Shown here in pieces: positions 1-64,000 of a stretch of 64,000 bases of DNA. This stretch comes from an uncultured Tateyamaria sp. (GTDB lineage Bacteria > Pseudomonadota > Alphaproteobacteria > Rhodobacterales > Rhodobacteraceae). Below the pieces are notes generated by a model that saw only the letters and a list, made by a program, of their open reading frames with translations, made no database searches and was not told the origin of the DNA. The stretch is from NCBI RefSeq assembly GCF_947504105.1, contig NZ_CANNGP010000003.1, positions 124,001 through 188,000 of the forward strand. The letters run 5' to 3'. Numbering within the stretch: the stretch's first letter is position 1; each line of letters begins with the position of its first letter. Both the position numbers and the translations under genes were made by a program.

Positions 1-624
1 CTTCATGAAGTACTGACCGGTGTCGCGGGTGAAGCCGGTGCACATGAAGACGTTCATGACGTCATGCACATGCGGCTCGGCCTCGACCAGCGACATCCCG
101 GTGTGATCGGCCAGCGCGCGGGTCAGGTTCGAATGGCAGCAGTGATGGTAGTGACCGCCCTGTAAGAGGTTGCCTGTATAGGGGTCACACCGCGTACCGA
201 TCACGTCATGCACACCACCCCCAAATTCATCGAAACCGTACCAATCAAGCGTGTCGTGAATGATGGTCGCCATGGGGCGCAGGGTGGGAAAGCTGGTCCA
301 AAGCCGGTCGCCGGTGTCCACATGGGTGCCGTGCAAGGCCCGCGTCTTGCCGGAGTAGAACCGCTCGGACAGATCGTTTGCGTTCCACAGGTTCAAGTCG
401 CCCACCTGCGGCCCTTCGACAGAGGAGATGCGAAAGATGTAACCCGCGGGCACGTGGAAAGTCGCGGCCTCACGCGGGGCGGCGACGGCCTCGGACAGTT
501 TGGTCATGCCATCTCGGGCACGGGCATAGCGCGCCATATCCGGTTGCGGCAGTGTTTCGGGCGGGTAGCAGATCACCGGCGGGATGGCGCGGTGGGCGTC
601 GGCATAATCGGGGGCATCGGTCAT
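1..624 (-). CDS. DUF1989 / urea carboxylase-associated family protein (3' end outside window)
   Basis: An open frame of 208 codons runs from an ATG at 622-624 to the window edge without a stop, so the C-terminus is missing. The protein has the pattern of the DUF1989 family: the segment VPAGYIFRISSVEGPQVGDL is followed by LNLWNANDLSERF, then a Cys/His-rich stretch GGHYHHCCHSNL and later VFMCTGF. Members often sit near urea carboxylase or amino acid catabolism genes and probably bind a metal, but the reaction is not firmly known. It is preceded on the same strand by the BNR-repeat gene, 37 nt away, and may be cotranscribed with it. The family call is confident, the function is not. Confidence 0.8.
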   Translation of the reverse strand, partial: MTDAPDYADAHRAIPPVICYPPETLPQPDMARYARARDGMTKLSEAVAAPREAATFHVPAGYIFRISSVEGPQVGDLNLWNANDLSERFYSGKTRALHGTHVDTGDRLWTSFPTLRPMATIIHDTLDWYGFDEFGGGVHDVIGTRCDPYTGNLLQGGHYHHCCHSNLTRALADHTGMSLVEAEPHVHDVMNVFMCTGFTRDTGQYFMK

Positions 625-661
625 GCGCGTAGCCTAACTGCCAGCACGTTGGATGCAAGTG

Positions 662-1807
662 TCAGATACGGTCCATCACCTCAACCGAGAGGATTGTGGG
701 CAGATGCCGGGCGACTTCATCCCATGTCTCGCCTTCGTCCCTTGATGCAAAAATCGAGCCGGAGTTTGTTCCAAAGTACACCCCCGCTTGCGGCTGCTGA
801 TCGGTCGCCATGGCCTGCCGTAACACGGTGAAAAAGCAGGTGTCTTGCGGCAATCCGTTTCGCTGGTCTGTCCAAGTGTCGCCGCCATTTTCTGACCGCC
901 AGACAGCGGCGCTGGCATCCGGCGGATAGCGCCCGTCATTGTCACCGTTGAGCGGCAGGGTCCAGATCATCTGTGGCTTGTGAGGATGTACGGCGATGGG
1001 AAACCCGAAGGTCGAGGGCAGCCCTTCGGTGATATCCTCCCAACTGCGGCCGTCATCGGACGACCGCCAGACCCCATGGTGGTTTTGCTGATAGAGCACA
1101 TCGGTGCTGGCGCGGACGAAATTATGAACGCAATGCCCTGTTTCGCCATCGCGGGGCGCGGTCGGGTCCGCATGGTGGCCGCAGATTTCCGCATTGGAGA
1201 GCCGGTTGCGCCGGTCCCATGTGATGCCACCATCCTCGGTCGCAAAAACGCCTGCCGCAGAGATCCCCACCCACATCTTGGCGTCTTCCTTGAGGTCGCG
1301 GACAATCGTGTGCAAGACCAGCCCCGCGCCACCGGGGTTCCAGCTGTCACGCGTGTCATGATCGCTGAGCGCATCGTTGCGGGTCCAGTTCTGGCCGCCA
1401 TCAGTGCTTTCATAAAGGCGGCCCGGATTGCCACCTGCCATAAGCCGCCCGTTGGCCAGTGACAGTGACCAGATCGCGGTGACATCCCCGTCAAAACTGG
1501 TGTCGTGCGCCGTCCAACCAAAGAAGGCAGCCTCCTCCGGATTGTCCTCAGCCCAGGTGTCCATCTCTCCTTTCGAGAGTTTGGACAGCTGCCATGTCGC
1601 GCCGCCATCGTCAGACCGCCATATCCCGGCACCGCTGAAAGCATTACCGCCGCCGGCCCAGATATTGCCTGTCTTGGGATCGCCAATCACATGGTTGATG
1701 GCCCAACCGTCACAATGCGGCCCCGTCAGTTTCCAGGTGTCGCGCGTGGCACTGCGCAAAAGAAACGCACCCTTGGTCGTGCCGATGAGAATGGTGATAT
1801 CCGACAT
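662..1807 (-). CDS. BNR/sortilin-type beta-propeller (exo-alpha-sialidase-like) protein
   Basis: A 381-aa protein with repeated Asp-box (BNR) motifs of the type S-x-D-G-G-x-T-W: SDDGGATW, STDGGQNW, EDGGITW, SSDDGRSW, SENGGDTW and SRDEGETW. These are spread over the whole length and predict a six- or seven-bladed propeller. There is no signal peptide (it begins MSDITILIGTTKGAF), so it is probably cytoplasmic. It resembles the 'WD40/YVTN/BNR-like repeat' proteins of Roseobacters more than true sialidases, and no substrate can be assigned. I chose the ATG at 1805-1807; a GTG two codons upstream is also possible. It lies 93 nt downstream of the ZIP gene. Confidence 0.8.
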   Translation of the reverse strand: MSDITILIGTTKGAFLLRSATRDTWKLTGPHCDGWAINHVIGDPKTGNIWAGGGNAFSGAGIWRSDDGGATWQLSKLSKGEMDTWAEDNPEEAAFFGWTAHDTSFDGDVTAIWSLSLANGRLMAGGNPGRLYESTDGGQNWTRNDALSDHDTRDSWNPGGAGLVLHTIVRDLKEDAKMWVGISAAGVFATEDGGITWDRRNRLSNAEICGHHADPTAPRDGETGHCVHNFVRASTDVLYQQNHHGVWRSSDDGRSWEDITEGLPSTFGFPIAVHPHKPQMIWTLPLNGDNDGRYPPDASAAVWRSENGGDTWTDQRNGLPQDTCFFTVLRQAMATDQQPQAGVYFGTNSGSIFASRDEGETWDEVARHLPTILSVEVMDRI

Positions 1808-1900
1808 GTCCACCCCCGTTTGATCACGCGCAGAGTATCACAAATCGGCTTTCAGCGGCAGCCGGGCGTATCCGGAGGCAAGATACGTTGGCTCAAAGGG

Positions 1901-2599
1901 CTAGATCAGCAGGTCGCCGGCCAATCCAAGGCCGAAGCCGCACACAGCGCCAAGTGTCGGCAGATGCGCATTCTTCAATGGCACCTGCGGTGCGATGTCC
2001 TGGAACATCAGGAAAAGTATGCCACCCGAGGCCAGCATCATGACCGCGCCGATCACACCCTCTTGCGTGGGTGGCAGGGACACCCCAACCCAAGCCGCCA
2101 GCGGACCGAGTGGGACCATCAATACAAAGAGCCACAGCGGTGCGGGGCCATCCTCTGACAATTCGCGCATGGCATTGAAGCCTTCGGGCAGGTTTTGCAG
2201 GGCAATAAGGCCCGCCACAAGGAGCGCAGTGCCAAGATCGCCTGAGATAAGGGTGCCAAGCGCCATCGCCTCGGGCAGGTAATCCATCATCATGGCGAGA
2301 AACTGCGCGAATTTGCCCCCTGCCCGCGAAAGTGCCCGGTCAATCACGGCGAAAGCGACACCACCTGCAAAGAACCAGCCAAGGGCAGCGCCAGCCCCAA
2401 GCCGTTCCGTGCCTTCGGGCACCAGTACCAGAGCGACGGCAGCCAAGAGCGCACCAGCCCCGAACGCGATCACGCCGTGGCGTGCTTCGGTCTTGAGCCA
2501 GTTGGGCCAGGCGGCATTGAATGTCGCAATCCAAGCGCCCAGCGGGATCGACCCGCCCGCAAGTGTTGCCAGCAGAAGGGCCGCCCAGACGTCGCTCAT
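1901..2599 (-). CDS. ZIP-family divalent metal transporter
   Basis: A 232-aa hydrophobic protein with seven to eight membrane segments. Two regions fit the ZIP family: GVIAFGAGALLAAVALVLVP near residue 45 (TM2) and LIALQNLPEGFNAMRE near residue 135 (TM4). In classical ZIPs the TM4 motif is HNxPEG; here the His is Gln, and the usual TM5 His-x-x-Pro-Glu motif is replaced by a segment around MVPLGPLAAW. The metal site is therefore atypical, and zinc or iron specificity cannot be read from it. It starts only 7 nt after the sdhB stop, so it is probably the last gene of the sdh transcript. Confidence 0.82.
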   Translation of the reverse strand: MSDVWAALLLATLAGGSIPLGAWIATFNAAWPNWLKTEARHGVIAFGAGALLAAVALVLVPEGTERLGAGAALGWFFAGGVAFAVIDRALSRAGGKFAQFLAMMMDYLPEAMALGTLISGDLGTALLVAGLIALQNLPEGFNAMRELSEDGPAPLWLFVLMVPLGPLAAWVGVSLPPTQEGVIGAVMMLASGGILFLMFQDIAPQVPLKNAHLPTLGAVCGFGLGLAGDLLI

Positions 2600-2606
2600 G
2601 CCTGCA

Positions 2607-3386
2607 TCAGACGGTACGTTCGACCATCATCTGCTTGATGTTGGCAATCGCCTCTGCAGGGTTCAGGCTCTTTGGGCACGTCTTGGCGCAGTTCATGATC
2701 GTGTGGCAGCGGTAAAGCTTGAACGGATCCTCAAGATCGTCGAGCCGTTCGCCCGTTGCCTCGTCCCGGCTGTCGATGATCCAGCGGTAAGCGTGCAGGA
2801 GCGCTGCTGGCCCAAGGTAGCGGTCGCCATTCCACCAATAGCTGGGGCACGCAGCGGAGCAGGACGCGCACATCACACATTCATAGAGGCCATCGAGTTT
2901 CTTGCGGTCTTCGATCGACTGCTTCCACTCTTTCGCCGGGCGGTTGGTCTTGGTTTCCAGCCAGGGCATGATCGACGCATGCTGCGCATAGAAATGCGTG
3001 AGGTCGGGGATCAGGTCCTTGACCACGGGCATGTGCGGCAGCGGGTAGATTTTGACGTCGCCCTTCACCTCGTCCATGCCGTAGATGCAGGCGAGCGTGT
3101 TGATGCCGTCGATGTTCATCGCACAGGACCCGCAAATCCCCTCGCGGCAGGAGCGGCGGAAGGTCAGGGTAGGGTCAATCTCGTTCTTGATCTTGATCAG
3201 CGCGTCCAGGATCATCGGGCCACAGGTGTCCATGTCGACGAAATAGGTGTCGACCTGCGGGTTCTTCCCGTCATCGGGGTTCCAGCGGTAGATGCTGAAC
3301 TTACGCACGTTCGTGGCCCCTTCGGGTTTGGGCCAAGTTTTGCCTGTCGTCATGCGAGAGTTCTTGGGAAGCGTCAGTTGGACCAT
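2607..3386 (-). CDS. sdhB: Succinate dehydrogenase iron-sulfur subunit
   Basis: Subunit B of respiratory complex II, which relays electrons from FAD in SdhA to quinone through three Fe-S clusters. The 259-aa protein shows all cysteine groups: CREGICGSC with a later C for the [2Fe-2S] cluster, [12 protein letters not shown], and [12 protein letters not shown] for the [4Fe-4S] and [3Fe-4S] clusters. A good ribosome site (GAGGAG) lies about 8 nt before the ATG. Full length. In this genome it is separated from sdhA by about 3.7 kb holding five other reading frames in the same orientation, so its expression may depend on read-through or on a promoter in the 84-nt gap upstream (3387-3470). Confidence 0.97.
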
Positions 3387-3470
3387 TAGCTTATCTCCTC
3401 TGGTATTGAACTGTGCACGCGCACCCTAGGTACGGCAGGTATCGCAACACTTTGATTGATGTTATGTGGC

Positions 3471-4139
3471 TCATTCGGCTTCCACGTGGCGTTGGAACAA
3501 CCGAAAAAACGCAAACGATGTTTGATCTACATCCGCGTCTTCAGTCATGGGATACGGTTGTTCGTATGTTTTTACGAGCGTGAACTCGGGCGCGTGTTTG
3601 GCCATCCAAGCGCCATATGCCCTGTGGCGAACATGCACTGATGCGGGCTGTTCGTCGTGATCTGATGCGTAGATCAAGACAAAACGATCCGCGAGTGTCG
3701 TCAGATCGCGCATGTAGCGGTCAAACACATCGTCCTCGACGAGGTGGTAAATCACATCCAGAGACATGGTCATGTCGAACGACCGTGGCTGGATCAAAAA
3801 AGCGTCGGCCTGGGAGAAATGCCAACCTGACCGGTCCGAGAACCTCTCGTTTGCACGCTCAACAACGAGCGGAGAAACATCAACCCCGGTATAATTCTCG
3901 ATCTCGAACAGCGACGTCTGATTTCCGTCACCCGACCCAAGCTCACATACAGACCCAATGACTTGATCCTTGACCAGATCGTTTATCACACCGGCCTTGT
4001 AATCTGCCAATCGACCGTAAGAACCAGAGCCCGATGTCCGCCCACTTTCATAGCGTTCGGACCAGTATTGCGCGCTTTGGAAGGGGGCTGGCTCAACATC
4101 CCTTTTTTTTGTCCGACGCCATGGTAGGGTTAGTTTCAT
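3471..4139 (-). CDS. SAM-dependent class I methyltransferase
   Basis: About 223 aa from an internal ATG (MKLTLPWRRTKKRD). Motif I is clear: VCELGSGDGNQTSLFE, followed by the acidic residue in NYTGVDVSPL and the motif IV region FDMTMSLDVIYHLVEDD. This is a class I SAM methyltransferase of the type found in surface polysaccharide clusters; the substrate is unknown. In the sequence as given the frame stays open upstream and merges with the lipoprotein gene into one 371-codon ORF. Frame analysis instead suggests two genes that overlapped as ATGA and were fused by one extra base at 4166 (see the lipoprotein entry). The 84-nt gap after it leads to sdhB. Confidence 0.8.
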   Translation of the reverse strand: MKLTLPWRRTKKRDVEPAPFQSAQYWSERYESGRTSGSGSYGRLADYKAGVINDLVKDQVIGSVCELGSGDGNQTSLFEIENYTGVDVSPLVVERANERFSDRSGWHFSQADAFLIQPRSFDMTMSLDVIYHLVEDDVFDRYMRDLTTLADRFVLIYASDHDEQPASVHVRHRAYGAWMAKHAPEFTLVKTYEQPYPMTEDADVDQTSFAFFRLFQRHVEAE

Positions 4140-4472
4140 ATCAGTTGCTCCAGGGCAGTGGCACCACGCTTGAACCACGCAGCTTTGTGTCTCTGGCCGC
4201 TCGAGCACGGAACGTACCAGCGCGACGGTTGTTTCTGAAACGCCGATCACGGCGTCCTTGGCAAATTCACCGATCTCGCGGGCCGAGGCGTTGTCAATTA
4301 TGCAATCGGTAAAGGGCGTGACAGCCTGTTTCGGCACTGCAGGAAACCGGGTGACCAAGGTTTCCGCGACAGCCGCCTTGGCACTACGGCGGGCTACGTC
4401 ATCCACGGCTTGGGTGGTTTCCTCGCAGGCGGTAAGTGTCAGAAGGGCAACAATGGCTGTGGCGCGGATCAT
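4136..4472 (-). CDS. Small lipoprotein with a probable 1-nt frameshift near its 3' end
   Basis: Begins MIRATAIVALLTLTACEETT: signal peptide with a lipobox ending in Cys15, then about 95 residues with a conserved look (FTDCIIDNASAREI, LERPETQSCVVQ). As written the frame continues through QAWCHCPGATD into the methyltransferase. Removing one base (the T at minus-strand position 4166) gives the ending CVVQAGATALEQLI followed by TGA, and that stop overlaps the methyltransferase ATG as ATGA. That is the normal coupling style here, so a one-base insertion (mutation, sequencing error or programmed shift) best explains the fusion. From memory, similar small lipoproteins occur between sdhA and sdhB in related genomes. 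The start overlaps the preceding sulfotransferase-like gene by 4 nt. Confidence 0.65.
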
Positions 4473-5296
4473 GGTAAGGTCACCTCGGCTTTTGCTGTGC
4501 GCAGTAGATCGGACAGACGCAGCGCATCTTCGGGAAACACCTCGGCCAGTCGCGCGACGAAATGGGGGTCGCGCGCTGTGGTCCACAGGATCAACTGGTA
4601 TTCCAGATCGTCCGCCATCTGGCTGGCGCGTTTGTCGGTGTCGAGAGTTTCAGGTACCGCAGATTTGCCCTGAAAGGACGAGCCACCGCCGTATCGTTGC
4701 ATCTGCCCCTTGCCCAGATCGCGGCCGGGCAGGTCGAGGCGCGCCGCGATCTCGGTGCGGTAGCTGTCCTCTGCGTTCCAGCGGTCGTAGAGCAGCGGCA
4801 CGGTATCTTCGTCCTGAACCCGTTCAAGCATCGTGCCGTAGGTGGCGACGGCATTCATCATCACTCGCATCCGCTCCACCGGTCCGTAGCCGGGATTGCC
4901 TTGGATCTTGCGCAAAAGCGACGCGGCCCAATGCAAGAAACTGCGGTAGATGATCACGCAGGTCTCGGGCGCAGCATAAAGCGGTTTGCGATCGACCGGA
5001 GGCATCCTGTCCTCGTAGGACACAAGCGTTACGGGTGCGTCACCGACTGCTGCGATCTTAGAACTCCAGTCCGCCAGATCCAGTTCCTCGCCTCCGCTAT
5101 AGGCGGTGATCCCGCGCGACGTGGCCACGGGGTCGCGCCCCGGCTTGCAGTTGTTCAGAAACAGGCCGCCGCCGGCCGTGTTCCGCATGATCCAGTCGAT
5201 CAGCGCGTGGTTGCCCGAGCGGCGCATGCCATAGACACGCAAGATGCGTCTCGGAGTAAATGACGCGTGGAGACCGCGTACGGCTTGGTCAATCAT
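4469..5296 (-). CDS. Sulfotransferase-like P-loop protein
   Basis: A 275-aa soluble protein. Near the N-terminus, ILRVYGMRRSGNHALIDW matches the 5'-phosphosulfate-binding loop of PAPS-dependent sulfotransferases (R-S-G-N-H/T). CVIIYRSFLHWAASLLRKIQ near residue 120 resembles the 3'-phosphate-binding region (RxxxxxxxS). The acceptor is probably a surface glycan or lipid, given the adjacent pyruvyl transferase and glycosyltransferase-like genes, but this is inference. It is preceded by a 141-nt gap with no recognisable feature and its stop overlaps the lipoprotein start (ATGA). A general P-loop kinase-like protein is the alternative. Confidence 0.65.
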   Translation of the reverse strand: MIDQAVRGLHASFTPRRILRVYGMRRSGNHALIDWIMRNTAGGGLFLNNCKPGRDPVATSRGITAYSGGEELDLADWSSKIAAVGDAPVTLVSYEDRMPPVDRKPLYAAPETCVIIYRSFLHWAASLLRKIQGNPGYGPVERMRVMMNAVATYGTMLERVQDEDTVPLLYDRWNAEDSYRTEIAARLDLPGRDLGKGQMQRYGGGSSFQGKSAVPETLDTDKRASQMADDLEYQLILWTTARDPHFVARLAEVFPEDALRLSDLLRTAKAEVTLP

Positions 5297-5437
5297 TACC
5301 CACCCTTCGGTCCGGGTGTTGAGCTAAGTTCGAAGCCAACTGGCGCATCTTGTCCGCCGAAACAGAATGCTCAGGGAGCAGACCGCATTGCGAGTGACGC
5401 CCAGCATTTGCCCCAAACCCTATCAAACACAACGCAT

Positions 5438-6265
5438 TCATCCGTACAAAGCCTCCAGATGCTGCGTGATCTCCTCTTCTGAACCATGCTGGAAATAGTA
5501 GTACGTTGCATCGAATGGCACCGGGCGAGAGCGGCCAACGCCCATAGGCAAATCATCAAAAAAGAAACGTCTTGCTATCCGCACTACCCGGGCGCGCGTC
5601 TTTCTGCGCGTCAACAAACCCATATTAGCGCAAAGGACAAAGGGGCGCCACGACGCAAAGACAAACTTCCATTCCGGCGAAATCTCGCTGTCGCGGGCCT
5701 TGATGTCGCTAAGGTTTTTTAGAAAGCTGCCCAAGCGCGCGCGGCCGATCAGGAAAAAGGACTGCTGCAAGGGCTGCGGCGTTCCCTCTCCGTCACCGAA
5801 CATCAATCCAGTTCTCATGTCTTCAAGACAACGGTCAATTATGCGTTCACCTTTAAGCAGGCAATCCTGTTCCACATATACAAAGTAGTCGGCCTCGGTG
5901 GCTAAAGCGTATTGACCGGACATCAAAACCGAACGCAGCCATCCACTCCATTGACCGATATGGTCAGTTGCATGGCGCGCGTTGAAAGGCAGTTCGATCC
6001 ATGTTGTCTGTGCACGCAACTCAGAATCCGGCTTGATGGGTGAAGCAGAGTCCACGACAGCAATCGACGATGGCGAAGTGTAATTTTTTATGTTGTTCAA
6101 CCAAATCTGGAAGAACTCGACTTCGCGCTGCTTGTTTGTGCCCAATTTTCCACGCTTCGGATTCACACGTGAATCCGGTTCTTGCGAGCACCACCATCCA
6201 CTGCCGATCACGTACGTTTGATCATTTCGCGACGAACCTGTAGTTTTTTCGTCAAGACGGCTCAT
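5438..6265 (-). CDS. Glycosyltransferase-like protein of unknown specificity
   Basis: About 275 aa. It carries YALATEADYFVYVEQDCLLK near the middle, a segment that looks like the acidic metal/sugar-nucleotide site (E-Q-D in place of D-x-D) of GT-A fold glycosyltransferases. This is followed by GLMFGDGEGTPQPLQQSFFL and a C-terminal GVGRSRPVPFDATYYYFQHG. I do not recognise a precise family. The start is uncertain: an ATG at 6283 is also in frame, but 6265 has a better upstream GAGAAAG. It overlaps the 3' end of the pyruvyl transferase gene, so the pair is translationally linked. Base composition is more AT-rich than the flanking sdh genes, which suggests transfer. Confidence 0.5.
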   Translation of the reverse strand: MSRLDEKTTGSSRNDQTYVIGSGWWCSQEPDSRVNPKRGKLGTNKQREVEFFQIWLNNIKNYTSPSSIAVVDSASPIKPDSELRAQTTWIELPFNARHATDHIGQWSGWLRSVLMSGQYALATEADYFVYVEQDCLLKGERIIDRCLEDMRTGLMFGDGEGTPQPLQQSFFLIGRARLGSFLKNLSDIKARDSEISPEWKFVFASWRPFVLCANMGLLTRRKTRARVVRIARRFFFDDLPMGVGRSRPVPFDATYYYFQHGSEEEITQHLEALYG

Positions 6266-7109
6266 GCGTTTCGACTTTCTCATACAGGGAACTCGGTGGT
6301 TCGCTGTGAAAATGAACGTTATCGTAGAACGGCTGAAGAGATGCTTCGAACATCGACTTTATCTTGTCGTTCGATCCTGGGTACAGGTGCACTTCGCGCC
6401 CCAACAATGCACCAGCAATACCAATGTGCAGCCTGTTTGTATGTATAACTCTGCAGGCTCCGATATGATCAAGAAACGGACCGATGTCGGTTTCGTGCGT
6501 CCCCTGGGTGCTCAGATCCACATTTCCAGGTGGGAGAGTTACCCCGCTGCGTTCCGCGTCGTCGCGGAAAAACATACCCAAATCCTGTGTTGCTTTGCGC
6601 GGGCTAGGTTGGAGGTAAAACGCCATATCATGACAAAACCTCGCGTCCGGCGCACCCTTCATGCTTTCAGCCGAGTCCCGCCTCCAAAACGTTGTCCGGC
6701 GAGCGTCCAGATTTGGCATGAACGGCAAGGACGACGGCATTACCAACACATGCTTGAACTGCTTGGCCGCCAGAGCAAATTCACTCGGGCGATTGTATAC
6801 GTCCCGAAAAGCTCCACACCCGGTAATGATAGCATTACGCCCTTTTATCAGCCGCCTTAGCCCAGTTTTCCAGGACTCTTTCTTCTGCAGGCGGCGAACG
6901 GGAATCCTCTCAACCTGAACACCGATATCCGCCAGAAACTCAGCTTGGCCGGCATGGATCAACCCGTCGCCCCAATTGCCTGAGTTGACGATTTCAACCA
7001 GCGCGGAACCGTTTGCGAGCGCGCGGACGTTGTCCGCGAGTTCGTTGAAACAGGAATGGCTTCGCAATGACATTACTTTATCCCAGACAGGCATGTGATA
7101 CTGTGCCAT
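6252..7109 (-). CDS. Polysaccharide pyruvyl transferase family protein
   Basis: A 285-aa protein with the family's N-terminal signature ALVEIVNSGNWGDGLIHAGQ (the G-N-x-G-D loop), a middle ITGCGAFRDVYN glycine-rich segment, and a C-terminal CRVIHTNRLHIGIAGALLGR that matches the 'T.R.H..I...L.G' nucleotide-sugar or acceptor motif. Family members add pyruvate ketals to exopolysaccharide or cell-wall glycans. It starts 39 nt after the sdhA stop on the same strand, so it is probably transcribed from the sdh promoter. Internal Met codons at residues 6 and 13 are alternative starts. Codon use looks less GC-rich than sdhA. Confidence 0.8.
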   Translation of the reverse strand: MAQYHMPVWDKVMSLRSHSCFNELADNVRALANGSALVEIVNSGNWGDGLIHAGQAEFLADIGVQVERIPVRRLQKKESWKTGLRRLIKGRNAIITGCGAFRDVYNRPSEFALAAKQFKHVLVMPSSLPFMPNLDARRTTFWRRDSAESMKGAPDARFCHDMAFYLQPSPRKATQDLGMFFRDDAERSGVTLPPGNVDLSTQGTHETDIGPFLDHIGACRVIHTNRLHIGIAGALLGREVHLYPGSNDKIKSMFEASLQPFYDNVHFHSEPPSSLYEKVETHEPS

Positions 7110-7148
7110 AAGGCGTAGGCACCTTTACGCACAGCATCAGCACTTACA

Positions 7149-8954
7149 TCAATACACTCTTGCCTTGGGCGCGATTTTCTTGAGGTCAATGCCGCCATCG
7201 TTGTGGCTGGTCAGCGGTTGCAGGTGCACACCACGGAACCCAAGGCTCGCCTGATTGCCTTCAAACCAGATCAAAGAGTGCTTGCGCCAGTTCTCGTCAT
7301 CGCGGTCGGGGTAATCCTCGTGCGCGTGGGCGCCCCGGCTTTCCTTGCGCGCCGCTGCCGCCGTGATGGTGGCCACAGCGTTCGGCATGAGGTTGGTCAG
7401 CTCAAGCGTTTCCATCAGGTCGGAGTTCCAGACCAGCGACGTATCGGTGACTTTCAGGTCCTCGAGCTTGCCTGCCACGCCCTTCATCTTCTCTTCGCCT
7501 TCCGCCAGCGTTTTATCTGTGCGGAACACCGCCGCATCGGCCTGCATGGTGCGCTGCATTTCGAGGCGTAGCTCGGCCGTGGGCACGTGGCCCTTGGCAT
7601 ACCTCAGACCGTCGAAGCGGCTGAACGCAGCCTCAATCGCGCGTTTGCTGGGCGTGGGCACGGCTGCATCGGCGTCGACCACGTCTTTGGCCCGGATCGC
7701 CGCCGCACGGCCAAACACCACAAGGTCGATCAAGGAGTTGGAGCCCAGACGGTTCGCACCATGGACCGAAGCACAGCCCGCTTCGCCCACGGCCATCAGA
7801 CCGGGTGAGACGTTGTCGGGATTGTCCTTGGTTGGTGCCAGCACCTCACCCCAGTAATTCGTGGGGATGCCACCCATGTTGTAGTGCACCGTCGGCAGGA
7901 CCGGGATCGGTTCCTTGGTCAGGTCGACGCCTGCAAAGATGCGCGCGCTTTCCGAGATACCCGGCAGGCGTTCGGCCAGTGTTTCCGGCGGCAAGTGGTT
8001 GAGGTGCAGGTGAATGTGATCACCGTCCGCGCCCACGCCGCGCCCTTCGCGGATTTCCATGGTCATGCAGCGTGATACCACGTCACGCGATGCGAGGTCC
8101 TTGTAGGTCGGTGCGTAGCGTTCCATGAACCGCTCGCCTTCCGAGTTGGTGAGGTATCCGCCCTCGCCCCGTGCGCCTTCGGTGATCAGGCAGCCCGAGC
8201 CGTAGATGCCGGTGGGGTGGAATTGTACGAACTCCATATCCTGCAGCGGAAGACCGGCGCGGGCCGTCATGCCACCGCCATCGCCGGTGCAGGTGTGGGC
8301 CGAAGTGGCAGAGAAATAAGCACGGCCATAACCGCCAGTTGCCAGCACAACCATCTTGGCGGCAAACAGGTGCATGGTGCCGTCGTCGAGCTTCCAGCAC
8401 AGGACGCCCTGGCACACGCCGTCTTCGGACATGATCAGGTCGATGGCGAAATATTCGATGTAGAATTCCGCGTTGTTCTTCAACGACTGGCCGTAGAGCG
8501 TGTGCAGGATCGCGTGACCGGTCCGGTCGGCAGCGGCGCATGTACGCTGCACAGGGGGGCCTTCGCCAAACTCGGTGGTGTGGCCGCCGAAGGGACGCTG
8601 GTAAATCTTGCCCTCTTCCGTGCGCGAGAACGGCACGCCGTAATGTTCGAGTTCATAGACAGCCTTGGGCGCTTCGCGGGCGAGGTATTCCATCGCGTCC
8701 GTGTCACCCAGCCAGTCCGAGCCCTTGACTGTGTCATACATGTGCCACTGCCAGTTGTCGGGGCCCATGTTGGACAAGGACGCCGCGATGCCGCCCTGTG
8801 CCGCAACAGTGTGTGAGCGTGTGGGGAACACCTTGGTCACGCAAGCGGTGCGCAAGCCTTGCTCGGCCATGCCCAATGTCGCGCGCAGTCCAGCGCCACC
8901 GGCACCAACGACCACGACGTCATATTCATGCGTCTCGTAATCATATGCAGCCAT
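7149..8954 (-). CDS. sdhA: Succinate dehydrogenase flavoprotein subunit
   Basis: The 601-aa catalytic subunit of complex II, which oxidises succinate to fumarate with covalently bound FAD. Visible motifs: N-terminal Rossmann [20 protein letters not shown], the FAD-linking His in [10 protein letters not shown], the dicarboxylate-binding region [20 protein letters not shown], and [14 protein letters not shown] near residue 400. The C-terminus [10 protein letters not shown] is complete. It follows sdhD after a 49-nt gap. In most relatives sdhB follows closely; here a block of surface-glycan-type genes intervenes. Confidence 0.98.
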
Positions 8955-9003
8955 TTCGGCCTCCTCGTTTCACAGCGACGCTGGCGAAGCGCGCTTGGTT
9001 ATT

Positions 9004-9375
9004 TCAAAGCGCGATGCGCGCGATCGCAAACAGGCCTGCCGCGATCATAGTGTAGGCAAATGCGGTGGTAGCGATTAACGTCAACTTACCAGCTGTTCCA
9101 TGAACGTAATCCTCGATCGCCGCATGCGCTTCACGCATCAGGTGCAGCACGATCACGATCAGGCATAGCCCCATCAGAATGGCCGGGATCGGACGGCTGA
9201 AGAACGCCACCACTTCGGCGTGGTTGCCACCAAGGGCCGACGCGAACAGGATGACAAGGATCGGCACAAGCGGAAGAAGCAGGATCGAACTGACCATCAT
9301 CTGCCAATGATGGTGTGTACCTTCACGTCCGGACCCAAGGCCCATGGCGCGTTTGCGGTCTGTCAAAAAGCGCAT
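9004..9375 (-). CDS. sdhD: Succinate dehydrogenase membrane anchor subunit D
   Basis: A 123-aa integral membrane protein with three hydrophobic segments (around SILLLPLVPILVILFASAL, AILMGLCLIVIVLHLM and LIATTAFAYTMIAAGLFAIA). The segment REAHAAIEDYVHG matches the SdhD quinone/heme region, where the Asp-Tyr pair of EDYVH contacts ubiquinone. With SdhC it anchors SdhAB and binds heme b. It follows sdhC by 13 nt. Confidence 0.93.
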   Translation of the reverse strand: MRFLTDRKRAMGLGSGREGTHHHWQMMVSSILLLPLVPILVILFASALGGNHAEVVAFFSRPIPAILMGLCLIVIVLHLMREAHAAIEDYVHGTAGKLTLIATTAFAYTMIAAGLFAIARIAL

Positions 9376-9388
9376 ATCGAACCCTCCC

Positions 9389-9772
9389 CTAAACTGCGAT
9401 CACAACAAAAATTGTCAGCAACGTGGCCAGAATGAACATGCCCTTGGCCATGTCTTCGGACACGGGGACCTGGATAAAATGGCCGAAGTCCCACAACACG
9501 TGACGCAGCCGACCCAGCATGTGATAAAAGATGCCCCACACTGCTGCGATCAGGATCAGATTGCCGAGCACGCTGCGCAGCAGACCATCAACCACGGCAA
9601 ATGCAGCCTCGGATGATGCAGCGGCCAAGAGCCAAGCAACCACAAGCACAGAGGCGATCAGGCAGCCTATCCCGGTGATGCGCACCATAATGGACGACAT
9701 CGATGTCCACTGTGGGCGGTAGATTTGCAGGTGCGGCGAAAGCGGGCGATTGCCCCGGTTGACGTCTGCCAT
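9389..9772 (-). CDS. sdhC: Succinate dehydrogenase cytochrome b556 subunit
   Basis: A 127-aa membrane protein and the first gene of the sdh operon. It has the family opening RPLSPHLQIYRPQWTSMSSI with the quinone-site Ser and a following Arg (MVRITG), and the heme-ligand region YHMLGRLRHVLWDFGH near residue 85. The residue before that Arg is Val where many family members carry His. Three membrane helices are evident. The paired GTGATCAC palindromes lie about 115-145 nt upstream of its ATG. Confidence 0.95.
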   Translation of the reverse strand: MADVNRGNRPLSPHLQIYRPQWTSMSSIMVRITGIGCLIASVLVVAWLLAAASSEAAFAVVDGLLRSVLGNLILIAAVWGIFYHMLGRLRHVLWDFGHFIQVPVSEDMAKGMFILATLLTIFVVIAV

Positions 9773-9885
9773 TGTGCATCCTTTGTGGTCGGTTGCTTCT
9801 TGATACCTCTTTTTACGGACATGTCACGCGCGACGCTTTCATAAATGGCGCGGTTTTTTGGCGCATTTGCAGGATTCTGCGCAAA

Positions 9886-9916
9886 CGTGATCACGGTTGA
9901 AATACGTGTGATCACA
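9886..9916 (-). promoter_or_regulatory. Paired GTGATCAC palindromes upstream of sdhCDAB (candidate operator)
   Basis: Two perfect 10-bp palindromes, CGTGATCACG at 9886-9895 and TGTGATCACA at 9907-9916, have centres exactly 21 bp apart (two helical turns). Read toward sdhC the left half is TTGTGATCACACG. A near-identical arrangement with the same spacing precedes sucC at 20899-20929. The site lies between the DUF1194 stop and sdhC. Binding by a shared TCA-cycle regulator is inferred; the protein is not identifiable from this window. Confidence 0.7.
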
Positions 9917-9923
9917 AGTTTGG

Positions 9924-10583
9924 TCACTTTGCAGAATAAGTCACCTGTTTCGTGGTCTCGCGTTGCAGCTTGCGTTTGATCTGCTCGGGATAGTCCTCGA
10001 ATCCCTTGGCCGTCACGACAAAAGCCCCCGGCCCGCTGATCAGGTTTTCAAAGAAATAGGCTGTCAGGTCCGTGTCATCCGTTTCAATGGCAATTGCGTT
10101 GACTGTGATGTTGTCTCGTGTCAAAGTCATCCGCTGCGTTGATGGTTCAACCCCTTCATTCGAAATACCGTCGCCCGACACATCGATCACCTTGCGCGAG
10201 CAATGATCTACGGGCGCAAAGGTCGCGCGGGACACGGCCAGTGCCTCGCCAATAGCCGTCGAATAGTTCCGCCAGACCCGTGCATCACCTTCGATCTGGT
10301 TGGCAAGGGCCAGTACATCCTGATGGGTGCCGATGGATGTCCACGGTACGGTCTGGCGCTGACGCGAGGCGCCTGTCCATTGCACAAGGGTTACCTGCGC
10401 GCGCTGCTCCACCAGAGCGTCGGCGACGATCCCATTCCGCAAGGCATAGGCCACGCCATCCATCTGGATACGGTATTCATCAGCATCGACCGATCCTGAC
10501 ACGTCCACGGCCAGAAGCAGCGCCAACTCGCATGCCCGCGTTGGCGACGCCAAGATCAGAAGGAATGAAATCAAGCGCCACAT
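9924..10583 (-). CDS. DUF1194 von Willebrand factor A-like secreted protein
   Basis: A 219-aa protein with a short signal peptide (MWRLISFLLILASPTRACEL). A VWA-type domain follows at once: LLLAVDVSGSVDADEY contains the MIDAS D-x-S-x-S, and RKVIDVSGDGISNEG carries a second acidic metal-site loop. DUF1194 proteins are predicted periplasmic metal-ion-dependent adhesion domains of unknown role. In Rhodobacterales the gene commonly sits just upstream of sdhC, as here. It ends 8 nt before the paired palindromes, so the sdh operator is not shared with it as a promoter. Confidence 0.85.
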   Translation of the reverse strand: MWRLISFLLILASPTRACELALLLAVDVSGSVDADEYRIQMDGVAYALRNGIVADALVEQRAQVTLVQWTGASRQRQTVPWTSIGTHQDVLALANQIEGDARVWRNYSTAIGEALAVSRATFAPVDHCSRKVIDVSGDGISNEGVEPSTQRMTLTRDNITVNAIAIETDDTDLTAYFFENLISGPGAFVVTAKGFEDYPEQIKRKLQRETTKQVTYSAK

Positions 10584-10633
10584 TCAGGAAGCCTAGCGCG
10601 TCCCAACGACCAGTGCACTTCACAAACGCAATG

Positions 10634-11344
10634 TCACTCTAGCATATCGTATAGCGTCCGCAGGTGATCTTCGAACTCGGTACACATTATGATTTCAGTC
10701 GTGCCTGTATCGTAGAAAGCATTGGCTTCGCCGCACTCTTCAATCCGGACGGTCAGGGTGACAGGCAAGTCGAAGTCCTCGTTGAGCGCAGCAACCTCAG
10801 CCGCCATAACTTCAGAGATCAGCAGGGTGTGGCCACCATGATCGAACAGGATGGTATCGCCCTGCCCCGCAATCTCGTCAAAGGCTGGCCCCCAACTGTC
10901 AAGCGCCAGTGCGAACTCTTCAGGGCAGCTTTCAGCGCGGCCCGAGGGCAATCCCAGGTCAATCGCAAAATCCTCGCGCGCTTCGGGGTTGGCGCCGTAG
11001 AACAGGCACACCGTGTTATAAAAGCGTTGCTCATCCGGCCCATGCGTGTCCCAATAGGCGATGTCGGCGGCCGTAGCGGCCTCACCCAGGAAACCGAACG
11101 CTGCATCGTAGGCCAGCGCCTGTGCTGCCTCTTCCTCATAGAAGCCGTCGATCAACAGGATGGAGGCGACATCCGCCGCATCCTCTTCCTGACCAAAAAC
11201 CGGCAGGGCCAGGATATCGATCAACGCGTGCCCCAACTCGTGGTAGAACACCCCCAGAAGATTGGCCTCGACAAAGGCCTCGCGCTCTTCATCTGCAAGC
11301 GCCGCACACGGCAGCAGTAGAAACGGCAACACGTATCGCATCAT
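10634..11344 (-). CDS. DUF4344 family putative zinc metallopeptidase
   Basis: A 236-aa protein with an N-terminal signal peptide (MRYVLPFLLLPCAALAD from the second Met). The segment GVFYHELGHALIDIL contains the HExxH zinc-binding motif, and the downstream acidic stretch GQEEDAADVASILL likely gives the third ligand. This is the DUF4344 signature. It is probably a periplasmic peptidase of unknown substrate. It lies 50 nt upstream of the DUF1194 gene on the same strand and 72 nt after mch, so both may belong to the mcl2-mch transcript. Confidence 0.85.
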   Translation of the reverse strand: MMRYVLPFLLLPCAALADEEREAFVEANLLGVFYHELGHALIDILALPVFGQEEDAADVASILLIDGFYEEEAAQALAYDAAFGFLGEAATAADIAYWDTHGPDEQRFYNTVCLFYGANPEAREDFAIDLGLPSGRAESCPEEFALALDSWGPAFDEIAGQGDTILFDHGGHTLLISEVMAAEVAALNEDFDLPVTLTVRIEECGEANAFYDTGTTEIIMCTEFEDHLRTLYDMLE

Positions 11345-11416
11345 GGGATGTCTCCTTCGCGTCCTGCGGGATGGCGGGTGGGGCGTCGTCGTCAGACGCG
11401 CGTCACCCCGACATCA

Positions 11417-12448
11417 TTACATGGGCATCAAGGCCCAGTAATCGAGATCAAGCAAGACCTCGGGCAGATACTTGCCGTCCTCCCCCCGCAACTGGAACGG
11501 CGCGCCGCCCTTGGTCGCGACCAACCGCAACCGGATCGCCCCCACACCGGGGGCAGAGGTTTCGGCCTTGTCCAGCACTTCGGACCATGCCCGGACCGTA
11601 TCACCCGCCAGGCAAGGATTGGCGTGCGCGCCCGCGTTCAGGCCCACGACCATCTGCGCGTTGGCCAACCCGTTGAACGACAGCGCGCGCGCCATCGAAA
11701 TCACGTGCCCGCCATAGATCAAACGCGTCCCGTCGGGCCGCGCAGATGTGTCAAAATGCACCTTGGCCGTGTTCTGCCAAAGTCGCGTCGCCATCATGTG
11801 TTCGGCTTCCTCGATCGTTACGCCGTCCACATGGTCGATCTGTTCGCCAACCGCATAGTCGCCCCAGCGGTGCGGCTCTCCGGCCAGATCGAAATTGTAG
11901 TTTTCGAAGGTCAAACCATCGGGCACCGCAAGTGTCCCCGCGGGGACAACCTTGTTCAAGTCGGGCACAACCGTCTCAGGCGTGAGCGCATCCAGGTCGC
12001 CCTTCCGCACCATCACCCAGCGCACATATTCCAGAACCGCCTCGTCCCGCTGGTTCCGCCCGGTCGTCCGCACGTAGACCACACCGGACTTACCGTTCGA
12101 GTTCTGCTTGACCCCGATCACCTCGGATTGCGACGTGAGCGTATCACCCGGCCACACCGGCTTCAGCCACCGTCCTTCAGCATAGCCCAGATTTGCGACG
12201 GCATTCAGCGACACGTCCGGGACGGTTTTCCCAAAGACCGTGTGAAAAGCGATCATGTCATCCAGCGGTGACGCGGCAAGCCCACACGCCTGCGCAAACG
12301 TGTCTGAAGAGTACAGGGCGTGCCGCGCCGGATAAAGCGCATGGTAGAGCGCCCGCTCGCCCGCCCCGACCGTCCTCGGAACCGCGTGCGTCAGCACATC
12401 GCCAACACTGTAATCTTCGAAAAACCGGCCCGTATTGGTCTTGGCCAT
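11417..12448 (-). CDS. mch: Mesaconyl-C1-CoA hydratase (beta-methylmalyl-CoA dehydratase)
   Basis: A 343-aa double MaoC/hot-dog hydratase; the length equals that of the Rhodobacter sphaeroides enzyme of the ethylmalonyl-CoA pathway, which interconverts mesaconyl-CoA and beta-methylmalyl-CoA. It begins MAKTNTGRFFEDYSVGDVLTH, with a first MaoC domain and a second one around RWGDYAVGEQIDHVDGVTIE and YGGHVISMARALSFNGL. The ATG at 12446-12448 overlaps the stop of the DUF1737 gene (TGATG), which decides the start against a longer ORF. Its neighbour mcl2 encodes the malyl-CoA thioesterase of the same pathway, so the cluster supports C2 (acetate) assimilation and links to the TCA genes next to it. 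Confidence 0.93.
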   Translation of the reverse strand: MAKTNTGRFFEDYSVGDVLTHAVPRTVGAGERALYHALYPARHALYSSDTFAQACGLAASPLDDMIAFHTVFGKTVPDVSLNAVANLGYAEGRWLKPVWPGDTLTSQSEVIGVKQNSNGKSGVVYVRTTGRNQRDEAVLEYVRWVMVRKGDLDALTPETVVPDLNKVVPAGTLAVPDGLTFENYNFDLAGEPHRWGDYAVGEQIDHVDGVTIEEAEHMMATRLWQNTAKVHFDTSARPDGTRLIYGGHVISMARALSFNGLANAQMVVGLNAGAHANPCLAGDTVRAWSEVLDKAETSAPGVGAIRLRLVATKGGAPFQLRGEDGKYLPEVLLDLDYWALMPM

Positions 12449-12651
12449 CACTGCTCTCCTAGCTTGATATCCGGGGTGTAGTCCCCCGGCACCTCTTTCA
12501 CGACCGCTTGTCCGCAACGCATGATCCCCGCGGCGTGGTCCCAAGTCTGGGTCGGTGAGCCGTGCAGGTCCCATCCCGCATTCAGGGCGGCAGTCACCTT
12601 GTGGCAAAAGGCGGACGTGTCCTCTTCGGACAGAAAGCGGTACAATTTCAT
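12448..12651 (-). CDS. DUF1737 small protein
   Basis: A 67-aa protein beginning MKLYRFLSEEDTSAFCHKV and containing LNAGWDLHGSPTQTWD, which is the DUF1737 core (K-x-Y-x-x-L, then G-W-x-L-x-G-x-P). The role is unknown; members often occur as small accessory ORFs next to metabolic enzymes. It overlaps the start of mch by one base and follows nnrU by 4 nt, so all four genes form one transcript. Confidence 0.82.
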   Translation of the reverse strand: MKLYRFLSEEDTSAFCHKVTAALNAGWDLHGSPTQTWDHAAGIMRCGQAVVKEVPGDYTPDIKLGEQ

Positions 12652-12655
12652 GGAT

Positions 12656-13210
12656 TTACCCCGGGAACGGCCAGACACCCAGCCAGTTGTGGACCCAACC
12701 GATTACGCCCAGCAAGACGACGGACCCGACAAGGAACATGGCGTCCTTTGCAAGCGTACCCTCTGGCCCACGTTGCCAGCCGGGTTCGGCTGCATTGATG
12801 ATACGCGCGGTTGCAATGGCCCAAACCAGCAAGCCGCCAAAGAGCAGTATCGAGGCGACATCACCATTCACCAGCAAGTGCGCGATGGCCCACAGGCTGA
12901 ACCCGGTCAACATGGGATGACGCATGCCAGACACCAGTTTGCCGCGCTTGGGCGCCGGGCTAAGCAGGTAGATTGCGATCAGCATGAGCAGGTTGTTGAT
13001 GTGGATCATGAATTCTGGGGGCAGCCAGACATGGACAAAATCCACACCCCGGTAACCGATGACCATCAGCACAATGGACCCGACAAGCACCAAGGCAATG
13101 ATGCCTTTGCCCGGATCCCCAATAGATGCCCGACGTGCCGGGGCCACCCGCTTGAACAGATGCGCCGCCCACCACAAGGCGACACCTGCAATCAACACAA
13201 TCCAATACAT
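12656..13210 (-). CDS. NnrU-family membrane protein
   Basis: A 184-aa protein with five to six membrane segments. It has the NnrU features: an N-terminal helix with WWAAHLFKR, GYRGVDFVHVWLPPEF, and the conserved loop GMRHPMLTGFSLWAIAHLL, with the RHP and AHLL elements shared with isoprenylcysteine methyltransferase-like folds. NnrU was first linked to nitric oxide metabolism in denitrifiers, but no denitrification genes are visible here, so that role should not be assumed. It lies between mcl2 (3-nt gap) and DUF1737. Confidence 0.85.
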   Translation of the reverse strand: MYWIVLIAGVALWWAAHLFKRVAPARRASIGDPGKGIIALVLVGSIVLMVIGYRGVDFVHVWLPPEFMIHINNLLMLIAIYLLSPAPKRGKLVSGMRHPMLTGFSLWAIAHLLVNGDVASILLFGGLLVWAIATARIINAAEPGWQRGPEGTLAKDAMFLVGSVVLLGVIGWVHNWLGVWPFPG

Positions 13211-13213
13211 CGC

Positions 13214-14068
13214 TTATCCCTTTGCCATCTCCGCGATAGCCTCGGCCTTGGCCAACATTTCGCGCGCGGTCACGATGTGCAGATTCTCGACGATACGTCC
13301 ATCGACAACCGCCACACCCTGACCTGACGCCTCCACCTCTTCAAAGGCTGCAATCTGGCGACGGGCCAGGTCGATCTCGGCCTCGGACGGGGAGAAGGCC
13401 GCATTGGTGATCTCGACCTGTGCCGGATGGATCAGGGTCTTGCCGTCAAAGCCCATGTCGCGGCCCTGTTCGCATTCGACTTGTAGGCCCGCGTCGTCCT
13501 TGAACGCGTTGTAGACGCCGTCGACAATGGCGCAGCCATGTGCCTTGGCTGCCAGCAGGCACAGGCCCAAACCGGATTGCAGCGGCAAACGGTCAGGTCG
13601 GAAGCGGGTCTGTAGTTCCTTGGCCAGATCGTTGGTGCCCATGACCATACACTGCAGCTTCGGATGCGCCGCGATGGCGGGCGCGTTGATCATACCCAGC
13701 GGTGTCTCCATCATAGCCCACAAGGGTATATCCCCCGTGATTTCGGCCAGCGCATCCAGATCGGCAGGCGCGGATACCTTCGGCAGCAGAATGGCGTCTG
13801 CGCCCATGTCCTTGGCCGCTTGCGCGTCATCTCGACCCCAAGCTGTGTCAAACCCGTTGATCCGAACAATCTTGAGCCGCGTGCCATAGCCACCCTGCGC
13901 CAGTGCTTCGGCCAGAGTGGCACGCGCGCTTTCCTTTTCCTCCAGCGAAACCGCGTCTTCGAGATCAAAGATGATCGCATCCACAGGAAGGCCCCGCGCC
14001 TTGTCCAACGCCCGCGGTTTCGAGCCGGGAATGTAAAGAACGGAGCGAAGGGGGCGATCGAGGGCCAT
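13214..14068 (-). CDS. mcl2: (3S)-malyl-CoA thioesterase / HpcH-HpaI (CitE-like) family
   Basis: A 284-aa member of the citrate-lyase-beta/HpcH family: RSVLYIPGSKPRALDKARGL at the N-terminus, DAIIFDLEDAVSLEEKE (metal-binding E-D), LKIVRINGFDTAWGRDD, MVMGTNDLAKEL, and FDGKTLIHPAQVE near residue 215. In R. sphaeroides the paralogue next to mch and the sdh/mdh/suc cluster is Mcl2, which hydrolyses (3S)-malyl-CoA; the shorter length than Mcl1 (about 318 aa) and this context favour Mcl2. The ATG at 14066-14068 (MALDRPLRS) is preferred over a longer ORF. It is probably the first gene of the operon. Confidence 0.85.
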   Translation of the reverse strand: MALDRPLRSVLYIPGSKPRALDKARGLPVDAIIFDLEDAVSLEEKESARATLAEALAQGGYGTRLKIVRINGFDTAWGRDDAQAAKDMGADAILLPKVSAPADLDALAEITGDIPLWAMMETPLGMINAPAIAAHPKLQCMVMGTNDLAKELQTRFRPDRLPLQSGLGLCLLAAKAHGCAIVDGVYNAFKDDAGLQVECEQGRDMGFDGKTLIHPAQVEITNAAFSPSEAEIDLARRQIAAFEEVEASGQGVAVVDGRIVENLHIVTAREMLAKAEAIAEMAKG

Positions 14069-14143
14069 AGCACGGATTCCTTGCGAGTCATAAAGTTGCG
14101 CGGAAAGGGGCATTTTTTACCAGATAGTTCAAGGGCAATTTCG

Positions 14144-14154
14144 CTGCATTGCAG
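14144..14154. promoter_or_regulatory. Short palindrome upstream of mcl2 (possible operator)
   Basis: CTGCATTGCAG is a perfect palindrome around a central base, set inside TTTCG...AAA flanks and 76 nt before the mcl2 start. It could be a regulator site for the ethylmalonyl-CoA genes. It is not the TTTGCAAA type described for PccR, and one short palindrome is weak evidence. Confidence 0.3.
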
Positions 14155-14419
14155 AAATACCTCCATCGGCCCTTGCTTGCAGGCTGTTCCATCAAATTGA
14201 GAACAACTGCGCACGGTGCGTTAACCACTATTCAAACCTCGATCCGCAGCCTGTGCCCATTCCGATCGCTCTGGGAGGACCGTTTCGGCAGGGCCGCTGA
14301 ACACTTCACGGAGTGGGCGATAGGATCAGATGTGAACCGGGGCTGCCCGGTCATCGCCGGGGTTCCGGCTGGGCCAGATGACCTGAGGTGACGCCTTCCT
14401 TTGTGAAAGGCTGAACGTG

Positions 14420-14518
14420 ATGACACGGATGATGAATGTGATGACAGCGGGTGTTCTTGCGCTTGCGGCACTGGTGAATGCCCGGCATGAAACACTCCTG
14501 ACATACAGGTGTCAGTAG
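14420..14518 (+). other. Possible 32-codon truncated reading frame
   Basis: A short frame beginning MTRMMNVMTAGVLALAALVN has a signal-peptide-like or membrane start and then stops. It sits in a region of gene fragments and may be the stub of a truncated secreted protein. No family is recognised and it may not be expressed. The stretch 14155-14419 before it shows nothing I can identify. Confidence 0.2.
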
Positions 14519-14564
14519 TTCGTAGCTATTCATGCACAAGCAATGCAAGGGGCATCCGGTGACA

Positions 14565-14789
14565 ATGATCAATACCAACCAAAGAAAAGCAGGCATTGTT
14601 CTCGTGGTAGTCTCCGCGATTGTCTTTAGTTCTGCCGGCGTTTTCACAAATGGCGTTTCAACAGACGCATGGGGGATCATCTTCTGGCGCGGGGTCGCGG
14701 CATCGTGGAATCCCAACGAGTTATCTACGATGTTCCGCGATAGCGAAGGCAATCTTGTACTTCTGACCGAGACACTAAGTAACGGCTAA
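14565..14789 (+). pseudogene. Chimeric fragment: N-terminus of an EamA/DMT transporter joined to an unrelated tail
   Basis: The first 45 or so residues (TNQRKAGIVLVVVSAIVFSS, then AGVFTNGVSTDAWGIIFWRG) are the first membrane segment and loop of a drug/metabolite transporter of the EamA type, which is normally about 290 aa with ten helices. The frame then jumps to WNPNELSTMFRDSEGNLVLL and ends after TETLSNG. That tail resembles the C-terminus of a small soluble protein, possibly of the VOC/glyoxalase type. This is a deletion fusion of two genes and is unlikely to be functional. Its stop codon lies at the edge of the inverted-repeat element at 14787. Confidence 0.65.
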
Positions 14790-14902
14790 AGCGTTTCGAG
14801 AAGAACTTGAGACATCAACTTTTCTCGAAATGCCCACAACGATTGATCATGGCACCGCGTTGTCGCCCAAAACCTGATTCAGGTTTTTCTCGAAACGCTT
14901 TA
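14787..14902. repeat. 116-bp MITE-like element with perfect 16-bp terminal inverted repeats
   Basis: TAAAGCGTTTCGAGAA at 14787-14802 is repeated exactly in inverted orientation at 14887-14902. The inside holds an imperfect second palindrome around ACCTGATTCAGGT (about 14872-14884) and no coding frame. Both ends are TA, which would fit a Tc1/mariner or IS630-type target site. It is probably a non-autonomous mobile element or REP-like repeat; only one copy is present in this window. Confidence 0.6.
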
Positions 14903-15143
14903 GTTCGAAGAATCTTGCTGATTGGAATGGCACGATCCAAGTTCGCGCAAGTAGTTTGATCCGTCATGTTTCTTGTCGCTATGACCGTGGCAATCATGCA
15001 GCAACAAACACCTGTTGTATCACCTCAGCGTTTGCGGGCCGTGCTTTTAAAAACCAATCAAACGGATAGAGATTTTGAATGCTCACTTGATTTGTGAAAC
15101 CAGTCATTGGATTGCCTTCCAGCAACGGCAGTTTTGTCCGCAC

Positions 15144-15175
15144 TGCAGCCATCGATGCACTGCGCAGCGAAGGTC
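15144..15175 (+). repeat. Left arm of a 32-bp inverted repeat flanking an IS21 remnant
   Basis: The 32 nt centred on CATCGATGCACTGCGCAGCG are found inverted at 15459-15490 with one mismatch. The two arms enclose the IstB tail at 15184-15375. They could be ends of a composite or intergenic repeat rather than IS21 termini. Confidence 0.6.
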
Positions 15176-15183
15176 GTGTCGGT

Positions 15184-15375
15184 CGACGCAGCACGATTGT
15201 CGCGGCCCAGATGCCAGTCTCAAAATGGCACGACTATCTCGGCGGTGATGCGACCGCCGACGCCATCATGGACAGGCTGGTGCATTCAAGTGAAAAGATT
15301 GAGCTGAAAGATGCGTCATTGCGGGCGAAGTCCCAGAACGATCAGCTTGACGCTGAGCAAGACTCTGACGGGTGA
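15184..15375 (+). pseudogene. IstB (IS21-family ATPase) C-terminal remnant
   Basis: The frame RRSTIVAAQMPVSKWHDYLG, then GDATADAIMDRLVHSSEKIE, then LKDASLRAK matches the last 50-60 residues of the IS21 helper ATPase IstB (S-T-x-x-x-x-Q-x-P-V-x-x-W-H-x-x-x-G; A-D-A-I-x-D-R-L-V-H). The Walker motifs and IstA are missing and the sequence upstream is unrelated, so the element is dead. It shows past IS21 activity at this locus. Confidence 0.8.
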
Positions 15376-15458
15376 TGCATATTCCCAAAGGACTAAGCAG
15401 CCCGGTCTCACTTGGTTGTGCGCACAGTCTTAGTGAGATTGCCCGCACTCTCGAACCG

Positions 15459-15490
15459 GACCTTCGCTGCGCAGTGCATCGATGACTGCA
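15459..15490 (-). repeat. Right arm of the 32-bp inverted repeat
   Basis: Inverted copy of 15144-15175 with 31 of 32 matching positions. It ends about 55 nt before the stop of the WYL gene. The stretch 15376-15458 between the IstB remnant and this arm shows nothing recognisable. Confidence 0.6.
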
Positions 15491-15544
15491 ATGCGGGACA
15501 AAGCACTCTTTCGCTGCGGCTGCTCCAATGGCGGCTTTTCTGCG

Positions 15545-16231
15545 CTAGAAGTCCTTTGTCGAAACAGTCTCATTCTTTTGCGTATTTTCCCACTGCGCAA
15601 TAAGGGCGTCCCCTTCGCCCTTAAAATCGGCCGACAAGAAATCGCCGTGGGCAATACGGTCAACGCGAAAGTGGCGCAGGCTTTGGCGCAACTCACACCA
15701 CGCAACGATCATGACATTGTCCACATAATAAATGAGAACAAGCGGCCAGATGATGCGGTGGGTTTCACGTTCCTCCGCATCTCGATAGAAAATCTCCAAT
15801 TTGGTTTCCGAGCGGATCGCAGCGCGAAGGCCTGACAGATCTATCGGCGGCTCAGTCTCGACGCCCCACGATGAGATAACGAGCTTTCGTGTCCCCGGTG
15901 CCGCCTCATGCAGTTTTCGTGAGGCCCGCCCCGCTGCGCGCCACAAACCGGGATCGCCCGTGCGTGCAACAAGGCTTAAACCAACCGCAATGGCCTCTGC
16001 TTCATCGACGTCCAGGTTGATCGGAGGAAGGTCGTAGCCCTTTCGCATAACATAACCGATACCGGGTTCCCCCAGTATCGGGGTTTGCATGGCCTGCAAG
16101 CTGGCAATGTCTCGATAGACGGTTCTGACTGACACTTCGAGGGTCGCTGCTAGATGACGCGCCAAAAGCGGTTTCTTGGCGTCGCGCAATAGCTGAATGA
16201 TCTCGAAAAACCGTGTCGTCTTGGATGCCAT
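15545..16231 (-). CDS. YafY-type transcriptional regulator (HTH + WYL domain)
   Basis: A 228-aa protein. The N-terminal HTH_11 domain shows TTRFFEIIQLLRDAKKPLLA and the recognition helix region VSVRTVYRDIASLQ. The WYL sensor domain follows in the second half (KLEIFYRDAEERETHRIIWP, then LVLIYYVDNVMIVAWCELR and LRHFRVDRI), with the usual W-Y-L triad partly altered to LIYYVDN. Such proteins bind nucleotides or nucleic acid and are usually repressors, often of a divergent gene. Here the divergent neighbour is the truncated secreted-protein gene at 16232, so the natural target may have been lost. Confidence 0.88.
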   Translation of the reverse strand: MASKTTRFFEIIQLLRDAKKPLLARHLAATLEVSVRTVYRDIASLQAMQTPILGEPGIGYVMRKGYDLPPINLDVDEAEAIAVGLSLVARTGDPGLWRAAGRASRKLHEAAPGTRKLVISSWGVETEPPIDLSGLRAAIRSETKLEIFYRDAEERETHRIIWPLVLIYYVDNVMIVAWCELRQSLRHFRVDRIAHGDFLSADFKGEGDALIAQWENTQKNETVSTKDF

Positions 16232-16507
16232 GACTGTTCACCTTTCTATGCGGCACAGGCGCAGCAGGGCCGCAATTGCGGGCCGCGCGATATCGTGGTG
16301 AGCCGCCTCGCCGAAGGTTATGGCGAGACACGCCAATCCATGGGCCTTGGGGCCAATAATTCGGTGATCGAGGTTTTTGCCTCGGACGAAAGCGGATCGT
16401 GGACGATCACAGTGACAACGCCCAACGGGGTGACCTGCCTTGTTGCCAGCGGCCAGGCCTATGAAACGCTCGCCGAAGCCTTGCCTGCCATGGGTAGCGA
16501 CGCCTGA
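16232..16507 (+). pseudogene. Secreted small protein gene lacking its signal peptide
   Basis: The frame is open from at least 16232 and reads FYAAQAQQGRNCGPRDIVVS, then RLAEGYGETRQSMGLG and SWTITVTTPNGVTCLVASGQ. The AAQA-QQGRNCG part looks like the end of a signal peptide followed by mature protein. No ATG with a hydrophobic core precedes it, because the frame runs directly into the WYL gene start on the other strand; only a GTG at 16295 is available, inside the mature part. I infer 5' truncation by rearrangement. The mature domain resembles conserved small exported proteins of Roseobacters with no known function. Confidence 0.6.
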
Positions 16508-16559
16508 ACCGGTGCGGCGGACGACATGTCCACCTTACAGCATCCTGACAGTGCCTTGT

Positions 16560-16582
16560 AAGGCGCACCTGGGTGCGCCTTT
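16560..16582 (+). terminator. Hairpin terminator after the truncated secreted-protein gene
   Basis: A perfect 10-bp stem AAGGCGCACC / GGTGCGCCTT with a TG loop, followed by TTGC. It can act on both strands, because the convergent GNAT gene ends at 16651. Confidence 0.65.
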
Positions 16583-16650
16583 GCATTGCCCGGGGCCGAA
16601 AACAAGCTTCTCCGACCCTTCGTAAGGCGGATCATGATCCGTCATTACCT

Positions 16651-17085
16651 TCAACGCACAGGAGCACGGCGAATGGTCATGCCCCATTTCTCGTCCGCGC
16701 CGAAGCCCAGTTTTTCGTAGAAGCCTCTGGCTTCTGCCGAGCGCCCGGTCAGGAGCATGATCTTGTAGCAATCCGCAGCCCACGCTGCATCGATCACCGC
16801 CTGCATGACCCGCCGCCCCTGCCCAGTCCCACGATACTCAGGGTGCGTGACCACGTTTTCGACCAACGCGTACGGTCGGCCACCCTGTGTCATGTTCGGC
16901 AGAATGTGTAGTGTCGCCATGGCCAGTAGATGATCCGCTTCAAATGCGCCCCAGACAAATGTACCGGGGTGGTCGAGCAAGTCCGCAAATGCCGCGCCGG
17001 ACGCGAGCAGTTGATCCCCGACAAGATGCCGATACAAGGTCAGGGCCTGTGCTGTATCAGCCGCTGTGAGGGTCCGGGTACTCAT
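16651..17085 (-). CDS. GNAT-family N-acetyltransferase
   Basis: A 144-aa acetyltransferase. Motif A, the acetyl-CoA loop, is NVVTHPEYRGTGQGRRVMQA (R-G-x-G-x-G/R type), and the C-terminal ARGFYEKLGFGADEKWGM is the usual motif B. Acceptor unknown. The ATG at 17083-17085 overlaps the tauE-like stop as ATGA, which fixes the start against a much longer spurious ORF. Confidence 0.88.
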   Translation of the reverse strand: MSTRTLTAADTAQALTLYRHLVGDQLLASGAAFADLLDHPGTFVWGAFEADHLLAMATLHILPNMTQGGRPYALVENVVTHPEYRGTGQGRRVMQAVIDAAWAADCYKIMLLTGRSAEARGFYEKLGFGADEKWGMTIRRAPVR

Positions 17086-17834
17086 GTCAGACCGTCCCAG
17101 ATCAGCTTTGCACCCGTCATCACCAACAGCACATAGGTCAGCAAAAAGAACGCGCGTTCTGGCACCAGGTGATGCGCGCGCACGCCAAGCCAAGCCCCCA
17201 GCAGTGCAAAGGGCGCGAGCGCAAAATTCGCAACTGCCGTTTGCGCCGTGAACATGCCCAGAAAGGCGTAGGGTATGAATTTGAAAATGTTGATCGCAGT
17301 GAAGATAAGCACTGTATTGGCTTGGTATGCCGTCTTTGAGGGACGCAGAGACAGAAGGTACACGGCGGCAGGCGGTCCGCCCGCGTGGCTGACGAAGCTG
17401 GTGAAGCCCGCAACTGTGCCCGTCAGCACACCGACCCACTTAGGCAAGGCGCGCGACGCCGTCCTGATCCAGCCCCGGCTGCGCCCGACCTGCCGGATTA
17501 CAAAGCCAACAGAGATCACGCCGATCAACACTCGGAACACGTCCGGTTCGGTACGCGAATACAACAGCGCGCCAAGCGCGACGCCTGGCAACCCGCCCGC
17601 AATCATCAACGCCGACACGCGCCAATCCCACTTGCCCCAATACGGTTTGAGCGTCGCTGCATCGATCAGCATCAGCAGGGGCAACACGACCCCCAACGCC
17701 ATGCCCGGTTCAATCACCAACGCCAGAATCGAAGCGGACGCAAAGGATGCGCCAGACCCGAAACCGCCCTTGGAAACCCCCGCAAAGACCACCGCCGGTG
17801 CAGCGATTGCAAAAAACCACAGATCCAGGTTCAC
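17082..17834 (-). CDS. TauE/SafE-family sulfite/organosulfonate exporter
   Basis: A 250-aa membrane protein with about eight helices, organised as two repeats beginning AIAAPAVVFAGVSKGGFGSG and LTGTVAGFTSFVSHAGGPPA. These glycine-rich loops (G-x-x-x-K-G-G-F/G and H-A-G-G-P-P) define the TauE/SafE family. The best start is a GTG at 17832-17834 (VNLDLWFFAIAAP). Substrate not determinable. It is divergent from mdh and translationally coupled to the GNAT gene. Confidence 0.85.
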   Translation of the reverse strand: MNLDLWFFAIAAPAVVFAGVSKGGFGSGASFASASILALVIEPGMALGVVLPLLMLIDAATLKPYWGKWDWRVSALMIAGGLPGVALGALLYSRTEPDVFRVLIGVISVGFVIRQVGRSRGWIRTASRALPKWVGVLTGTVAGFTSFVSHAGGPPAAVYLLSLRPSKTAYQANTVLIFTAINIFKFIPYAFLGMFTAQTAVANFALAPFALLGAWLGVRAHHLVPERAFFLLTYVLLVMTGAKLIWDGLT

Positions 17835-17961
17835 GCCCGCACGACCCTTTGAAAAACAGTGCTGTCCTGCACCCTTAGCGCGCGAATGTGATATGCACCA
17901 GCAGGCCTGTCGCGATACGCTGCGGTGCGGCACCCTTGCGTGAGGCCCCATCTCGCGCTAG

Positions 17962-18966
<1,005 letters not shown>

Positions 18967-18987
18967 AATTTGCTGCGGTCGCGAATT

Positions 18988-19020
18988 AAAGGGCCGGATG
19001 CCGTCGCATCCGGCCCTTTT
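18988..19020 (+). terminator. Rho-independent terminator of mdh
   Basis: A 14-bp stem AAAGGGCCGGATGC / GCATCCGGCCCTTT with a CGTC loop, ending in four T. It is placed 22 nt after the mdh stop. Confidence 0.9.
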
Positions 19021-19029
19021 AATGTGTAT

Positions 19030-19836
19030 ATGGTTCACATGCCTCAGTCGCGCCCCATCGAACGAAAGCTGACCACCATTCTGGCCGCGGATGCGGCCAA
19101 CTATTCTGGCCGGATGAGCCGGGATGAAGAAGGCACGGTGCGCGCGTTACGGGCAACCCGCGACGTCATCGACAGCGCGATTGCAGACTGTGGCGGTCGC
19201 ATTGCCAACACCTCGGGCGATGGTCTTATCGTTGATTTTCCGTCTGTCGTCGGCGCTGTAAAATGCGCCGTCGAAATACAGCGCACGCTGAACGCACGTG
19301 CGGACCTTCTGGCCTTTCGATTGGGTATCCATCTGGGCGACGTGATCATCGAAGGACCCGATTTGCTGGGGGACGGTGTGAACCTTGCCGCCCGTTTGCA
19401 AGAGATGGCCGATGTCGGCGGCATCCTGATTTCGCAACATGTCTATGACCATGCGCATGGCAAGCTGGGGACTGTCGAATTGCGCCCGCTTGGACCCGCC
19501 ACGCCAAAACACCTCGCGGAAGAGGTCGGTGTGTACGCCGTGGTGGCTGAGGGCGTAACCGCGCCGCGCCATCTGGATAACCTCGGTCCCAAGGTTGCAC
19601 GGGCTGAAGAGGTTCCGCCCGCGCTTGAAGAAACTGAGCGGGACGCGGACACGCCCGCTCGTAAGAAATTCAAGAAGGACCGCAATCGCATTCTCGGTGC
19701 GGTTGGCGCTCTTGTGATCATCGATGTTGCTGCGAGTCTGCCTTTTCTTGTGACAGCTGTCCCACAGGTCGCGTTGCTATACGTTCTTTACACCAAGTGG
19801 CGCTCCTATCGGAATGGCGATACGGCCACGCCCTAG
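19030..19836 (+). CDS. Class III adenylate/guanylate cyclase
   Basis: About 268 aa. The catalytic domain is N-terminal: ERKLTTILAADAANYSGRMS (first metal Asp), NTSGDGLIVDFPS (second metal Asp in GDG), HLGDVIIEGPDLLGDGVNLA, and AARLQEMADVGG with the transition-state Asn and Arg. This fits the CyaA-type cyclases common in Rhizobiales and Rhodobacterales, which usually carry longer C-terminal TPR parts. Here the C-terminus is short, with two hydrophobic segments (GAVGALVIIDVAASLPFLV and VPQVALLYVLYT) that suggest a membrane anchor. Start uncertain between 19030 and 19039. It follows the mdh terminator directly and overlaps the opposing glycosyltransferase gene by 4 nt. Confidence 0.85.
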   Translation: MVHMPQSRPIERKLTTILAADAANYSGRMSRDEEGTVRALRATRDVIDSAIADCGGRIANTSGDGLIVDFPSVVGAVKCAVEIQRTLNARADLLAFRLGIHLGDVIIEGPDLLGDGVNLAARLQEMADVGGILISQHVYDHAHGKLGTVELRPLGPATPKHLAEEVGVYAVVAEGVTAPRHLDNLGPKVARAEEVPPALEETERDADTPARKKFKKDRNRILGAVGALVIIDVAASLPFLVTAVPQVALLYVLYTKWRSYRNGDTATP

Positions 19837-20870
19837 TCTCCCATCACACCGCTCAGCCAAGGATTGCGGCGGATCAAATCCGCATCAAAGGTGCAAGGAT
19901 CAAGATCCGGGCAATGTGCTCCCAAAACCTGATCAGGTTCGAATGGGATATCGCGCAGCAATCCAAAAGCATCCAACTGCGCGCGCCGTTCGTCCGTCAG
20001 TGCAAACATGGAGTGATGGGCTTGCAGCGCAGTGTCCACTGTATCTGCGCGTTCCATCATCCAGGCAATCTGTCCGGCCCGATGCGGCTGCAGGATCTTG
20101 GACTGAACCTCTGGTGAGATTTGCCGATAGCGTAACACCTTCGTCAACCAGTGCAGGGGTGTCAGCCCATCAAAATGCAACACGCGTGACGTTGTCGATA
20201 TGCGCTTGGCTGCCCGTCTTTGCCGTCCTTCTGACCCGATGCGTGTTGCGTTGTGCACACCAAGCCGCAAGCCGGCACCGACCCGTACGCCACTTTTTCC
20301 CGCACCGTGCGAATACTGTCCCCGTTTCATGAAAGGCGCATAAAGGCCAAAAGCAGTTTCGGCATTTTCGGGTGTCAGGTCGGATGTGGCCCGAAATGCG
20401 CCTTCGAAAAGGGATTGCTGCTGCCCGGTTGGAAAGAGCCGTTCACAAACCGGCAGGTTCAGCTCGGTGCGGGGATCCTCGTGCGTAGTTAGTTCGGCCC
20501 CCAGGTCACCATCTTGCCAGATGAACTCATCCGCATCGATGTGAAACAACCAATCAAGATCGCACCGGTTTTGCGTCCGGTTGGCATTGATCGTTTGCCG
20601 TCGCATCTGCGATGGTGGGCGCCCCTTTTCTGGCCTTCGGGCCTGCCAATACGTGTCATCACAGAGTTGAACCGTACAACCCGGGATGCCCTGAAGTATA
20701 TTTTTTGACGGATCGTGCGGGTCATCAAGAAACACGAAAACTGCCTTTGCGCCGGTCGCAAGATGCCATCGCACATTGCTTTCAACCAAAGCCGATGGTT
20801 CGTTCACGGTCAGGACCACGCCCCAGCGCACGCCATTTTCCTCAGGTTTTACAGGAAATTGCGGCAGCAC
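19833..20870 (-). CDS. Glycosyltransferase family 2/92-like protein
   Basis: A 345-aa cytoplasmic-type protein: WGVVLTVNEPSALVESNVRW at the N-terminus and LDWLFHIDADEFIW near residue 110, the D-x-D motif of GT-A enzymes. Proteins with this HIDADEF pattern are frequent in Rhodobacteraceae and are probably involved in surface glycan synthesis. It opens away from sucC; its start and the sucC operator share the 20871-21043 intergenic region, so the palindromes could also affect this gene. Confidence 0.75.
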   Translation of the reverse strand: MLPQFPVKPEENGVRWGVVLTVNEPSALVESNVRWHLATGAKAVFVFLDDPHDPSKNILQGIPGCTVQLCDDTYWQARRPEKGRPPSQMRRQTINANRTQNRCDLDWLFHIDADEFIWQDGDLGAELTTHEDPRTELNLPVCERLFPTGQQQSLFEGAFRATSDLTPENAETAFGLYAPFMKRGQYSHGAGKSGVRVGAGLRLGVHNATRIGSEGRQRRAAKRISTTSRVLHFDGLTPLHWLTKVLRYRQISPEVQSKILQPHRAGQIAWMMERADTVDTALQAHHSMFALTDERRAQLDAFGLLRDIPFEPDQVLGAHCPDLDPCTFDADLIRRNPWLSGVMGD

Positions 20871-20898
20871 AGATCTGATTCCTTTCTCAAATCAATTT

Positions 20899-20929
20899 TG
20901 TGATCACACGATTTAATGCAGTGATCACA
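20899..20929 (+). promoter_or_regulatory. Paired GTGATCAC palindromes upstream of sucC (candidate operator)
   Basis: TGTGATCACA at 20899-20908 and AGTGATCACA at 20920-20929, with centres 21 bp apart. The arrangement TTGTGATCACACG, an AT-rich spacer, then GTGATCAC repeats the one before sdhC almost base for base. It lies about 115-145 nt before the sucC start, and the same distance applies at sdhC. The gene for the binding protein is not evident in the window. Confidence 0.7.
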
Positions 20930-21043
20930 AATGTTCGATTTTCGCGCACAAAACCGCCACTGCGACATATTTTCCGTTTACGCGTCGTTCAGTCTTGGTC
21001 GTATAGGCCCAACGTTGACGTATCTATACGGGATCAAACCGCC

Positions 21044-22237
21044 ATGAACATCCATGAATACCAGGCCAAAGCTCTTTTGCGCAGCTACGGGGCGCCTGTC
21101 TCGGACGGGCGCGTTGTCCTGCGTGCAGAGGAAGCCAAGACAGCAGCAGGTGCGCTTGATGGACCGCTTTGGGTGGTCAAGGCGCAAATCCATGCTGGTG
21201 GCCGCGGCAAAGGCAGCTTCAAGGAAGCAGATGCTGGCGACAAGGGTGGCGTACGCCTGACCAAGTCGGTCGAGGAGGCCGCAGAAGAAGCCAAGAAGAT
21301 GCTGGGGCGCACGCTCGTTACCCACCAGACCGGTCCCGCCGGCAAACAGGTGAACCGCATCTATATCGAAGACGGTTCCGGCATTGAGACCGAGATGTAC
21401 CTGGCTCTGCTGGTCGACCGCGTCACCAGCCGCGTATCGTTCGTCTGTTCGACCGAGGGCGGCATGGACATCGAAGAGGTGGCCGCCGAAACGCCCGAAA
21501 AAATTCTGAGCTTCAGCGTCGATCCAGCCACCGGCTACCAAGCCTATCACGGTCGTCGTATAGCCTTTATGCTGGGTCTTGAAGGCAAGCAGATCAAGCA
21601 ATGCGTGGGCCTGATGGGCTTACTGTACAAAGCCTTCATGGAAAAAGACATGGAGATGCTTGAAATCAACCCGCTGATCTTGACCGACAGCGGCGATCTG
21701 AAAGTGCTGGACGCCAAGGTGTCCTTCGATGGCAACGCCATATACCGCCATGCCGACATCAACGAGCTGCGTGACGAGACCGAAGAAGACCCGAAGGAAC
21801 TCGCTGCCTCCAAATACGACCTGAACTACATCGCGCTGGATGGCGAGATCGGGTGCATGGTGAATGGTGCGGGTCTGGCCATGGCGACAATGGATATCAT
21901 CAAGCTTTACGGTGCTGAGCCTGCCAACTTCCTCGACGTGGGCGGCGGCGCTACTAAGGAGAAGGTGACCGAAGCCTTCAAGATCATCACCTCGGATCCG
22001 AACGTCAAAGGGATCCTTGTGAACATCTTTGGCGGCATCATGCGCTGTGATGTGATTGCAGAGGGCGTTGTCGCCGCGGTGAAAGAGGTGGGCCTGCAAG
22101 TGCCGCTGGTTGTCCGGCTTGAGGGCACGAACGTTCAGCAGGGCAAGGATATCATCAACAACTCCGGCCTCGACGTAATTGCCGCAGACGACCTCAAGGA
22201 CGGCGCCCAGAAAATCGTGAAAGCAGTCAAAGGTTAA
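21044..22237 (+). CDS. sucC: Succinyl-CoA synthetase beta subunit
   Basis: 397 aa. It begins [20 protein letters not shown], has the ATP-grasp region [40 protein letters not shown] and [20 protein letters not shown], and the C-terminal CoA-ligase part [20 protein letters not shown] with [13 protein letters not shown]. With SucD it makes succinate plus ATP/GTP from succinyl-CoA. It is the first gene of the suc-lpd operon. The start is fixed by homology; an upstream in-frame extension covers the promoter region and is not coding. Confidence 0.97.
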
Positions 22238-22242
22238 GTGTG

Positions 22243-22950
22243 ATGTGGCGTGCTGGTCTGACCGTCGCGGCTGTCTTGATTCTCGCTGCCTGCAGCACGG
22301 AACGACGGCCAGACATTTCCACCCAAGCCGGGCTTCCACCGATTGGCCTTGCGTCAACGGCGGTATGGTTGGAGCAGCGTGAAGGAAGCGCACCTCGGGT
22401 GCGCGCCGCACAAGAGATTCCGACGTCGGAAATCCGGTCTGTCGTATCTGGGAGCGCGGCGCCCGGCGCGTCCGTCACGACAGTGGCGTCGGTACCGAGC
22501 CGCGCCCGACCATCCACGCGACGTGCGCGTGGTGTTCAGGCGTTTGCGGACATTTGCGTGGCATCCATACCTGATGTGAGCGGCCTTTCAAACCGCATGC
22601 GCGCCGTCAATCTGCGCGATTTTGACGTGCCTGCGCGCGACCGTTCTGCTCGCTCCGGCAATGAAGTGCTGGTCGGCGGTATTCCAGACGGTCCGATACG
22701 GGTACAAACAGATGTGAATTCTGGTGGGAACAACCGTGCACGTTGCGGAGTCTCCACGATAGGTGCGAACGCAGGTACCGTTGCGCAAGCCAAGGCCGAC
22801 GCTTTGGTCGCGTCCGGTTTTGGCCTCAAGCAAATCGCGCCGCAGGGTCGTGCACAACAAAGCTGGCAAATAGTCGGCGCACCCGGAAGCACAACATTGC
22901 ACGTGCGCAAAAATGCGTTTGGAGCAGGAGCGTGGATCGTTTGGCAGTAA
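22243..22950 (+). CDS. Predicted lipoprotein of the suc operon
   Basis: A 235-aa protein beginning MWRAGLTVAAVLILAACSTE: signal peptide with lipobox L-A-A-C, so Cys is the lipidated residue. A low-complexity Ser/Ala/Val linker follows, then a folded C-terminal part with two Cys (FADICVAS and RARCGVSTIGAN) and FGAGAWIVWQ at the end. No known domain is recognised. It begins 5 nt after the sucC stop and is probably cotranscribed. From memory, conserved proteins of this kind occur at this place in related genomes. Confidence 0.7.
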   Translation: MWRAGLTVAAVLILAACSTERRPDISTQAGLPPIGLASTAVWLEQREGSAPRVRAAQEIPTSEIRSVVSGSAAPGASVTTVASVPSRARPSTRRARGVQAFADICVASIPDVSGLSNRMRAVNLRDFDVPARDRSARSGNEVLVGGIPDGPIRVQTDVNSGGNNRARCGVSTIGANAGTVAQAKADALVASGFGLKQIAPQGRAQQSWQIVGAPGSTTLHVRKNAFGAGAWIVWQ

Positions 22951-23423
22951 GGGGGGCATACCTGCTGAGCTTCGCGCTTTGGGCTACAGCGGCCGGGGCG
23001 CATCCGGCCATCGATTCGTTCGTGTCTTTCTGCTTCAAAGCCGGGCAGACCGTCGAACAGGCGCGCACCAACATGGAAAGCGTCGCCGGCAGTCCGCTGT
23101 CATTTACTCTCACCTTCTGGGACAAGTCCCTGGCCCCGGCGCCCGGCACGCCAGACCATGCAGAGCGCCGCTGTGCAGTGGATTTTGCCGGCAACCATGG
23201 TCAGACCGCCATGCGCGCGATTCAGGCCAAGATGGCCAGGCCGCCGGTTTTCGGCACACCCATTCCGCTGCCTGCACCTTACGCGGCTGTGGATGGTACT
23301 GAATACATCGAAGGGCGTGAATTGCTGCGTGGGCGCATCGCAGTTGTGCACATTGGCACGCGTGACGACCGAACCTTTATCGCCGTAGATCGTCTGCCCG
23401 CCGGGATGAGGTTATCCGAATGA
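22932..23423 (+). CDS. Predicted exported protein of the suc operon
   Basis: A 163-aa protein from a GTG start at 22932 that overlaps the lipoprotein end by 19 nt: VDRLAVRGAYLLSFALWATA, then AGAHPAIDSF, has a signal peptide with an AGA cleavage site. The mature part has two Cys (VSFCFKAGQT and ERRCAVDFAGN) that may form a disulfide in the periplasm. Function unknown. The short downstream gene overlaps its stop as ATGA, so the lipoprotein, this gene and the CxxC peptide gene form a translationally coupled set. Confidence 0.65.
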   Translation: MDRLAVRGAYLLSFALWATAAGAHPAIDSFVSFCFKAGQTVEQARTNMESVAGSPLSFTLTFWDKSLAPAPGTPDHAERRCAVDFAGNHGQTAMRAIQAKMARPPVFGTPIPLPAPYAAVDGTEYIEGRELLRGRIAVVHIGTRDDRTFIAVDRLPAGMRLSE

Positions 23424-23575
23424 CCGAATTGCGCCCCTGCCACAGTTGCGACCCGACCTGTTTGCGCGACAGTGCACGCCGCTTGGACTTTACCGTCCAA
23501 CTGGTCAACCGCGTCGGCTTGCACGTCGACGACAATATCAGGGCGCTGTTGCGCAAGGGGCCTGCCCCCGCATGA
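23420..23575 (+). CDS. 51-aa Cys-rich small protein, coupled to the upstream gene
   Basis: A short frame MTELRPCHSCDPTCLRDSAR, then RLDFTVQLVNRVGLHVDDN and a tail ending PAPA. The ATG overlaps the previous stop (ATGA), the local coupling style, and the frame has strong GC bias at third positions. The C-x-x-C-x-x-x-C cluster could bind a metal. No family recognised. sucD begins 45 nt later. Confidence 0.5.
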   Translation: MTELRPCHSCDPTCLRDSARRLDFTVQLVNRVGLHVDDNIRALLRKGPAPA

Positions 23576-23620
23576 CACGCCATTCCCGCATCACGAACAC
23601 CCCCGAAGGAGACGACCACA

Positions 23621-24505
23621 ATGGCCGTATTGATTGACGAAAACACCAAGGTGATCTGCCAGGGCCTGACCGGCTCACAGGGCACGTTCCACACCGAGCA
23701 GGCCATCGCGTATGGCACCAAGATGGTCGGTGGCGTCACCCCAGGCAAAGGTGGTCAGACGCATTTGGACCTGCCTGTTTTCAACTCAGTCCACGAAGCG
23801 ATGGACGTGACCGACGCCAATGCGTCCGTCATCTACGTGCCCCCGCCCTTTGCAGCTGACTCGATCCTTGAGGCCATCGACGCCGAAATGCCCCTGATCG
23901 TCTGCATCACCGAAGGCATCCCGGTTCTGGACATGATGAAGGTGCAGCGCGCGTTGGAAGGCTCGTCGAGCCGCCTGATCGGCCCCAACTGCCCCGGCGT
24001 TATCACACCCGACGCCTGCAAGATCGGCATCATGCCCGGCCACATTCACAAGCGCGGGAGCGTGGGTGTCGTAAGCCGCTCGGGGACGCTTACCTATGAG
24101 GCTGTGAAACAGACCACGGATATGGGCCTGGGCCAATCGTCGGCCGTAGGCATCGGCGGCGACCCGATCAAGGGGACCGAGCATATCGACGTGCTCGAGA
24201 TGTTCCTGGCCGATGACGAGACCGAAAGCATCATCATGATCGGTGAGATTGGCGGCTCCGCAGAAGAAGACGCCGCCCAGTTCCTTGCTGACGAGAAGAA
24301 GAAAGGCCGCTGGAAACCCACCGCCGGTTTCATCGCAGGCCGCACCGCCCCTCCGGGCCGCCGCATGGGCCACGCAGGCGCGATTGTCGCTGGCGGCAAA
24401 GGCGGCGCCGAGGACAAGATTGAAGCCATGCGCTCGGCTGGCATCGTGGTGGCCGACAGCCCCGCAACGCTGGGTGAGGCCGTTATGGAGGCGATAAAAG
24501 GCTAG
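23621..24505 (+). CDS. sucD: Succinyl-CoA synthetase alpha subunit
   Basis: 294 aa. It has the CoA-binding Rossmann start [78 protein letters not shown], and the phosphohistidine loop [20 protein letters not shown]. Complete. It normally abuts sucC; here three small genes separate the two subunits while keeping the operon continuous. An AAGGAG-like site lies before the ATG. Confidence 0.97.
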
Positions 24506-24543
24506 TTATGCTGCAACGATTGGCATCAGGACTGAGAGGGCAT

Positions 24544-24563
24544 GCCCGGCGGTGCCGCCGGGC
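24544..24563 (+). other. Perfect intercistronic hairpin between sucD and the next gene
   Basis: GCCCGGCGG and CCGCCGGGC form a 9-bp GC stem around a TG loop with no T-run after it. It may stabilise or process the suc mRNA rather than terminate it. Confidence 0.5.
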
Positions 24564-24575
24564 GGGGAGCAAAAC

Positions 24576-24887
24576 ATGAAAACTGCTCTCTTGATAGTGT
24601 TCGCGATGTTGGGAAGCTTTGCAGGGTTGTTTTGGTTCGCGATAACCGGCCCGGAACGTACCGTTCAACAAAGAGAAACAACGCCGGAAGGTCTGAGAGT
24701 CATTTTGGTAGACTTCCCAAGCGATCCTAACATCGTGTCATTTGATCCCGCCAAGATTTCTGCAATGGCATTGCAGGACTTCGCCACGTCTCTCTGCGGA
24801 CATGGCACACGATCAATTTCAGAATTGCAGCCGACCTTGTTCGATAAACTGCGCGGACATAACCGCGCAGAGATCATTTGCTCCTGA
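24576..24887 (+). CDS. Small membrane-anchored or exported protein
   Basis: A 103-aa protein beginning MKTALLIVFAMLGSFAGLFW: a single N-terminal helix or uncleaved signal, then about 75 residues with two Cys (SLCGHG and a C-terminal IICS). No known family. A GGGGAGC site precedes the ATG. It ends 9 nt before sucA, so translation is probably linked to it. Confidence 0.6.
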   Translation: MKTALLIVFAMLGSFAGLFWFAITGPERTVQQRETTPEGLRVILVDFPSDPNIVSFDPAKISAMALQDFATSLCGHGTRSISELQPTLFDKLRGHNRAEIICS

Positions 24888-24896
24888 GGTGAAAAC

Positions 24897-27854
24897 ATGA
24901 CCGACCAATCTCCCAACGACCAGTTCCATGCCTCGTCTTTCATGCAGGGGCACAATGCGGAGTACCTCGAACAGATGTACGCCCGCTACGCCAATGACCC
25001 CGGCGCGGTCGATGAAAGCTGGCAGGCGTTCTTCAAGGCGATGGGCGATGATGAGGTCAGCGTCAAACGCGAGGCGGAGGGGCCGTCCTGGGCGCGCGCC
25101 GACTGGCCTCCGGTTCCGGGCGATGACCTGACCCAAGCACTCACCGGCGAATGGGCCGCCCCCGCAGAGGTCAAGGGCGCTGGTGACAAGATAAAGGCGA
25201 AGGCAGCGGAAAAGGGCGTTGAGGTTAGCGACGACCAGATCAAGCGGGCCGTGCTCGACAGCATACGCGCCCTCATGTTGATCCGGGCCTACCGCATCCG
25301 GGGCCATCTTGTGGCCGACCTTGATCCGCTGGGCATGCGCGACCAGACCCCGCACCCCGAACTGAACCCCAAATCCTACGGCTTCACCGAAGCTGACATG
25401 GACCGGCCTATCTTCATCGACAACGTGCTGGGTCTGCAAGTGGCCTCCATGCGCGAAATTGTCGAGATCGTGAAGCGCACGTATTGCGGCACCTTTGCCC
25501 TGCAATACATGCACATCTCGGACCCGGAGGAAGCCAGCTGGCTCAAGGAACGAATCGAAGGGCTGGGCAAGGAAATCCAGTTCACCCGCGAAGGCCGCAA
25601 GGCGATCCTGAACAAGATGGTCGAAGCCGAAGGATTCGAGAAGTTCCTGCATGTCAAATACATGGGCACCAAGCGCTTCGGTCTGGATGGCGGCGAAAGT
25701 CTGATCCCCGCGATGGAGCAGATCATCAAGCGCGGCGGTGCACTTGGCGTTAAGGACATCGTGATCGGCATGCCCCACCGGGGGCGCCTGTCGGTATTAG
25801 CGAACGTGATGGCCAAACCTTACAAAGCGATCTTCAACGAATTCCAGGGCGGCAGTTTCAAGCCCGAAGATGTCGACGGCTCGGGCGATGTGAAGTACCA
25901 CCTCGGTGCGTCGTCTGACCGCGAGTTTGATGGCAACACTGTCCACCTGTCACTCACCGCAAACCCTTCACACCTCGAAGCCGTGAACCCTGTGGTGCTG
26001 GGCAAGGCACGCGCCAAGCAGGACCAAAACAACGACCACGAACGCACGACCGTGATGCCGATCTTGCTCCACGGCGACGCGGCCTTTGCAGGTCAGGGTG
26101 TCGTAGCCGAGTGTTTCGCGCTGTCAGGCCTGCGCGGTCATAAGACGGGTGGTACCATGCACATCGTGGTGAACAACCAGATCGGGTTCACCACGGCGCC
26201 GCACTTCTCGCGCTCTTCCCCCTATCCCACAGATAACGCGCTGGTGGTTGAGTCGCCGATCTTCCATGTGAACGGTGACGATCCCGAGGCCGTGGTACAC
26301 GCGGCCAAGGTCGCGACCGAGTTCCGTCAGAAGTTCCGCAAGGACGTGGTGATCGATATCTTCTGCTACCGCCGGTTCGGCCATAACGAGGGCGATGAGC
26401 CCATGTTCACCAACCCGGTGATGTACAAGCGGATCAAGAAGCACAAAACGACGCTCACGCTTTACACCGAACGCCTGGTGCGTGATGGCCTGATCCCCGA
26501 GGGCGAGATCGAGGATATGAAAGCCGCCTTCCAAGCCCGGATGAATGATGAGTTCGAGGCGGGCAAGGACTACAAACCCAACAAGGCCGATTGGCTGGAC
26601 GGCAAATGGTCCCATCTCGACAAGAACAAGGAAGATTACCAGCGCGGTAAAACCGCCATCGCGCCAGAAACACTGGCTGATGTCGGTAAGGCGCTGACCT
26701 CCACGCCAGACGGCTTCCCGATGCACAAGACCGTGGGTCGCCTGATCGATGCCAAGAAAAGGATGTTCGACGGCGGCGAAGGATTTGACTGGGCCACGGG
26801 TGAGGCGCTGGCCTTCGGCTCGCTTCTGACCGAAGGGTACCCGGTGCGCCTGGCTGGGCAGGATTCGACACGCGGCACATTCAGTCAAAGGCACTCGGGC
26901 TACGTGAATCAGGAAACGGAAGAGCGGTACTATCCTCTCAACCAGATCCGCGCGGGTCAGGCCCAGTACGAAGTGATTGACTCAATGCTGTCGGAGTACG
27001 CAGTGTTGGGTTTCGAGTACGGCTACTCTATGGCCGAACCCAATGCCCTGACGCTATGGGAAGCACAGTTCGGCGACTTCGCCAACGGCGCTCAGATCAT
27101 GTTCGACCAGTTCATCAGTTCGGGCGAAAGCAAGTGGCTGCGCATGTCCGGACTGACCGTCCTCCTGCCACACGGGTTCGAAGGACAAGGACCGGAACAC
27201 TCATCCGCCCGCCTTGAACGCTTTTTGCAGATGTGCGGTCAGGACAACTGGATCGTCGCCAATTGTACGACGCCCGCCAACTATTTCCACATCCTGCGCC
27301 GCCAGATTCACCGCGATTTCCGCAAGCCGCTGATCCTGATGACGCCCAAGTCTCTCTTGCGGCACAAGCTGGCCGTCAGCAAGGCCGAGGAATTCACGAC
27401 AGGATCGTCCTTCCATCGGGTTTTGTGGGACGACGCCGAACAGGGCAATTCAGACACCAAGCTGGTCAAGGATGACAAGATCAAGCGCGTCGTGATGTGT
27501 TCCGGCAAGGTCTACTACGACCTGCTGGAAGAGCGGGACGCCCGTGGCATCAATGACGTGTACCTGATGCGGGTCGAACAGTTCTATCCCTTCCCCGCCA
27601 TCAGCCTCGTCAAGGAACTGGAGCGGTTCAAGGGCGCCGAAATGGTCTGGTGTCAGGAAGAACCCAAGAACCAGGGCGGCTGGTCCTTCATCGAACCCAA
27701 TATCGAATGGGTTTTGACCCGGATCAAAGCCAAGCATCAGCGCCCTGCCTACGTGGGCCGCGCCACCTCCGCCAGCCCCGCTACAGGTCTGGCCAGCCAG
27801 CACAAAGCCCAACAAGCCGCGCTCGTGAACGAAGCGCTGACCATCGAAGGATAA
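24897..27854 (+). CDS. sucA: 2-oxoglutarate dehydrogenase E1 component
   Basis: A 985-aa thiamine-diphosphate enzyme that decarboxylates 2-oxoglutarate and passes the succinyl group to SucB. Visible: N-terminal E2-interaction segment [36 protein letters not shown], the TPP-binding [18 protein letters not shown] and [24 protein letters not shown], and the transketolase-like C-terminal half with [20 protein letters not shown] and [19 protein letters not shown]. Full length. sucB follows after 4 nt. Confidence 0.98.
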
Positions 27855-27858
27855 GACA

Positions 27859-29385
27859 ATGACCACCGAAGTCCGCGTGCCTACACTGGGCGAAAGCGTC
27901 ACCGAAGCCACCGTCGCCACATGGTTCAAGAAACCCGGCGATAGCGTTCAGGTCGACGAAATGCTGTGCGAGCTGGAAACAGACAAGGTCACGGTCGAGG
28001 TGCCCAGCCCCGTGGCGGGGACCCTGGCCGATATCGTGGCTGCCGAAGGGGAAACCGTAGGTGTTGACGCTCTGCTTGCCAATATCGCCGAAGGCGGAGC
28101 CGCAGCGGCATCCAGCGACGCCCCCAAAGCCGAGCCGAAAGCGGCAGCACCAGCTGCCGCAGCCCCCGCCACAGGCGGTGACAGCGTCGATGTCATGGTC
28201 CCCACATTGGGCGAAAGCGTAACCGAAGCAACGGTCAGCACATGGTTCAAAGCCGTCGGTGACGCCGTCGCGCAAGACGAAATGCTATGCGAGTTGGAAA
28301 CCGACAAGGTCAGCGTCGAAGTACCCGCCCCTGCGGCTGGTGTTCTTGCCGAAATCACGGCACCCGAAGGCACAACTGTCGACGCATCGGCCAAATTGGC
28401 CGTGATCTCATCCTCCGGCGCAGTCGCAACACCTGTCGCGGCCGCATCAGAGGCCGCACAGGCCGCCGTCCCCGCGGGGACAGGTCGTTCGGACGTGGAA
28501 AACGCACCCTCCGCCCAGAAGGCAATGGCCGAGGCCGGGATCAGCGCCGATCAGGTCACCGGAACGGGTCGCGATGGCCGCGTGATGAAAGAGGATGTGG
28601 CCAAAGCCGTCGCAGCGGCAGCCACTGCACCCGCGCCGGTGGCACCAGTGGCAGCACCCCGCGCACCCGTGGCCGCAGACGATGCCGCACGCGAGGAACG
28701 GGTGAAAATGACAAGGCTAAGGCAGACCATCGCCAAGCGCCTCAAGGACAGCCAGAACACCGCCGCCATGCTCACCACCTACAACGAGGTGGACATGACC
28801 GAGGTGATGGCCCTCAGGAACGACTACAAGGACCTGTTCCTGAAGAAACACGGGGTCAAGCTGGGCTTCATGTCCTTCTTCACCAAGGCGTGCTGCCACG
28901 CGCTGAAAGAAGTGCCCGAGGTCAATGCCGAGATTGACGGGACCGACATCGTCTACAAGAACTTCGTGCACATGGGCATCGCCGCCGGCACGCCCACGGG
29001 GCTTGTGGTGCCAGTGATCCGCGACGCGGATGCAATGTCGTTCCACACCATCGAACAGGCCATCGCCGAAAAGGGTGCCCGCGCCCGCGACGGCAAGCTA
29101 TCCATGGCGGAAATGCAGGGCGGCACGTTCACGATCTCGAACGGCGGCGTCTATGGCTCGCTCATGTCCTCACCCATCTTGAACCCGCCACAGTCGGGCA
29201 TCCTAGGCATGCACAAGATCCAGGACCGTCCCATGGCCATCGGCGGCCAAGTGGTGGTCCGGCCGATGATGTATCTCGCCCTCAGCTACGACCACCGGAT
29301 CGTTGACGGCAAAGGGGCGGTAACGTTCCTGGTGCGTGTGAAAGAGGCCCTGGAAGATCCGCGGCGTCTGTTGATGGATTTGTGA
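27859..29385 (+). CDS. sucB: 2-oxoglutarate dehydrogenase E2 (dihydrolipoyl succinyltransferase) with two lipoyl domains
   Basis: 508 aa. Two lipoyl domains are present, each with the E-x-D-K lipoylation site: [18 protein letters not shown] near residue 40 and [18 protein letters not shown] near residue 150. They are separated by Ala/Pro-rich linkers. A peripheral subunit-binding domain follows ([20 protein letters not shown]), then the catalytic domain ending [16 protein letters not shown] with the His and Asp of H-x-x-x-D-G. The E. coli enzyme has one lipoyl domain, so this is an internal duplication, still visible in DNA. The stop overlaps the next start (TGATG). Confidence 0.97.
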
Positions 29386-29897
29386 TGCAACAAGACCAAC
29401 CAAACAGACACGGTGCACCGACGTTTTATGACATCCCCAAAAAGGATTTCGGAAAAATTCGTCTGTACTATGGAACCCGGGCAATTCTCTTTTTAGTCGG
29501 CGCTGTCGCCTGTTTTGCTGCGATTATCCCGGGAGGTTCTTTATCCAGTCCAGTTCTAGCGTTTTGGTCCGGTATCATTGTCTTGATCGGATGTACTGTT
29601 GCACTCTGGTTTTCGAAACCGGTTCTTGGGCTGTCTTTTGCGGCGCCCAAATTGGGTGTCACGCTGAAAGTCTGGTGGGCCCTGATACTGATCTGTAGTG
29701 GTGCATATGCCGCAGACTCACGGGGCTATGTGGAAGCAGTGATTGCCCGCCCAGTACTCGCAATTTCGGGAACGATTTTCTTTCTCGTCCCTTTGTTAAC
29801 ATCCGCTAAGTTGGTTTTTCATCCAGCAATGGGCGGAGCGCTCCAAGAAATGACGCAAGACCATAAAGCGCGTAGCAAGCAAAGCTTTAAAAAATGA
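29385..29897 (+). CDS. Four-helix membrane protein of unknown function
   Basis: A 170-aa protein with a 30-residue N-terminal soluble part and four hydrophobic segments (for example AILFLVGAVACFAAIIPGG, AFWSGIIVLIGCTVALWF and ISGTIFFLVPLLTSAKLVF). No family recognised. It is translationally coupled at both ends: the ATG overlaps the sucB stop and its own stop overlaps the first MAPEG gene. Its GC content is lower than that of sucB or the MAPEG genes, which suggests late insertion into the operon. Confidence 0.6.
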   Translation: MQQDQPNRHGAPTFYDIPKKDFGKIRLYYGTRAILFLVGAVACFAAIIPGGSLSSPVLAFWSGIIVLIGCTVALWFSKPVLGLSFAAPKLGVTLKVWWALILICSGAYAADSRGYVEAVIARPVLAISGTIFFLVPLLTSAKLVFHPAMGGALQEMTQDHKARSKQSFKK

Positions 29898-30286
29898 CCC
29901 CAGAACTCACCTACCTCACCTACGCGGTCCTCCTCCTGATCGCCCACGCGCTCCTGCAGGCCACCTTCTCAGACCTGTCGAAAGGTCTCGGCTGGGCACT
30001 TGGCCCACAAGATGAGCAGCGTGACCAGAACCAGATCGCGGGCCGCATCCAGCGCGCCCTCAAAAACTACCTCGAAACCCTCCCGGCCTTCATCGCGCTC
30101 GCCCTGATGCTCAAGGTCACCGACCTCGGCACGGCCACCACGGCCACGGGCGCTGCACTCTGGTTCTGGGCGCGTGTCGTCTACATCCCGGCCTATGCTT
30201 CAGGCATCCCAATGATCCGCTCCATCGCGTGGTTCGCATCGCTGGCTGGCCTCGCGCTTATGATCCTGCCACTTCTGGGCGCATGA
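29894..30286 (+). CDS. MAPEG-family membrane protein
   Basis: A 130-aa protein with four predicted helices and the MAPEG pattern: RIQRALKNYLETLPAFIALA (the R-x-x-x-A-x-x-N-x-x-E-x-x-P motif) and FWARVVYIPAYASGIPMIRS. MAPEG proteins include microsomal glutathione transferases, but bacterial versions of this length are largely uncharacterised. The start overlaps the preceding stop by 4 nt. Confidence 0.85.
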   Translation: MTPELTYLTYAVLLLIAHALLQATFSDLSKGLGWALGPQDEQRDQNQIAGRIQRALKNYLETLPAFIALALMLKVTDLGTATTATGAALWFWARVVYIPAYASGIPMIRSIAWFASLAGLALMILPLLGA

Positions 30287-30374
30287 TCCCGATCGCATCA
30301 CATATCCGGGCACCATACGTCGCGTCCAAACGCGAGTGCAGTTGGACATGGAATACAAGCACTGGAGGTACGGC

Positions 30375-30797
30375 ATGACCCCCGAGCTCACGGCACTCAC
30401 GCTCGCTGCCCTTTTACAGGTTCTCCAGTTTTACCTGATGGCGCTGCCAACCAATATCGAACTGCCGCAGGGCAAAACGCTGTCTCCCCGCGACCGCAAC
30501 CGAATGGGTGGCGACATCCAGGATCAGGTATCGGACAAGACGGCGCGGCTGATCCGGGCGTGGAACAACCACTTCGAAAGCCTCGCGCTGTTCACCATTG
30601 CATGCGTGGTCATCACCTTGTCGGATCAATCCACGTCCTTAACAGCCGTCTGCGCATGGACCTATCTCATTGCCCGCATCCTCTACATCCCGGCCTACTA
30701 TTTCGGCCTGATCCCCTGGCGATCGCTGATCTGGTTTACCGGGTTCACTGCCACAACACTTATGCTGATCGCGGCACTCATCCCTTCTTCTGGCTGA
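30375..30797 (+). CDS. MAPEG-family membrane protein (second copy)
   Basis: A 140-aa paralogue of the preceding gene: [20 protein letters not shown] in place of the typical N-x-x-E-x-x-P motif (the Pro is Leu here), followed by [20 protein letters not shown]. Four helices. The ATG at 30375 ([13 protein letters not shown]) parallels the start of the first copy (MTPELTYLTYAVL), which supports duplication in situ. It lies 61 nt upstream of lpd. Confidence 0.85.
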
Positions 30798-30812
30798 AAA
30801 TACCACAGGGGT

Positions 30813-30830
30813 CCGGGGGCTGGCCCCCGG
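30813..30830 (+). other. Perfect GC hairpin upstream of lpd
   Basis: CCGGGGGC and GCCCCCGG pair around a TG loop, 28 nt before the lpd start, with no T-run. It is similar in form to the hairpin after sucD. A role in mRNA stability or attenuation is possible. Confidence 0.45.
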
Positions 30831-30858
30831 TCCAACGCATAACAAAAGGACCTTACCC

Positions 30859-32247
30859 ATGGCTTCTTACGACGTAATCATCATAGGCTCCGGCCCCGGC
30901 GGCTATGTCTGTGCCATCCGCTGCGCACAGCTCGGCCTGAAAACCGCCTGCGTCGAGGGGGGCGAGACGCTGGGCGGCACCTGCCTGAATGTGGGCTGCA
31001 TACCTTCCAAGGCGCTTCTGCACGCGTCCCACATGCTTCACGAGGCCGAACACAATTTCGGTGCCATGGGTCTCAAGGGCAAATCGCCATCCGTCGATTG
31101 GAAGCAGATGCTGCAATACAAGACCGACACGATCGGCCAGAACACCAAGGGGGTCGAATTCCTGTTCAAGAAGAACAAGGTCGACTGGCTCAAGGGATGG
31201 GGCAGCATCCCCGAGGCGGGCAAGGTCAAGGTCGGGGACGAGGTCCACGAGGCCAAGAACATCATCATCGCCACCGGGTCCGATGTTGCGACCCTGCCAG
31301 GGATCGAGATTGACGAAAAGATTGTCGTCAGTTCCACCGGCGCGCTGGAGCTGGGCAAGGTGCCCAAGAAAATGGTGGTCATCGGCGCAGGCGTTATCGG
31401 GCTTGAACTTGGCTCGGTCTACAAGCGGCTGGGTTCAGACGTGCAGGTGATCGAATTCCTTGACACCGTCACCCCCGGCATGGATGCCGAGGTGCAGCGC
31501 CAGTTCCAGAAGATCATGATCAAACAGGGGCTTGGCTTCACCATGGGGGCCGCCGTGCAAAAGGTGGATGTCGCCAAGGGCAAGGCCAAGGTACATTACA
31601 AGCTGCGCAAGGATGACAGTGAGCACGTTGTGGACGCCGACGTGGTTCTGGTTGCCACGGGCCGCAAACCCTACACCGACGGGCTGGGGCTGGATACTCT
31701 GGGCATCAAGATGACCGACCGGGGTCAGATCGCGGTCGACGCCCATTGGCAGACCAATATCCCCGGCATCTATGCCATCGGCGACGTGATCGAGGGACCG
31801 ATGCTGGCCCACAAAGCCGAGGACGAGGGCATGGCCGCCGCCGATCAGATTGCAGGCAAGCATGGACATGTGAACTACGGTGTGATCCCCGGCGTGATCT
31901 ACACTCACCCGGAGGTCGCCAATGTCGGCGCCACCGAAGAGATGCTGAAAGCCGAAGGACGCAAGTACAAGGCGGGCAAATTCAGCTTTATGGGGAATGG
32001 TCGGGCCAAGGCGAACTTTGCGGCAGATGGCTTCGTCAAGATCCTGGCTGATGCTGAAACCGACCGTATCCTTGGCGCACATATCATCGGGCCAAGCGCG
32101 GGCGACCTGATCCACGAGGTCTGCGTGGCGATGGAATTCGGTGCCTCGGCCGAGGATCTGGCTCTGACCTGCCACGCCCACCCCACCTATTCCGAAGCAG
32201 TACGCGAAGCGGCACTGGCTTGTGGCCTTGGGGCGATCCATAGCTGA
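30859..32247 (+). CDS. lpd: Dihydrolipoyl dehydrogenase (E3)
   Basis: A 462-aa flavoprotein that reoxidises the lipoamide of SucB with NAD+. FAD loop [20 protein letters not shown]; redox-active disulfide [22 protein letters not shown] loop [20 protein letters not shown]; second FAD site [20 protein letters not shown]; catalytic His-Glu pair in [16 protein letters not shown]. An AAAGGA site precedes the ATG. It is the last gene of the suc operon. Confidence 0.97.
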
Positions 32248-32269
32248 CGGCAGCCGCAGCAGGCGCGCG

Positions 32270-32302
32270 ATACAGGGCCGTTTCTGGGGGGCGGCCCTGT
32301 AT
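32270..32302 (+). terminator. Terminator of the suc-lpd operon
   Basis: ATACAGGGCCG at 32270-32280 pairs perfectly with CGGCCCTGTAT at 32292-32302, an 11-bp stem with an 11-nt loop, 22 nt after the lpd stop. Only a weak T-run follows. Confidence 0.65.
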
Positions 32303-32541
32303 ATTTGGATCGAAACCGGCTCATAGGATCGAGTTGCGTGTCCATCCGTTCGTAATTCAAAGGCAAAACAGGCAACCATCCGCCACCGCACGGGCGTGCC
32401 CTCGGAGCAAATCCGCGTATGGCGCGTTCATGCCTATGTCAGAGGGGGGGGGTGTCATTTCCTTTTTGGCCAACCGCGCTCCTTGATAGGGAAGCTCGTT
32501 CGGGCTGAAAGACCTTTTCTAAACGACAAGAGGATATCATC

Positions 32542-33042
32542 ATGGATCGTCGCAGCACTTTGAAACTGATTGGGGGCGGCGCTGCCCTGCTGACAATTGC
32601 CGCATGTGCGCAACCGCAAGACCCCGACATCGTCGATATCGCCGCGGGCGATCCGAACTTCTCGACCCTGGTGGCGGCAATTCAGGCAGCCGGACTTGTC
32701 GATACGCTCAAAGGTCCCGGCCCTTTCACGGTCTTCGCACCAACCAACGACGCATTTGCCGCCTTGCCCGCAGGAACAGTGGACAACCTGCTCTTACCCG
32801 AGAACAAAGATCAGCTGGTCAGTATCCTGACCTACCACGTCGTACCGGGCCAAATTACCGCCGGAGATGTGCTGGGCACCCGGCAGAACGTCGCAACGGT
32901 GCAAGGGGGCACTCTGGATGTGAACGGGATCGTGGGCAAATTTGGTTCAGGCGTGAAGGTGAACGATGCCAATGTAATCCAGCCCGACATCTTCGCCTCT
33001 AATGGCGTGATCCACGCAATCGATCAGGTGCTGATCCCCTAA
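32542..33042 (+). CDS. Fasciclin-domain lipoprotein
   Basis: 166 aa. The N-terminus [20 protein letters not shown] followed by ACAQ is a twin-arginine-like or lipoprotein signal with a Cys after A-A. One FAS1 domain follows: [39 protein letters not shown] (H1 motif), [15 protein letters not shown], and [13 protein letters not shown] (H2 motif at the end). It is a surface-exposed adhesion-type domain. It is monocistronic; the 239-nt stretch before it (32303-32541) contains its promoter but no recognisable gene. Confidence 0.92.
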
Positions 33043-33054
33043 ACTCACGTATTC

Positions 33055-33070
33055 TGTCCCCGCGGGGACA
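33055..33070. terminator. Palindromic hairpin between convergent genes
   Basis: TGTCCCCGCGGGGACA is a perfect 16-bp palindrome in the 40-nt gap between the fasciclin gene and the opposing PPOX gene. It probably ends both transcripts, though T-runs are short. Confidence 0.45.
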
Positions 33071-33082
33071 CTTTATGTCAAA

Positions 33083-33685
33083 CTACCACATGGTTCGGGC
33101 GGTGCGCTCGGGCCATGCGGCATCGTAAGGTGCGCCGCCTTCCTCGCCCTCAGATACCTCTGCAAGGATCTCACCCGGTGTTGGCAGCCCCTCAGCATCA
33201 TTGCGCGACCATAGGCCTGCCCGGATCAGCGCCCGGGCGCATTGTGTATACACTTCACCGATGCGGATCACGATCACCGTCGCCGGATTTCGCCCCTTCT
33301 GTTCGAACCGCTGACGCAGCCTCTCGTCTATTGTCAGCCGCGCTTCACCATTCACACGCACCACCGTGTTCGATCCGGGCACCATGAACATCAACGATAC
33401 GCGACCGTCGTCGACAATATTACGCAAACTGTCGAGCCGCTGGTTCCCGCGCCAATCGGGCAGTGCTAGCGTCTTTGGATCAAGCTGCAACACCACCGGC
33501 CCATCATCGCCACGTGGGCTGCCGTCCGTCCCTGACGGCCCCACCGTCGTCAGCACCACAAAACGCGAGGCTGCGATCCACTTGGCATACAGCGGTGTCA
33601 GATGGTCAGCCACCTTGCGCAATGATGGCTGCCCGGGGATTCCATAGAGCGCTTCAAGCGCCGGGATGTTTTTGATGAACTCCAT
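33083..33685 (-). CDS. Pyridoxamine 5'-phosphate oxidase-related FMN-binding protein
   Basis: A 200-aa split-barrel flavoprotein: FVVLTTVGPSGTDGSPRGDD in the N-terminal strand, LALPDWRGNQRLDSLRNIVD and VSLMFMVPGSNTVVRVNGEA, followed by YTQCARALIRAGLW near the C-terminus. These match the PPOX-type 'MSMEG_1061 family' proteins rather than true PdxH. Probably an oxidoreductase of unknown substrate. The ATG at 33685 is preferred to a TTG three codons upstream. It overlaps the 3' end of plsC by about 30 nt. Confidence 0.82.
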   Translation of the reverse strand: MEFIKNIPALEALYGIPGQPSLRKVADHLTPLYAKWIAASRFVVLTTVGPSGTDGSPRGDDGPVVLQLDPKTLALPDWRGNQRLDSLRNIVDDGRVSLMFMVPGSNTVVRVNGEARLTIDERLRQRFEQKGRNPATVIVIRIGEVYTQCARALIRAGLWSRNDAEGLPTPGEILAEVSEGEEGGAPYDAAWPERTARTMW

Positions 33686-34403
33686 TGGGCTCAAACCCTC
33701 CTTGACGCATCAGTGCATCAGACTGCGCCTCGACCGTTTCCTCTAGCTCAGCAAGGAACGTTTCCCGATCCTTGCCCGGCGTGATCGGAGGCAGAAATTG
33801 AACCACGGCTGTGCCCGGTTTTCGCATAATTCCCTTGCGGGGCCAGAATACACCGACATTGGTCGCAACCGGCACACAGGGCTGGTTCAACTGTTCATAC
33901 AGGATCGCCGTTCCAACCTTGTAAGGCGCCTTGATACCGGGCGCGACCCTTGTGCCCTGACTGTAGATGATCAACTGCCCCGGTGTCGCACGCCCGGCTT
34001 CGACGTCCTGGACCATCTTGGCAATCGCAGCGCCCCGCTTGCCACGTTCAACGGGCACGCATTCAAGACGTTTGGCATATAAACCAATGATGGGTGTCCA
34101 AAGGATCTCGCGTTTCATGATGAACTTGGCAGACGGCAGCGCTGTAAAAATCATCATGATGTCCAGGAAAGACTGATGCTTGGCCGCGATCAGCACTTCA
34201 CCGTCGGGGACGGCCCCGCGCACCTCGGCCCGGATGCCGACCATCCAGCGCATGGACCAGAACACGTAGCGGCTGTATGTCTTGCAGGCGGCACGGGCGC
34301 CGTGTCGGCTGACAATAGCGTAAGGGGCAAAGGCCACACCAACCAGCAGCATCATGACATAGATATGGCCCACGAAGAAAAGGGATCGAAAGTATTGGAT
34401 CAT
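33654..34403 (-). CDS. plsC: 1-acyl-sn-glycerol-3-phosphate acyltransferase
   Basis: A 249-aa inner-membrane acyltransferase making phosphatidic acid. An N-terminal membrane segment (FVGHIYVMMLLVGVAFAPYA) precedes the H-x4-D catalytic motif in AAKHQSFLDIMMI; CVPVERGKRG matches block II. Block III reads SQGTR where most family members have PEGTR, a Glu-to-Gln change that may alter acceptor binding. The ATG overlaps the ftsX stop (ATGA). Confidence 0.9.
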   Translation of the reverse strand: MIQYFRSLFFVGHIYVMMLLVGVAFAPYAIVSRHGARAACKTYSRYVFWSMRWMVGIRAEVRGAVPDGEVLIAAKHQSFLDIMMIFTALPSAKFIMKREILWTPIIGLYAKRLECVPVERGKRGAAIAKMVQDVEAGRATPGQLIIYSQGTRVAPGIKAPYKVGTAILYEQLNQPCVPVATNVGVFWPRKGIMRKPGTAVVQFLPPITPGKDRETFLAELEETVEAQSDALMRQGGFEPNGVHQKHPGA

Positions 34404-35305
34404 GTAAGGGTCCTTAAAGCGCGGCTGGCCGCATAGGCTGTGGCAAACAAAGCCACCGCCCCGCAAACGGGGGGCAGAAACAGGGGTGCCAGCCACCCCG
34501 CGCCGGCAAAGCCAAACCCCGTCAGAAAACCGGGTGTATCCCCCCCTGAAGGCATCAGCCAAACGGCAATCACACCAATCACCACCCCCACAGCAGAACC
34601 GACAAGGGCTCGCAACGTAAACCGCCGGACAAAGGCATTGGCAATGTAACTGTCTGTTGCACCCACAAGGCGCAGCACGGCAATGACCTGTGCATTGGCC
34701 GCCAGCGCCGCATTGGCCGCCAGTGTCACCATGGCGGCGACAGCCCCAAGGATCAGCAAAGCGACCGTCCAGCCCAAAAGGCGCAAGCGTTGCGCCGCAG
34801 ACACAAGCGGAGCACGCCAGCGGCCATGGTCATCAAGTACCGCCCCCGGCACCTCGGCCGCCAGACGCAGGCGCAAGCCCGTCGCATCAAACCCCTGTTC
34901 GGCTGCTTCGATTTCAATCAACCGGGGCACCGGTAACGTGTCCAGTGGCAGATCCTGCCCGAACCAGGGGGCCAACAACGCCTGTTGCTCTTCATCCGTC
35001 AGCGCACGGGCCGATGCGATACCCGGGGTCGTGGAAAGTACCTCGATCGCTGCCGCGGTTTGGATCGCTCGCTGATCTTCGGGTGCGACGATGCGAATGG
35101 TCGCCGTGCGCGCCAGTTCGTCCCCCCAACGGTCGGCCAACCGGCCGGACGCAAGGGATAGGGCCAGGGCAAATACGGCCAGAAACGCCATCGCTCCTGA
35201 TACGAACAAGGTCAGCTGGGCCGTAAAGCCCGTGGGCGGCACAACTCGGTCCGCATGGCGGTCGCCAACAAGAAGGGCGCGCAAAGTGTTCCGATCAAAC
35301 GTCAC
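34400..35305 (-). CDS. ftsX: Cell-division ABC transporter permease FtsX
   Basis: 301 aa with four membrane segments: one after the cytoplasmic N-terminus (LFVSGAMAFLAVFALALSLA), then a large periplasmic loop, then three near the C-terminus with the FtsX core NAQVIAVLRLVGATDSYIAN. The GTG at 35303-35305 overlaps the ftsE stop (GTGA), which sets the start. With FtsE it couples divisome assembly to activation of cell-wall hydrolases. Cotranscribed with plsC. Confidence 0.92.
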   Translation of the reverse strand: MTFDRNTLRALLVGDRHADRVVPPTGFTAQLTLFVSGAMAFLAVFALALSLASGRLADRWGDELARTATIRIVAPEDQRAIQTAAAIEVLSTTPGIASARALTDEEQQALLAPWFGQDLPLDTLPVPRLIEIEAAEQGFDATGLRLRLAAEVPGAVLDDHGRWRAPLVSAAQRLRLLGWTVALLILGAVAAMVTLAANAALAANAQVIAVLRLVGATDSYIANAFVRRFTLRALVGSAVGVVIGVIAVWLMPSGGDTPGFLTGFGFAGAGWLAPLFLPPVCGAVALFATAYAASRALRTLT

Positions 35306-35979
35306 AAATCCGCCCCCGCCAGTTGCACCCGCCGGTTCGAGATGCGCAACACCCGTGCCTGCACCTGCGCCTTGGCTGCACGGATCAGGGACAGGTCGTG
35401 CGTTGCAATCAGTACAGTCTTGCCCATCTTGTTTAACTCGACCAGCAAAGTCAGCAACCGCTGGGACATCTCCCAATCCACGTTGCCGGTGGGCTCATCG
35501 GCCAAAACCACGTCGGGCGACATAATGACGGCCCGTGCGAGGGCAGCGCGTTGACGTTCACCCCCGGACAGTTCGGGTGGCATGGCGTCGGCGCGATTGG
35601 TCAGACCCACCCATGCCATCAGCTCTGTCAGATCCCCGTTGGCGGCATCAGCGTGCCGCCCGGAAACGGTCAGCGGCAAAGCAACATTGTCCGATACGCT
35701 CAAATGATCCAGAAACTGCACATCCTGATGCACAACGCCAACCTTGCGCCGGATCATCGCAACATCATCGCGTTCAAGGGCACGTACATCACGTTCAAAC
35801 AGGCGCACATGGCCGGCAGTGGGCAACAAGGCGCCATAACACAGCTTGAGCAGCGTCGTCTTGCCCGCGCCCGATGGGCCGGTCAGAAAGTGAAATGATC
35901 CCGGCGCCAGCTTGACCGAAATATCGGACAGCAATTCACCACCGCCATAGCTGTAAGCTACATTTTCCAGCTCGATCAC
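35302..35979 (-). CDS. ftsE: Cell-division ABC transporter ATPase FtsE
   Basis: A 225-aa ABC ATPase: Walker A GPSGAGKTTLLK, Q-loop VGVVHQDVQFLDHLSVSDN, signature ELSGGERQRAALARA, Walker B PDVVLADEPTGNVDW, and the switch His in LIATHDLSLI. First gene of an ftsE-ftsX-plsC operon, divergent from the zinc-ribbon gene with a 147-nt promoter region between them. Confidence 0.95.
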   Translation of the reverse strand: MIELENVAYSYGGGELLSDISVKLAPGSFHFLTGPSGAGKTTLLKLCYGALLPTAGHVRLFERDVRALERDDVAMIRRKVGVVHQDVQFLDHLSVSDNVALPLTVSGRHADAANGDLTELMAWVGLTNRADAMPPELSGGERQRAALARAVIMSPDVVLADEPTGNVDWEMSQRLLTLLVELNKMGKTVLIATHDLSLIRAAKAQVQARVLRISNRRVQLAGADL

Positions 35980-36126
35980 GTGTGCCCCCGCCCCTTTGGG
36001 ACCTGTTGTGCCTCAGCACCATGCCGGATTCAATCTGAATGCTGCGACACCGGTGGTCGCACTTATGTCTTTTCTGAACAATTCCTACAACATATGGTGA
36101 TACACAAAACCGAGGCAGGACCCAAA

Positions 36127-36939
36127 ATGCGGCTGATATGTCCCAATTGCGATGCGCAATACGAGGTTGTAGATGACGTGATCCCCTCAGAGGGACGCGA
36201 CGTGCAGTGTTCGAACTGCGGGCAGACCTGGTTTCAGCATCATCCCGACTACGCACCCGACGAACCCGAGGAGGCCGACGCACCCGCGGATCTGGCTCCG
36301 CCGGATGACACACCGGTCGAAGACGAAGAACGCGTCGATGCGCCGGACCACCAGCGGCGCGAACTTGATCCGTCCATCGCGGACATCCTGCGACAAGAAG
36401 CAGAGATCGAAGCACAAGCCCGTGCAACCGAGGCGGAAAGCCTTGAAAGCCAGCCGGACCTTGGCCTGGATAGCGCCGAAACGGATTCAGACCGCCGGGC
36501 CCGCGAAGCCCGAGAACGAATGGCACGTATGCGGGGCGAAGACAGCGGTCCCGAACACGTTTCGGAAGCGGCTGCAACGGCAGCAGCCATCGGGTCCCGG
36601 CGCGATCTGCTGCCGGACATCGAAGAGATCAATTCGACACTGCGCTCGACCGGTGACCGTCAAACCGCACCCGCGGCAGATGTGGCAACGGACCCGGCTG
36701 AGGCAGCACCCCGCAAGTCCGGCTTTCGCCGCGGTTTCATGCTGATGATCCTGCTCGCAGTGATCCTTGGGGCGATCTATGTCTTTGCACCTGACATCGC
36801 GCGGGCTGTCCCGCAGGTCGATCCATTTCTCAGCGCCTATGTGGCCCAGGTCGACAGCGCGCGAGTGTGGCTGGACGGTCGTGTTGCTACCGGTTTGACA
36901 TGGCTCGAAAACCTGTCAGCACCCGTCGACGAGGGCTAG
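36127..36939 (+). CDS. Zinc-ribbon (MJ0042) membrane protein
   Basis: A 270-aa protein: N-terminal zinc ribbon MRLICPNCDAQYEV, then VQCSNCGQTW (two C-x-x-C pairs). A long acidic, Ala/Glu-rich disordered linker of about 150 residues follows, then one membrane helix (FMLMILLAVILGAIYVFA) and a short extracytoplasmic tail. The MJ0042/DUF3426 class is common beside ftsE in alphaproteobacteria. A role in envelope or stress regulation is inferred only. It is convergent with the TIGR02302 gene. Confidence 0.85.
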   Translation: MRLICPNCDAQYEVVDDVIPSEGRDVQCSNCGQTWFQHHPDYAPDEPEEADAPADLAPPDDTPVEDEERVDAPDHQRRELDPSIADILRQEAEIEAQARATEAESLESQPDLGLDSAETDSDRRAREARERMARMRGEDSGPEHVSEAAATAAAIGSRRDLLPDIEEINSTLRSTGDRQTAPAADVATDPAEAAPRKSGFRRGFMLMILLAVILGAIYVFAPDIARAVPQVDPFLSAYVAQVDSARVWLDGRVATGLTWLENLSAPVDEG

Positions 36940-36942
36940 CCC

Positions 36943-39543
36943 CTAGAAACGGTCCAGCAGGCGCTTGAGGTAGTCAAGTTCCACATCGGGCCGCTCGCCA
37001 TCGCCTGACCGGCGACGAATTTCGTCAAGCAGGTCGCGGGCGCGGCGGTACACGTCTTCACCCTGAAGCAGCCCCTCTTCCGTGCCGACGGATCCGTTGG
37101 CCCCCGGATCACGGCCAAGAGGATCACGCGCCTCGGCGCGGCGGTCGCTTTCGCTGGTGCCCTGCCCCTGCTGTGCGTTTTGTTGCTCCTGCTGCATCGC
37201 CTCGCCCAAGGCGCGCATTCCCTCACGCAGCGCTTCCATGGCCTGCGACTGGTTATCGATGGCTTCGGCGAAATCGCGTTGACGCAATGCCTCTTCCGCA
37301 CCATCCATGGCGCGGCCAGCGCGGTCCAATGCATCGCGCGCATCGTCGCCTTCGGGCGTACCTGCACCCGGCAGGCTGCCCTGCTGGCGGCGTAGCTCAT
37401 CTCGCAATGCCTGCTGACGGTCAGCAAGAGCGCCTTCGGACTGCCCCTCTGCCTCCTCGTTGCCATCACCGGCGCCTTCATTGTTGCCCTGTTCACCCTG
37501 GCCTTCACCGCCCTGACTATGCTGGTTGCCGCGCCCCTGACCACCATCGCGGCCCTCGTTGCCCTGACTTTCACCCGTCTGCGCATTCGGGTTGAACTGT
37601 TCCTGCAGATCGCGGAACGCATCATCGCTCAGGCCTTGCTGTTCACGCAGGGTTTCGGCCAAGCCTTCCATGGCCTGTTCACCCGGACTTTGGCCTTCGC
37701 CGCCCTGCCCTCGGGTAACCTGCATGTTCTCCAGCATCTCCTGCAGCTCGCGCAGGGCTTGCTCGGCCTCGGCCATGCGGCCTTGCTCCATCAGTTCCTG
37801 AATCCGATCCACCATGCGTTGCAGGTCATCCTGCGTCATCTGCATCTGGTTTTGTGGTTGATTGCGCGGGTTCTCATCATTCTCCTGCTGGTCCAGCTCT
37901 GCCTGACGGGACAACTGCTGCATATAGTCATCGGTCGCACGGCGCAGCTCGCGCATCAGCTCCTCGATCTCTGCCGGGCTGGCACCATCGCGCATTGCTT
38001 GCTCCAGCCGTTCGCGAGCGCGGCGCAAGCGCTCCAGCGCGTCTGACAGGTCTCCCTCTTCGATCCCCAGGGCAAGGTCCCACATGTCGCGCGCCACGTC
38101 TTCTTGCTGCTCATCCGTCAAGCCATAGCTCGCCAGCGTCTCAAGTCTCGTGATTACGCGGCGCAGCCGCAGCTGATCCACTTCGCGGCGGAACACGTCA
38201 TCGGGCCGATACGCCACAGCACGCAGGATTTGCGCGATACGCGTGCCGTTGCCCTTCGACCACAGCAAATCACGACGCTGCTCGATGATGGACGCGGCCA
38301 GTGGGTCAAAAAACCGCCGCCCCGGCAAGGTCATCTTGAACGGTTCGGTTTCCGATTGCTGCTCAGCCGCATCAAGCGCTGTGAGTATGACAGTCACCGG
38401 CAGATTGGCCCATGGGTGTTCCGAGAAATCCTCGACCAATGCCTCTTCGAATTCGGTCCGATCCCCCGTGAACGGCATCGGCAGCGCGGCAGTGATCTCG
38501 GGCCGCGGCTCGGGCGCAATGCTCAGACCATGGCGGCGATCCACTTCAGCCAGATCAAGGAAAAACCGGGCCTCTCCTGCTTCGACGCCGTAATCGTCGG
38601 AAGCGCTGTAGGGAAGTGTCATCTCGCCCAGCGCGGTTGCCTCAGGCGTCGAGAGCACCGCAATAGTGGGTGCGACATCAGGCAATACGGTCACAGCCCA
38701 TGTACGGCCTCCAGGGCCGTTGATCGCAATCTCTCCGGACTGGACAACCGTAAAATCCTGTTCCGGGGCAGACGCCGGGGGTACCTCTCCAATGCGACCT
38801 GACACGGTTTCCGAGACGGTCAATGCGCCAACTTCACCGTACAGGCGCAAAGTTATGAGCGCCCCTGCAGGCACCGCAAGTGGTCCCTCGGCAATATCGT
38901 TCAGATAAATAGTAGGACGTCCCGTGTAGCGCGGGCTTTCAGCCCACCCTTCCCAAACCGGGCCTGTCGCCAACCCGTTGCCTGGGCCCGGTGTCATGTC
39001 AGTCACCGATCCGACACGCCAGATTGACCCAAAGATCAGGGCCACGGCGAAGATAAGCACGGCCACATAGCGCAGAGCATAGGGATCGCGGCGGGCAATA
39101 CGCAGATCTGCCGGCACTGGCTGCGCTGCAGCGGCGCGCTGCGCCATACGCGCTTGGTGCGCACGCCAAACAGCGGTTGAAGCGGCATCGCCGTCCCCGA
39201 TGGCCTGTTCATCCATCAGCGCTTGAATGGGGCGGCCCGGCAGCGTTTCGTCCAACCGGATCAACGCGGCTTCACGCGTCGGGATGCGGAAGCGGCGCAG
39301 AGCATAGATCAATGCACCGACACCAGCCAGCGCCGCCACGACGCCAAGGAACCAGACCAGTTCGATCATAACGCTGTCCTGCAAGCCCAGCATCAGCAGC
39401 GCCAATACAGCCAAAACAACGGTCGCCAGAGGCCATGTCGCCTGCCAGAAGGCCTCGGCAAACATGCCCCCGCGCGTCAACGCGAGCGGCCAGCGCAGCG
39501 ACTTCAAGCCGCGTCGCACGTCATGTCTGGAAAAACTCGCCAT
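36943..39543 (-). CDS. TIGR02302 / DUF4175 family membrane protein
   Basis: An 866-aa protein with two N-terminal membrane helices (ATWPLATVVLAVLALLMLGL, MIELVWFLGVVAALAGVGAL) and a third near residue 160. A periplasmic region follows, then a very long C-terminal part that is rich in Gln, Glu, Gly and Asn and predicted coiled or disordered (for example MQEQ-like runs around residues 600-760). This layout matches the TIGR02302 proteins found only in alphaproteobacteria. Function unknown; a structural role in the envelope is plausible. It begins 67 nt downstream of lysA on the same strand. Confidence 0.9.
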   Translation of the reverse strand: MASFSRHDVRRGLKSLRWPLALTRGGMFAEAFWQATWPLATVVLAVLALLMLGLQDSVMIELVWFLGVVAALAGVGALIYALRRFRIPTREAALIRLDETLPGRPIQALMDEQAIGDGDAASTAVWRAHQARMAQRAAAAQPVPADLRIARRDPYALRYVAVLIFAVALIFGSIWRVGSVTDMTPGPGNGLATGPVWEGWAESPRYTGRPTIYLNDIAEGPLAVPAGALITLRLYGEVGALTVSETVSGRIGEVPPASAPEQDFTVVQSGEIAINGPGGRTWAVTVLPDVAPTIAVLSTPEATALGEMTLPYSASDDYGVEAGEARFFLDLAEVDRRHGLSIAPEPRPEITAALPMPFTGDRTEFEEALVEDFSEHPWANLPVTVILTALDAAEQQSETEPFKMTLPGRRFFDPLAASIIEQRRDLLWSKGNGTRIAQILRAVAYRPDDVFRREVDQLRLRRVITRLETLASYGLTDEQQEDVARDMWDLALGIEEGDLSDALERLRRARERLEQAMRDGASPAEIEELMRELRRATDDYMQQLSRQAELDQQENDENPRNQPQNQMQMTQDDLQRMVDRIQELMEQGRMAEAEQALRELQEMLENMQVTRGQGGEGQSPGEQAMEGLAETLREQQGLSDDAFRDLQEQFNPNAQTGESQGNEGRDGGQGRGNQHSQGGEGQGEQGNNEGAGDGNEEAEGQSEGALADRQQALRDELRRQQGSLPGAGTPEGDDARDALDRAGRAMDGAEEALRQRDFAEAIDNQSQAMEALREGMRALGEAMQQEQQNAQQGQGTSESDRRAEARDPLGRDPGANGSVGTEEGLLQGEDVYRRARDLLDEIRRRSGDGERPDVELDYLKRLLDRF

Positions 39544-39610
39544 ACATCGCGTCCCTTGTCGGTATCGTGGCGCACCATAGCGCCCAGAACCTCAAGTCGC
39601 CCCGAACGTA

Positions 39611-40876
39611 TCAGAACCACCCGGGGATGGTATCGCGATTTATCATTTCGTCAAAGGTCGGGCGTGCGCGGATCACCGCGTATTGATCAGCATTGACCAA
39701 AACTTCGGGGATCAGCGGCCTCGTGTTGTATTCGCTGCTCATAACCGCGCCATAGGCACCGGCCGACCGGAAAGCGACAAGATCGCCAGCGGCAAGGGGT
39801 GGCATCATGCGTTGCTTGGCAAACGTGTCACCGGATTCGCAGACCGGTCCCACGATGTCATAAGGGGTCTGTTCCGTACCCGGCGCAGGTTCGATCACCG
39901 GGACGATGTCATGGTGGGCCTCGTACATCGCAGGGCGGATCAGGTCGTTCATGGCCCCGTCCAGGATCAGGAAATCGCGCCCTTCACCCGATTTGACATA
40001 GATAACTTCGGACACCATCAGCCCGGCATTACCTGCGATCAGGCGACCTGGTTCGATCTCGATCTCGCAGCCCAGATGGCCCACGGTTCGCTTGATCAGT
40101 GCGCCATAGTCGGTGGGCAGAGGCGGCGCCTCATTCGAGCGAGCGTAGGGAATGCCCAGACCACCACCCAAGTCCAGGCGCCGAATGTCGTGCCCATCCT
40201 CGCGCAGCTGAACCGTCAGCTCAGCGACCTTCTGATAGGCCAGCTCGAATGGGGTCAGGTCAGTCAGCTGGCTACCGATATGCACATCAATGCCAATCAC
40301 ATCGAGGTGGTCCATCGCACCTGCCATGGCATAAACTTCGCGCGCGCGGGCAATGGGAATGCCAAACTTGTTCTCGGACTTGCCCGTTGCAATCTTGGCG
40401 TGGGTCTTGGCGTCCACATCCGGATTCACGCGGATGGTGATGGGGGCAATCACGCCGACCTCACCCGCCACGCGGTTCAGAACTTCCATCTCTGGCTCGG
40501 ATTCCACGTTAAACTGGCGGATCCCCCCAGTCAGGGCCATTCGGATTTCGTCGGCCGTCTTGCCTACACCAGAAAACACGATCTTATCACCCGACACACC
40601 CGCGGCCCTTGCCCGCGCATATTCGCCGCCCGACACGACGTCCATGCCTGCACCCGCCTGCGCAAGGGTTTTGAGGATCGCCTGATTGCTCGCCGCCTTC
40701 ATGGCATAGCAAACCAGATGGTCCATTCCATCAAGCGCATCGTCAAACAACGTGAAGTGGCGCAGCAAAGTGGCGGTCGAATAGACGTAGAATGGTGTGC
40801 CCACGGCGGCGGCAATCTCGGCTACCGGGACATCCTCGGCGTGCAGCACGCCATCGCGATACAGAAAATGATCCAT
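39611..40876 (-). CDS. lysA: Diaminopimelate decarboxylase
   Basis: A 421-aa PLP enzyme making lysine from meso-diaminopimelate. PLP-Lys in LVCYAMKAASNQAILKTLA, phosphate-binding DLGGGLGIPY, GRLIAGNAGLMVSEVIYVKS, and the substrate/active-site Cys in GPVCESGDTFAKQR. The ATG at 40876 (MDHFLYRDGVLHAED) is chosen by homology. It closes an argH - lipoprotein - DUF2834 - lysA gene set. Confidence 0.96.
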   Translation of the reverse strand: MDHFLYRDGVLHAEDVPVAEIAAAVGTPFYVYSTATLLRHFTLFDDALDGMDHLVCYAMKAASNQAILKTLAQAGAGMDVVSGGEYARARAAGVSGDKIVFSGVGKTADEIRMALTGGIRQFNVESEPEMEVLNRVAGEVGVIAPITIRVNPDVDAKTHAKIATGKSENKFGIPIARAREVYAMAGAMDHLDVIGIDVHIGSQLTDLTPFELAYQKVAELTVQLREDGHDIRRLDLGGGLGIPYARSNEAPPLPTDYGALIKRTVGHLGCEIEIEPGRLIAGNAGLMVSEVIYVKSGEGRDFLILDGAMNDLIRPAMYEAHHDIVPVIEPAPGTEQTPYDIVGPVCESGDTFAKQRMMPPLAAGDLVAFRSAGAYGAVMSSEYNTRPLIPEVLVNADQYAVIRARPTFDEMINRDTIPGWF

Positions 40877-40913
40877 GAGAAGCGCCTTTAGCCCCACGGC
40901 GCGCCGGGATCAA

Positions 40914-41231
40914 TCAGGTGACCGGGCGGGATCGCAAAAAGAGGTACAGGGGCAGCCCGCAACTCACGCCGATGCAGAATGTTGCAGGAATGGCAATGAG
41001 GGCGATCCAGTTCCGGCGCACCGCCACTTCCGAGACGATCCAGATGGTCAGGGCAAGGGCCGCAATGGTCAGATCCCAAACCAAACCGCTGGTCGCGGCG
41101 TTTAAATGCCACGCATCGACCATCGCCATCAGGTCCCAGCTGTTCGTCTGAAACCAATTGATGAAATAGTACATCGGATGCACGGCCCCCCAAATGGCAA
41201 GGCCAAGATAGATCATGCGAATGGGCGCCAT
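40914..41231 (-). CDS. DUF2834 membrane protein
   Basis: A 105-aa protein with three hydrophobic segments and the DUF2834 pattern: MIYLGLAIWGAVHPMYYFIN, WDLTIAALALTIWIVSEVA and FCIGVSCGLPLYLFLRSRP. Role unknown. It sits 3 nt after the small lipoprotein gene and 37 nt before lysA. Confidence 0.82.
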   Translation of the reverse strand: MAPIRMIYLGLAIWGAVHPMYYFINWFQTNSWDLMAMVDAWHLNAATSGLVWDLTIAALALTIWIVSEVAVRRNWIALIAIPATFCIGVSCGLPLYLFLRSRPVT

Positions 41232-41234
41232 GGA

Positions 41235-41411
41235 TCAGAAGATACTCACACCAACGGACAACGGTCCGCGGCTGACGCCCACGGTACCGCCTGCATTCAC
41301 ACCGCCCGATCCGACACCGATGTTCACGCCTGCATGTGGCTGCACGGGCTCGCCATCCGCTCCGCAAGCCGCAACGGCCAGTAACGACAGGATACAAAGA
41401 ATGCGGATCAT
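41235..41411 (-). CDS. 58-aa lipoprotein, coupled to argH
   Basis: [20 protein letters not shown] is a signal peptide with an A-A-C lipobox; the rest ([20 protein letters not shown]) is Gly/Val-rich. The ATG overlaps the argH stop (ATGA). Such tiny lipoproteins commonly lie between argH and lysA in Proteobacteria (LptM/YifL-like position), and this one may play the same role in LPS transport, but sequence similarity is weak. Confidence 0.7.
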
Positions 41412-42799
41412 GCGATCACCTCTCTCCACCGGGCGACCTGCGCGCGCACCTGAACGGGCGCAGTGCCTCCGTAACTTGTACGCGATGCGACGGAATTTTC
41501 CACGGTCAAAACGGTGAAAACATCTTCTGTGATGCTTTCATGCGCCGCTTTCATCTGATCAAGTGTCAGATGGGGCAGGTCGCAACCCTCGGCCTCGGCA
41601 AGTGCAACAAGGCTGCCAGTGATGTGGTGGGCATCCCGGAAGGGCATCCCCAGAACCCGCACCAACCAATCGGCCAGATCGGTCGCGGTCGAGAAACCGG
41701 AGCCCGCAGCGGCAGCCAGACTGTCGCGATTGGCAGTCATGTCCCGCACCATCCCATCCATTGCCGCCAGGGCCAGCATCCAGTTGTCCGCGGCATCAAA
41801 GACCTGCTCCTTATCTTCTTGCATGTCCTTGGAATAGGTCAGCGGGAGGCCCTTCATCACCATCATCAGGCCTGTGTTCGCACCAAATATCCGACCCACC
41901 TTGGCGCGGATCAACTCCGCCGCGTCTGGATTCTTTTTTTGCGGCATGATGGACGAGCCGGTCGAAAACCGATCCGACAGCGTGACAAAACGGAACTGGG
42001 CCGACGACCAGATGACAAGCTCTTCGGCAAAGCGCGATAGATGCATGGCACAGATGCTGGCCACGCTAAGGAATTCCAACGCAAAGTCCCTGTCGCTGAC
42101 GGCATCCAGAGAATTGGCGGCGGGCCGATCAAAACCCAAAGCCTCTGCCGTCATCTGCCGGTCAATAGGGAAAGACGTGCCAGCCAGCGCCGCCGCTCCC
42201 AAGGGGCTTTCATTCATGCGGGTGCGCGCATCGCGGACGCGCGAAAGATCCCGGCCAAACATCTCGACATAAGCCATCATGTGGTGGCCCCAGGTCACGG
42301 GTTGAGCTGTCTGAAGGTGGGTGAAGCCGGGCATGGCCCAATCGGCCCCTGCCTCTGCCTGATCCAACAAAGCCGCGATCAAGGACAACAACGCGCCCTC
42401 AGCCGCGTCGAACTGGTCCCGAACCCACAATTTAAAGTCGGTCGCCACCTGGTCATTCCTACTGCGCCCTGTGTGCAAGCGCCCTGCAGGTTCACCGATC
42501 AGGTCCTTCAACCGTGCTTCCACGTTCATGTGGATATCTTCCAATGCCGTCGAAAACTGGAACGTACCTGCGTCAATTTCTGACAACACCGTGAGCAGCC
42601 CTTCCCGGATCGCCTTCACATCCTTATCACTCAAGATGCCGGTGGCGCCCAACATGGCGGCATGGGCGCGCGAACCCGCGATGTCTTGGGACGCCATGCG
42701 CTGGTCAAATCCGATCGAGGCATTGATTGCCTCCATGATCGCATCTGGCCCTGCCGCAAAACGGCCACCCCACATTGCATTCGCGGATTTGTCGGTCAT
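41408..42799 (-). CDS. argH: Argininosuccinate lyase
   Basis: A 463-aa fumarase/aspartase-superfamily enzyme that splits argininosuccinate into arginine and fumarate. N-terminal [56 protein letters not shown], and the signature loop [20 protein letters not shown] with the catalytic Ser. The ATG at 42799 is preferred; a GTG four codons upstream is possible. Only 25 nt separate it from the divergent tlpA-like gene, so the two promoters must overlap the coding starts. Confidence 0.96.
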
Positions 42800-42824
42800 C
42801 TGGTCGCCCACCTAAGGAAGAGAC

Positions 42825-43391
42825 ATGAAAAAAACTGTTGTCGCAGCCCTCTACATGGCCCTGAGCCTCGGTGCAATTCCCGCGCTTGCCGACACGGACG
42901 CCGCTGCCGCATTGCGCGACGGCGACATGAAAAAACTTATCTTCCATGGCACCCCCGAAGCGGTTTCGAAACAGTCTTACGATCTGGCCGACGGCGCCGG
43001 TCAGGGCTCGCTCGCGGACTACGAGGGCAAGCATATCCTTGTGAACTTCTGGGCCACTTGGTGCGCGCCCTGTCGGCACGAGATGCCAATGCTATCGGAA
43101 TTACAGACCAAATTCGGCGGCGACAACTTCGAAGTCGTGACCATTGCCACGGGCCGCAACAATCCAGCTGCCATTCAGAAGTTCCTGGAAGAGATCAATG
43201 CAACCAACTTGCCCCGCCACCAGGATCCAAAGCAGAAGCTGGCCGCTCAAATGGGTGTCTTTGGCCTGCCCATCACCGTGTTGATTGATCCCGAAGGGCG
43301 CGAAATCGCCCGCCTACGCGGCGATGCCGATTGGTCGTCGGACAGCGCCAAGGCCATCATAGCAACATTGATTGGGGCGGAAAGCGGCTGA
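42825..43391 (+). CDS. TlpA-family thioredoxin-like periplasmic protein
   Basis: A 188-aa protein with a signal peptide (MKKTVVAALYMALSLGAIPA, cleaved before DTDAAA) and a thioredoxin domain: LVNFWATWCAPCRHEMPMLS with the redox C-A-P-C, and cis-Pro in MGVFGLPITVLIDPEG. It is probably a thiol-disulfide reductase for cytochrome or cuproprotein maturation. Its place next to argH is common in Rhodobacterales. The region after it (43392-43559) shows no gene. Confidence 0.92.
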   Translation: MKKTVVAALYMALSLGAIPALADTDAAAALRDGDMKKLIFHGTPEAVSKQSYDLADGAGQGSLADYEGKHILVNFWATWCAPCRHEMPMLSELQTKFGGDNFEVVTIATGRNNPAAIQKFLEEINATNLPRHQDPKQKLAAQMGVFGLPITVLIDPEGREIARLRGDADWSSDSAKAIIATLIGAESG

Positions 43392-43559
43392 CCGTCGCTG
43401 TTTCCCGGAGAGAAACGCGTTCGGAAAATCGGTTTCACCACTTGAAAACAAAGCTCCATGGGCGACCACGTCTTTGTCCACGGACCTAACCTGACGCAAC
43501 GCCAAGCTTGACGATCGCCATCGCTCGCCGCTCAGATATGCGACAGGGAGGATCAGGTC

Positions 43560-43949
43560 GTGCCATTGCACATCCTGTTGATATTGGTGGTTGGCGGCAT
43601 CGCGAGCATTGCGCTGGCGCTTCATTTGCTTGGACTGTCACAAGCACCGACTTTCGCTTTGGAAACAGCCCGCACCGCATGGCTACGCGCGCGCCCGGAT
43701 GATGTGATCGAAACCATAAAGATCACCGCAGATGGACGTGCCGCCAGAATCATTACCGATCGCGGCCATGGTATCCTGTGGCAGATGGGGGCAGATACCT
43801 GCGCCCGCCTACTGACCGGAACCGAGACGCTGAATTTTGGCGCCAAGACGGCGATACTGTACCTAAACGACTACGCCGCTCCGAAGGTACTGCTGCACCT
43901 GACACCTGACGAACAGATCGAATGGCAAGATTGGATCACCCAAAGATGA
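43560..43949 (+). CDS. Membrane-anchored hypothetical protein
   Basis: A 129-aa protein from a GTG start (VPLHILLILVVGGIASIALA) with one N-terminal helix and a soluble domain of about 100 residues (FALETARTAWLRARPDDVIE, IITDRGHGILWQMGADTCAR). No family recognised. The last codons overlap the start of the sterol desaturase-like gene (ATGA), which supports it being real. Confidence 0.65.
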   Translation: MPLHILLILVVGGIASIALALHLLGLSQAPTFALETARTAWLRARPDDVIETIKITADGRAARIITDRGHGILWQMGADTCARLLTGTETLNFGAKTAILYLNDYAAPKVLLHLTPDEQIEWQDWITQR

Positions 43950-44875
43950 TGAGCAACCTGACCTATCCTGACGTTGTACAACTCGCAGTCCCCTTCTTCA
44001 TTGCCGCCATCGCAATCGAATTGATGTGGATCGCGATCAAGGGCCGCGGCGGGCGCTACGAAACCCGCGACGCTGTCACGTCTCTGATCATGGGTGCAGG
44101 TAATGTCGCTTCTGGCATTCTGCTTGGCTTCATTGCATGGGGCTTCTTCATCTGGCTTTGGGCTATCACACCGCTCGATCTTGGCACCGGCGTTTGGGTT
44201 GTGCTGGTCTGCTTTGTGCAGGATGACCTGCGGTACTATTGGGTGCACCGGTTCGGACACCGAGTCCGCTGGGTCTGGGCCAGCCATGTGAACCATCATT
44301 CCAGTCAGCACTACAACCTGACCACCGCGCTTCGACAAACGTGGACGGGAACCTTCACTTTCATGATGATCGTCCGCGCGCCTCTGATCCTGCTTGGCTT
44401 TCACCCGGCCATGGTTTTGTTCGTAGGGGGACTGAACCTGATCTACCAATTCTGGATCCACACGGAAGCCATCAGAAAACTGCCCCGCTGGGTCGAGGCG
44501 GTAATGAACACACCAAGCCATCACCGCGTCCACCACGGGCGCAATGCGCGGTATCTGGATGCAAACTATGCTGGTGTTTTCATCATTTGGGACAAGATGT
44601 TCGGCACCTTCGTGCCGGAACTTGAAAGTGAAAAACCAGATTACGGGCTGGTGCAGAACATCGGTACATTCAACCCGATCCGGGTCGCATTTCACGAATG
44701 GGTTGGCCTCTGGAAGGACGTCACAGAACCAGGCCTGACACTAAAGGATCGCCTGCTCTACGCCATTGCCCCGCCGGGATGGAGCCACGATGGCTCCCGC
44801 GACACCTCACAACAGATCAAGGCCAAACACCTCGCCCGCAGCCCGGACGACAAGGGCACGCCGGGCTTCACCTGA
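43946..44875 (+). CDS. Sterol desaturase / fatty acid hydroxylase superfamily protein
   Basis: About 309 aa with four or more membrane helices and three His boxes of the di-iron hydroxylase superfamily: YYWVHRFGHRVRWVWASH (H-x3-H), HVNHHSSQHYNLTTALR (H-x-x-H-H), and TPSHHRVHHGRNARYLDANY (H-H-x-x-H-H). Substrate unknown; bacterial members hydroxylate lipids, carotenoids or ornithine lipids. The start at 43946 gives the ATGA overlap with the previous gene; 43922 is an alternative. Confidence 0.9.
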   Translation: MMSNLTYPDVVQLAVPFFIAAIAIELMWIAIKGRGGRYETRDAVTSLIMGAGNVASGILLGFIAWGFFIWLWAITPLDLGTGVWVVLVCFVQDDLRYYWVHRFGHRVRWVWASHVNHHSSQHYNLTTALRQTWTGTFTFMMIVRAPLILLGFHPAMVLFVGGLNLIYQFWIHTEAIRKLPRWVEAVMNTPSHHRVHHGRNARYLDANYAGVFIIWDKMFGTFVPELESEKPDYGLVQNIGTFNPIRVAFHEWVGLWKDVTEPGLTLKDRLLYAIAPPGWSHDGSRDTSQQIKAKHLARSPDDKGTPGFT

Positions 44876-44963
44876 TCTTTCATTTGGCGAGAAACACGGT
44901 GGCGGAGCCCGTGGGATGGGTGCAGCGCCCGCATTGCAAAGTCGTCACGCAGCGTCTGCTAGG

Positions 44964-46028
44964 TCACGCCGCGTGGTTCAGGATCGCAGCCTCACTCGCA
45001 CTCAGGTTCCGGCGTGCATAGCTGCCATATGTGTGCGGGTCGAATTCGAGGTTCGGCATGCTTGCCACCAACCTTGCGCGGTCGTCTGTGCTCAACATCG
45101 GAAGCGCTGTGTTGGCCGGGTGGAAGCTTTCGGTTTCCACCCCGTTTGCGCGCAGTACCTCGTGTTTCGGCAGCAACAGGTGAACATAAGTTACCTCGCG
45201 GGCCTTGAGGTCGACGGTTATGGTAGATCCGTTGACCAGATCCTTGGCCGCCACCAACACTTCGGGCGTGTTGAACAGGTCTTGGGCAATGTCGCCCTTT
45301 ATCAGCATCCGGTGTTCCGGCGACACCAGCAGTTCCTGATCGGGCCGCTCCACGCCAAGTGCGCCCGTCGCAATCCGGACCGGACGCAACCGAGGCATCG
45401 CAAAGAGACGCGCACCTGTCATTCGTCTGCTGCCCACCCAAAGGATCTCTTGCGCACCGCTGTCCTGCGTCTGAACCTTGTCGCCCTCGCGCAAATCTTC
45501 GATCAGACGTGGACCATCCGGTGTCTCAATCCATGTGCCGTGGGTAAAGCAGATTACGCCGCCGGACCCATCCGGAGTCGGGTCTCCGTAAGCGGTATTG
45601 ATGGTGTGATGCACAACCCACAAATCCGTCTTCCTTGGTGGAATGTCATCGAGGAACATCAATAGCGGCGGCGTGCCCCGCCCCACCTCGATCACCGTCA
45701 CCGTGTAGCTTTTGGCCCCGTCGGTCACCACAAAACTGCTGTCTGTCATCAGCGGCCCGGACTCCGCCGGTTCAGGTGTCAGTGGGGTGTTGTCGATGGC
45801 CGCCCCGACAAGTCGATGCACCATCCGTGCCGCCCTGCGGCGTATCACGTCTTCTCCGTTCGCCCTGTCCAGGCGCAATACGTCCTGCGGACCGTCCACA
45901 CGCACGGCGTCCCCACGCCAAGCCCATGCTGCACCCACTGCCAGTGATGGCAATGGTGCGGCCTCGAGACCGTCCACTTCTGTTTGCGACCAGGATATGA
46001 CAAACGTGCCACGAAAGCCCGTTTCCAT
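44964..46028 (-). CDS. Hint-domain protein
   Basis: 354 aa. The C-terminal two thirds is a Hint (hedgehog/intein-like) domain: CFTHGTWIETPDGPRLIEDL, then REGDKVQTQD, followed by ELLVSPEHRMLIKGDIAQDL and VTYVHLLLPKHEVLRANGVE. A Cys at the start of the domain (GGVICFTHGT) and a C-terminal TESFHPA are where self-cleavage residues would lie. The N-terminal 120 residues are unassigned. Roseobacters encode many Hint-domain proteins, often secreted with RTX proteins, but no signal peptide is obvious here. Confidence 0.88.
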   Translation of the reverse strand: METGFRGTFVISWSQTEVDGLEAAPLPSLAVGAAWAWRGDAVRVDGPQDVLRLDRANGEDVIRRRAARMVHRLVGAAIDNTPLTPEPAESGPLMTDSSFVVTDGAKSYTVTVIEVGRGTPPLLMFLDDIPPRKTDLWVVHHTINTAYGDPTPDGSGGVICFTHGTWIETPDGPRLIEDLREGDKVQTQDSGAQEILWVGSRRMTGARLFAMPRLRPVRIATGALGVERPDQELLVSPEHRMLIKGDIAQDLFNTPEVLVAAKDLVNGSTITVDLKAREVTYVHLLLPKHEVLRANGVETESFHPANTALPMLSTDDRARLVASMPNLEFDPHTYGSYARRNLSASEAAILNHAA

Positions 46029-46181
46029 TGCCTGTATGCCTGCCTTACTTTTTTTATTGCAGGCACGTTAGCAAAGCGATCCTCATCTGTGAAGACCGGG
46101 TTTGCATAAGATTCCAGAGTGTTGCATGCGAAAGGTAACGTGGCGCGATCTGTTGACCTTCGCACCTTGTCTCAACGCATG

Positions 46182-47099
46182 CTAGAACGGCACACGCCAA
46201 CGGATCGCGCCAACAATCTGACCTTCGTCCTGACCTTCAAATTCTTCGCCAAGATAGGTCACGCCATAGAAGCCCGAGATCCCCGTTTCACTGCGCCACA
46301 TCACGCCGGCGCGCAACCTTTCGCGCGTGTCCTCAGGGTTGATGCCGCTGGCAGCCGGCAGCAACTCGCTATCTGTCACCCGTGCGATATCGGCGCCAAG
46401 CACGAAGCTGAACCCGGTCCAGTCCGACTGGACCACGTCATAGCGCTGCCCGCTGACGCCATCACGTACCAGAAGCTCGCCCCGACCGAGGGCCCCGTAT
46501 GTGAAATCCACACCGGCTCTGACCAATGTCTCGACACCCGCGCGGGCCTCTACAAATGGTCGAAGCGAGGTCGCCTGCCCTATGGCAAAACTGCGCCCGG
46601 CCTCAAACACAACGTTGGGCAGAATATCGTTGCCGACCTGCGCGTCGCGCACCGCATCCGATGGCGGCGAAATGTTAAACGTATCATGGAACGCGTCCTG
46701 AAACTCATCCAGCCGGGTCTGCGGTCCGAGAAACACGATATCCCCGCCCACGGAGTATTCCATAGGACCGCGTGTGAAATGTGTGTGCAAGCCGACCGAC
46801 AAGGCGCCCGCATAGGGTCGATCGCTTGGGTCGAGAGTGCGGATATCATCTGGGGCAAGGATTTCTGCAGACAACCTAAGTTCCAGAAGCTGACCAAAAC
46901 CTGCCGGGGCCGCACCGCCCCATTCGGGGCCCCAAACACGCGATGATTGGAACCCACCGGTGCGCCAGCGGTCCTCTCCATCGCCAAAGAAATCGTTGGT
47001 TATCAGGCGTCCATAGCCCAAACGTTGCCTATCTTGCGCATCTGCAAGACCAGAGAAGCAGAGCGTCGCACAAAGTGCGGCGGTCAGTATTTTGAACAT
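46182..47099 (-). CDS. Lipid A deacylase LpxR-family outer membrane protein
   Basis: A 305-aa protein with a signal peptide (MFKILTAALCATLCFSGLAD) and alternating beta-barrel strands. LITNDFFGDGEDRWRTGGFQ matches the LpxR/DUF2219 active region (N-D-x-x-x-x-x-D-x-x-x-T-x-G), and DRPYAGALSVGLHTHF and LRPFVEARAGVETLVRAG are typical barrel segments. Related enzymes remove the 3'-acyloxyacyl group of lipid A. The catalytic His is not placed with certainty. A lone TGTGATCACT lies at 47131-47140, upstream of the start. Confidence 0.82.
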   Translation of the reverse strand: MFKILTAALCATLCFSGLADAQDRQRLGYGRLITNDFFGDGEDRWRTGGFQSSRVWGPEWGGAAPAGFGQLLELRLSAEILAPDDIRTLDPSDRPYAGALSVGLHTHFTRGPMEYSVGGDIVFLGPQTRLDEFQDAFHDTFNISPPSDAVRDAQVGNDILPNVVFEAGRSFAIGQATSLRPFVEARAGVETLVRAGVDFTYGALGRGELLVRDGVSGQRYDVVQSDWTGFSFVLGADIARVTDSELLPAASGINPEDTRERLRAGVMWRSETGISGFYGVTYLGEEFEGQDEGQIVGAIRWRVPF

Positions 47100-47332
47100 T
47101 AAGATGCCTCGACAAGCGCGCCCCCCCGGGTGTGATCACTGTTAGCGCAGCTGGTTCTGATTTGCCTAGTGCCAATCCGCCACAGTCATGGAAACTCGGC
47201 CTGGGACCGCGCCTTATTTCTGCCCGATTTGATCCGCCCCAGCGCTGGCAACTTACGTGCTGAAAACACGCGTAGCTCTCGCCGGAGGGAGCAGTGGAGT
47301 TGGCGAACCCCCACCAGCCGCCAACTCGGCAG

Positions 47333-48511
47333 TCATGCATATGCCAGGTGCTGCTTCTGCGACATGCGCAAGCCCACGCACATCATCCGCATCGCATCCT
47401 CTGCCGCACAACGCAGCAGGCGTTCGCCATCGCGGATAGCTTCTTCGAACGTGCACGGCCGTTTCAGGATAGATGCAAACGCCGAGATCCCATGGGAAAA
47501 TGTCTGATCCACTCCCTTGCCGATGGTTCCGGCGAGGGCAACGGTCTGAATGCCACGCCCGGCCGCGCGGCGCGCCACTTCGCAGGGGACCTTCCCATAT
47601 GGGCTTTGTCCGTCGAGGCTGCCTTCTGCGGTTATGACAAGATCGGCCTGATCCAACAGGCCGTCAAATTCGAGATACTGCATCATGATGTCAAAACGCG
47701 GGTGCAACGTCGCGCCCGCGAACGCCATAAGGCCCGCGCCCAGACCACCGGAGGCACCTGCGCCCTGCGCATTTCCAACATCCAGACCGGTTTCCGCCCG
47801 GATGACGGTGGCCCAGCGCTGCAAGGCGGAATCGAGATACTCAACCTGTGTGGGTGTCGCACCCTTTTGAGGACCAAAGACGCGCGCCACCCCCTTTGGG
47901 CCGAGCAACATGTTGTGCCAGTTGACCGCGACATCGATACGGACCGATTTCAGTCGCGGATCAAGGCCCGACATGTCGATCCGGTGAAGCCACATCAGCT
48001 CGGCACCACCAACCCCGATCTCGGCACCTTGTTCGTCAAGAAGCCGCGCACCAAGTGCCTGGGCAAGGCCAGCGCCGCCATCGTTGATCCCGCTATCACC
48101 ACAGCCGACCAGGATCTTTTCAACGCCAGCATCAAGTGCATGCAGGATCAACTCACCGACACCGTAAGATGTCGTTAACATCGGGTTGCGGCGGTCATGC
48201 GGCACCAGTGAAAGACCTGCGGCGGCGGCCATCTCAATCACCGCGGTGCGCGGTCCGGGGCCACCCAGGACACCATAGAAACTGTCCACCGGTTTGCCGA
48301 CAGGCCCGGTGACGCAAGCTGGGATAATCGCACCGCCTGTGGCGCGCGCAAGTGCTTTGGTTGTACCTTCGCCGCCATCCACCATGGGTGCCTGCAGAAT
48401 GCGAGTGTCTGGCATAGCGCGCAGGATACCTTTGGAAATGGATTTGGTTACTGCATTGACAGAGAGGGACTCTTTGAAGCCGGACGGTGCAACAAGAACG
48501 GTCATGGTCAT
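47333..48511 (-). CDS. garK: Glycerate kinase (type GlxK/GarK)
   Basis: A 392-aa class I glycerate kinase, phosphorylating D-glycerate to 2-phosphoglycerate. TVLVAPSGFKESLSVNAVTK at the N-terminus, APMVDGGEGTTKALARATGG, ILVGCGDSGINDGGAGLAQA and LVITAEGSLDGQSPYGKVPC are the hallmarks. It follows the SLC13 permease gene by 60 nt, suggesting uptake and use of a small organic acid such as glycerate. The 233-nt region after it (47100-47332) contains the lpxR promoter and nothing else recognised. Confidence 0.93.
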   Translation of the reverse strand: MTMTVLVAPSGFKESLSVNAVTKSISKGILRAMPDTRILQAPMVDGGEGTTKALARATGGAIIPACVTGPVGKPVDSFYGVLGGPGPRTAVIEMAAAAGLSLVPHDRRNPMLTTSYGVGELILHALDAGVEKILVGCGDSGINDGGAGLAQALGARLLDEQGAEIGVGGAELMWLHRIDMSGLDPRLKSVRIDVAVNWHNMLLGPKGVARVFGPQKGATPTQVEYLDSALQRWATVIRAETGLDVGNAQGAGASGGLGAGLMAFAGATLHPRFDIMMQYLEFDGLLDQADLVITAEGSLDGQSPYGKVPCEVARRAAGRGIQTVALAGTIGKGVDQTFSHGISAFASILKRPCTFEEAIRDGERLLRCAAEDAMRMMCVGLRMSQKQHLAYA

Positions 48512-48571
48512 GAGTTTGGTTCCTTTTTCTGATTGATAGGAGGGAGGGTTGGGAGCGCCCGGCCGATGCGC

Positions 48572-50329
48572 TCATCGGAACAGACGGGAGAGATCACGTT
48601 TGATCTGCTGACGTGCCATCCAAAAATCGCTCGCGGCGCGGTTCAGATCTCTGCGGGCATGCGCAATGACAGGCGACTGCTGTTGCATGCGCGAAGACGC
48701 GTGGCGCGGGACACGCGTTGGGTTCGGAGCAGTCGCTGCCGATACAGGGTGCTCGGGCCGCAGCGAAGGCCGCTCACTTATGGCAGGGGGTGCTGTCACG
48801 ATCGGCGTTGACCTCTGCGCCAAAACGTTGGGCTGAACAGGCGATCCGGATGGATAAGGCGCTGTAATGGATGGTGGTGTCGGTCGCTCGGGGTTGAGTT
48901 TGGCCAGTTGATCTGGCCAAACCCACAGCGCAAAGCCAACAAGCAGCGTTACTTTGATTGGCGCAAGCGGAAGAGCCAGCTTGAACAGGTCCTTTTGGCT
49001 GAACCCGGCGGACTCATGCATCCCGAAAATCGCGACCGGTTTGGCACTTGCCATCATCGTTTGACAAAAGCCGGTCCCCATAACAGCAATCAGGATGGTG
49101 AGCGTGGCATCATGCCCAAGGCCGGCGACCGGCAGGGCCAGTGCGGGCACAAGGATCGCGGCACGGGCCGAGCGCGATGTGATTGCCAGATGAGACACCA
49201 CAGCGACCATCGATAGGAAGATCACGACAGCCCCGGTACTTGTCGCCAGTTCCGAAGGCAGAAGGGCCATGGCCCCTGCTGCCAACCAGCGGTCTGCACC
49301 TGTGTCGACCACAGCTACGGAAAGCATTAGTGTCGCGGCCATATACAGGATCAGTTCCATATCGACCGAACGAAAGACTTCCTTGGGTTTACGTGCGCAA
49401 AATGGTGGTAAAAGAAGCAGTATGGCCCCACCCAGCGCGACAATGGGCTCTTCCAGCCCGTGCATGGGCTTGGCGATCCAGAGTGCGACCAGCCCACCCA
49501 GCACGACTAGAATGCGACGTTGAACTGGCGAGAGTGGCACGCTTTTTGCCGAAGGCACGATACGCGCCTGTTGCAAGTCCCCAGGAACGAAGAGCGCAAA
49601 GATCAAGACTGTAGCCAGTGTGACAGACGCGGTGGCCAGAGGCGCACCAATGCGCAGCCAGTCGAGGTAGCCGATTTGCGGCCCACCCGTTGCGTCAATC
49701 GCCTCGACCGCGACTACATGCGCGCCAGCCCCGATGAGCGACCCGCCAGCCGACAACAAAATGGCTGTCGGGAACAGCAAAGCCAAGGGCTTGATGAGTC
49801 GACGATCGGGCAAGGCGCCCAGCAGGCCAAGAAAGACTGGTAATAGAAGCGCCGCCCGGCCAGACGTGCTAGGTAACAAAAAGGCCGTGGCGGAGATGGC
49901 CAAAGCGGTCACAAGAAAAAATGGCAAGACGCGCGGGGCACTCTGAGTCAGCGGTGCGACGAGGCGTTCAACCAGGCCCGCCTCCTTTACCACGGCGGCG
50001 ATCAGGAAGGCCGCAAGCAAAAGCCAGACGATCTGTGCGCCAAGCGTGTCGGTCAGCGCCTCAGGCGGCTGCGCGCCCATGACGACAAGAGCAAGGGCGG
50101 CAAAAAGAGCAACAAGACTGTCCGGAAGATGCGTCCCGACCCAACCGATCAGGGCACAGGTAATGACGATGAGTACAATCCGAGCGTCCGACCCAAGGCT
50201 GGTCGCCCCGAACCATATCACCCCGCTCAGCATCGTAGCCGCAACCATGGGAAGAAGAGCTGCTTTCAGCCCATCAGGCAAACCGGCGTTTGGTTTGCCA
50301 AGCGTCGCCTCGTCCGCAGTCACCCTCAT
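48572..50329 (-). CDS. SLC13/DASS-family anion permease with a cytoplasmic C-terminal tail
   Basis: 585 aa with about 12 membrane helices. LPSTSGRAALLLPVFLGLLG near residue 155 and SHLAITSRSARAAILVPALA near residue 385 correspond to the paired Ser-Asn-Thr-type ion and substrate loops of divalent-anion:sodium symporters. The last 110 residues (after LVGFALWVWPDQLAKLNPE) are Pro/Ser/Thr-rich and then basic, which is not usual for the family and may be regulatory. Substrate not known; cotranscription with glycerate kinase suggests a C3 or C4 acid. Confidence 0.85.
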   Translation of the reverse strand: MRVTADEATLGKPNAGLPDGLKAALLPMVAATMLSGVIWFGATSLGSDARIVLIVITCALIGWVGTHLPDSLVALFAALALVVMGAQPPEALTDTLGAQIVWLLLAAFLIAAVVKEAGLVERLVAPLTQSAPRVLPFFLVTALAISATAFLLPSTSGRAALLLPVFLGLLGALPDRRLIKPLALLFPTAILLSAGGSLIGAGAHVVAVEAIDATGGPQIGYLDWLRIGAPLATASVTLATVLIFALFVPGDLQQARIVPSAKSVPLSPVQRRILVVLGGLVALWIAKPMHGLEEPIVALGGAILLLLPPFCARKPKEVFRSVDMELILYMAATLMLSVAVVDTGADRWLAAGAMALLPSELATSTGAVVIFLSMVAVVSHLAITSRSARAAILVPALALPVAGLGHDATLTILIAVMGTGFCQTMMASAKPVAIFGMHESAGFSQKDLFKLALPLAPIKVTLLVGFALWVWPDQLAKLNPERPTPPSITAPYPSGSPVQPNVLAQRSTPIVTAPPAISERPSLRPEHPVSAATAPNPTRVPRHASSRMQQQSPVIAHARRDLNRAASDFWMARQQIKRDLSRLFR

Positions 50330-50542
50330 TGCTTGCCCCTATCGTCGGTCGCCGCTTTCGCGTCTTGATGACCAAAGGAGTAACGACGGAGGCATCGCCC
50401 GTACTTTCAGAGCGATGAACGACAGATGTCTAGTTTTATGAACGTTTTGTGACAGCCCTGCCCGTGGCAGAGATTTACATGCCTTTAAGGGCCCCGCAAA
50501 CGTGGCCTTGCATGGTGCAGACCGCGTGTTCTAAGCACGTCA

Positions 50543-52624
50543 TTAGTCATATTTGTTGCCGGAGCCCTTGAGCCGGAATGCGCCAGATCCCAAGCGAGTG
50601 AGGTCCTCGGCAACGGCAAGCGGCACTTCCAGTATACGATCTGAATAGCTGGTCGGTGATTTCGCCCATTCTCTTGCAACCAACCCCGGTATGGCAATGG
50701 CATCGGTGGCGGCGCGCGCCATTTGTGGTGCGGCTGTACTGGTACCACCCTGGCGTACCATCGTGCCGCTGCGAGAACCGGCGTTGATCACACCGCGCCG
50801 CACGAGGCTGTCATCGCCCTTTGCTGATAAGTCCGGACCGCAGCGATCCGCCGCAAACTCGGACGCAGGTTCATTCAACGGCCCGGCGGCCGAGTAGTCA
50901 GAAAGCTTGGACTGTTTTTCGGTAAAGGCTGCGACCACGACCGGCGCCTGACCACAGGCATAGCCACTCAGTGTCATCGCACGCCGAATGGGACTTTGTG
51001 TCCCAGGCGGATCGACTGGCAGGGGCGCGCCGAACTTGTTAAAACGCTGATAATCATCGTTATTAAAATACGCCTGTCGGCCGCCCGAGGTGAACCCGGG
51101 GAGCGTTTCGTCGCGCCGAACCCATGCATGGATCTGATCCACGGCATCCGGTTTGCGCCTGATCTTGATGGTCCAGTTGCCACATGGGACCGTTGCCTCG
51201 TCCGGGTCAAGGCTGGCACTGGGGTTCAGTGCAAGGAGAACAAATCCACGCTCGATTGGCGCTGGCGAATATTCATAGCTGAGCCGCCCAATCTCCTGTC
51301 CCGCAACGTTGCGGATGCTGCGACCAGATGGTGCATCCGTGACAAGCGAAACGTCCTGACCAAAGGGATCCGTGACCTGTATCTTGGCCTGTTCTGCCTG
51401 CTCTGGTGATGCGGGATGCGGCATCCAGATCTGTACCAGTGTGGCCGTTCGATCATCTGGCTGCACGGCGAGCGACAGCGTGGTTTCGCTGTCTCCAGGT
51501 TCCGCCACACCATGCATGCGGGACAGGTTCAGATTGCCGGCTGGTATTGTCAGCCATATCTTTTGCTGCTCGGCTACTATGCCTTGATCTAGGTCAAAAT
51601 AGCGGTCAAATAGACCCGCAAACAGCCCAGTACCATCATGCGGCCCACCAGCGTTGCCATAAGACAGATTAAACATCGCCGGGGCCAGAGCACCAGATTT
51701 GGTCTGGAACCGGCCAGCCTGCTTCACCAGTATGTGAAACGACAGGTAGAGCGCAGGCAATAGATCGACGCCGGTTGTGTCTTCCACCAATCGTGATGGC
51801 AATGCCGCGCAGATGATCGGTCGATCGGTCTTCTGTTTGTGCATCGGGAAACCCGCAGCGACACCCATCACATGGGTGCCATGGGAGGACCTCAATGCCA
51901 CAGTGGAAAACACCTGATTATAGTAGTTCACTTGGCCGGTCAGTGTATAAAAACGATCTTCGTCAAGCAGATGATCTTCGGTGCATTCTGCCAATAGCGC
52001 ATCAATTTCAGCGCGTTCCAAAGCGCGCCCAACGCTGGTGCTGACCCCATGAGGGTTGATGTTGGCATCCAAAATCGCCGCGTATTGAACCCGGGACCGG
52101 ACAGGTCCTGTCCGGAACAGATCATTGGCAATGCCAAGCCCATCGTCAATCACAGCCATGACGACCGCGTCATCGCTGACAATGATCGGACTGTTGTCCG
52201 GCCAATCGGCTTCAAAATTCAGGGCATCCCGACGAACAACCGCACCCAAGTGCAGATCCACAATGCCAAAGCGATTGGGCTCATGTGTACTGCCGGTGTT
52301 TTGATTGAGAACGTGGACAAACCCCTGACGCGCAAAGATGACAACGGCCTGTCTTCCCCTTTGCGCAAGCCGGTCTTTCCGATCGTATTCCACCGGAACA
52401 AGGAAGCTCTTTTCCCTGGCGGCCTCGTTGTGGTTTTCGTCCAGAAAACGATCAGCCCTGGATATGAATTCCTGAATACTTCCTTCAATGTCCAACAGCA
52501 CTGACCACCATGTGTCCGTCTGGTTTGGCTGACCGGCATTGGGCGCTCTTGTCAGCCGGAAGTCTGCCTCCTGACTTACGACATTTTTCCTGTAACCTTC
52601 TCTTTCATCTATCTCTTTGTACAT
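50543..52624 (-). CDS. Subtilisin-like (S8 family) serine protease, no signal peptide
   Basis: 693 aa from MYKEIDEREGYRK. The S8 triad is complete and in order: Asp in VVMAVIDDGLGIANDLF (about residue 160), His in SSHGTHVMGVAAG (about 248), Ser in GTSTAAPQMARA (about 629), with the oxyanion Asn in IPAGNLNLS. About 140 residues precede the catalytic domain and 300 residues with a beta-rich look lie between His and Ser. There is no export signal, so it is either cytoplasmic or exported by another route. Last gene of a four-gene operon, 13 nt after the haloperoxidase-like gene. Possible roles are cleavage of its operon partners or of invader proteins; neither is proven. Confidence 0.85.
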   Translation of the reverse strand: MYKEIDEREGYRKNVVSQEADFRLTRAPNAGQPNQTDTWWSVLLDIEGSIQEFISRADRFLDENHNEAAREKSFLVPVEYDRKDRLAQRGRQAVVIFARQGFVHVLNQNTGSTHEPNRFGIVDLHLGAVVRRDALNFEADWPDNSPIIVSDDAVVMAVIDDGLGIANDLFRTGPVRSRVQYAAILDANINPHGVSTSVGRALERAEIDALLAECTEDHLLDEDRFYTLTGQVNYYNQVFSTVALRSSHGTHVMGVAAGFPMHKQKTDRPIICAALPSRLVEDTTGVDLLPALYLSFHILVKQAGRFQTKSGALAPAMFNLSYGNAGGPHDGTGLFAGLFDRYFDLDQGIVAEQQKIWLTIPAGNLNLSRMHGVAEPGDSETTLSLAVQPDDRTATLVQIWMPHPASPEQAEQAKIQVTDPFGQDVSLVTDAPSGRSIRNVAGQEIGRLSYEYSPAPIERGFVLLALNPSASLDPDEATVPCGNWTIKIRRKPDAVDQIHAWVRRDETLPGFTSGGRQAYFNNDDYQRFNKFGAPLPVDPPGTQSPIRRAMTLSGYACGQAPVVVAAFTEKQSKLSDYSAAGPLNEPASEFAADRCGPDLSAKGDDSLVRRGVINAGSRSGTMVRQGGTSTAAPQMARAATDAIAIPGLVAREWAKSPTSYSDRILEVPLAVAEDLTRLGSGAFRLKGSGNKYD

Positions 52625-52637
52625 CCGACCGCCCCTA

Positions 52638-53819
52638 TCAGCGTTGCGACGGCACGACATCGCGCCATTCGGCGACGGCGGATGTCCATAGCCAGTTCAA
52701 AATGGCGGAAGGTTCATCTTTTTTGCTGTCATTATGGTATGCTGAAGTGCCCCATTGAACCCCATCTGTTTTGAATTTGCGCCGCATCTTGTCGCCCTCG
52801 GGCACGTAAAGCGAATGCCAGTTGAAATCGAGTTTTCCTTCAAACCCGCCACCGTCAAAGACGCAGGATGTCCAACCACCGCCGTCTGCGACGTCCTGAA
52901 TGTGATCGGCAAGTGCCAGGCCCAACATGCCGCCTGCTGCGCTATCGACGGGGAAGTGAACACCGGCCACGGTCCGGTTCACAGCGATGCGCGAGGCCTG
53001 GCGCATCAACATGTCCCCCCAATAGGCGTGGTCATTATATTGTGGTGCATTGCTGGCCAACATGAGCTTCCAGATCAACCGTGCGATCAGGAAGGCCTCG
53101 GTTGCATGACCGCTGGGCAGCGACGCGTGTGTAGGTGTGGGAATGACAGGCTGCACCTGCGGCGAGAATTCGATCGGGCGCTTGATGGCAAGCGAGAACT
53201 TCAGCCTCTGGATCGTCGAGAAGGCGAAGCCGGCAGCGAGGTCAATCAGCTCCAGCGTGCGCGGCGTGCGTGCCGGATCAATATACCCGATGCTTTGATA
53301 GAAGGGTATCGGCAGCGCCAGTTGAGCAACAATTTCGGCAACGCGATCGCCGCGGATTTGCGCATATCCCGCAACATAATTGAGCTGCTCTACAAGCTGA
53401 TCCATGCCCGGCGCGGTCATTTCAACCATCTGCTGATACTTGGCACGGCCGTTTGGTTCGTTCATGCTATCGCGTCGCCAAACCGTTGCCATTGGCACGT
53501 CACCCTGTTCTTGAGCTGTTACGTCCACGGTCGGCGCAAGTACGGACATGTAGATTGCCGATTGCTGGCTTGGCGTTAGACGCTTTAGCGCGTTCGGATC
53601 ATTGGCTGGCGCCGCATCGGGCGCGACGATGTGGTCGATTTTGTTGCTAACGATGCCGTCCCGGTTTGTAATGAGCGCAACCGCATCCACCGACGGCGTC
53701 CCGCCATAGGCATTATAAGCGTTATATGCATTATAGGCGTTATATGCATTATAGGCGTTATATGCATTGTAAGCGTTGTAGGCATTATATGCGTTGTAAG
53801 CGTTTTCGCGATCGGTCAT
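52638..53819 (-). CDS. Vanadium-dependent haloperoxidase / PAP2-superfamily enzyme with (NAY)11 N-terminus
   Basis: 393 aa. Residues 6-38 are eleven exact Asn-Ala-Tyr repeats. The enzyme domain has the full PAP2/vanadium-haloperoxidase signature: K207-x6-R214-P215, P-S-G-H at 235-238, and R282-x5-H288-x3-D292 (in NRTVAGVHFPVD), where His288 would bind vanadate or carry the phosphoryl group. Helical segments lie before and after. There is no signal peptide. It may be a halide oxidase or an acid phosphatase; the two cannot be told apart from motifs. Second-last gene of the operon, 27 nt after the regulator gene. Confidence 0.85.
   Translation of the reverse strand: MTDRENAYNAYNAYNAYNAYNAYNAYNAYNAYNAYNAYGGTPSVDAVALITNRDGIVSNKIDHIVAPDAAPANDPNALKRLTPSQQSAIYMSVLAPTVDVTAQEQGDVPMATVWRRDSMNEPNGRAKYQQMVEMTAPGMDQLVEQLNYVAGYAQIRGDRVAEIVAQLALPIPFYQSIGYIDPARTPRTLELIDLAAGFAFSTIQRLKFSLAIKRPIEFSPQVQPVIPTPTHASLPSGHATEAFLIARLIWKLMLASNAPQYNDHAYWGDMLMRQASRIAVNRTVAGVHFPVDSAAGGMLGLALADHIQDVADGGGWTSCVFDGGGFEGKLDFNWHSLYVPEGDKMRRKFKTDGVQWGTSAYHNDSKKDEPSAILNWLWTSAVAEWRDVVPSQR
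53706..53804 (-). repeat. 11 tandem 9-bp coding units (Asn-Ala-Tyr)
   Basis: 99 bp of contiguous 9-mers of the form AAY-GCN-TAY. Synonymous positions vary between units (AAC/AAT, GCA/GCC/GCT, TAT/TAC), so DNA identity is imperfect while the protein repeat is exact. A copy-number change would lengthen or shorten the tail without breaking the frame. The variation suggests selection on the peptide, not a fresh slippage product. Confidence 0.95.
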
Positions 53820-53846
53820 CCTGTAACTCCTTGTCAGCTATATATT

Positions 53847-55703
53847 TTACTCCGGGACACCAACAGTCCGGAGCATGTCGGCAAATCTGCGCCCGTTCTT
53901 AAATTGTGCACTCGGCGTGGACCGAAGCCAGGCGCCGACGCGGAAGTCGGGGTAGCGCTCCCTCAATGTTTTTGCAGCGTTATATGCAGCCTCTTCCTGT
54001 CCCGCACCCAAGAGTGCGACTGGTAGCATCCGCAAGCTGGATGCATGTTCCCGGTTCAGGCGCAGGGACTCGCGCGTCAAAACCAGCGCACGGTCATAGT
54101 CTTCTGTTGCCAGACATGCACCTGCATTAAGGGCAAGATACATGAAGCGGTGCGGATCCAGTGGTGTTAGGTGCATTGCACGTTCGGTATCCCGCTTGCC
54201 AAGGTCGCCACGATCACTAAATGCCAACAGCATACCGCGCAGACTACGCCCGTTTGCATCATTTGGATTGCTCTCAAGCGCCAGATCATAGCGCTGCTCG
54301 GCGGTGTCCAAGTCCTTGACCAGATGCATGAGCACCTGACCTTCGCAAACAAGCGCGAGCGTGTGAAACGGATCCAGATCAAGCGCACGGGCTGTCAGGT
54401 CAAGGGCCGCTTCCGCGTCCTTTTCCGGATCATGGGCCCAGCCTTGTGCAGAATTCAGGACATGCCAACGGGCGAGCCAAGCTAAAGGCGCAGGATGACG
54501 GGGGGCTTGCTGACGCAAATGCTCAAGGAAGTCTTTTGCCTTGTGGAAGTCCGTTGGCGAAAATCGATGCATCAGGCCAACTGCACCATGCAGAATACTA
54601 AAAAGCTTGAGGCTTGGTATCGGTTTCGAACTGATGCGGCGCACCTCGTTCAACGTGATTGCGCGGCGAATATTGGCCACGACCACTTCCAAGCCTTCCG
54701 TCTCGGGCTGGGTCGGGTCAAAAGGAAACTGCATTCTTTCTGACCAAAGGACAAAACCGGTATCAACCTCGGAAAACTCGATCGAAACAGCCACCCGTGT
54801 CCCTAATCGGACCAGATAACCAGACAAAACGAAATCCACGTTCATTGTCTGTCTGGCGGTCTGCAGTTCGGGGGCCAATCCCCCCATCGTTCCCGTGGAC
54901 AGTCGGGAGATAACATTAACATCCTTTGTCATGCTGAGGAGCTTGGCAATCTCGTCGGCGAGGAAAACACCGTAGATATCGACAGTGTCAGGCTGATCAC
55001 TCTTGAATGGCAGAACGGCCAAGGTTGGCAAAACATCACGTGGATCAAGATCTGCCATGAGGAGGGGCGCAGCCGCATCTACCGTCGTTAGAGGTTTGAT
55101 GCCCTCTGTGGCCTGCGGTGGCGCGTCTACGTCCGATGAGACTTTTGCGTTTGCCGCCGTCATTGTTACCATGATTGATTTCGGCGCAGCTGTCGGGCTT
55201 CCCTTCAGGAGGTAACCGCGCTTGGGAACCGTCACCAGAACACTGCGCGTTGTGTCACCAATCGCCTTGCGGATATCCCGGATACACTGGGTCAAGCTGT
55301 CATCCGTTACAGCCACGTCAGACCAGATATGGGTGATCAGGTCATCTCGTGAGACCAATGTCCCCACTTGCTGCACCATGTAGTGCAACACCTCAGCAGA
55401 TTGCGCACGCAAAAGGATTTCTTGTTCATCTGCATCAAAAAGACGTCGTGAGGTGGTGACATAAATGGCACCGCCCAACTGGACATCGTCCTCCTTATGC
55501 GTGTCTATCTGCAACCCAAATTCACCCCGAGACCGAACAAGATTAACGACCTCTCGTCGCCCACCACTGATCTTGCGATCAAAGCGAGGGAAAGAACCAG
55601 TTGCGAAGTTGCGTGTCGTACGCCCCTGCCCGGAAAAAATCTCTCTATGCGAGTGTTCGGAAAAAAGGTGGGCGCTGTCTAGCAGTTTGTGCGCCAACAT
55701 CAT
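53847..55703 (-). CDS. Winged-helix (OmpR/CadC-type) regulator with FlgO/TolB-like and TPR domains
   Basis: 618 aa. Residues about 78-170 form a Trans_reg_C winged helix: ILLRAQSAEVLHYMVQQVGT, LVSRDDLITHIWSDVAVTDD, then SLTQCIRDIRKAIGD and LVTVPKRGYLLKG. A linker leads to LPTLAVLPFKSDQPDTVDIY, then GVFLADEIAKLLSM (FlgO/TolB-N-like fold), followed by TPR-type helices to the end (HPAPLAWLARWHVLNSAQG, DPFHTLALVCEGQVLMHLV, NPNDANGRSLRGMLL). No receiver domain and no clear membrane helix, so it is probably cytoplasmic. It starts 3 nt after the preceding stop. It likely controls this operon or senses a signal for it. Confidence 0.88.
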   Translation of the reverse strand: MMLAHKLLDSAHLFSEHSHREIFSGQGRTTRNFATGSFPRFDRKISGGRREVVNLVRSRGEFGLQIDTHKEDDVQLGGAIYVTTSRRLFDADEQEILLRAQSAEVLHYMVQQVGTLVSRDDLITHIWSDVAVTDDSLTQCIRDIRKAIGDTTRSVLVTVPKRGYLLKGSPTAAPKSIMVTMTAANAKVSSDVDAPPQATEGIKPLTTVDAAAPLLMADLDPRDVLPTLAVLPFKSDQPDTVDIYGVFLADEIAKLLSMTKDVNVISRLSTGTMGGLAPELQTARQTMNVDFVLSGYLVRLGTRVAVSIEFSEVDTGFVLWSERMQFPFDPTQPETEGLEVVVANIRRAITLNEVRRISSKPIPSLKLFSILHGAVGLMHRFSPTDFHKAKDFLEHLRQQAPRHPAPLAWLARWHVLNSAQGWAHDPEKDAEAALDLTARALDLDPFHTLALVCEGQVLMHLVKDLDTAEQRYDLALESNPNDANGRSLRGMLLAFSDRGDLGKRDTERAMHLTPLDPHRFMYLALNAGACLATEDYDRALVLTRESLRLNREHASSLRMLPVALLGAGQEEAAYNAAKTLRERYPDFRVGAWLRSTPSAQFKNGRRFADMLRTVGVPE

Positions 55704-55706
55704 TTT

Positions 55707-56342
55707 TTATTCTGCCGGCTTCAAGAACAGCGCGGTTTCGTCCAGCTTGGCGCAATACAACCCGTCTAGCAAAACGGATTGCAATGTCCGTTTTGACTTG
55801 GCCACGATGGTAATGTCGCGTGCCCCTTGCGTGAAATACGCGGGCACCGTTTGGTCCTCAATCAAGACACCGATACAAACCGGCGAAGTGGCAGTGACCA
55901 TCACAAGCCACCCGCGCTCGCCCAACTGGGCTTGCGAGTGACCGTAAATTGGGTTGGGCGACTTTAGAATGGCGTGAATGTCATCGAGCGGTTCAAGTTT
56001 GACCGGAACGCCATCCACATCCTCCAGAAGCGGGGCCGCCACCCCCCCGCGAGACCAGTTAATACTGGCTCCAAACGTGGGGGCGGGACCTATCGACGTG
56101 CAATACATCCAATGGGAACTCGTCTTGCTTCCGTCAATCAAAGACCCAGCCCAACTGTAAGTGGCGCCAATATGCATTTCCGAAAGTTCCTTGTAGCGCT
56201 GCAGGCGAAGACGCAGGTACTGATTATTCATAATTTGGTCATAAAAAAATACGCCTTCGCCCACTGCTACAGGGGCGACATCAGCGGTAATACCTGCATA
56301 GTAGGGGAAGACTTGAACTTCGCTTACTACGTGGCTTTCCAT
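55707..56342 (-). CDS. Hypothetical 211-aa protein, first gene of the protease/haloperoxidase operon
   Basis: No family recognised. It begins MESHVVSEVQVFPYYAGITA and has no signal peptide. The composition is balanced, with several aromatic-rich strands (GVFFYDQIMNNQYLRLRLQR, then SSHWMYCTSIGPAPTFGASI and ERGWLVMVTATSPVCIGVLI), which suggests a beta-rich fold. The stop is 3 nt before the regulator start, so translation is linked. It could be a binding or substrate protein for the operon enzymes; this is inference. GC content is lower than that of the flanking housekeeping genes. Confidence 0.6.
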   Translation of the reverse strand: MESHVVSEVQVFPYYAGITADVAPVAVGEGVFFYDQIMNNQYLRLRLQRYKELSEMHIGATYSWAGSLIDGSKTSSHWMYCTSIGPAPTFGASINWSRGGVAAPLLEDVDGVPVKLEPLDDIHAILKSPNPIYGHSQAQLGERGWLVMVTATSPVCIGVLIEDQTVPAYFTQGARDITIVAKSKRTLQSVLLDGLYCAKLDETALFLKPAE

Positions 56343-56759
56343 TCGCTGTGTTTGCCCTTTGCAACTAGCATGGGGTGCCTCACGAACACGTCCATGCTTG
56401 GGCTAACTGTGCCCGAAGTGGGCTTGCAGTTCCTGAAATCTTTCCGAAATTTATCCGAAAAGAATTCTGCATGACTTTGACTCGGCCATTTTGTTGGGCT
56501 GCTACACACGCGGGGGTGATCAGGTTTTTGGGTTTGAACCGACAACTGCGTCCCCAGCCGTCTCAGAACCGTGGGCACCCAGGTGGTACGCGCGTCTGAC
56601 TGCTGCCGTCCAAGATCAGGTGAACGCCCGGGATCCTATGTGCATCACGCCAGCGGGTTGTGAAGCAACCCAGCAAAAGCGTTGTTCCACCTGGGCCCCG
56701 AAGCGCGGTGCCGCAGACCATTGTGGCGGTCGTCGAAGCTGAGTTCATGTCTGGGGTTC
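56343..56759. other. Gene-free stretch, promoter of the four-gene operon plus degenerate sequence
   Basis: Several short frames are open here on both strands but none has a family resemblance, a good ribosome site or a partner overlap. The part nearest 56342 must contain the operon promoter. The rest adjoins the broken thiD and is probably decayed DNA. Confidence 0.5.
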
Positions 56760-57342
56760 CTCGAACCCCGCATAGAGGGTAGCAAATGATGGTTCGGGCC
56801 ATGCCCCGAACCAACGGAGAGATCATCCGCATGAACAATTGTATGGGTGACACAGGCTTTGTCGGCGGCCACAGCGGCGTTCAGCTCTTGCCCCCTGGTA
56901 AGATGCGTAGCTAGTGCCGAAGAGAGCGTGCATCCGGTCCCGTGTGTATTGAATTGAGGGTCGGCGTCCTGGCGTCTTCGAACCAAGCGGTTCCGTGCGC
57001 CGTGACCAGGCAATTAGAGCTATAGGGACCGTCCAGATGGCCGCCCTTCATTAAGACCGCTATTGGTTCATGTTCGATCAAGGCGCTACCTTGTGCTTCC
57101 ATCTCGGCCTGCATGGAAGCGGTCGTGGTCCCCAAAAGGTGTGTTGCCTCTGGCAGGTTGGGGGTCAGAAGCGTTGCCCCGGGCAAGAGTTGATCCCTGA
57201 CTATTGCCACCGCGTCGGGTTGCAATAGTTTTGCTCCACCCTTGGCGATCATCGCCGGGTCCAGTATGATCGGGGCCGTGCACACCTGAAGTGCCGATGC
57301 GACGGCCTCCGCAATACCCTCGCTCTGGGTACCCACGCAGGA
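56760..57342 (-). pseudogene. thiD: thiD (hydroxymethylpyrimidine kinase) remnant: 5'-truncated and frameshifted
   Basis: One frame gives TQSEGIAEAVASALQVCTAP, IILDPAMIAKGGAKLLQPDA, LLTPNLPEATHLLG and AVLMKGGHLDG: the middle of ThiD with its D-P and G-G-x-x-L elements. The next part, NTHGTGCTLSSALATHLTRG and then DDLSVGSGHGPNHH, is the C-terminal ATP/anion-hole region (N-T-H-G-T-G-C-T) but lies in another frame. The shift falls between about 56950 and 56990. Roughly the first 85 residues, including the G-S-D-x-S-G-G-A-G-I loop, are absent. The gene cannot make an active kinase. Confidence 0.85.
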
Positions 57343-57410
57343 GCGGTTTCGACGGTGGGCGCATCAGGTGTAAGCTAGTCTTTCACTACTTGAAACGCAT
57401 CTCTTTCAAC

Positions 57411-57441
57411 AAAAAAGAACCGGACCCAAGTAGGGCCCGGT
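57411..57441 (-). terminator. Rho-independent terminator of the TauA-like gene
   Basis: On the minus strand ACCGGGCCC pairs with GGGTCCGGT (one G-U) around a five-base loop, then TCTTTTTT follows. It lies 89 nt after the stop at 57530, so that gene is a single-gene transcript. Confidence 0.88.
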
Positions 57442-57529
57442 CAAGGCGATCAGCCACGGAAGTAGCCAATAGTTCATTGGGGGAGTGCACACCCCGGCAG
57501 AACCGGGATGCGCAGGCCGATTGTCGGTC

Positions 57530-58531
57530 TTACATCTCGCTTGCAGCTTGCAGCGGGCCGGTGTTGACGGCGTTTTCGTAGCTGCCAAGCGCGCTGTCGA
57601 TGGACCCTGCCTCGACGAATACGTCCGCCACACCTTTCATGAAGGTCGCCGCGTTGCCCCCAAGCCACGTCTGAGACAACTGATCCTCAACACTCGGGAA
57701 TTTCATGGTCGCGATAGCCGCCTTGGCGGCGTCCATATCCATGCCCGCCTGCTCTGCGATCACAGCGAGGTTTTCATCGGTAGGATTGGCATACCATGTC
57801 GTGTTCGCGTCCGCCGTCACTTTCAAGAATTTGGCCACGACATCGCCATTCTCAGCAATGAAGGACGCGGGCGCCGATGTGACGTCGAACACCAGAATAC
57901 CAAGTGCTTCCTTTTCGTCGCCAGTCAGCAGCACGTTGCCGTGCTCTTTCATCCGGCCAAGACCACCACCGTAACCGCAGGCAAAATCGACAGCACCCTG
58001 GCTGAGGGCCGCCGCGCCCTGATCAGGGGCCATGTCCAGCACCTGCAGACTGTCGAGCGGAATACCGAAGTGATCCATCTGACGCAGGAATCCGTAGTGG
58101 GCGGCGGTGCCCAGCGGTACGGCAACCTTTTTACCTGCCAGTTCGCTTGCATTCTCTTTGTCGATCTCAAGACTGGTGCTGACAACGCAGTTGTCATTGT
58201 CAGAGTAGCTGACGGCAACATCAACGACCTGCAGGTCCTGGCCGCCGGATGCAGCGACAACGAAAGGCGGCACACCCTGCGATACGGCAATCTGCACATC
58301 GCCCGACGCCATGGCTGCGCTCATCGCGGTGCCGGTGTCAAAGGACACCCAATTCACTTTCATACCAAGCGCTTCTTCGTAAGCACCCGAGGCTTTGGCC
58401 GCCATCATCGGCATGGGCCATTCCAGGAAATAGGCCACTGTTAACTCTTCATGGCCATCCGCCATCACGGCGGATCCCGAGGCTGCCATCACGGCGGCTG
58501 CCAGCACGCTGGCTGTCGTTGTCTTTTTCAT
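57530..58531 (-). CDS. TauA/SsuA-type ABC transporter substrate-binding protein (orphan)
   Basis: A 333-aa periplasmic binding protein: signal peptide MKKTTTASVLAAAVMAASGS with A-x-A cleavage before DGHEELTVAYFLEWPMP, then the NMT1/TauA pattern TGTAMSAAMASGDVQIAVSQ, AGKKVAVPLGTAAHYGFLRQ and DMAPDQGAAALSQGAVDFAC. It probably binds taurine or another sulfonate or a small amine. No permease or ATPase gene adjoins it and a terminator follows it, so it must use a transporter encoded elsewhere, or its partners were lost when the thiD side was rearranged. The ATG at 58531 is fixed by the signal peptide. Confidence 0.85.
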   Translation of the reverse strand: MKKTTTASVLAAAVMAASGSAVMADGHEELTVAYFLEWPMPMMAAKASGAYEEALGMKVNWVSFDTGTAMSAAMASGDVQIAVSQGVPPFVVAASGGQDLQVVDVAVSYSDNDNCVVSTSLEIDKENASELAGKKVAVPLGTAAHYGFLRQMDHFGIPLDSLQVLDMAPDQGAAALSQGAVDFACGYGGGLGRMKEHGNVLLTGDEKEALGILVFDVTSAPASFIAENGDVVAKFLKVTADANTTWYANPTDENLAVIAEQAGMDMDAAKAAIATMKFPSVEDQLSQTWLGGNAATFMKGVADVFVEAGSIDSALGSYENAVNTGPLQAASEM

Positions 58532-58630
58532 TTTCTTACTCCCGTTGGTGTGTCGCTTCACGTGACCATTTGTTTTGTATTTAGAAACCACGCTTTCACA
58601 ACACGAGAATAAAAAGCTTGCGCACAATAC

Positions 58631-58656
58631 GTCAAACGTTTTCTGTAAACGGTGAC
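58631..58656. promoter_or_regulatory. Imperfect inverted repeat between divergent genes
   Basis: GTCAAACGTTT, then TCTGT, then AAACGGTGAC form an imperfect dyad between the binding-protein gene and the FAD oxidoreductase gene. It could be the operator of a regulator acting on both; evidence is only the symmetry. Confidence 0.3.
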
Positions 58657-58720
58657 CACTTACACATCCGCCTTTGGATGTGATGGTCATCAAACCTTTG
58701 GATCGGGACGTCACACAGCA

Positions 58721-60034
58721 ATGGCATCAAACAGAGTGAATGGCCGCCCTAGTGACAAGATCCACTGGCATCGAACGGCCATACCCGCACCGACGTGCAG
58801 CACGCTAACATCGCACGTAACGGCGGATTTCATAGTGGTAGGCGGTGGCCTCACAGGCACCCGCACTGCGCTTGGTCTGGCGGAAGTCGGCGCGCGCGTC
58901 GTTTTGCTGGAAAGCAAACAGATCGGATATGGTGCCTCCGGGCGCAGTGGCGGGCAGTGCAACCCGATCTGGCGGGCCACCCCGGACGAATTGGCCCAAC
59001 GCATGGGCGCCCCGTTGGCCGAACGGTTGATCGACGCCACGCTCGGCTCTGCCAATGCGCTTTTTTCAGACATCGAAGGCTACGATATCGCCTGCGACCA
59101 CGAACAAAACGGCTGGATACAGGCCGCACATTGCCGCAGCGCGCAGCGCAGTCTTGAGCGGTTGGGCAATGCCTGGAACGCAGTGGGCGCAAACATTGGC
59201 TTTCAGGACAAGGCGTCCACCGCATGTACAAGCGGATCCACAGATTACAACTTTTCGCTGTTCCATTCACATGGCGGACACGTACACCCCCTGTCCCTGA
59301 CCCGCGGCTTTGCCCGCACGGCGATGAAATTCGGCGCACGACTCTACGAAAACAGTCCGGTGCAGGCGATGCGCAAGGGTGATGGGGTGTGGACTGTTAC
59401 CACGACGACCGGAAAGGTGAGCGCCCCACAGGTCATCTTGAGCACCAACGCCTATTCCGACAGTCTGTGGCCCAAGCTGCGGCAGACGTTCTTCCCTCTG
59501 GTCAGCATATCGTTGGCAACCGAGCCCCTGTCGTCAGAGTTGCAACAGACCGTCCTGCCTGGCGGCGTTACCATCGCGGACACACGTCGCGCCATCTACT
59601 ATTCTCGCTATGACCGCGACAAACGGCTTATCTTTGGATGTGTGGGCAGCACAGACAACGCGGCCGATTTCGGTGGTATTGCCCGGTTGAAAGAAGGTCT
59701 CGGCATAGTCTTTCCGCAGCTTGAGAACAGCAAGATCGAGGCAACATGGGCTGGGAGAATTGCCGTGACGCCGGAAATGATGCCCCACCTGCACGAGCCC
59801 GCCCCCGGCGTTCTCGCCGGGCTTGGCTTTAGCGGGCGAGGCATCGCTATGACGTCAGTCATGGCACGGACACTGGTCAAAAAAGCACTAGGTGCTCAGG
59901 ACAATACGTTGCCATTTGAAGTCATCCCCGTGCGGCCTCTGCCAATGCATTGGGCCTCGCGTAAACTCATCCCACTTGCAGCTCCTGCTATGACCATTCG
60001 CGACAAGATCGACACGATGTTCAACCGCGGTTGA
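58721..60034 (+). CDS. FAD-dependent amine/amino acid oxidoreductase (DAO/PuuB-like)
   Basis: A 437-aa protein with the FAD-binding Rossmann motif IVVGGGLTGTRTALGLAE near residue 40, VVLLESKQIGYGASGRSGGQ (the G-A-S-G-R-S-G-G-Q of the gamma-glutamylputrescine oxidase group), and a C-terminal GVLAGLGFSGRGIAMTSVMA. It oxidises an amine or amino acid with O2 or another acceptor. Its cupin neighbour 23 nt downstream is probably part of the same route. The start at 58721 (MASNRVNGRP) is chosen over an earlier frame start that lacks a ribosome site. Confidence 0.85.
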   Translation: MASNRVNGRPSDKIHWHRTAIPAPTCSTLTSHVTADFIVVGGGLTGTRTALGLAEVGARVVLLESKQIGYGASGRSGGQCNPIWRATPDELAQRMGAPLAERLIDATLGSANALFSDIEGYDIACDHEQNGWIQAAHCRSAQRSLERLGNAWNAVGANIGFQDKASTACTSGSTDYNFSLFHSHGGHVHPLSLTRGFARTAMKFGARLYENSPVQAMRKGDGVWTVTTTTGKVSAPQVILSTNAYSDSLWPKLRQTFFPLVSISLATEPLSSELQQTVLPGGVTIADTRRAIYYSRYDRDKRLIFGCVGSTDNAADFGGIARLKEGLGIVFPQLENSKIEATWAGRIAVTPEMMPHLHEPAPGVLAGLGFSGRGIAMTSVMARTLVKKALGAQDNTLPFEVIPVRPLPMHWASRKLIPLAAPAMTIRDKIDTMFNRG

Positions 60035-60057
60035 CACACCCCCAAAAGGATCTCCTC

Positions 60058-60408
60058 ATGTCAGTCACATTGTTCCAAGACACTCCGACCCCACGTGTCA
60101 AAAAAGATATCGGCAACGCCATTGTCTCAGGCGAACCGGTCCAGCACGTCGAGCTGAAATATGCAGGCCACGGGGACACTATCAAATCCGGCATCTGGGA
60201 CTGCACTGCTGGCGCATTCACCGCCGACTACGATGGTATCGTGGAGTTCTGCCGAGTGCTTGAAGGCGGAGCCACGATTACAACGCATACGGGTGATACG
60301 TTCCAGGTCACAGCTGGCGACGCCTTCGTGATCGAGGCCGGGTTGCGCACTACGTGGAAAGTCGAGAGCTACATCAAAAAACACTTCGTCATCTGCTCTA
60401 TCCCCTAA
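60058..60408 (+). CDS. Cupin (DUF861-type) protein
   Basis: A 116-aa single-domain cupin: IVEFCRVLEGGATITTHTGD and TFQVTAGDAFVIEAGLRTTW are the two conserved cupin stretches. Metal-binding His residues are few, as in the EutQ/DUF861 group. The following VESYIKKHFVICS is typical of the group. Preceded by AAAAGGA at a good distance. Probably cotranscribed with the FAD oxidoreductase. Confidence 0.85.
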   Translation: MSVTLFQDTPTPRVKKDIGNAIVSGEPVQHVELKYAGHGDTIKSGIWDCTAGAFTADYDGIVEFCRVLEGGATITTHTGDTFQVTAGDAFVIEAGLRTTWKVESYIKKHFVICSIP

Positions 60409-60518
60409 TCCTGCACTTTACCGGACATCGTCCGCATTACAGTCTTAGGGTCAGGTCACATTGAGCCTCCCCCACTTGAGTGGTCGGTCCCTATGTTTAG
60501 GACAGCGGAGGCCCATAG

Positions 60519-60797
60519 ATGGCAACGAAGAGACCAAAGCCCGAAGAGATTGTCGTGAAGTTAGGGCAGGTTGGGGTGCTGATGGGGCAAAGCATACCTC
60601 GGATTGATGCAATCAGGCAGATCGGTGTTACTGAGCAAACGTACTATCGCTGGAAGAAGAAGTACGGCGGAATGGGCACGGAACAGCTTAAGGAACTGAA
60701 GCGGGTCCAGAAGGAGAACGAGCGCCTGCGCAGAGCGGCATCAGACCTGACGCTGGACAAGTTGGTCCTGTCCGAGGCCGCAAAGGGAAACTTCTAA
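60519..60797 (+). CDS. IS3-family transposase OrfA
   Basis: A 92-aa HTH_8/InsE-type protein: KPEEIVVKLGQVGVLMGQS, IGVTEQTYYRWKKKYGGMG (recognition helix), and a leucine-zipper tail LKELKRVQKENERLRRAASD. This is the typical OrfA for the IS407/ISRSO-like subgroup. It is intact but has no full OrfB partner, so no transposase can form from it. Confidence 0.92.
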   Translation: MATKRPKPEEIVVKLGQVGVLMGQSIPRIDAIRQIGVTEQTYYRWKKKYGGMGTEQLKELKRVQKENERLRRAASDLTLDKLVLSEAAKGNF

Positions 60798-60970
60798 GCC
60801 CCTCGCGCCGTCGTGCTTGCATCGATCTCGTGCGCAGCCAGATGAAGGTTTCCGAGCGCCGTGTGTGTCGTGTCCTGGGCCAGCATCGATCCACACAAAG
60901 ACGCGCGCCAGTCGGTCGGGCTGCCGAAGACCGCCTGATCGCGGATATGATCGAGCTGACCCGCCAGTGA
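60794..60970 (+). pseudogene. IS3-family OrfB N-terminal fragment
   Basis: In the -1 frame relative to orfA: LSPSRRRACIDLVRSQMKVS, then ERRVCRVLGQHRSTQRRAP and EDRLIADMIELTRQ, then a stop. This is the N-terminal HTH part of OrfB; the integrase core (about 220 residues) is missing. The stop falls at or near the truncation junction at 60970. Confidence 0.85.
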
Positions 60971-61469
60971 CCTCCACTCAGGCGGCAGACTTGCTGTTTG
61001 CCCTGCATCATGATGAACAAATCCGTATCTCGCGAGCGGGATGAACAAATGATCAGAGATTGGCCTTACAAATTAAGGATGCGCGACAGGTCAGCCCGCC
61101 AATTCCCTACAGGCTGCTCTAGACGCCCTGTCCGGAGGTGACACGGCGAGTTCCCTAAAACACAAGCGTATTCCCGAAACGCATGACTGGTTTGATGAAA
61201 CCGCACTTCTCATGCGTGCGGAGTCGAACGTTTCGGCCAAACCGGTAGTGTCGGTGATCTCAACAAGCATCATAGGCTAGACGCAGCTCCGATCTTGGAA
61301 AAGGTGCAATGGCTCACGAAAGGCCGTCACATTCATGTTCATGCAGCAATGTGAAAGTGGACCGTACGGACGACTCCTTACTCTTTCGCAAGCCACTATC
61401 GCAAATTGCAGTGACGTTAGTTCGAATTCATGCCCCAATTGCAATGCCCAACCACTTCCTTGGATCAGA
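60971..61469. other. Gene-free stretch after the IS3 remnant
   Basis: About 500 nt without a supportable gene. Short open frames occur on both strands but none resembles a protein family. It is AT-richer than the surroundings and is probably decayed DNA left by IS-linked deletion. Confidence 0.55.
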
Positions 61470-62315
61470 TCACTGTGAAAGCTGGCCCATGAACCATGCC
61501 CGGAAGTGCGTGGCTGCAGCTCGGTTGCCCGGAGTTGTAAGGAAATAGCCTTCTGCCGCTGGGATGGTTGCGTCATTCGCCTGTTCAACGAGGCCCGTTC
61601 GAATGGCGTGCTGAGCCAGAACTTCGCTCACAAGCGCCACGCCATTACCATGCGCTGCGAGTTGCATGGCCATTCCGTAAGTGTCAGCATAAAGGGTGGG
61701 TTGCAGATTGGCGTGCCCAAGTTTTTCGCACCAGTCACGCCAGCCGCTCGAGGTGCCAACAGCCTCGATCAGCGGCAGATCATCCAACGATCCAACCAGC
61801 GTCGGTGATTTGACAGCGACAAGCCGGTTGGGCTGCAGCAGTTCCGCATCCGCACCCGCCTGTTTTTGTGATCCAAAACGGATTTCCACGTCTGCTTGGG
61901 CGGATTTGAAATCGTCTGACCAGATCGCGCTGAGGATTCGTAGGCGGGTGCCCGGGAACGTCGCTGTGAATCCTGACAGATTGGGGGCGATGACCCATTG
62001 CGCCACGCTGACAGAGGTAGCGACAGTCAAAAGATCTAACGCTGGCCCTGCATCGAACTTGCCGGCCGCGGCGGCCAGGGCGTCAAGCGGCGCACCGATC
62101 TCTGGCAAGAGCCGCCGTCCGTGATCGGTTAGCGCCAGCCCGCGTGGTTGCCGTACGAAGAGCGGCACGCGCAGCCGCATTTCGAGCGACTTCACCTGCT
62201 GGCTGATGGCCGATTGGGTCAGGCCGATCTCCTCCGCAGCTGCAGTGAAACTCAAGTGTCGAGCAGCCGCCTCGAAGGACCGGAACCAAGTCAGGGGCGG
62301 AAGGGATTTTGTCAC
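61470..62315 (-). CDS. LysR-family transcriptional regulator (GcvA-like)
   Basis: 281 aa. N-terminal winged HTH PPLTWFRSFEAAARHLSFTA, then AAEEIGLTQSAISQQVKSLE and MRLRVPLFVRQPRGLALTDH, the GcvA-type opening. The C-terminal effector domain is complete (SAQADVEIRFGSQKQAG, AAHGNGVALVSEVLAQHAI). It is divergent from the DUF1185 operon, and a T-N11-A palindrome lies between them, so it probably controls that operon. Confidence 0.93.
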   Translation of the reverse strand: MTKSLPPLTWFRSFEAAARHLSFTAAAEEIGLTQSAISQQVKSLEMRLRVPLFVRQPRGLALTDHGRRLLPEIGAPLDALAAAAGKFDAGPALDLLTVATSVSVAQWVIAPNLSGFTATFPGTRLRILSAIWSDDFKSAQADVEIRFGSQKQAGADAELLQPNRLVAVKSPTLVGSLDDLPLIEAVGTSSGWRDWCEKLGHANLQPTLYADTYGMAMQLAAHGNGVALVSEVLAQHAIRTGLVEQANDATIPAAEGYFLTTPGNRAAATHFRAWFMGQLSQ

Positions 62316-62329
62316 TTGTCAAGTCTTCC

Positions 62330-62344
62330 ATTAGTATTGCTAAT
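62330..62344 (+). promoter_or_regulatory. LysR-type operator between the regulator and DUF1185 genes
   Basis: ATTAG-TATTG-CTAAT is a perfect dyad with the T-N11-A spacing of LysR boxes (T at 62331, A at 62343), 15 nt upstream of the regulator start and 78 nt before the DUF1185 gene. It fits autoregulation plus activation of the divergent operon. Confidence 0.75.
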
Positions 62345-62421
62345 GCCTATGGGGCAAGTTCTTTCGTTTGTGAAAAATCTGCAAGTCCTCAAAGGTTTGT
62401 GGAGGCAAACAGGAGGTCCAT

Positions 62422-63021
62422 ATGAATCCCGAAATCCGCAAATTTGTGACCTATGACGAGGACATTCTGATCGAGGGGTTCCGCAAAGCCGAAACCCCAT
62501 GGCGCATGTTTGCGGTGGCCGCCGTGGTTAAGAACCCCTGGGCAGGGCGTTTTGTCGAAGACCTGACGCCTGAAATCCACGCCTACGGTCCCGCTTTGGG
62601 TGCCGAGATGACAAAGCGGATGATCGCGTTGGCAGGCAGAGGTGACGCCATTGAAGCCTATGGAAAGGCGGCCGTCGTCGGGCTTGATGGAGAGGTCGAA
62701 CATGCCTCTGGCCTGATCCACACGCTACGCTTCGGCAATCATTACCGGGAGGCGGTTGGTGCAAAGTCATATCTGGCGTTCACCAACACGCGTGGCCCGG
62801 CCAATGCCCCGATCATGGTGCCTTTGATGGACAAGAACGATGCGGGGCGACGCTCGCATTATCTGACCATCCAGTTCGCCATACCCGATGCACCGCGTGA
62901 CGATGAGATTGTCGTTGTTTTGGGCGCAGCCCTTTCCGGTCGACCACACCACCGGATTGGTGACCGCTATCAGGACTTGAAGGATCTGGGCCATGACATG
63001 GACAACCCGGCTGCGGTCTAA
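62422..63021 (+). CDS. DUF1185 (amino acid synthesis) family protein
   Basis: A 199-aa protein: KFVTYDEDILIEGFRKAETP, FAVAAVVKNPWAGRFVEDLT, AVVGLDGEVEHASGLIHTLR and ANAPIMVPLMDKNDAGRRSH are the DUF1185 hallmarks. Members are annotated as amino acid synthesis proteins by a database name, but no activity is known; the structure resembles a small-molecule hydrolase or isomerase. An AGGAGG site precedes the ATG. The 3' end overlaps the hydrolase start by 29 nt. Confidence 0.88.
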   Translation: MNPEIRKFVTYDEDILIEGFRKAETPWRMFAVAAVVKNPWAGRFVEDLTPEIHAYGPALGAEMTKRMIALAGRGDAIEAYGKAAVVGLDGEVEHASGLIHTLRFGNHYREAVGAKSYLAFTNTRGPANAPIMVPLMDKNDAGRRSHYLTIQFAIPDAPRDDEIVVVLGAALSGRPHHRIGDRYQDLKDLGHDMDNPAAV

Positions 63022-63772
63022 GACAAACGGGCTAGCCGCAATCACGGCTGGTGACGGCCCGCCGATCCTGTTGCTGCATGGCGTCGGATTGCGGGCGGAG
63101 GCGTGGAACCGACAGATTGACGGGTTGGCCCGCGACTTTCACCTCATCGCGCCCGATATGCTTGGCCACGGTGAAAGCGTCCCCGCTTCAGGACAGACGA
63201 GCGTTTCGGACTACACGGATTCAATTCTGGCCCTCATCCATGACCCTGTGTTGGTCGTGGGCCACTCAATGGGTGCGATGATTGCGCTGGATATGGCAAT
63301 CCGGTTTCCGGAACAGGTACGCGGTGTTGCAGCGCTCAACGCGATCTGGAAGCGTACTGCAGAAGCTGCCGCCGCCGTGCGCGACCGCGCCGAAAGCCTT
63401 GACGGGCGTACTCCGGCGGACCCCGCGAGCACGCTCAGCCGTTGGTTTGACGACGCTGTATCCCCTGAACGGAACGCCTGTGCTAAATGGCTGCGCGACG
63501 TAAACCCCGCGGGATACAAGACCGCCTATACCGCCTTCGCCAAGGGCGATGGCCCGAATGAAACAGCACTTACCCATCTGTCTTGCCCTGCATTGTTCAT
63601 GACCGGCCAGATGGAGCCGAACTCCACTCCCCAAATGTCACAAGCCATGGCCAAACGCGCGCCGCAGGGTCGTGCTATCATCGTCGAGGGTGCCGCGCAT
63701 ATGATGCCGATAACCCATGCTGAGGTCGTGACCGCCGCACTGCTGGATTTCGCGCGCGAGGTCTGGACTTGA
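62993..63772 (+). CDS. Alpha/beta hydrolase
   Basis: A 259-aa alpha/beta hydrolase: oxyanion loop ILLLHGVGLRAEAWNRQID, nucleophile elbow VLVVGHSMGAMIALDMAI with Ser in G-H-S-M-G, and C-terminal VEGAAHMMPITHAE with the catalytic His. The acid Asp or Glu is probably near LFMTGQMEPNS. Similar to enol-lactonase/esterase-type enzymes of aromatic or heterocycle degradation. It overlaps DUF1185, and its stop overlaps the TTG start of the flavin reductase. Confidence 0.9.
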   Translation: MTWTTRLRSKTNGLAAITAGDGPPILLLHGVGLRAEAWNRQIDGLARDFHLIAPDMLGHGESVPASGQTSVSDYTDSILALIHDPVLVVGHSMGAMIALDMAIRFPEQVRGVAALNAIWKRTAEAAAAVRDRAESLDGRTPADPASTLSRWFDDAVSPERNACAKWLRDVNPAGYKTAYTAFAKGDGPNETALTHLSCPALFMTGQMEPNSTPQMSQAMAKRAPQGRAIIVEGAAHMMPITHAEVVTAALLDFAREVWT

Positions 63773-64000
63773 CCGACTTTGACCACCACGCCCTGCGCAG
63801 CGCTTTCGGCAGCTACATGACTGGCGTGACGGTGGTAACGACCCGCAAAGCGTCGGGAGAGCCGGTGGGGTTTACCGCCAATTCCTTCACCTCAGTCTCG
63901 CTTGACCCACCACTCTTACTGGTCTGTCCCGGCAAGTTTTTATCGAGCTTCGAGAGTTTTGCAACCTGCACGCACTTTGCAGTCAAAGTCCTGTCCGAAG
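63769..64000 (+). CDS. Flavin reductase family protein (3' end outside window)
   Basis: A TTG start at 63769 overlaps the preceding stop (TTGA). The visible 77 residues read FDHHALRSAFGSYMTGVTVV, GEPVGFTANSFTSVSLDPPL and LLVCPGKFLSSFESFATCTH: the FMN-binding start of the HpaC/ActVB flavin reductase family. It would supply reduced flavin to a monooxygenase probably encoded beyond the window. Together with DUF1185 and the hydrolase it suggests a small oxidative degradation pathway under the LysR regulator. Confidence 0.85.
   Translation, partial: MTDFDHHALRSAFGSYMTGVTVVTTRKASGEPVGFTANSFTSVSLDPPLLLVCPGKFLSSFESFATCTHFAVKVLSE

Follow-up and report, generated by a model that had tools for sequence, protein, structure and literature searches.

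A TPR regulator, a PAP2-superfamily enzyme and an S8 protease form a widespread gene module, and its central feature, missed in the initial annotation of this locus, is a pure array of one short peptide unit at the N-terminus of the PAP2 enzyme that is coupled to the neighboring protease. The three genes co-occur in distant hosts, the codons of the arrays are old, whole arrays differ in unit between relatives, and the coupling extends to several kinds of protease. The gene set hints at an undescribed protease-controlled system, and we give about even chances, judging from sequence, to the array being a tag read or cut by its cognate protease.

Organization and distribution of the module

The window, a stretch of 64,000 nucleotides from an uncultured Tateyamaria sp. 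(contig NZ_CANNGP010000003.1, positions 124,001 to 188,000), holds four genes in a row on one strand (Table 1), with intergenic gaps of 3, 27, and 13 nt. The initial annotation had described this block, and its observation was confirmed, whereas its interpretation was partly supported. Of the IS remnant and pseudogenes that it placed nearby, an OrfA-like ORF and a pseudogene-like kinase fragment were recovered. An alternative in-frame ATG of the S8 gene at 52660 would give a 23-nt overlap of the S8 ORF with the PAP2 ORF. The maximum 19-residue Kyte-Doolittle mean over all four proteins was 1.61, so a membrane helix is unlikely in any of them.

Table 1. Features of the module locus and its surroundings, in window coordinates
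Feature	Position	Strand	Remarks
211-aa gene	55707..56342	-	optional, upstream of regulator
Regulator gene, 618 aa	53847..55703	-	Trans_reg_C winged helix + TPR
PAP2-superfamily enzyme gene, soluble, phosphatase-like, 393 aa	52638..53819	-	N-terminal tripeptide array
S8 (subtilase) protease gene, 693 aa from ATG at 52624	50543..52624	-	
(NAY)x11 array, PAP2 residues 6-38	53706..53804	-	TRF score 131
PAP2 catalytic core K207-x6-R214P215, P235-S-G-H238, R282-x5-H288-x3-D292	52944..53201	-	from sequence
Transposase OrfA-like ORF (IS remnant)	60519-60797		
Phosphomethylpyrimidine kinase piece, pseudogene-like	56911-57336		profile positions 71-197 of 246

The three-gene module was identified across Pseudomonadota, in single Chloroflexota and Planctomycetota MAGs, and on plasmids. 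Among the 80 named loci, S8 adjoined PAP2 downstream in 78 and a regulator relative was present in 77. The same gene order recurs in distant hosts, plasmids included, as expected of the self-contained module proposed earlier. The four genes are not restricted to this strain, with all of them together in 12 of the 80 named loci and three together in far more, but they are not a standard unit, as the 211-aa gene is mostly missing and represents a minor extra. Its homologues, in those 12 loci, always lay directly upstream of the regulator. Pfam gave no match for the 211-aa protein, in line with its being called unrecognized; its model was all-beta (pLDDT 84.4, pTM 0.59), and its fold had no confident match in the PDB (best E 0.064).

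No prior description of such an operon or module was found in the PMC open-access literature, a source to which subscription papers and bioRxiv are mostly external; PMC12419801, in the part available, is not about the module. At E 0.01, no PADLOC family matched any of the four proteins, and the defence, antagonism, or surface modification suggested earlier as a role found no direct evidence.

The regulator

Pfam identified an N-terminal Trans_reg_C winged helix (1.2e-13) and TPR in the 618-aa regulator, as annotated, whereas the FlgO-like part also reported for it was absent from its Pfam table and seen in 2 of 31 aligned regulators. In these 31, the N-terminal part was Guanylate_cyc in 14 and Trans_reg_C in 11, and TPR_19 was present in 28. 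The window protein thus has the Trans_reg_C and TPR combination of CadC/HilA-type winged-helix regulators, and many of its relatives have the Guanylate_cyc and TPR combination of TPR class III cyclases. In CadC/ToxR-like regulators, the DNA-binding domain is followed by one membrane helix. In contrast, no such helix was apparent by hydropathy in the window regulator (top 19-residue mean 1.07), which also differs from the CadC/HilA type in adjoining an array-bearing PAP2 gene.

Repeat arrays at the PAP2 N-terminus

The (NAY)x11 array of the PAP2 protein is the top-scoring tandem repeat of the window (TRF). It is predicted to be disordered (PAP2 residues 1-43 with pLDDT under 50) and hence accessible, and a degenerate pattern for NAYNAYNAY matched nothing in the genome except the array itself. 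Nearly every close PAP2 relative also begins with an array, of a different unit. Viral relatives, at 14 loci, had no array. We identified 68 distinct units among 116 arrays, with a period of 3 in 96, 2 in 8, and 4 in 12; G, A, S, and N were the commonest of 18 residue types, which included acidic and basic ones. Arrays were present in 99 of 102 PAP2s versus 5 of 837 other ORFs, 2 of these 5 being N runs and 2 overlaps with an array. Whole-array unit differences were found in 12 of 27 pairs of relatives that are 80-90% identical, and the 2 PAP2 copies in the genome of the window carry the units NAY and HAG. One unit was kept, in 5, 6, or 7 copies, throughout 5 plasmids of P. gallaeciensis, P. 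inhibens, and P. piscinae.

Coupling of arrays to proteases

A protease was identified in 137 of the 139 array loci, in 134 of these at most 600 bases from the PAP2 gene. L017 became the 138th on wider DNA, and L099, the sole array locus left without one, stops at a contig edge. A regulator relative was present in 134 of the 139. In contrast, among the 34 PAP2 loci that lacked a pure array, 32 showed none of the sought proteases. This comparison is not fully even, as array loci supplied the protease queries and array-less loci were mostly covered to 1.5 kb per side; the 2 S8-bearing exceptions were L033, with a degenerate period-6 array, and L148, a broken plasmid copy. In the phylum sample, restricted to new loci, a protease accompanied 16 of 16 array PAP2s (L188 and L199 among them being loci already sampled) and 0 of 7 array-less PAP2s, and in the class sample 9 of 9 (including 4 loci that were known or near-identical) versus 0 of 21. 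Pfam on 62 neighbor ORFs of 25 array-less PAP2 loci gave 1 metallopeptidase (M81) among 25 of 77 families listed, so unrelated proteases beside array-less PAP2s are possible.

The proteases beside arrays comprised the main S8, a divergent S8, a third S8 type, papain-like C1, glutamic A4 (1.5e-28), and trypsin-like enzymes. Divergent S8 paired with NR/SR/NK arrays in 9 of 9 cases, A4 with TGN/AGN arrays in 4 of 4, C1 with NGGM/GGLN arrays in 3 of 3, and the third S8 type with DAR/LDA arrays in 2 of 2. Array class thus tracks protease class, but both also track PAP2 clade, and their link may be common descent. In L122, PAP2 and S8 are fused in a single 926-aa protein.

The 693-aa protease of the window matched PF00082 (1.1e-7), and its Asp-His-Ser triad (D160, H248, and S629), annotated as intact, did not vary across 37 aligned proteins. 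Its S8 fold and triad are shared by the Csp spore-germination proteases (9sj6, 4i0w), which were closest among solved structures in a profile search (E 2e-26); the window S8 differs from them in having hosts other than spore-forming Clostridia and a PAP2 enzyme as partner. A comparison of unit with S8 SxG region in 88 of 100 S8 rows (no motif found in 12), made purely by eye, gave no clear match, and similar proteases of the main S8 group occurred with units as different as GGV, NAY, SGD, TAM, RAQ, and LEG. The residue after the oxyanion Asn, which we take to be relevant to P1 Arg/Lys, was acidic in 5 of 7 divergent S8 proteases with basic arrays, a weak hint of a match between the two.

Possible roles of the array

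In the best reading, the array as a protease handle, the operon is one version of a modular system with three parts: a cytoplasmic TPR regulator with a DNA-binding winged helix, SARP/BTAD domain, or class III cyclase as its output; a soluble, phosphatase-like PAP2 enzyme with a pure short-peptide array at its N-terminus; and a protease of an interchangeable family. Through the array, the cognate protease would recognize and cut, or dock on, the PAP2 enzyme. Identical cleavable units would allow stepwise trimming, and a regulator that switched the operon on would set off graded release, activation, or removal of the enzyme by proteolysis. All units would have to suit one protease cleft, hence a uniform array, and from one lineage to the next unit and cleft may change in concert. 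Being nearly as constant as the protease, the regulator could instead be the array reader.

An unlikely role for the array is that of a homotypic assembly tag, forming a polyglycine-II/PPII-like bundle, an amyloid-like ladder, or a condensate that the protease dissolves. Identical side chains would then align every third residue, and only enzymes with the same array would co-assemble. The prevalence of period 3 with mostly G, A, S, and N fits a three-residue helix, and self-recognition would yield internal uniformity with free variation between lineages. The 2 copies in this genome also differ in unit. However, periods 2 and 4 also occur, the units draw on acidic and basic residues among their 18 types, and an assembly tag alone leaves the tight protease link unexplained.

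TPR regulators of the Gram-positive RRNPP peptide systems sense processed peptides, and an analogous multi-copy signal, with the protease cutting the array to identical oligopeptides and the TPR domain of the regulator sensing them, is conceivable here, if clearly unlikely. RRNPP systems resemble the module in having a TPR regulator that binds DNA, with a protease and a source of peptide close by; the near-constant regulator relative with its TPR_19, the adjoining protease, lineage-specific units resembling private signals, and the unit shared by the 5 plasmids would all suit such a signal. But where RRNPP regulators usually have an HTH, the module has a winged helix or cyclase; its hosts are Gram-negative, and the putative peptide would come from the tail of an enzyme. 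Further, no exporter or importer was noticed to recur in a general survey of its neighbor clusters, units such as GGA or GGV would be poor specific ligands, and the array is carried by a conserved enzyme rather than a small precursor. We attach a similarly low probability to a private-code system, in which the multi-copy N-terminal unit, uniform within a lineage and replaced wholesale from one to another, would be cut into identical pieces by a cognate protease of interchangeable family, and the pieces read by the TPR regulator with its DNA-binding or cyclase output.

The PAP2 enzyme and its relationship to acid phosphatases

PF01569 (PAP2) matched the 393-aa protein at 3.6e-8, and the superfamily signature K-x6-RP ... 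PSGH ... R-x5-H-x3-D, annotated as intact, was present, with K207, R214, P215, P235-S-G-H238, R282, H288, and D292 conserved without or almost without exception across 50 aligned proteins. This signature is common to haloperoxidases and phosphatases. A Foldseek search with the structure model (mean pLDDT 86.5) placed acid phosphatases at all of ranks 1-26, headed by 7f17 of P. aeruginosa (E 5.7e-7, TM 0.68 on target), and the first haloperoxidase, a vanadium iodoperoxidase, at rank 33 (E 0.022); the sequence profile likewise reached 7f17 at 5.9e-19 and bromoperoxidase 1qi9 at 2.1e-6. The modeled fold comes closest to the class A acid phosphatases rather than the haloperoxidases, and the earlier haloperoxidase label is not supported. 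Vanadium-dependent haloperoxidases (4cit, 1qi9) share superfamily and catalytic residues with the window enzyme, but their structural match is weak (rank 33 and lower).

Class A acid phosphatases, which share its catalytic motif and core fold, have the motif SR-x5-H-x3-D and are exported by a signal peptide. The window enzyme, in contrast, has Asn for Ser before the motif Arg (N281-R282, invariant in the alignment). No hydrophobic N-terminus was apparent in it by hydropathy; it is also distinguished by its length of ~390 aa, an extra N-terminal domain, the array, and an operon with protease and regulator. The relative in L122 starts with RRHLLTTAAWGAL, which is Tat-signal-like by eye. A vanadium haloperoxidase module, with halide oxidation or a reactive product as its output and a protease acting on partners, is highly unlikely: the intact motifs and the 1qi9 match are consistent with it, but acid phosphatases are closest in both fold and sequence, and the window enzyme lacks an apparent export signal.

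Evolution of the arrays

Codon homozygosity was 0.401 in the arrays and 0.404 elsewhere in the gene. Where adjacent units differed in a base, the change fell at the third position in 1607 of 1727 cases. Adjacent units shared a codon in 731 of 2410 cases, fewer than the permuted 947 ± 18.5. Array codons as diverse as those outside the array indicate that selection, not DNA slippage, maintains the peptide repeat, and with adjacent codon sharing below permuted values slippage was rejected as the origin of the arrays. Identity two units apart was 0.43, slightly over the 0.39 of the permutations, which makes a degree of duplication of two-unit blocks likely.

In-place parallel substitution as the route of unit switches was assessed by third-base register between relatives. 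Whether their units were equal or different, most pairs had arrays that were not in register beyond shuffles; L057/L064 (GGV/GGI) gave p 0.047. In L060/L064 (GGV/GGI, 90% identical), third bases were kept in the domain (0.76), whereas the array gave 0.36 versus 0.41 shuffled, a pattern that points to array turnover as a candidate mechanism. The idea that the array is just a neutral microsatellite or a flexible linker, although consistent with copy-number changes by whole units and predicted disorder, is disfavored and most improbable given the codon diversity, the third-position differences, and the near absence of arrays from other ORFs.

Implications

The analysis corrects the view that such genes encode haloperoxidases. 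A hypervariable yet perfectly periodic array, maintained by selection on one enzyme family and combined with unrelated protease families, is an unusual evolutionary pattern. A private code, if true, would give each genome its own peptide word. If the array is a protease handle, the 68 units would provide ready enzyme-substrate pairs for studying protease specificity and repeated-substrate co-evolution, and a testable mechanism would be at hand for a conserved system that occurs in soil and marine bacteria and has no role that we found described.

Operon structure and genomic surroundings

The operon carries a conserved trio of regulator, PAP2 enzyme, and S8 protease, whose PAP2 enzyme bears a short-peptide repeat array that is under selection and is linked to a protease. 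The four-gene block described in the initial annotation was recovered as 4 minus-strand ORFs with spacing of 3, 27, and 13 nt. The IS remnant reported nearby is matched by an OrfA-like transposase ORF, and the adjacent kinase fragment, with more pieces in another frame when inspected by eye, looks like one of the pseudogenes claimed for this region. The window PAP2 has a Rhodobacteraceae MAG and Tateyamaria as its nearest named relatives, which suggests a genome of Rhodobacterales type. A second module copy in the same genome, L116 (G000:C10:29000-41500), has its own PAP2, S8, and regulator, and its array unit (HAG, 4 copies) differs from the NAY of the window.

Features of the operon and its surroundings in the window
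Feature	Position	Strand	Evidence
211-aa unknown protein, winged-helix/TPR regulator, PAP2 enzyme, S8 protease	50543-56342	-	
Hint-domain protein and LpxR-like outer membrane protein	44964-47099		3e-56 and 3.6e-15
Phosphomethylpyrimidine kinase fragment	56563-57336		profile positions 71-197 of 246
Transposase OrfA-like ORF	60519-60797		HTH_Tnp_1, 1.1e-10

Predicted folds and nearest families

AlphaFold2, run with 50 sequences, modeled the PAP2 protein as a confident domain (mean pLDDT 86.5) with a disordered tail (residues 1-43, pLDDT < 50). In a Foldseek search with this model, class A acid phosphatases led the matches and haloperoxidases matched only weakly, and the sequence profile ranked them alike (7f17, 5.9e-19; bromoperoxidase 1qi9, 2.1e-6). 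Because both approaches put acid phosphatases first, we read the PAP2 protein as a soluble, phosphatase-like enzyme and set aside its earlier haloperoxidase label. The profile of the module's S8 was closest to Csp germination proteases. The 211-aa protein was predicted to be all-beta, and comparison of its model with known structures gave no convincing match.

Distribution and composition of the module

Scanning genome contigs with 21 aligned PAP2 proteins confirmed at least 391 of 596 pattern stretches, and the best 80 of these were retained for neighborhood counts, with S8 relatives identified by phmmer using the window S8 (E < 1e-4). Hosts of these best 80 loci were mostly Alphaproteobacteria and Burkholderiales, plus one MAG each from Chloroflexota and Planctomycetota and 1 record labeled Oceanobacillus (L079; Bacillota), whose module is otherwise of proteobacterial type and possibly reflects transfer or contamination.

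The module is widespread and comprises three genes. An S8 relative followed the PAP2 gene downstream, in the same orientation, at 78 of the 80 loci; the remaining 2, L086 and L099, both lie near contig ends, and a later profile search recovered the S8 of L086. A regulator relative was identified in 77 loci (missing in L084, L093, and L100), in 5 of them on the opposite strand and with weaker scores. The expectation that all four genes co-occur in the same order in other hosts was borne out for the trio but not for the 211-aa gene, found in only 12 of the 80 loci. NCBI annotation also placed the regulator-PAP2-S8 trio on Phaeobacter plasmids and on a Roseibium plasmid, where an adenylate/guanylate cyclase protein takes the regulator's place. 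Among 31 regulators scanned for domains, 14 had a class III cyclase domain and 11 Trans_reg_C, and the regulator of locus L118 had a BTAD domain. Pairwise identities across 75 loci run parallel (PAP2 vs S8, r 0.91; PAP2 vs regulator, r 0.78), and the three genes therefore travel together. A broken module copy, with PAP2 and S8 in pieces only, was seen on Parasedimentitalea marina plasmid pW43B (L148). A Rhizobium etli Mim1 plasmid (L211) harbored a distant S8 relative that scored 171 bits against the profile, and the 15 kb examined there showed no PAP2 relative.

Occurrence and evolution of the repeat array

The window PAP2 begins with MTDRE(NAY)x11, and a short tandem peptide repeat was identified in the first 140 residues of 101 of the 102 PAP2 ORFs from loci L001-L101; the start of the sole exception, L070, was called too far upstream, and its array is visible once more sequence is read. 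Under a strict rule of at least 4 copies and at least 12 aa, arrays were found in 99 of the 102 PAP2 ORFs vs 5 of 837 other ORFs from the same loci, with 2 of these 5 being N runs and 2 overlapping the array in another frame. None of 14 viral PAP2 relatives had an array. Across 116 arrays, including a few from near-identical loci, there were 68 distinct units, with a period of 3 in 96, 4 in 12, and 2 in 8.

The DNA units were unlike one another in 99 of 100 arrays, and of 1727 base differences between neighboring units, 1607 fell at the third codon position. Compared over 225 residue-gene pairs, codon homozygosity was 0.401 in arrays vs 0.404 for matching residues in the remainder of the gene. 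Codon sharing by adjacent units was rarer than permuted (z -11.7; 92 arrays), and codon identity in the array DNA of 92 loci was 0.30 at lag-1 and 0.43 at lag-2, adjacent units alternating beyond chance, as though selection disfavored perfect DNA repeats. These codon patterns point to arrays of long standing in which selection acts on the peptide.

Mapped onto a tree of 103 PAP2 domains, unit identity requires 69 changes and period length requires 3. For PAP2 domain pairs 80-90% identical (n=27), the unit was equal in 15 and different in 12, and close relatives differed as GGF/GGL/SGF/SGL or, in Microvirga, GGV/GGI. The unit was always NSF, in 5, 6, or 7 copies, on the five plasmids examined from P. 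gallaeciensis, P. inhibens, and P. piscinae; L044, from another Phaeobacter, belongs to a different PAP2 lineage with unit NAY.

Pairing of arrays with proteases

Distant PAP2s were chosen by score, regardless of arrays. In the final tally, which omits re-fetched loci and three same-species plasmids and still counts some near-identical loci twice, a protease was in view at 137 of 139 array loci, no more than 600 bases from PAP2 in 134 of the 137; in the other 3 it lay ~2 kb away (L131 and L132) or was an S8 spread over two ORFs (L098). An S8 appears in wider DNA at L017, and the contig ends at L099. A regulator relative was in view at 134 of the 139. Among 34 loci without a pure array, most seen to 1.5 kb each side only, 31 had no protease and no regulator in view, only a regulator relative was seen at L165, and L033, whose array is degenerate, and the broken copy L148 had both S8 and regulator.

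Besides the main S8, proteases next to array PAP2s included a divergent S8 (three examples scanned with Pfam gave 9.7e-18 to 5.6e-20), a divergently transcribed third S8 type (8e-13 and 5.9e-7), papain-like C1 proteases (0.0016, 0.0021, and 4.7e-5, of which two miss the Pfam cut-off), and a glutamic A4 peptidase (1.5e-28). Locus L122 encodes a 926-aa PAP2-S8 fusion protein (2985-5765) followed by a trypsin-like gene; with a Tat-like start, and with THTHTH repeats in addition to its PAP2 and S8 domains, it is probably an exported version.

Array class follows protease class. The main S8 pairs with arrays of period 3 (108) or 4 (10), NR/SR/NK arrays with the divergent S8 (9/9), TGN/AGN with A4 (4/4), NGGM/GGLN with C1 (3/3), and DAR/LDA with the third S8 (2/2). 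Descent alone could link the two classes, because each combination is also a PAP2 clade; it gives no explanation for the presence of a protease despite several exchanges of its family.

Proposed working of the module

The PAP2, S8, and regulator families are already known; a description of the module was not found in the open-access literature searched, and as far as we could see, no earlier account covers the array, the rewriting of its unit, or the exchangeable proteases paired with it. The array stays at the center of two alternatives, in which it would drive homotypic assembly or supply a peptide signal sensed by the regulator's TPR domain. We favor a working in which the operon's protease would read and trim the PAP2 array and so control the PAP2 enzyme. 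A row of identical sites would account for the need for all units to match and for their freedom to change together. The regulator would set expression, with a nucleotide signal instead in the cyclase versions.
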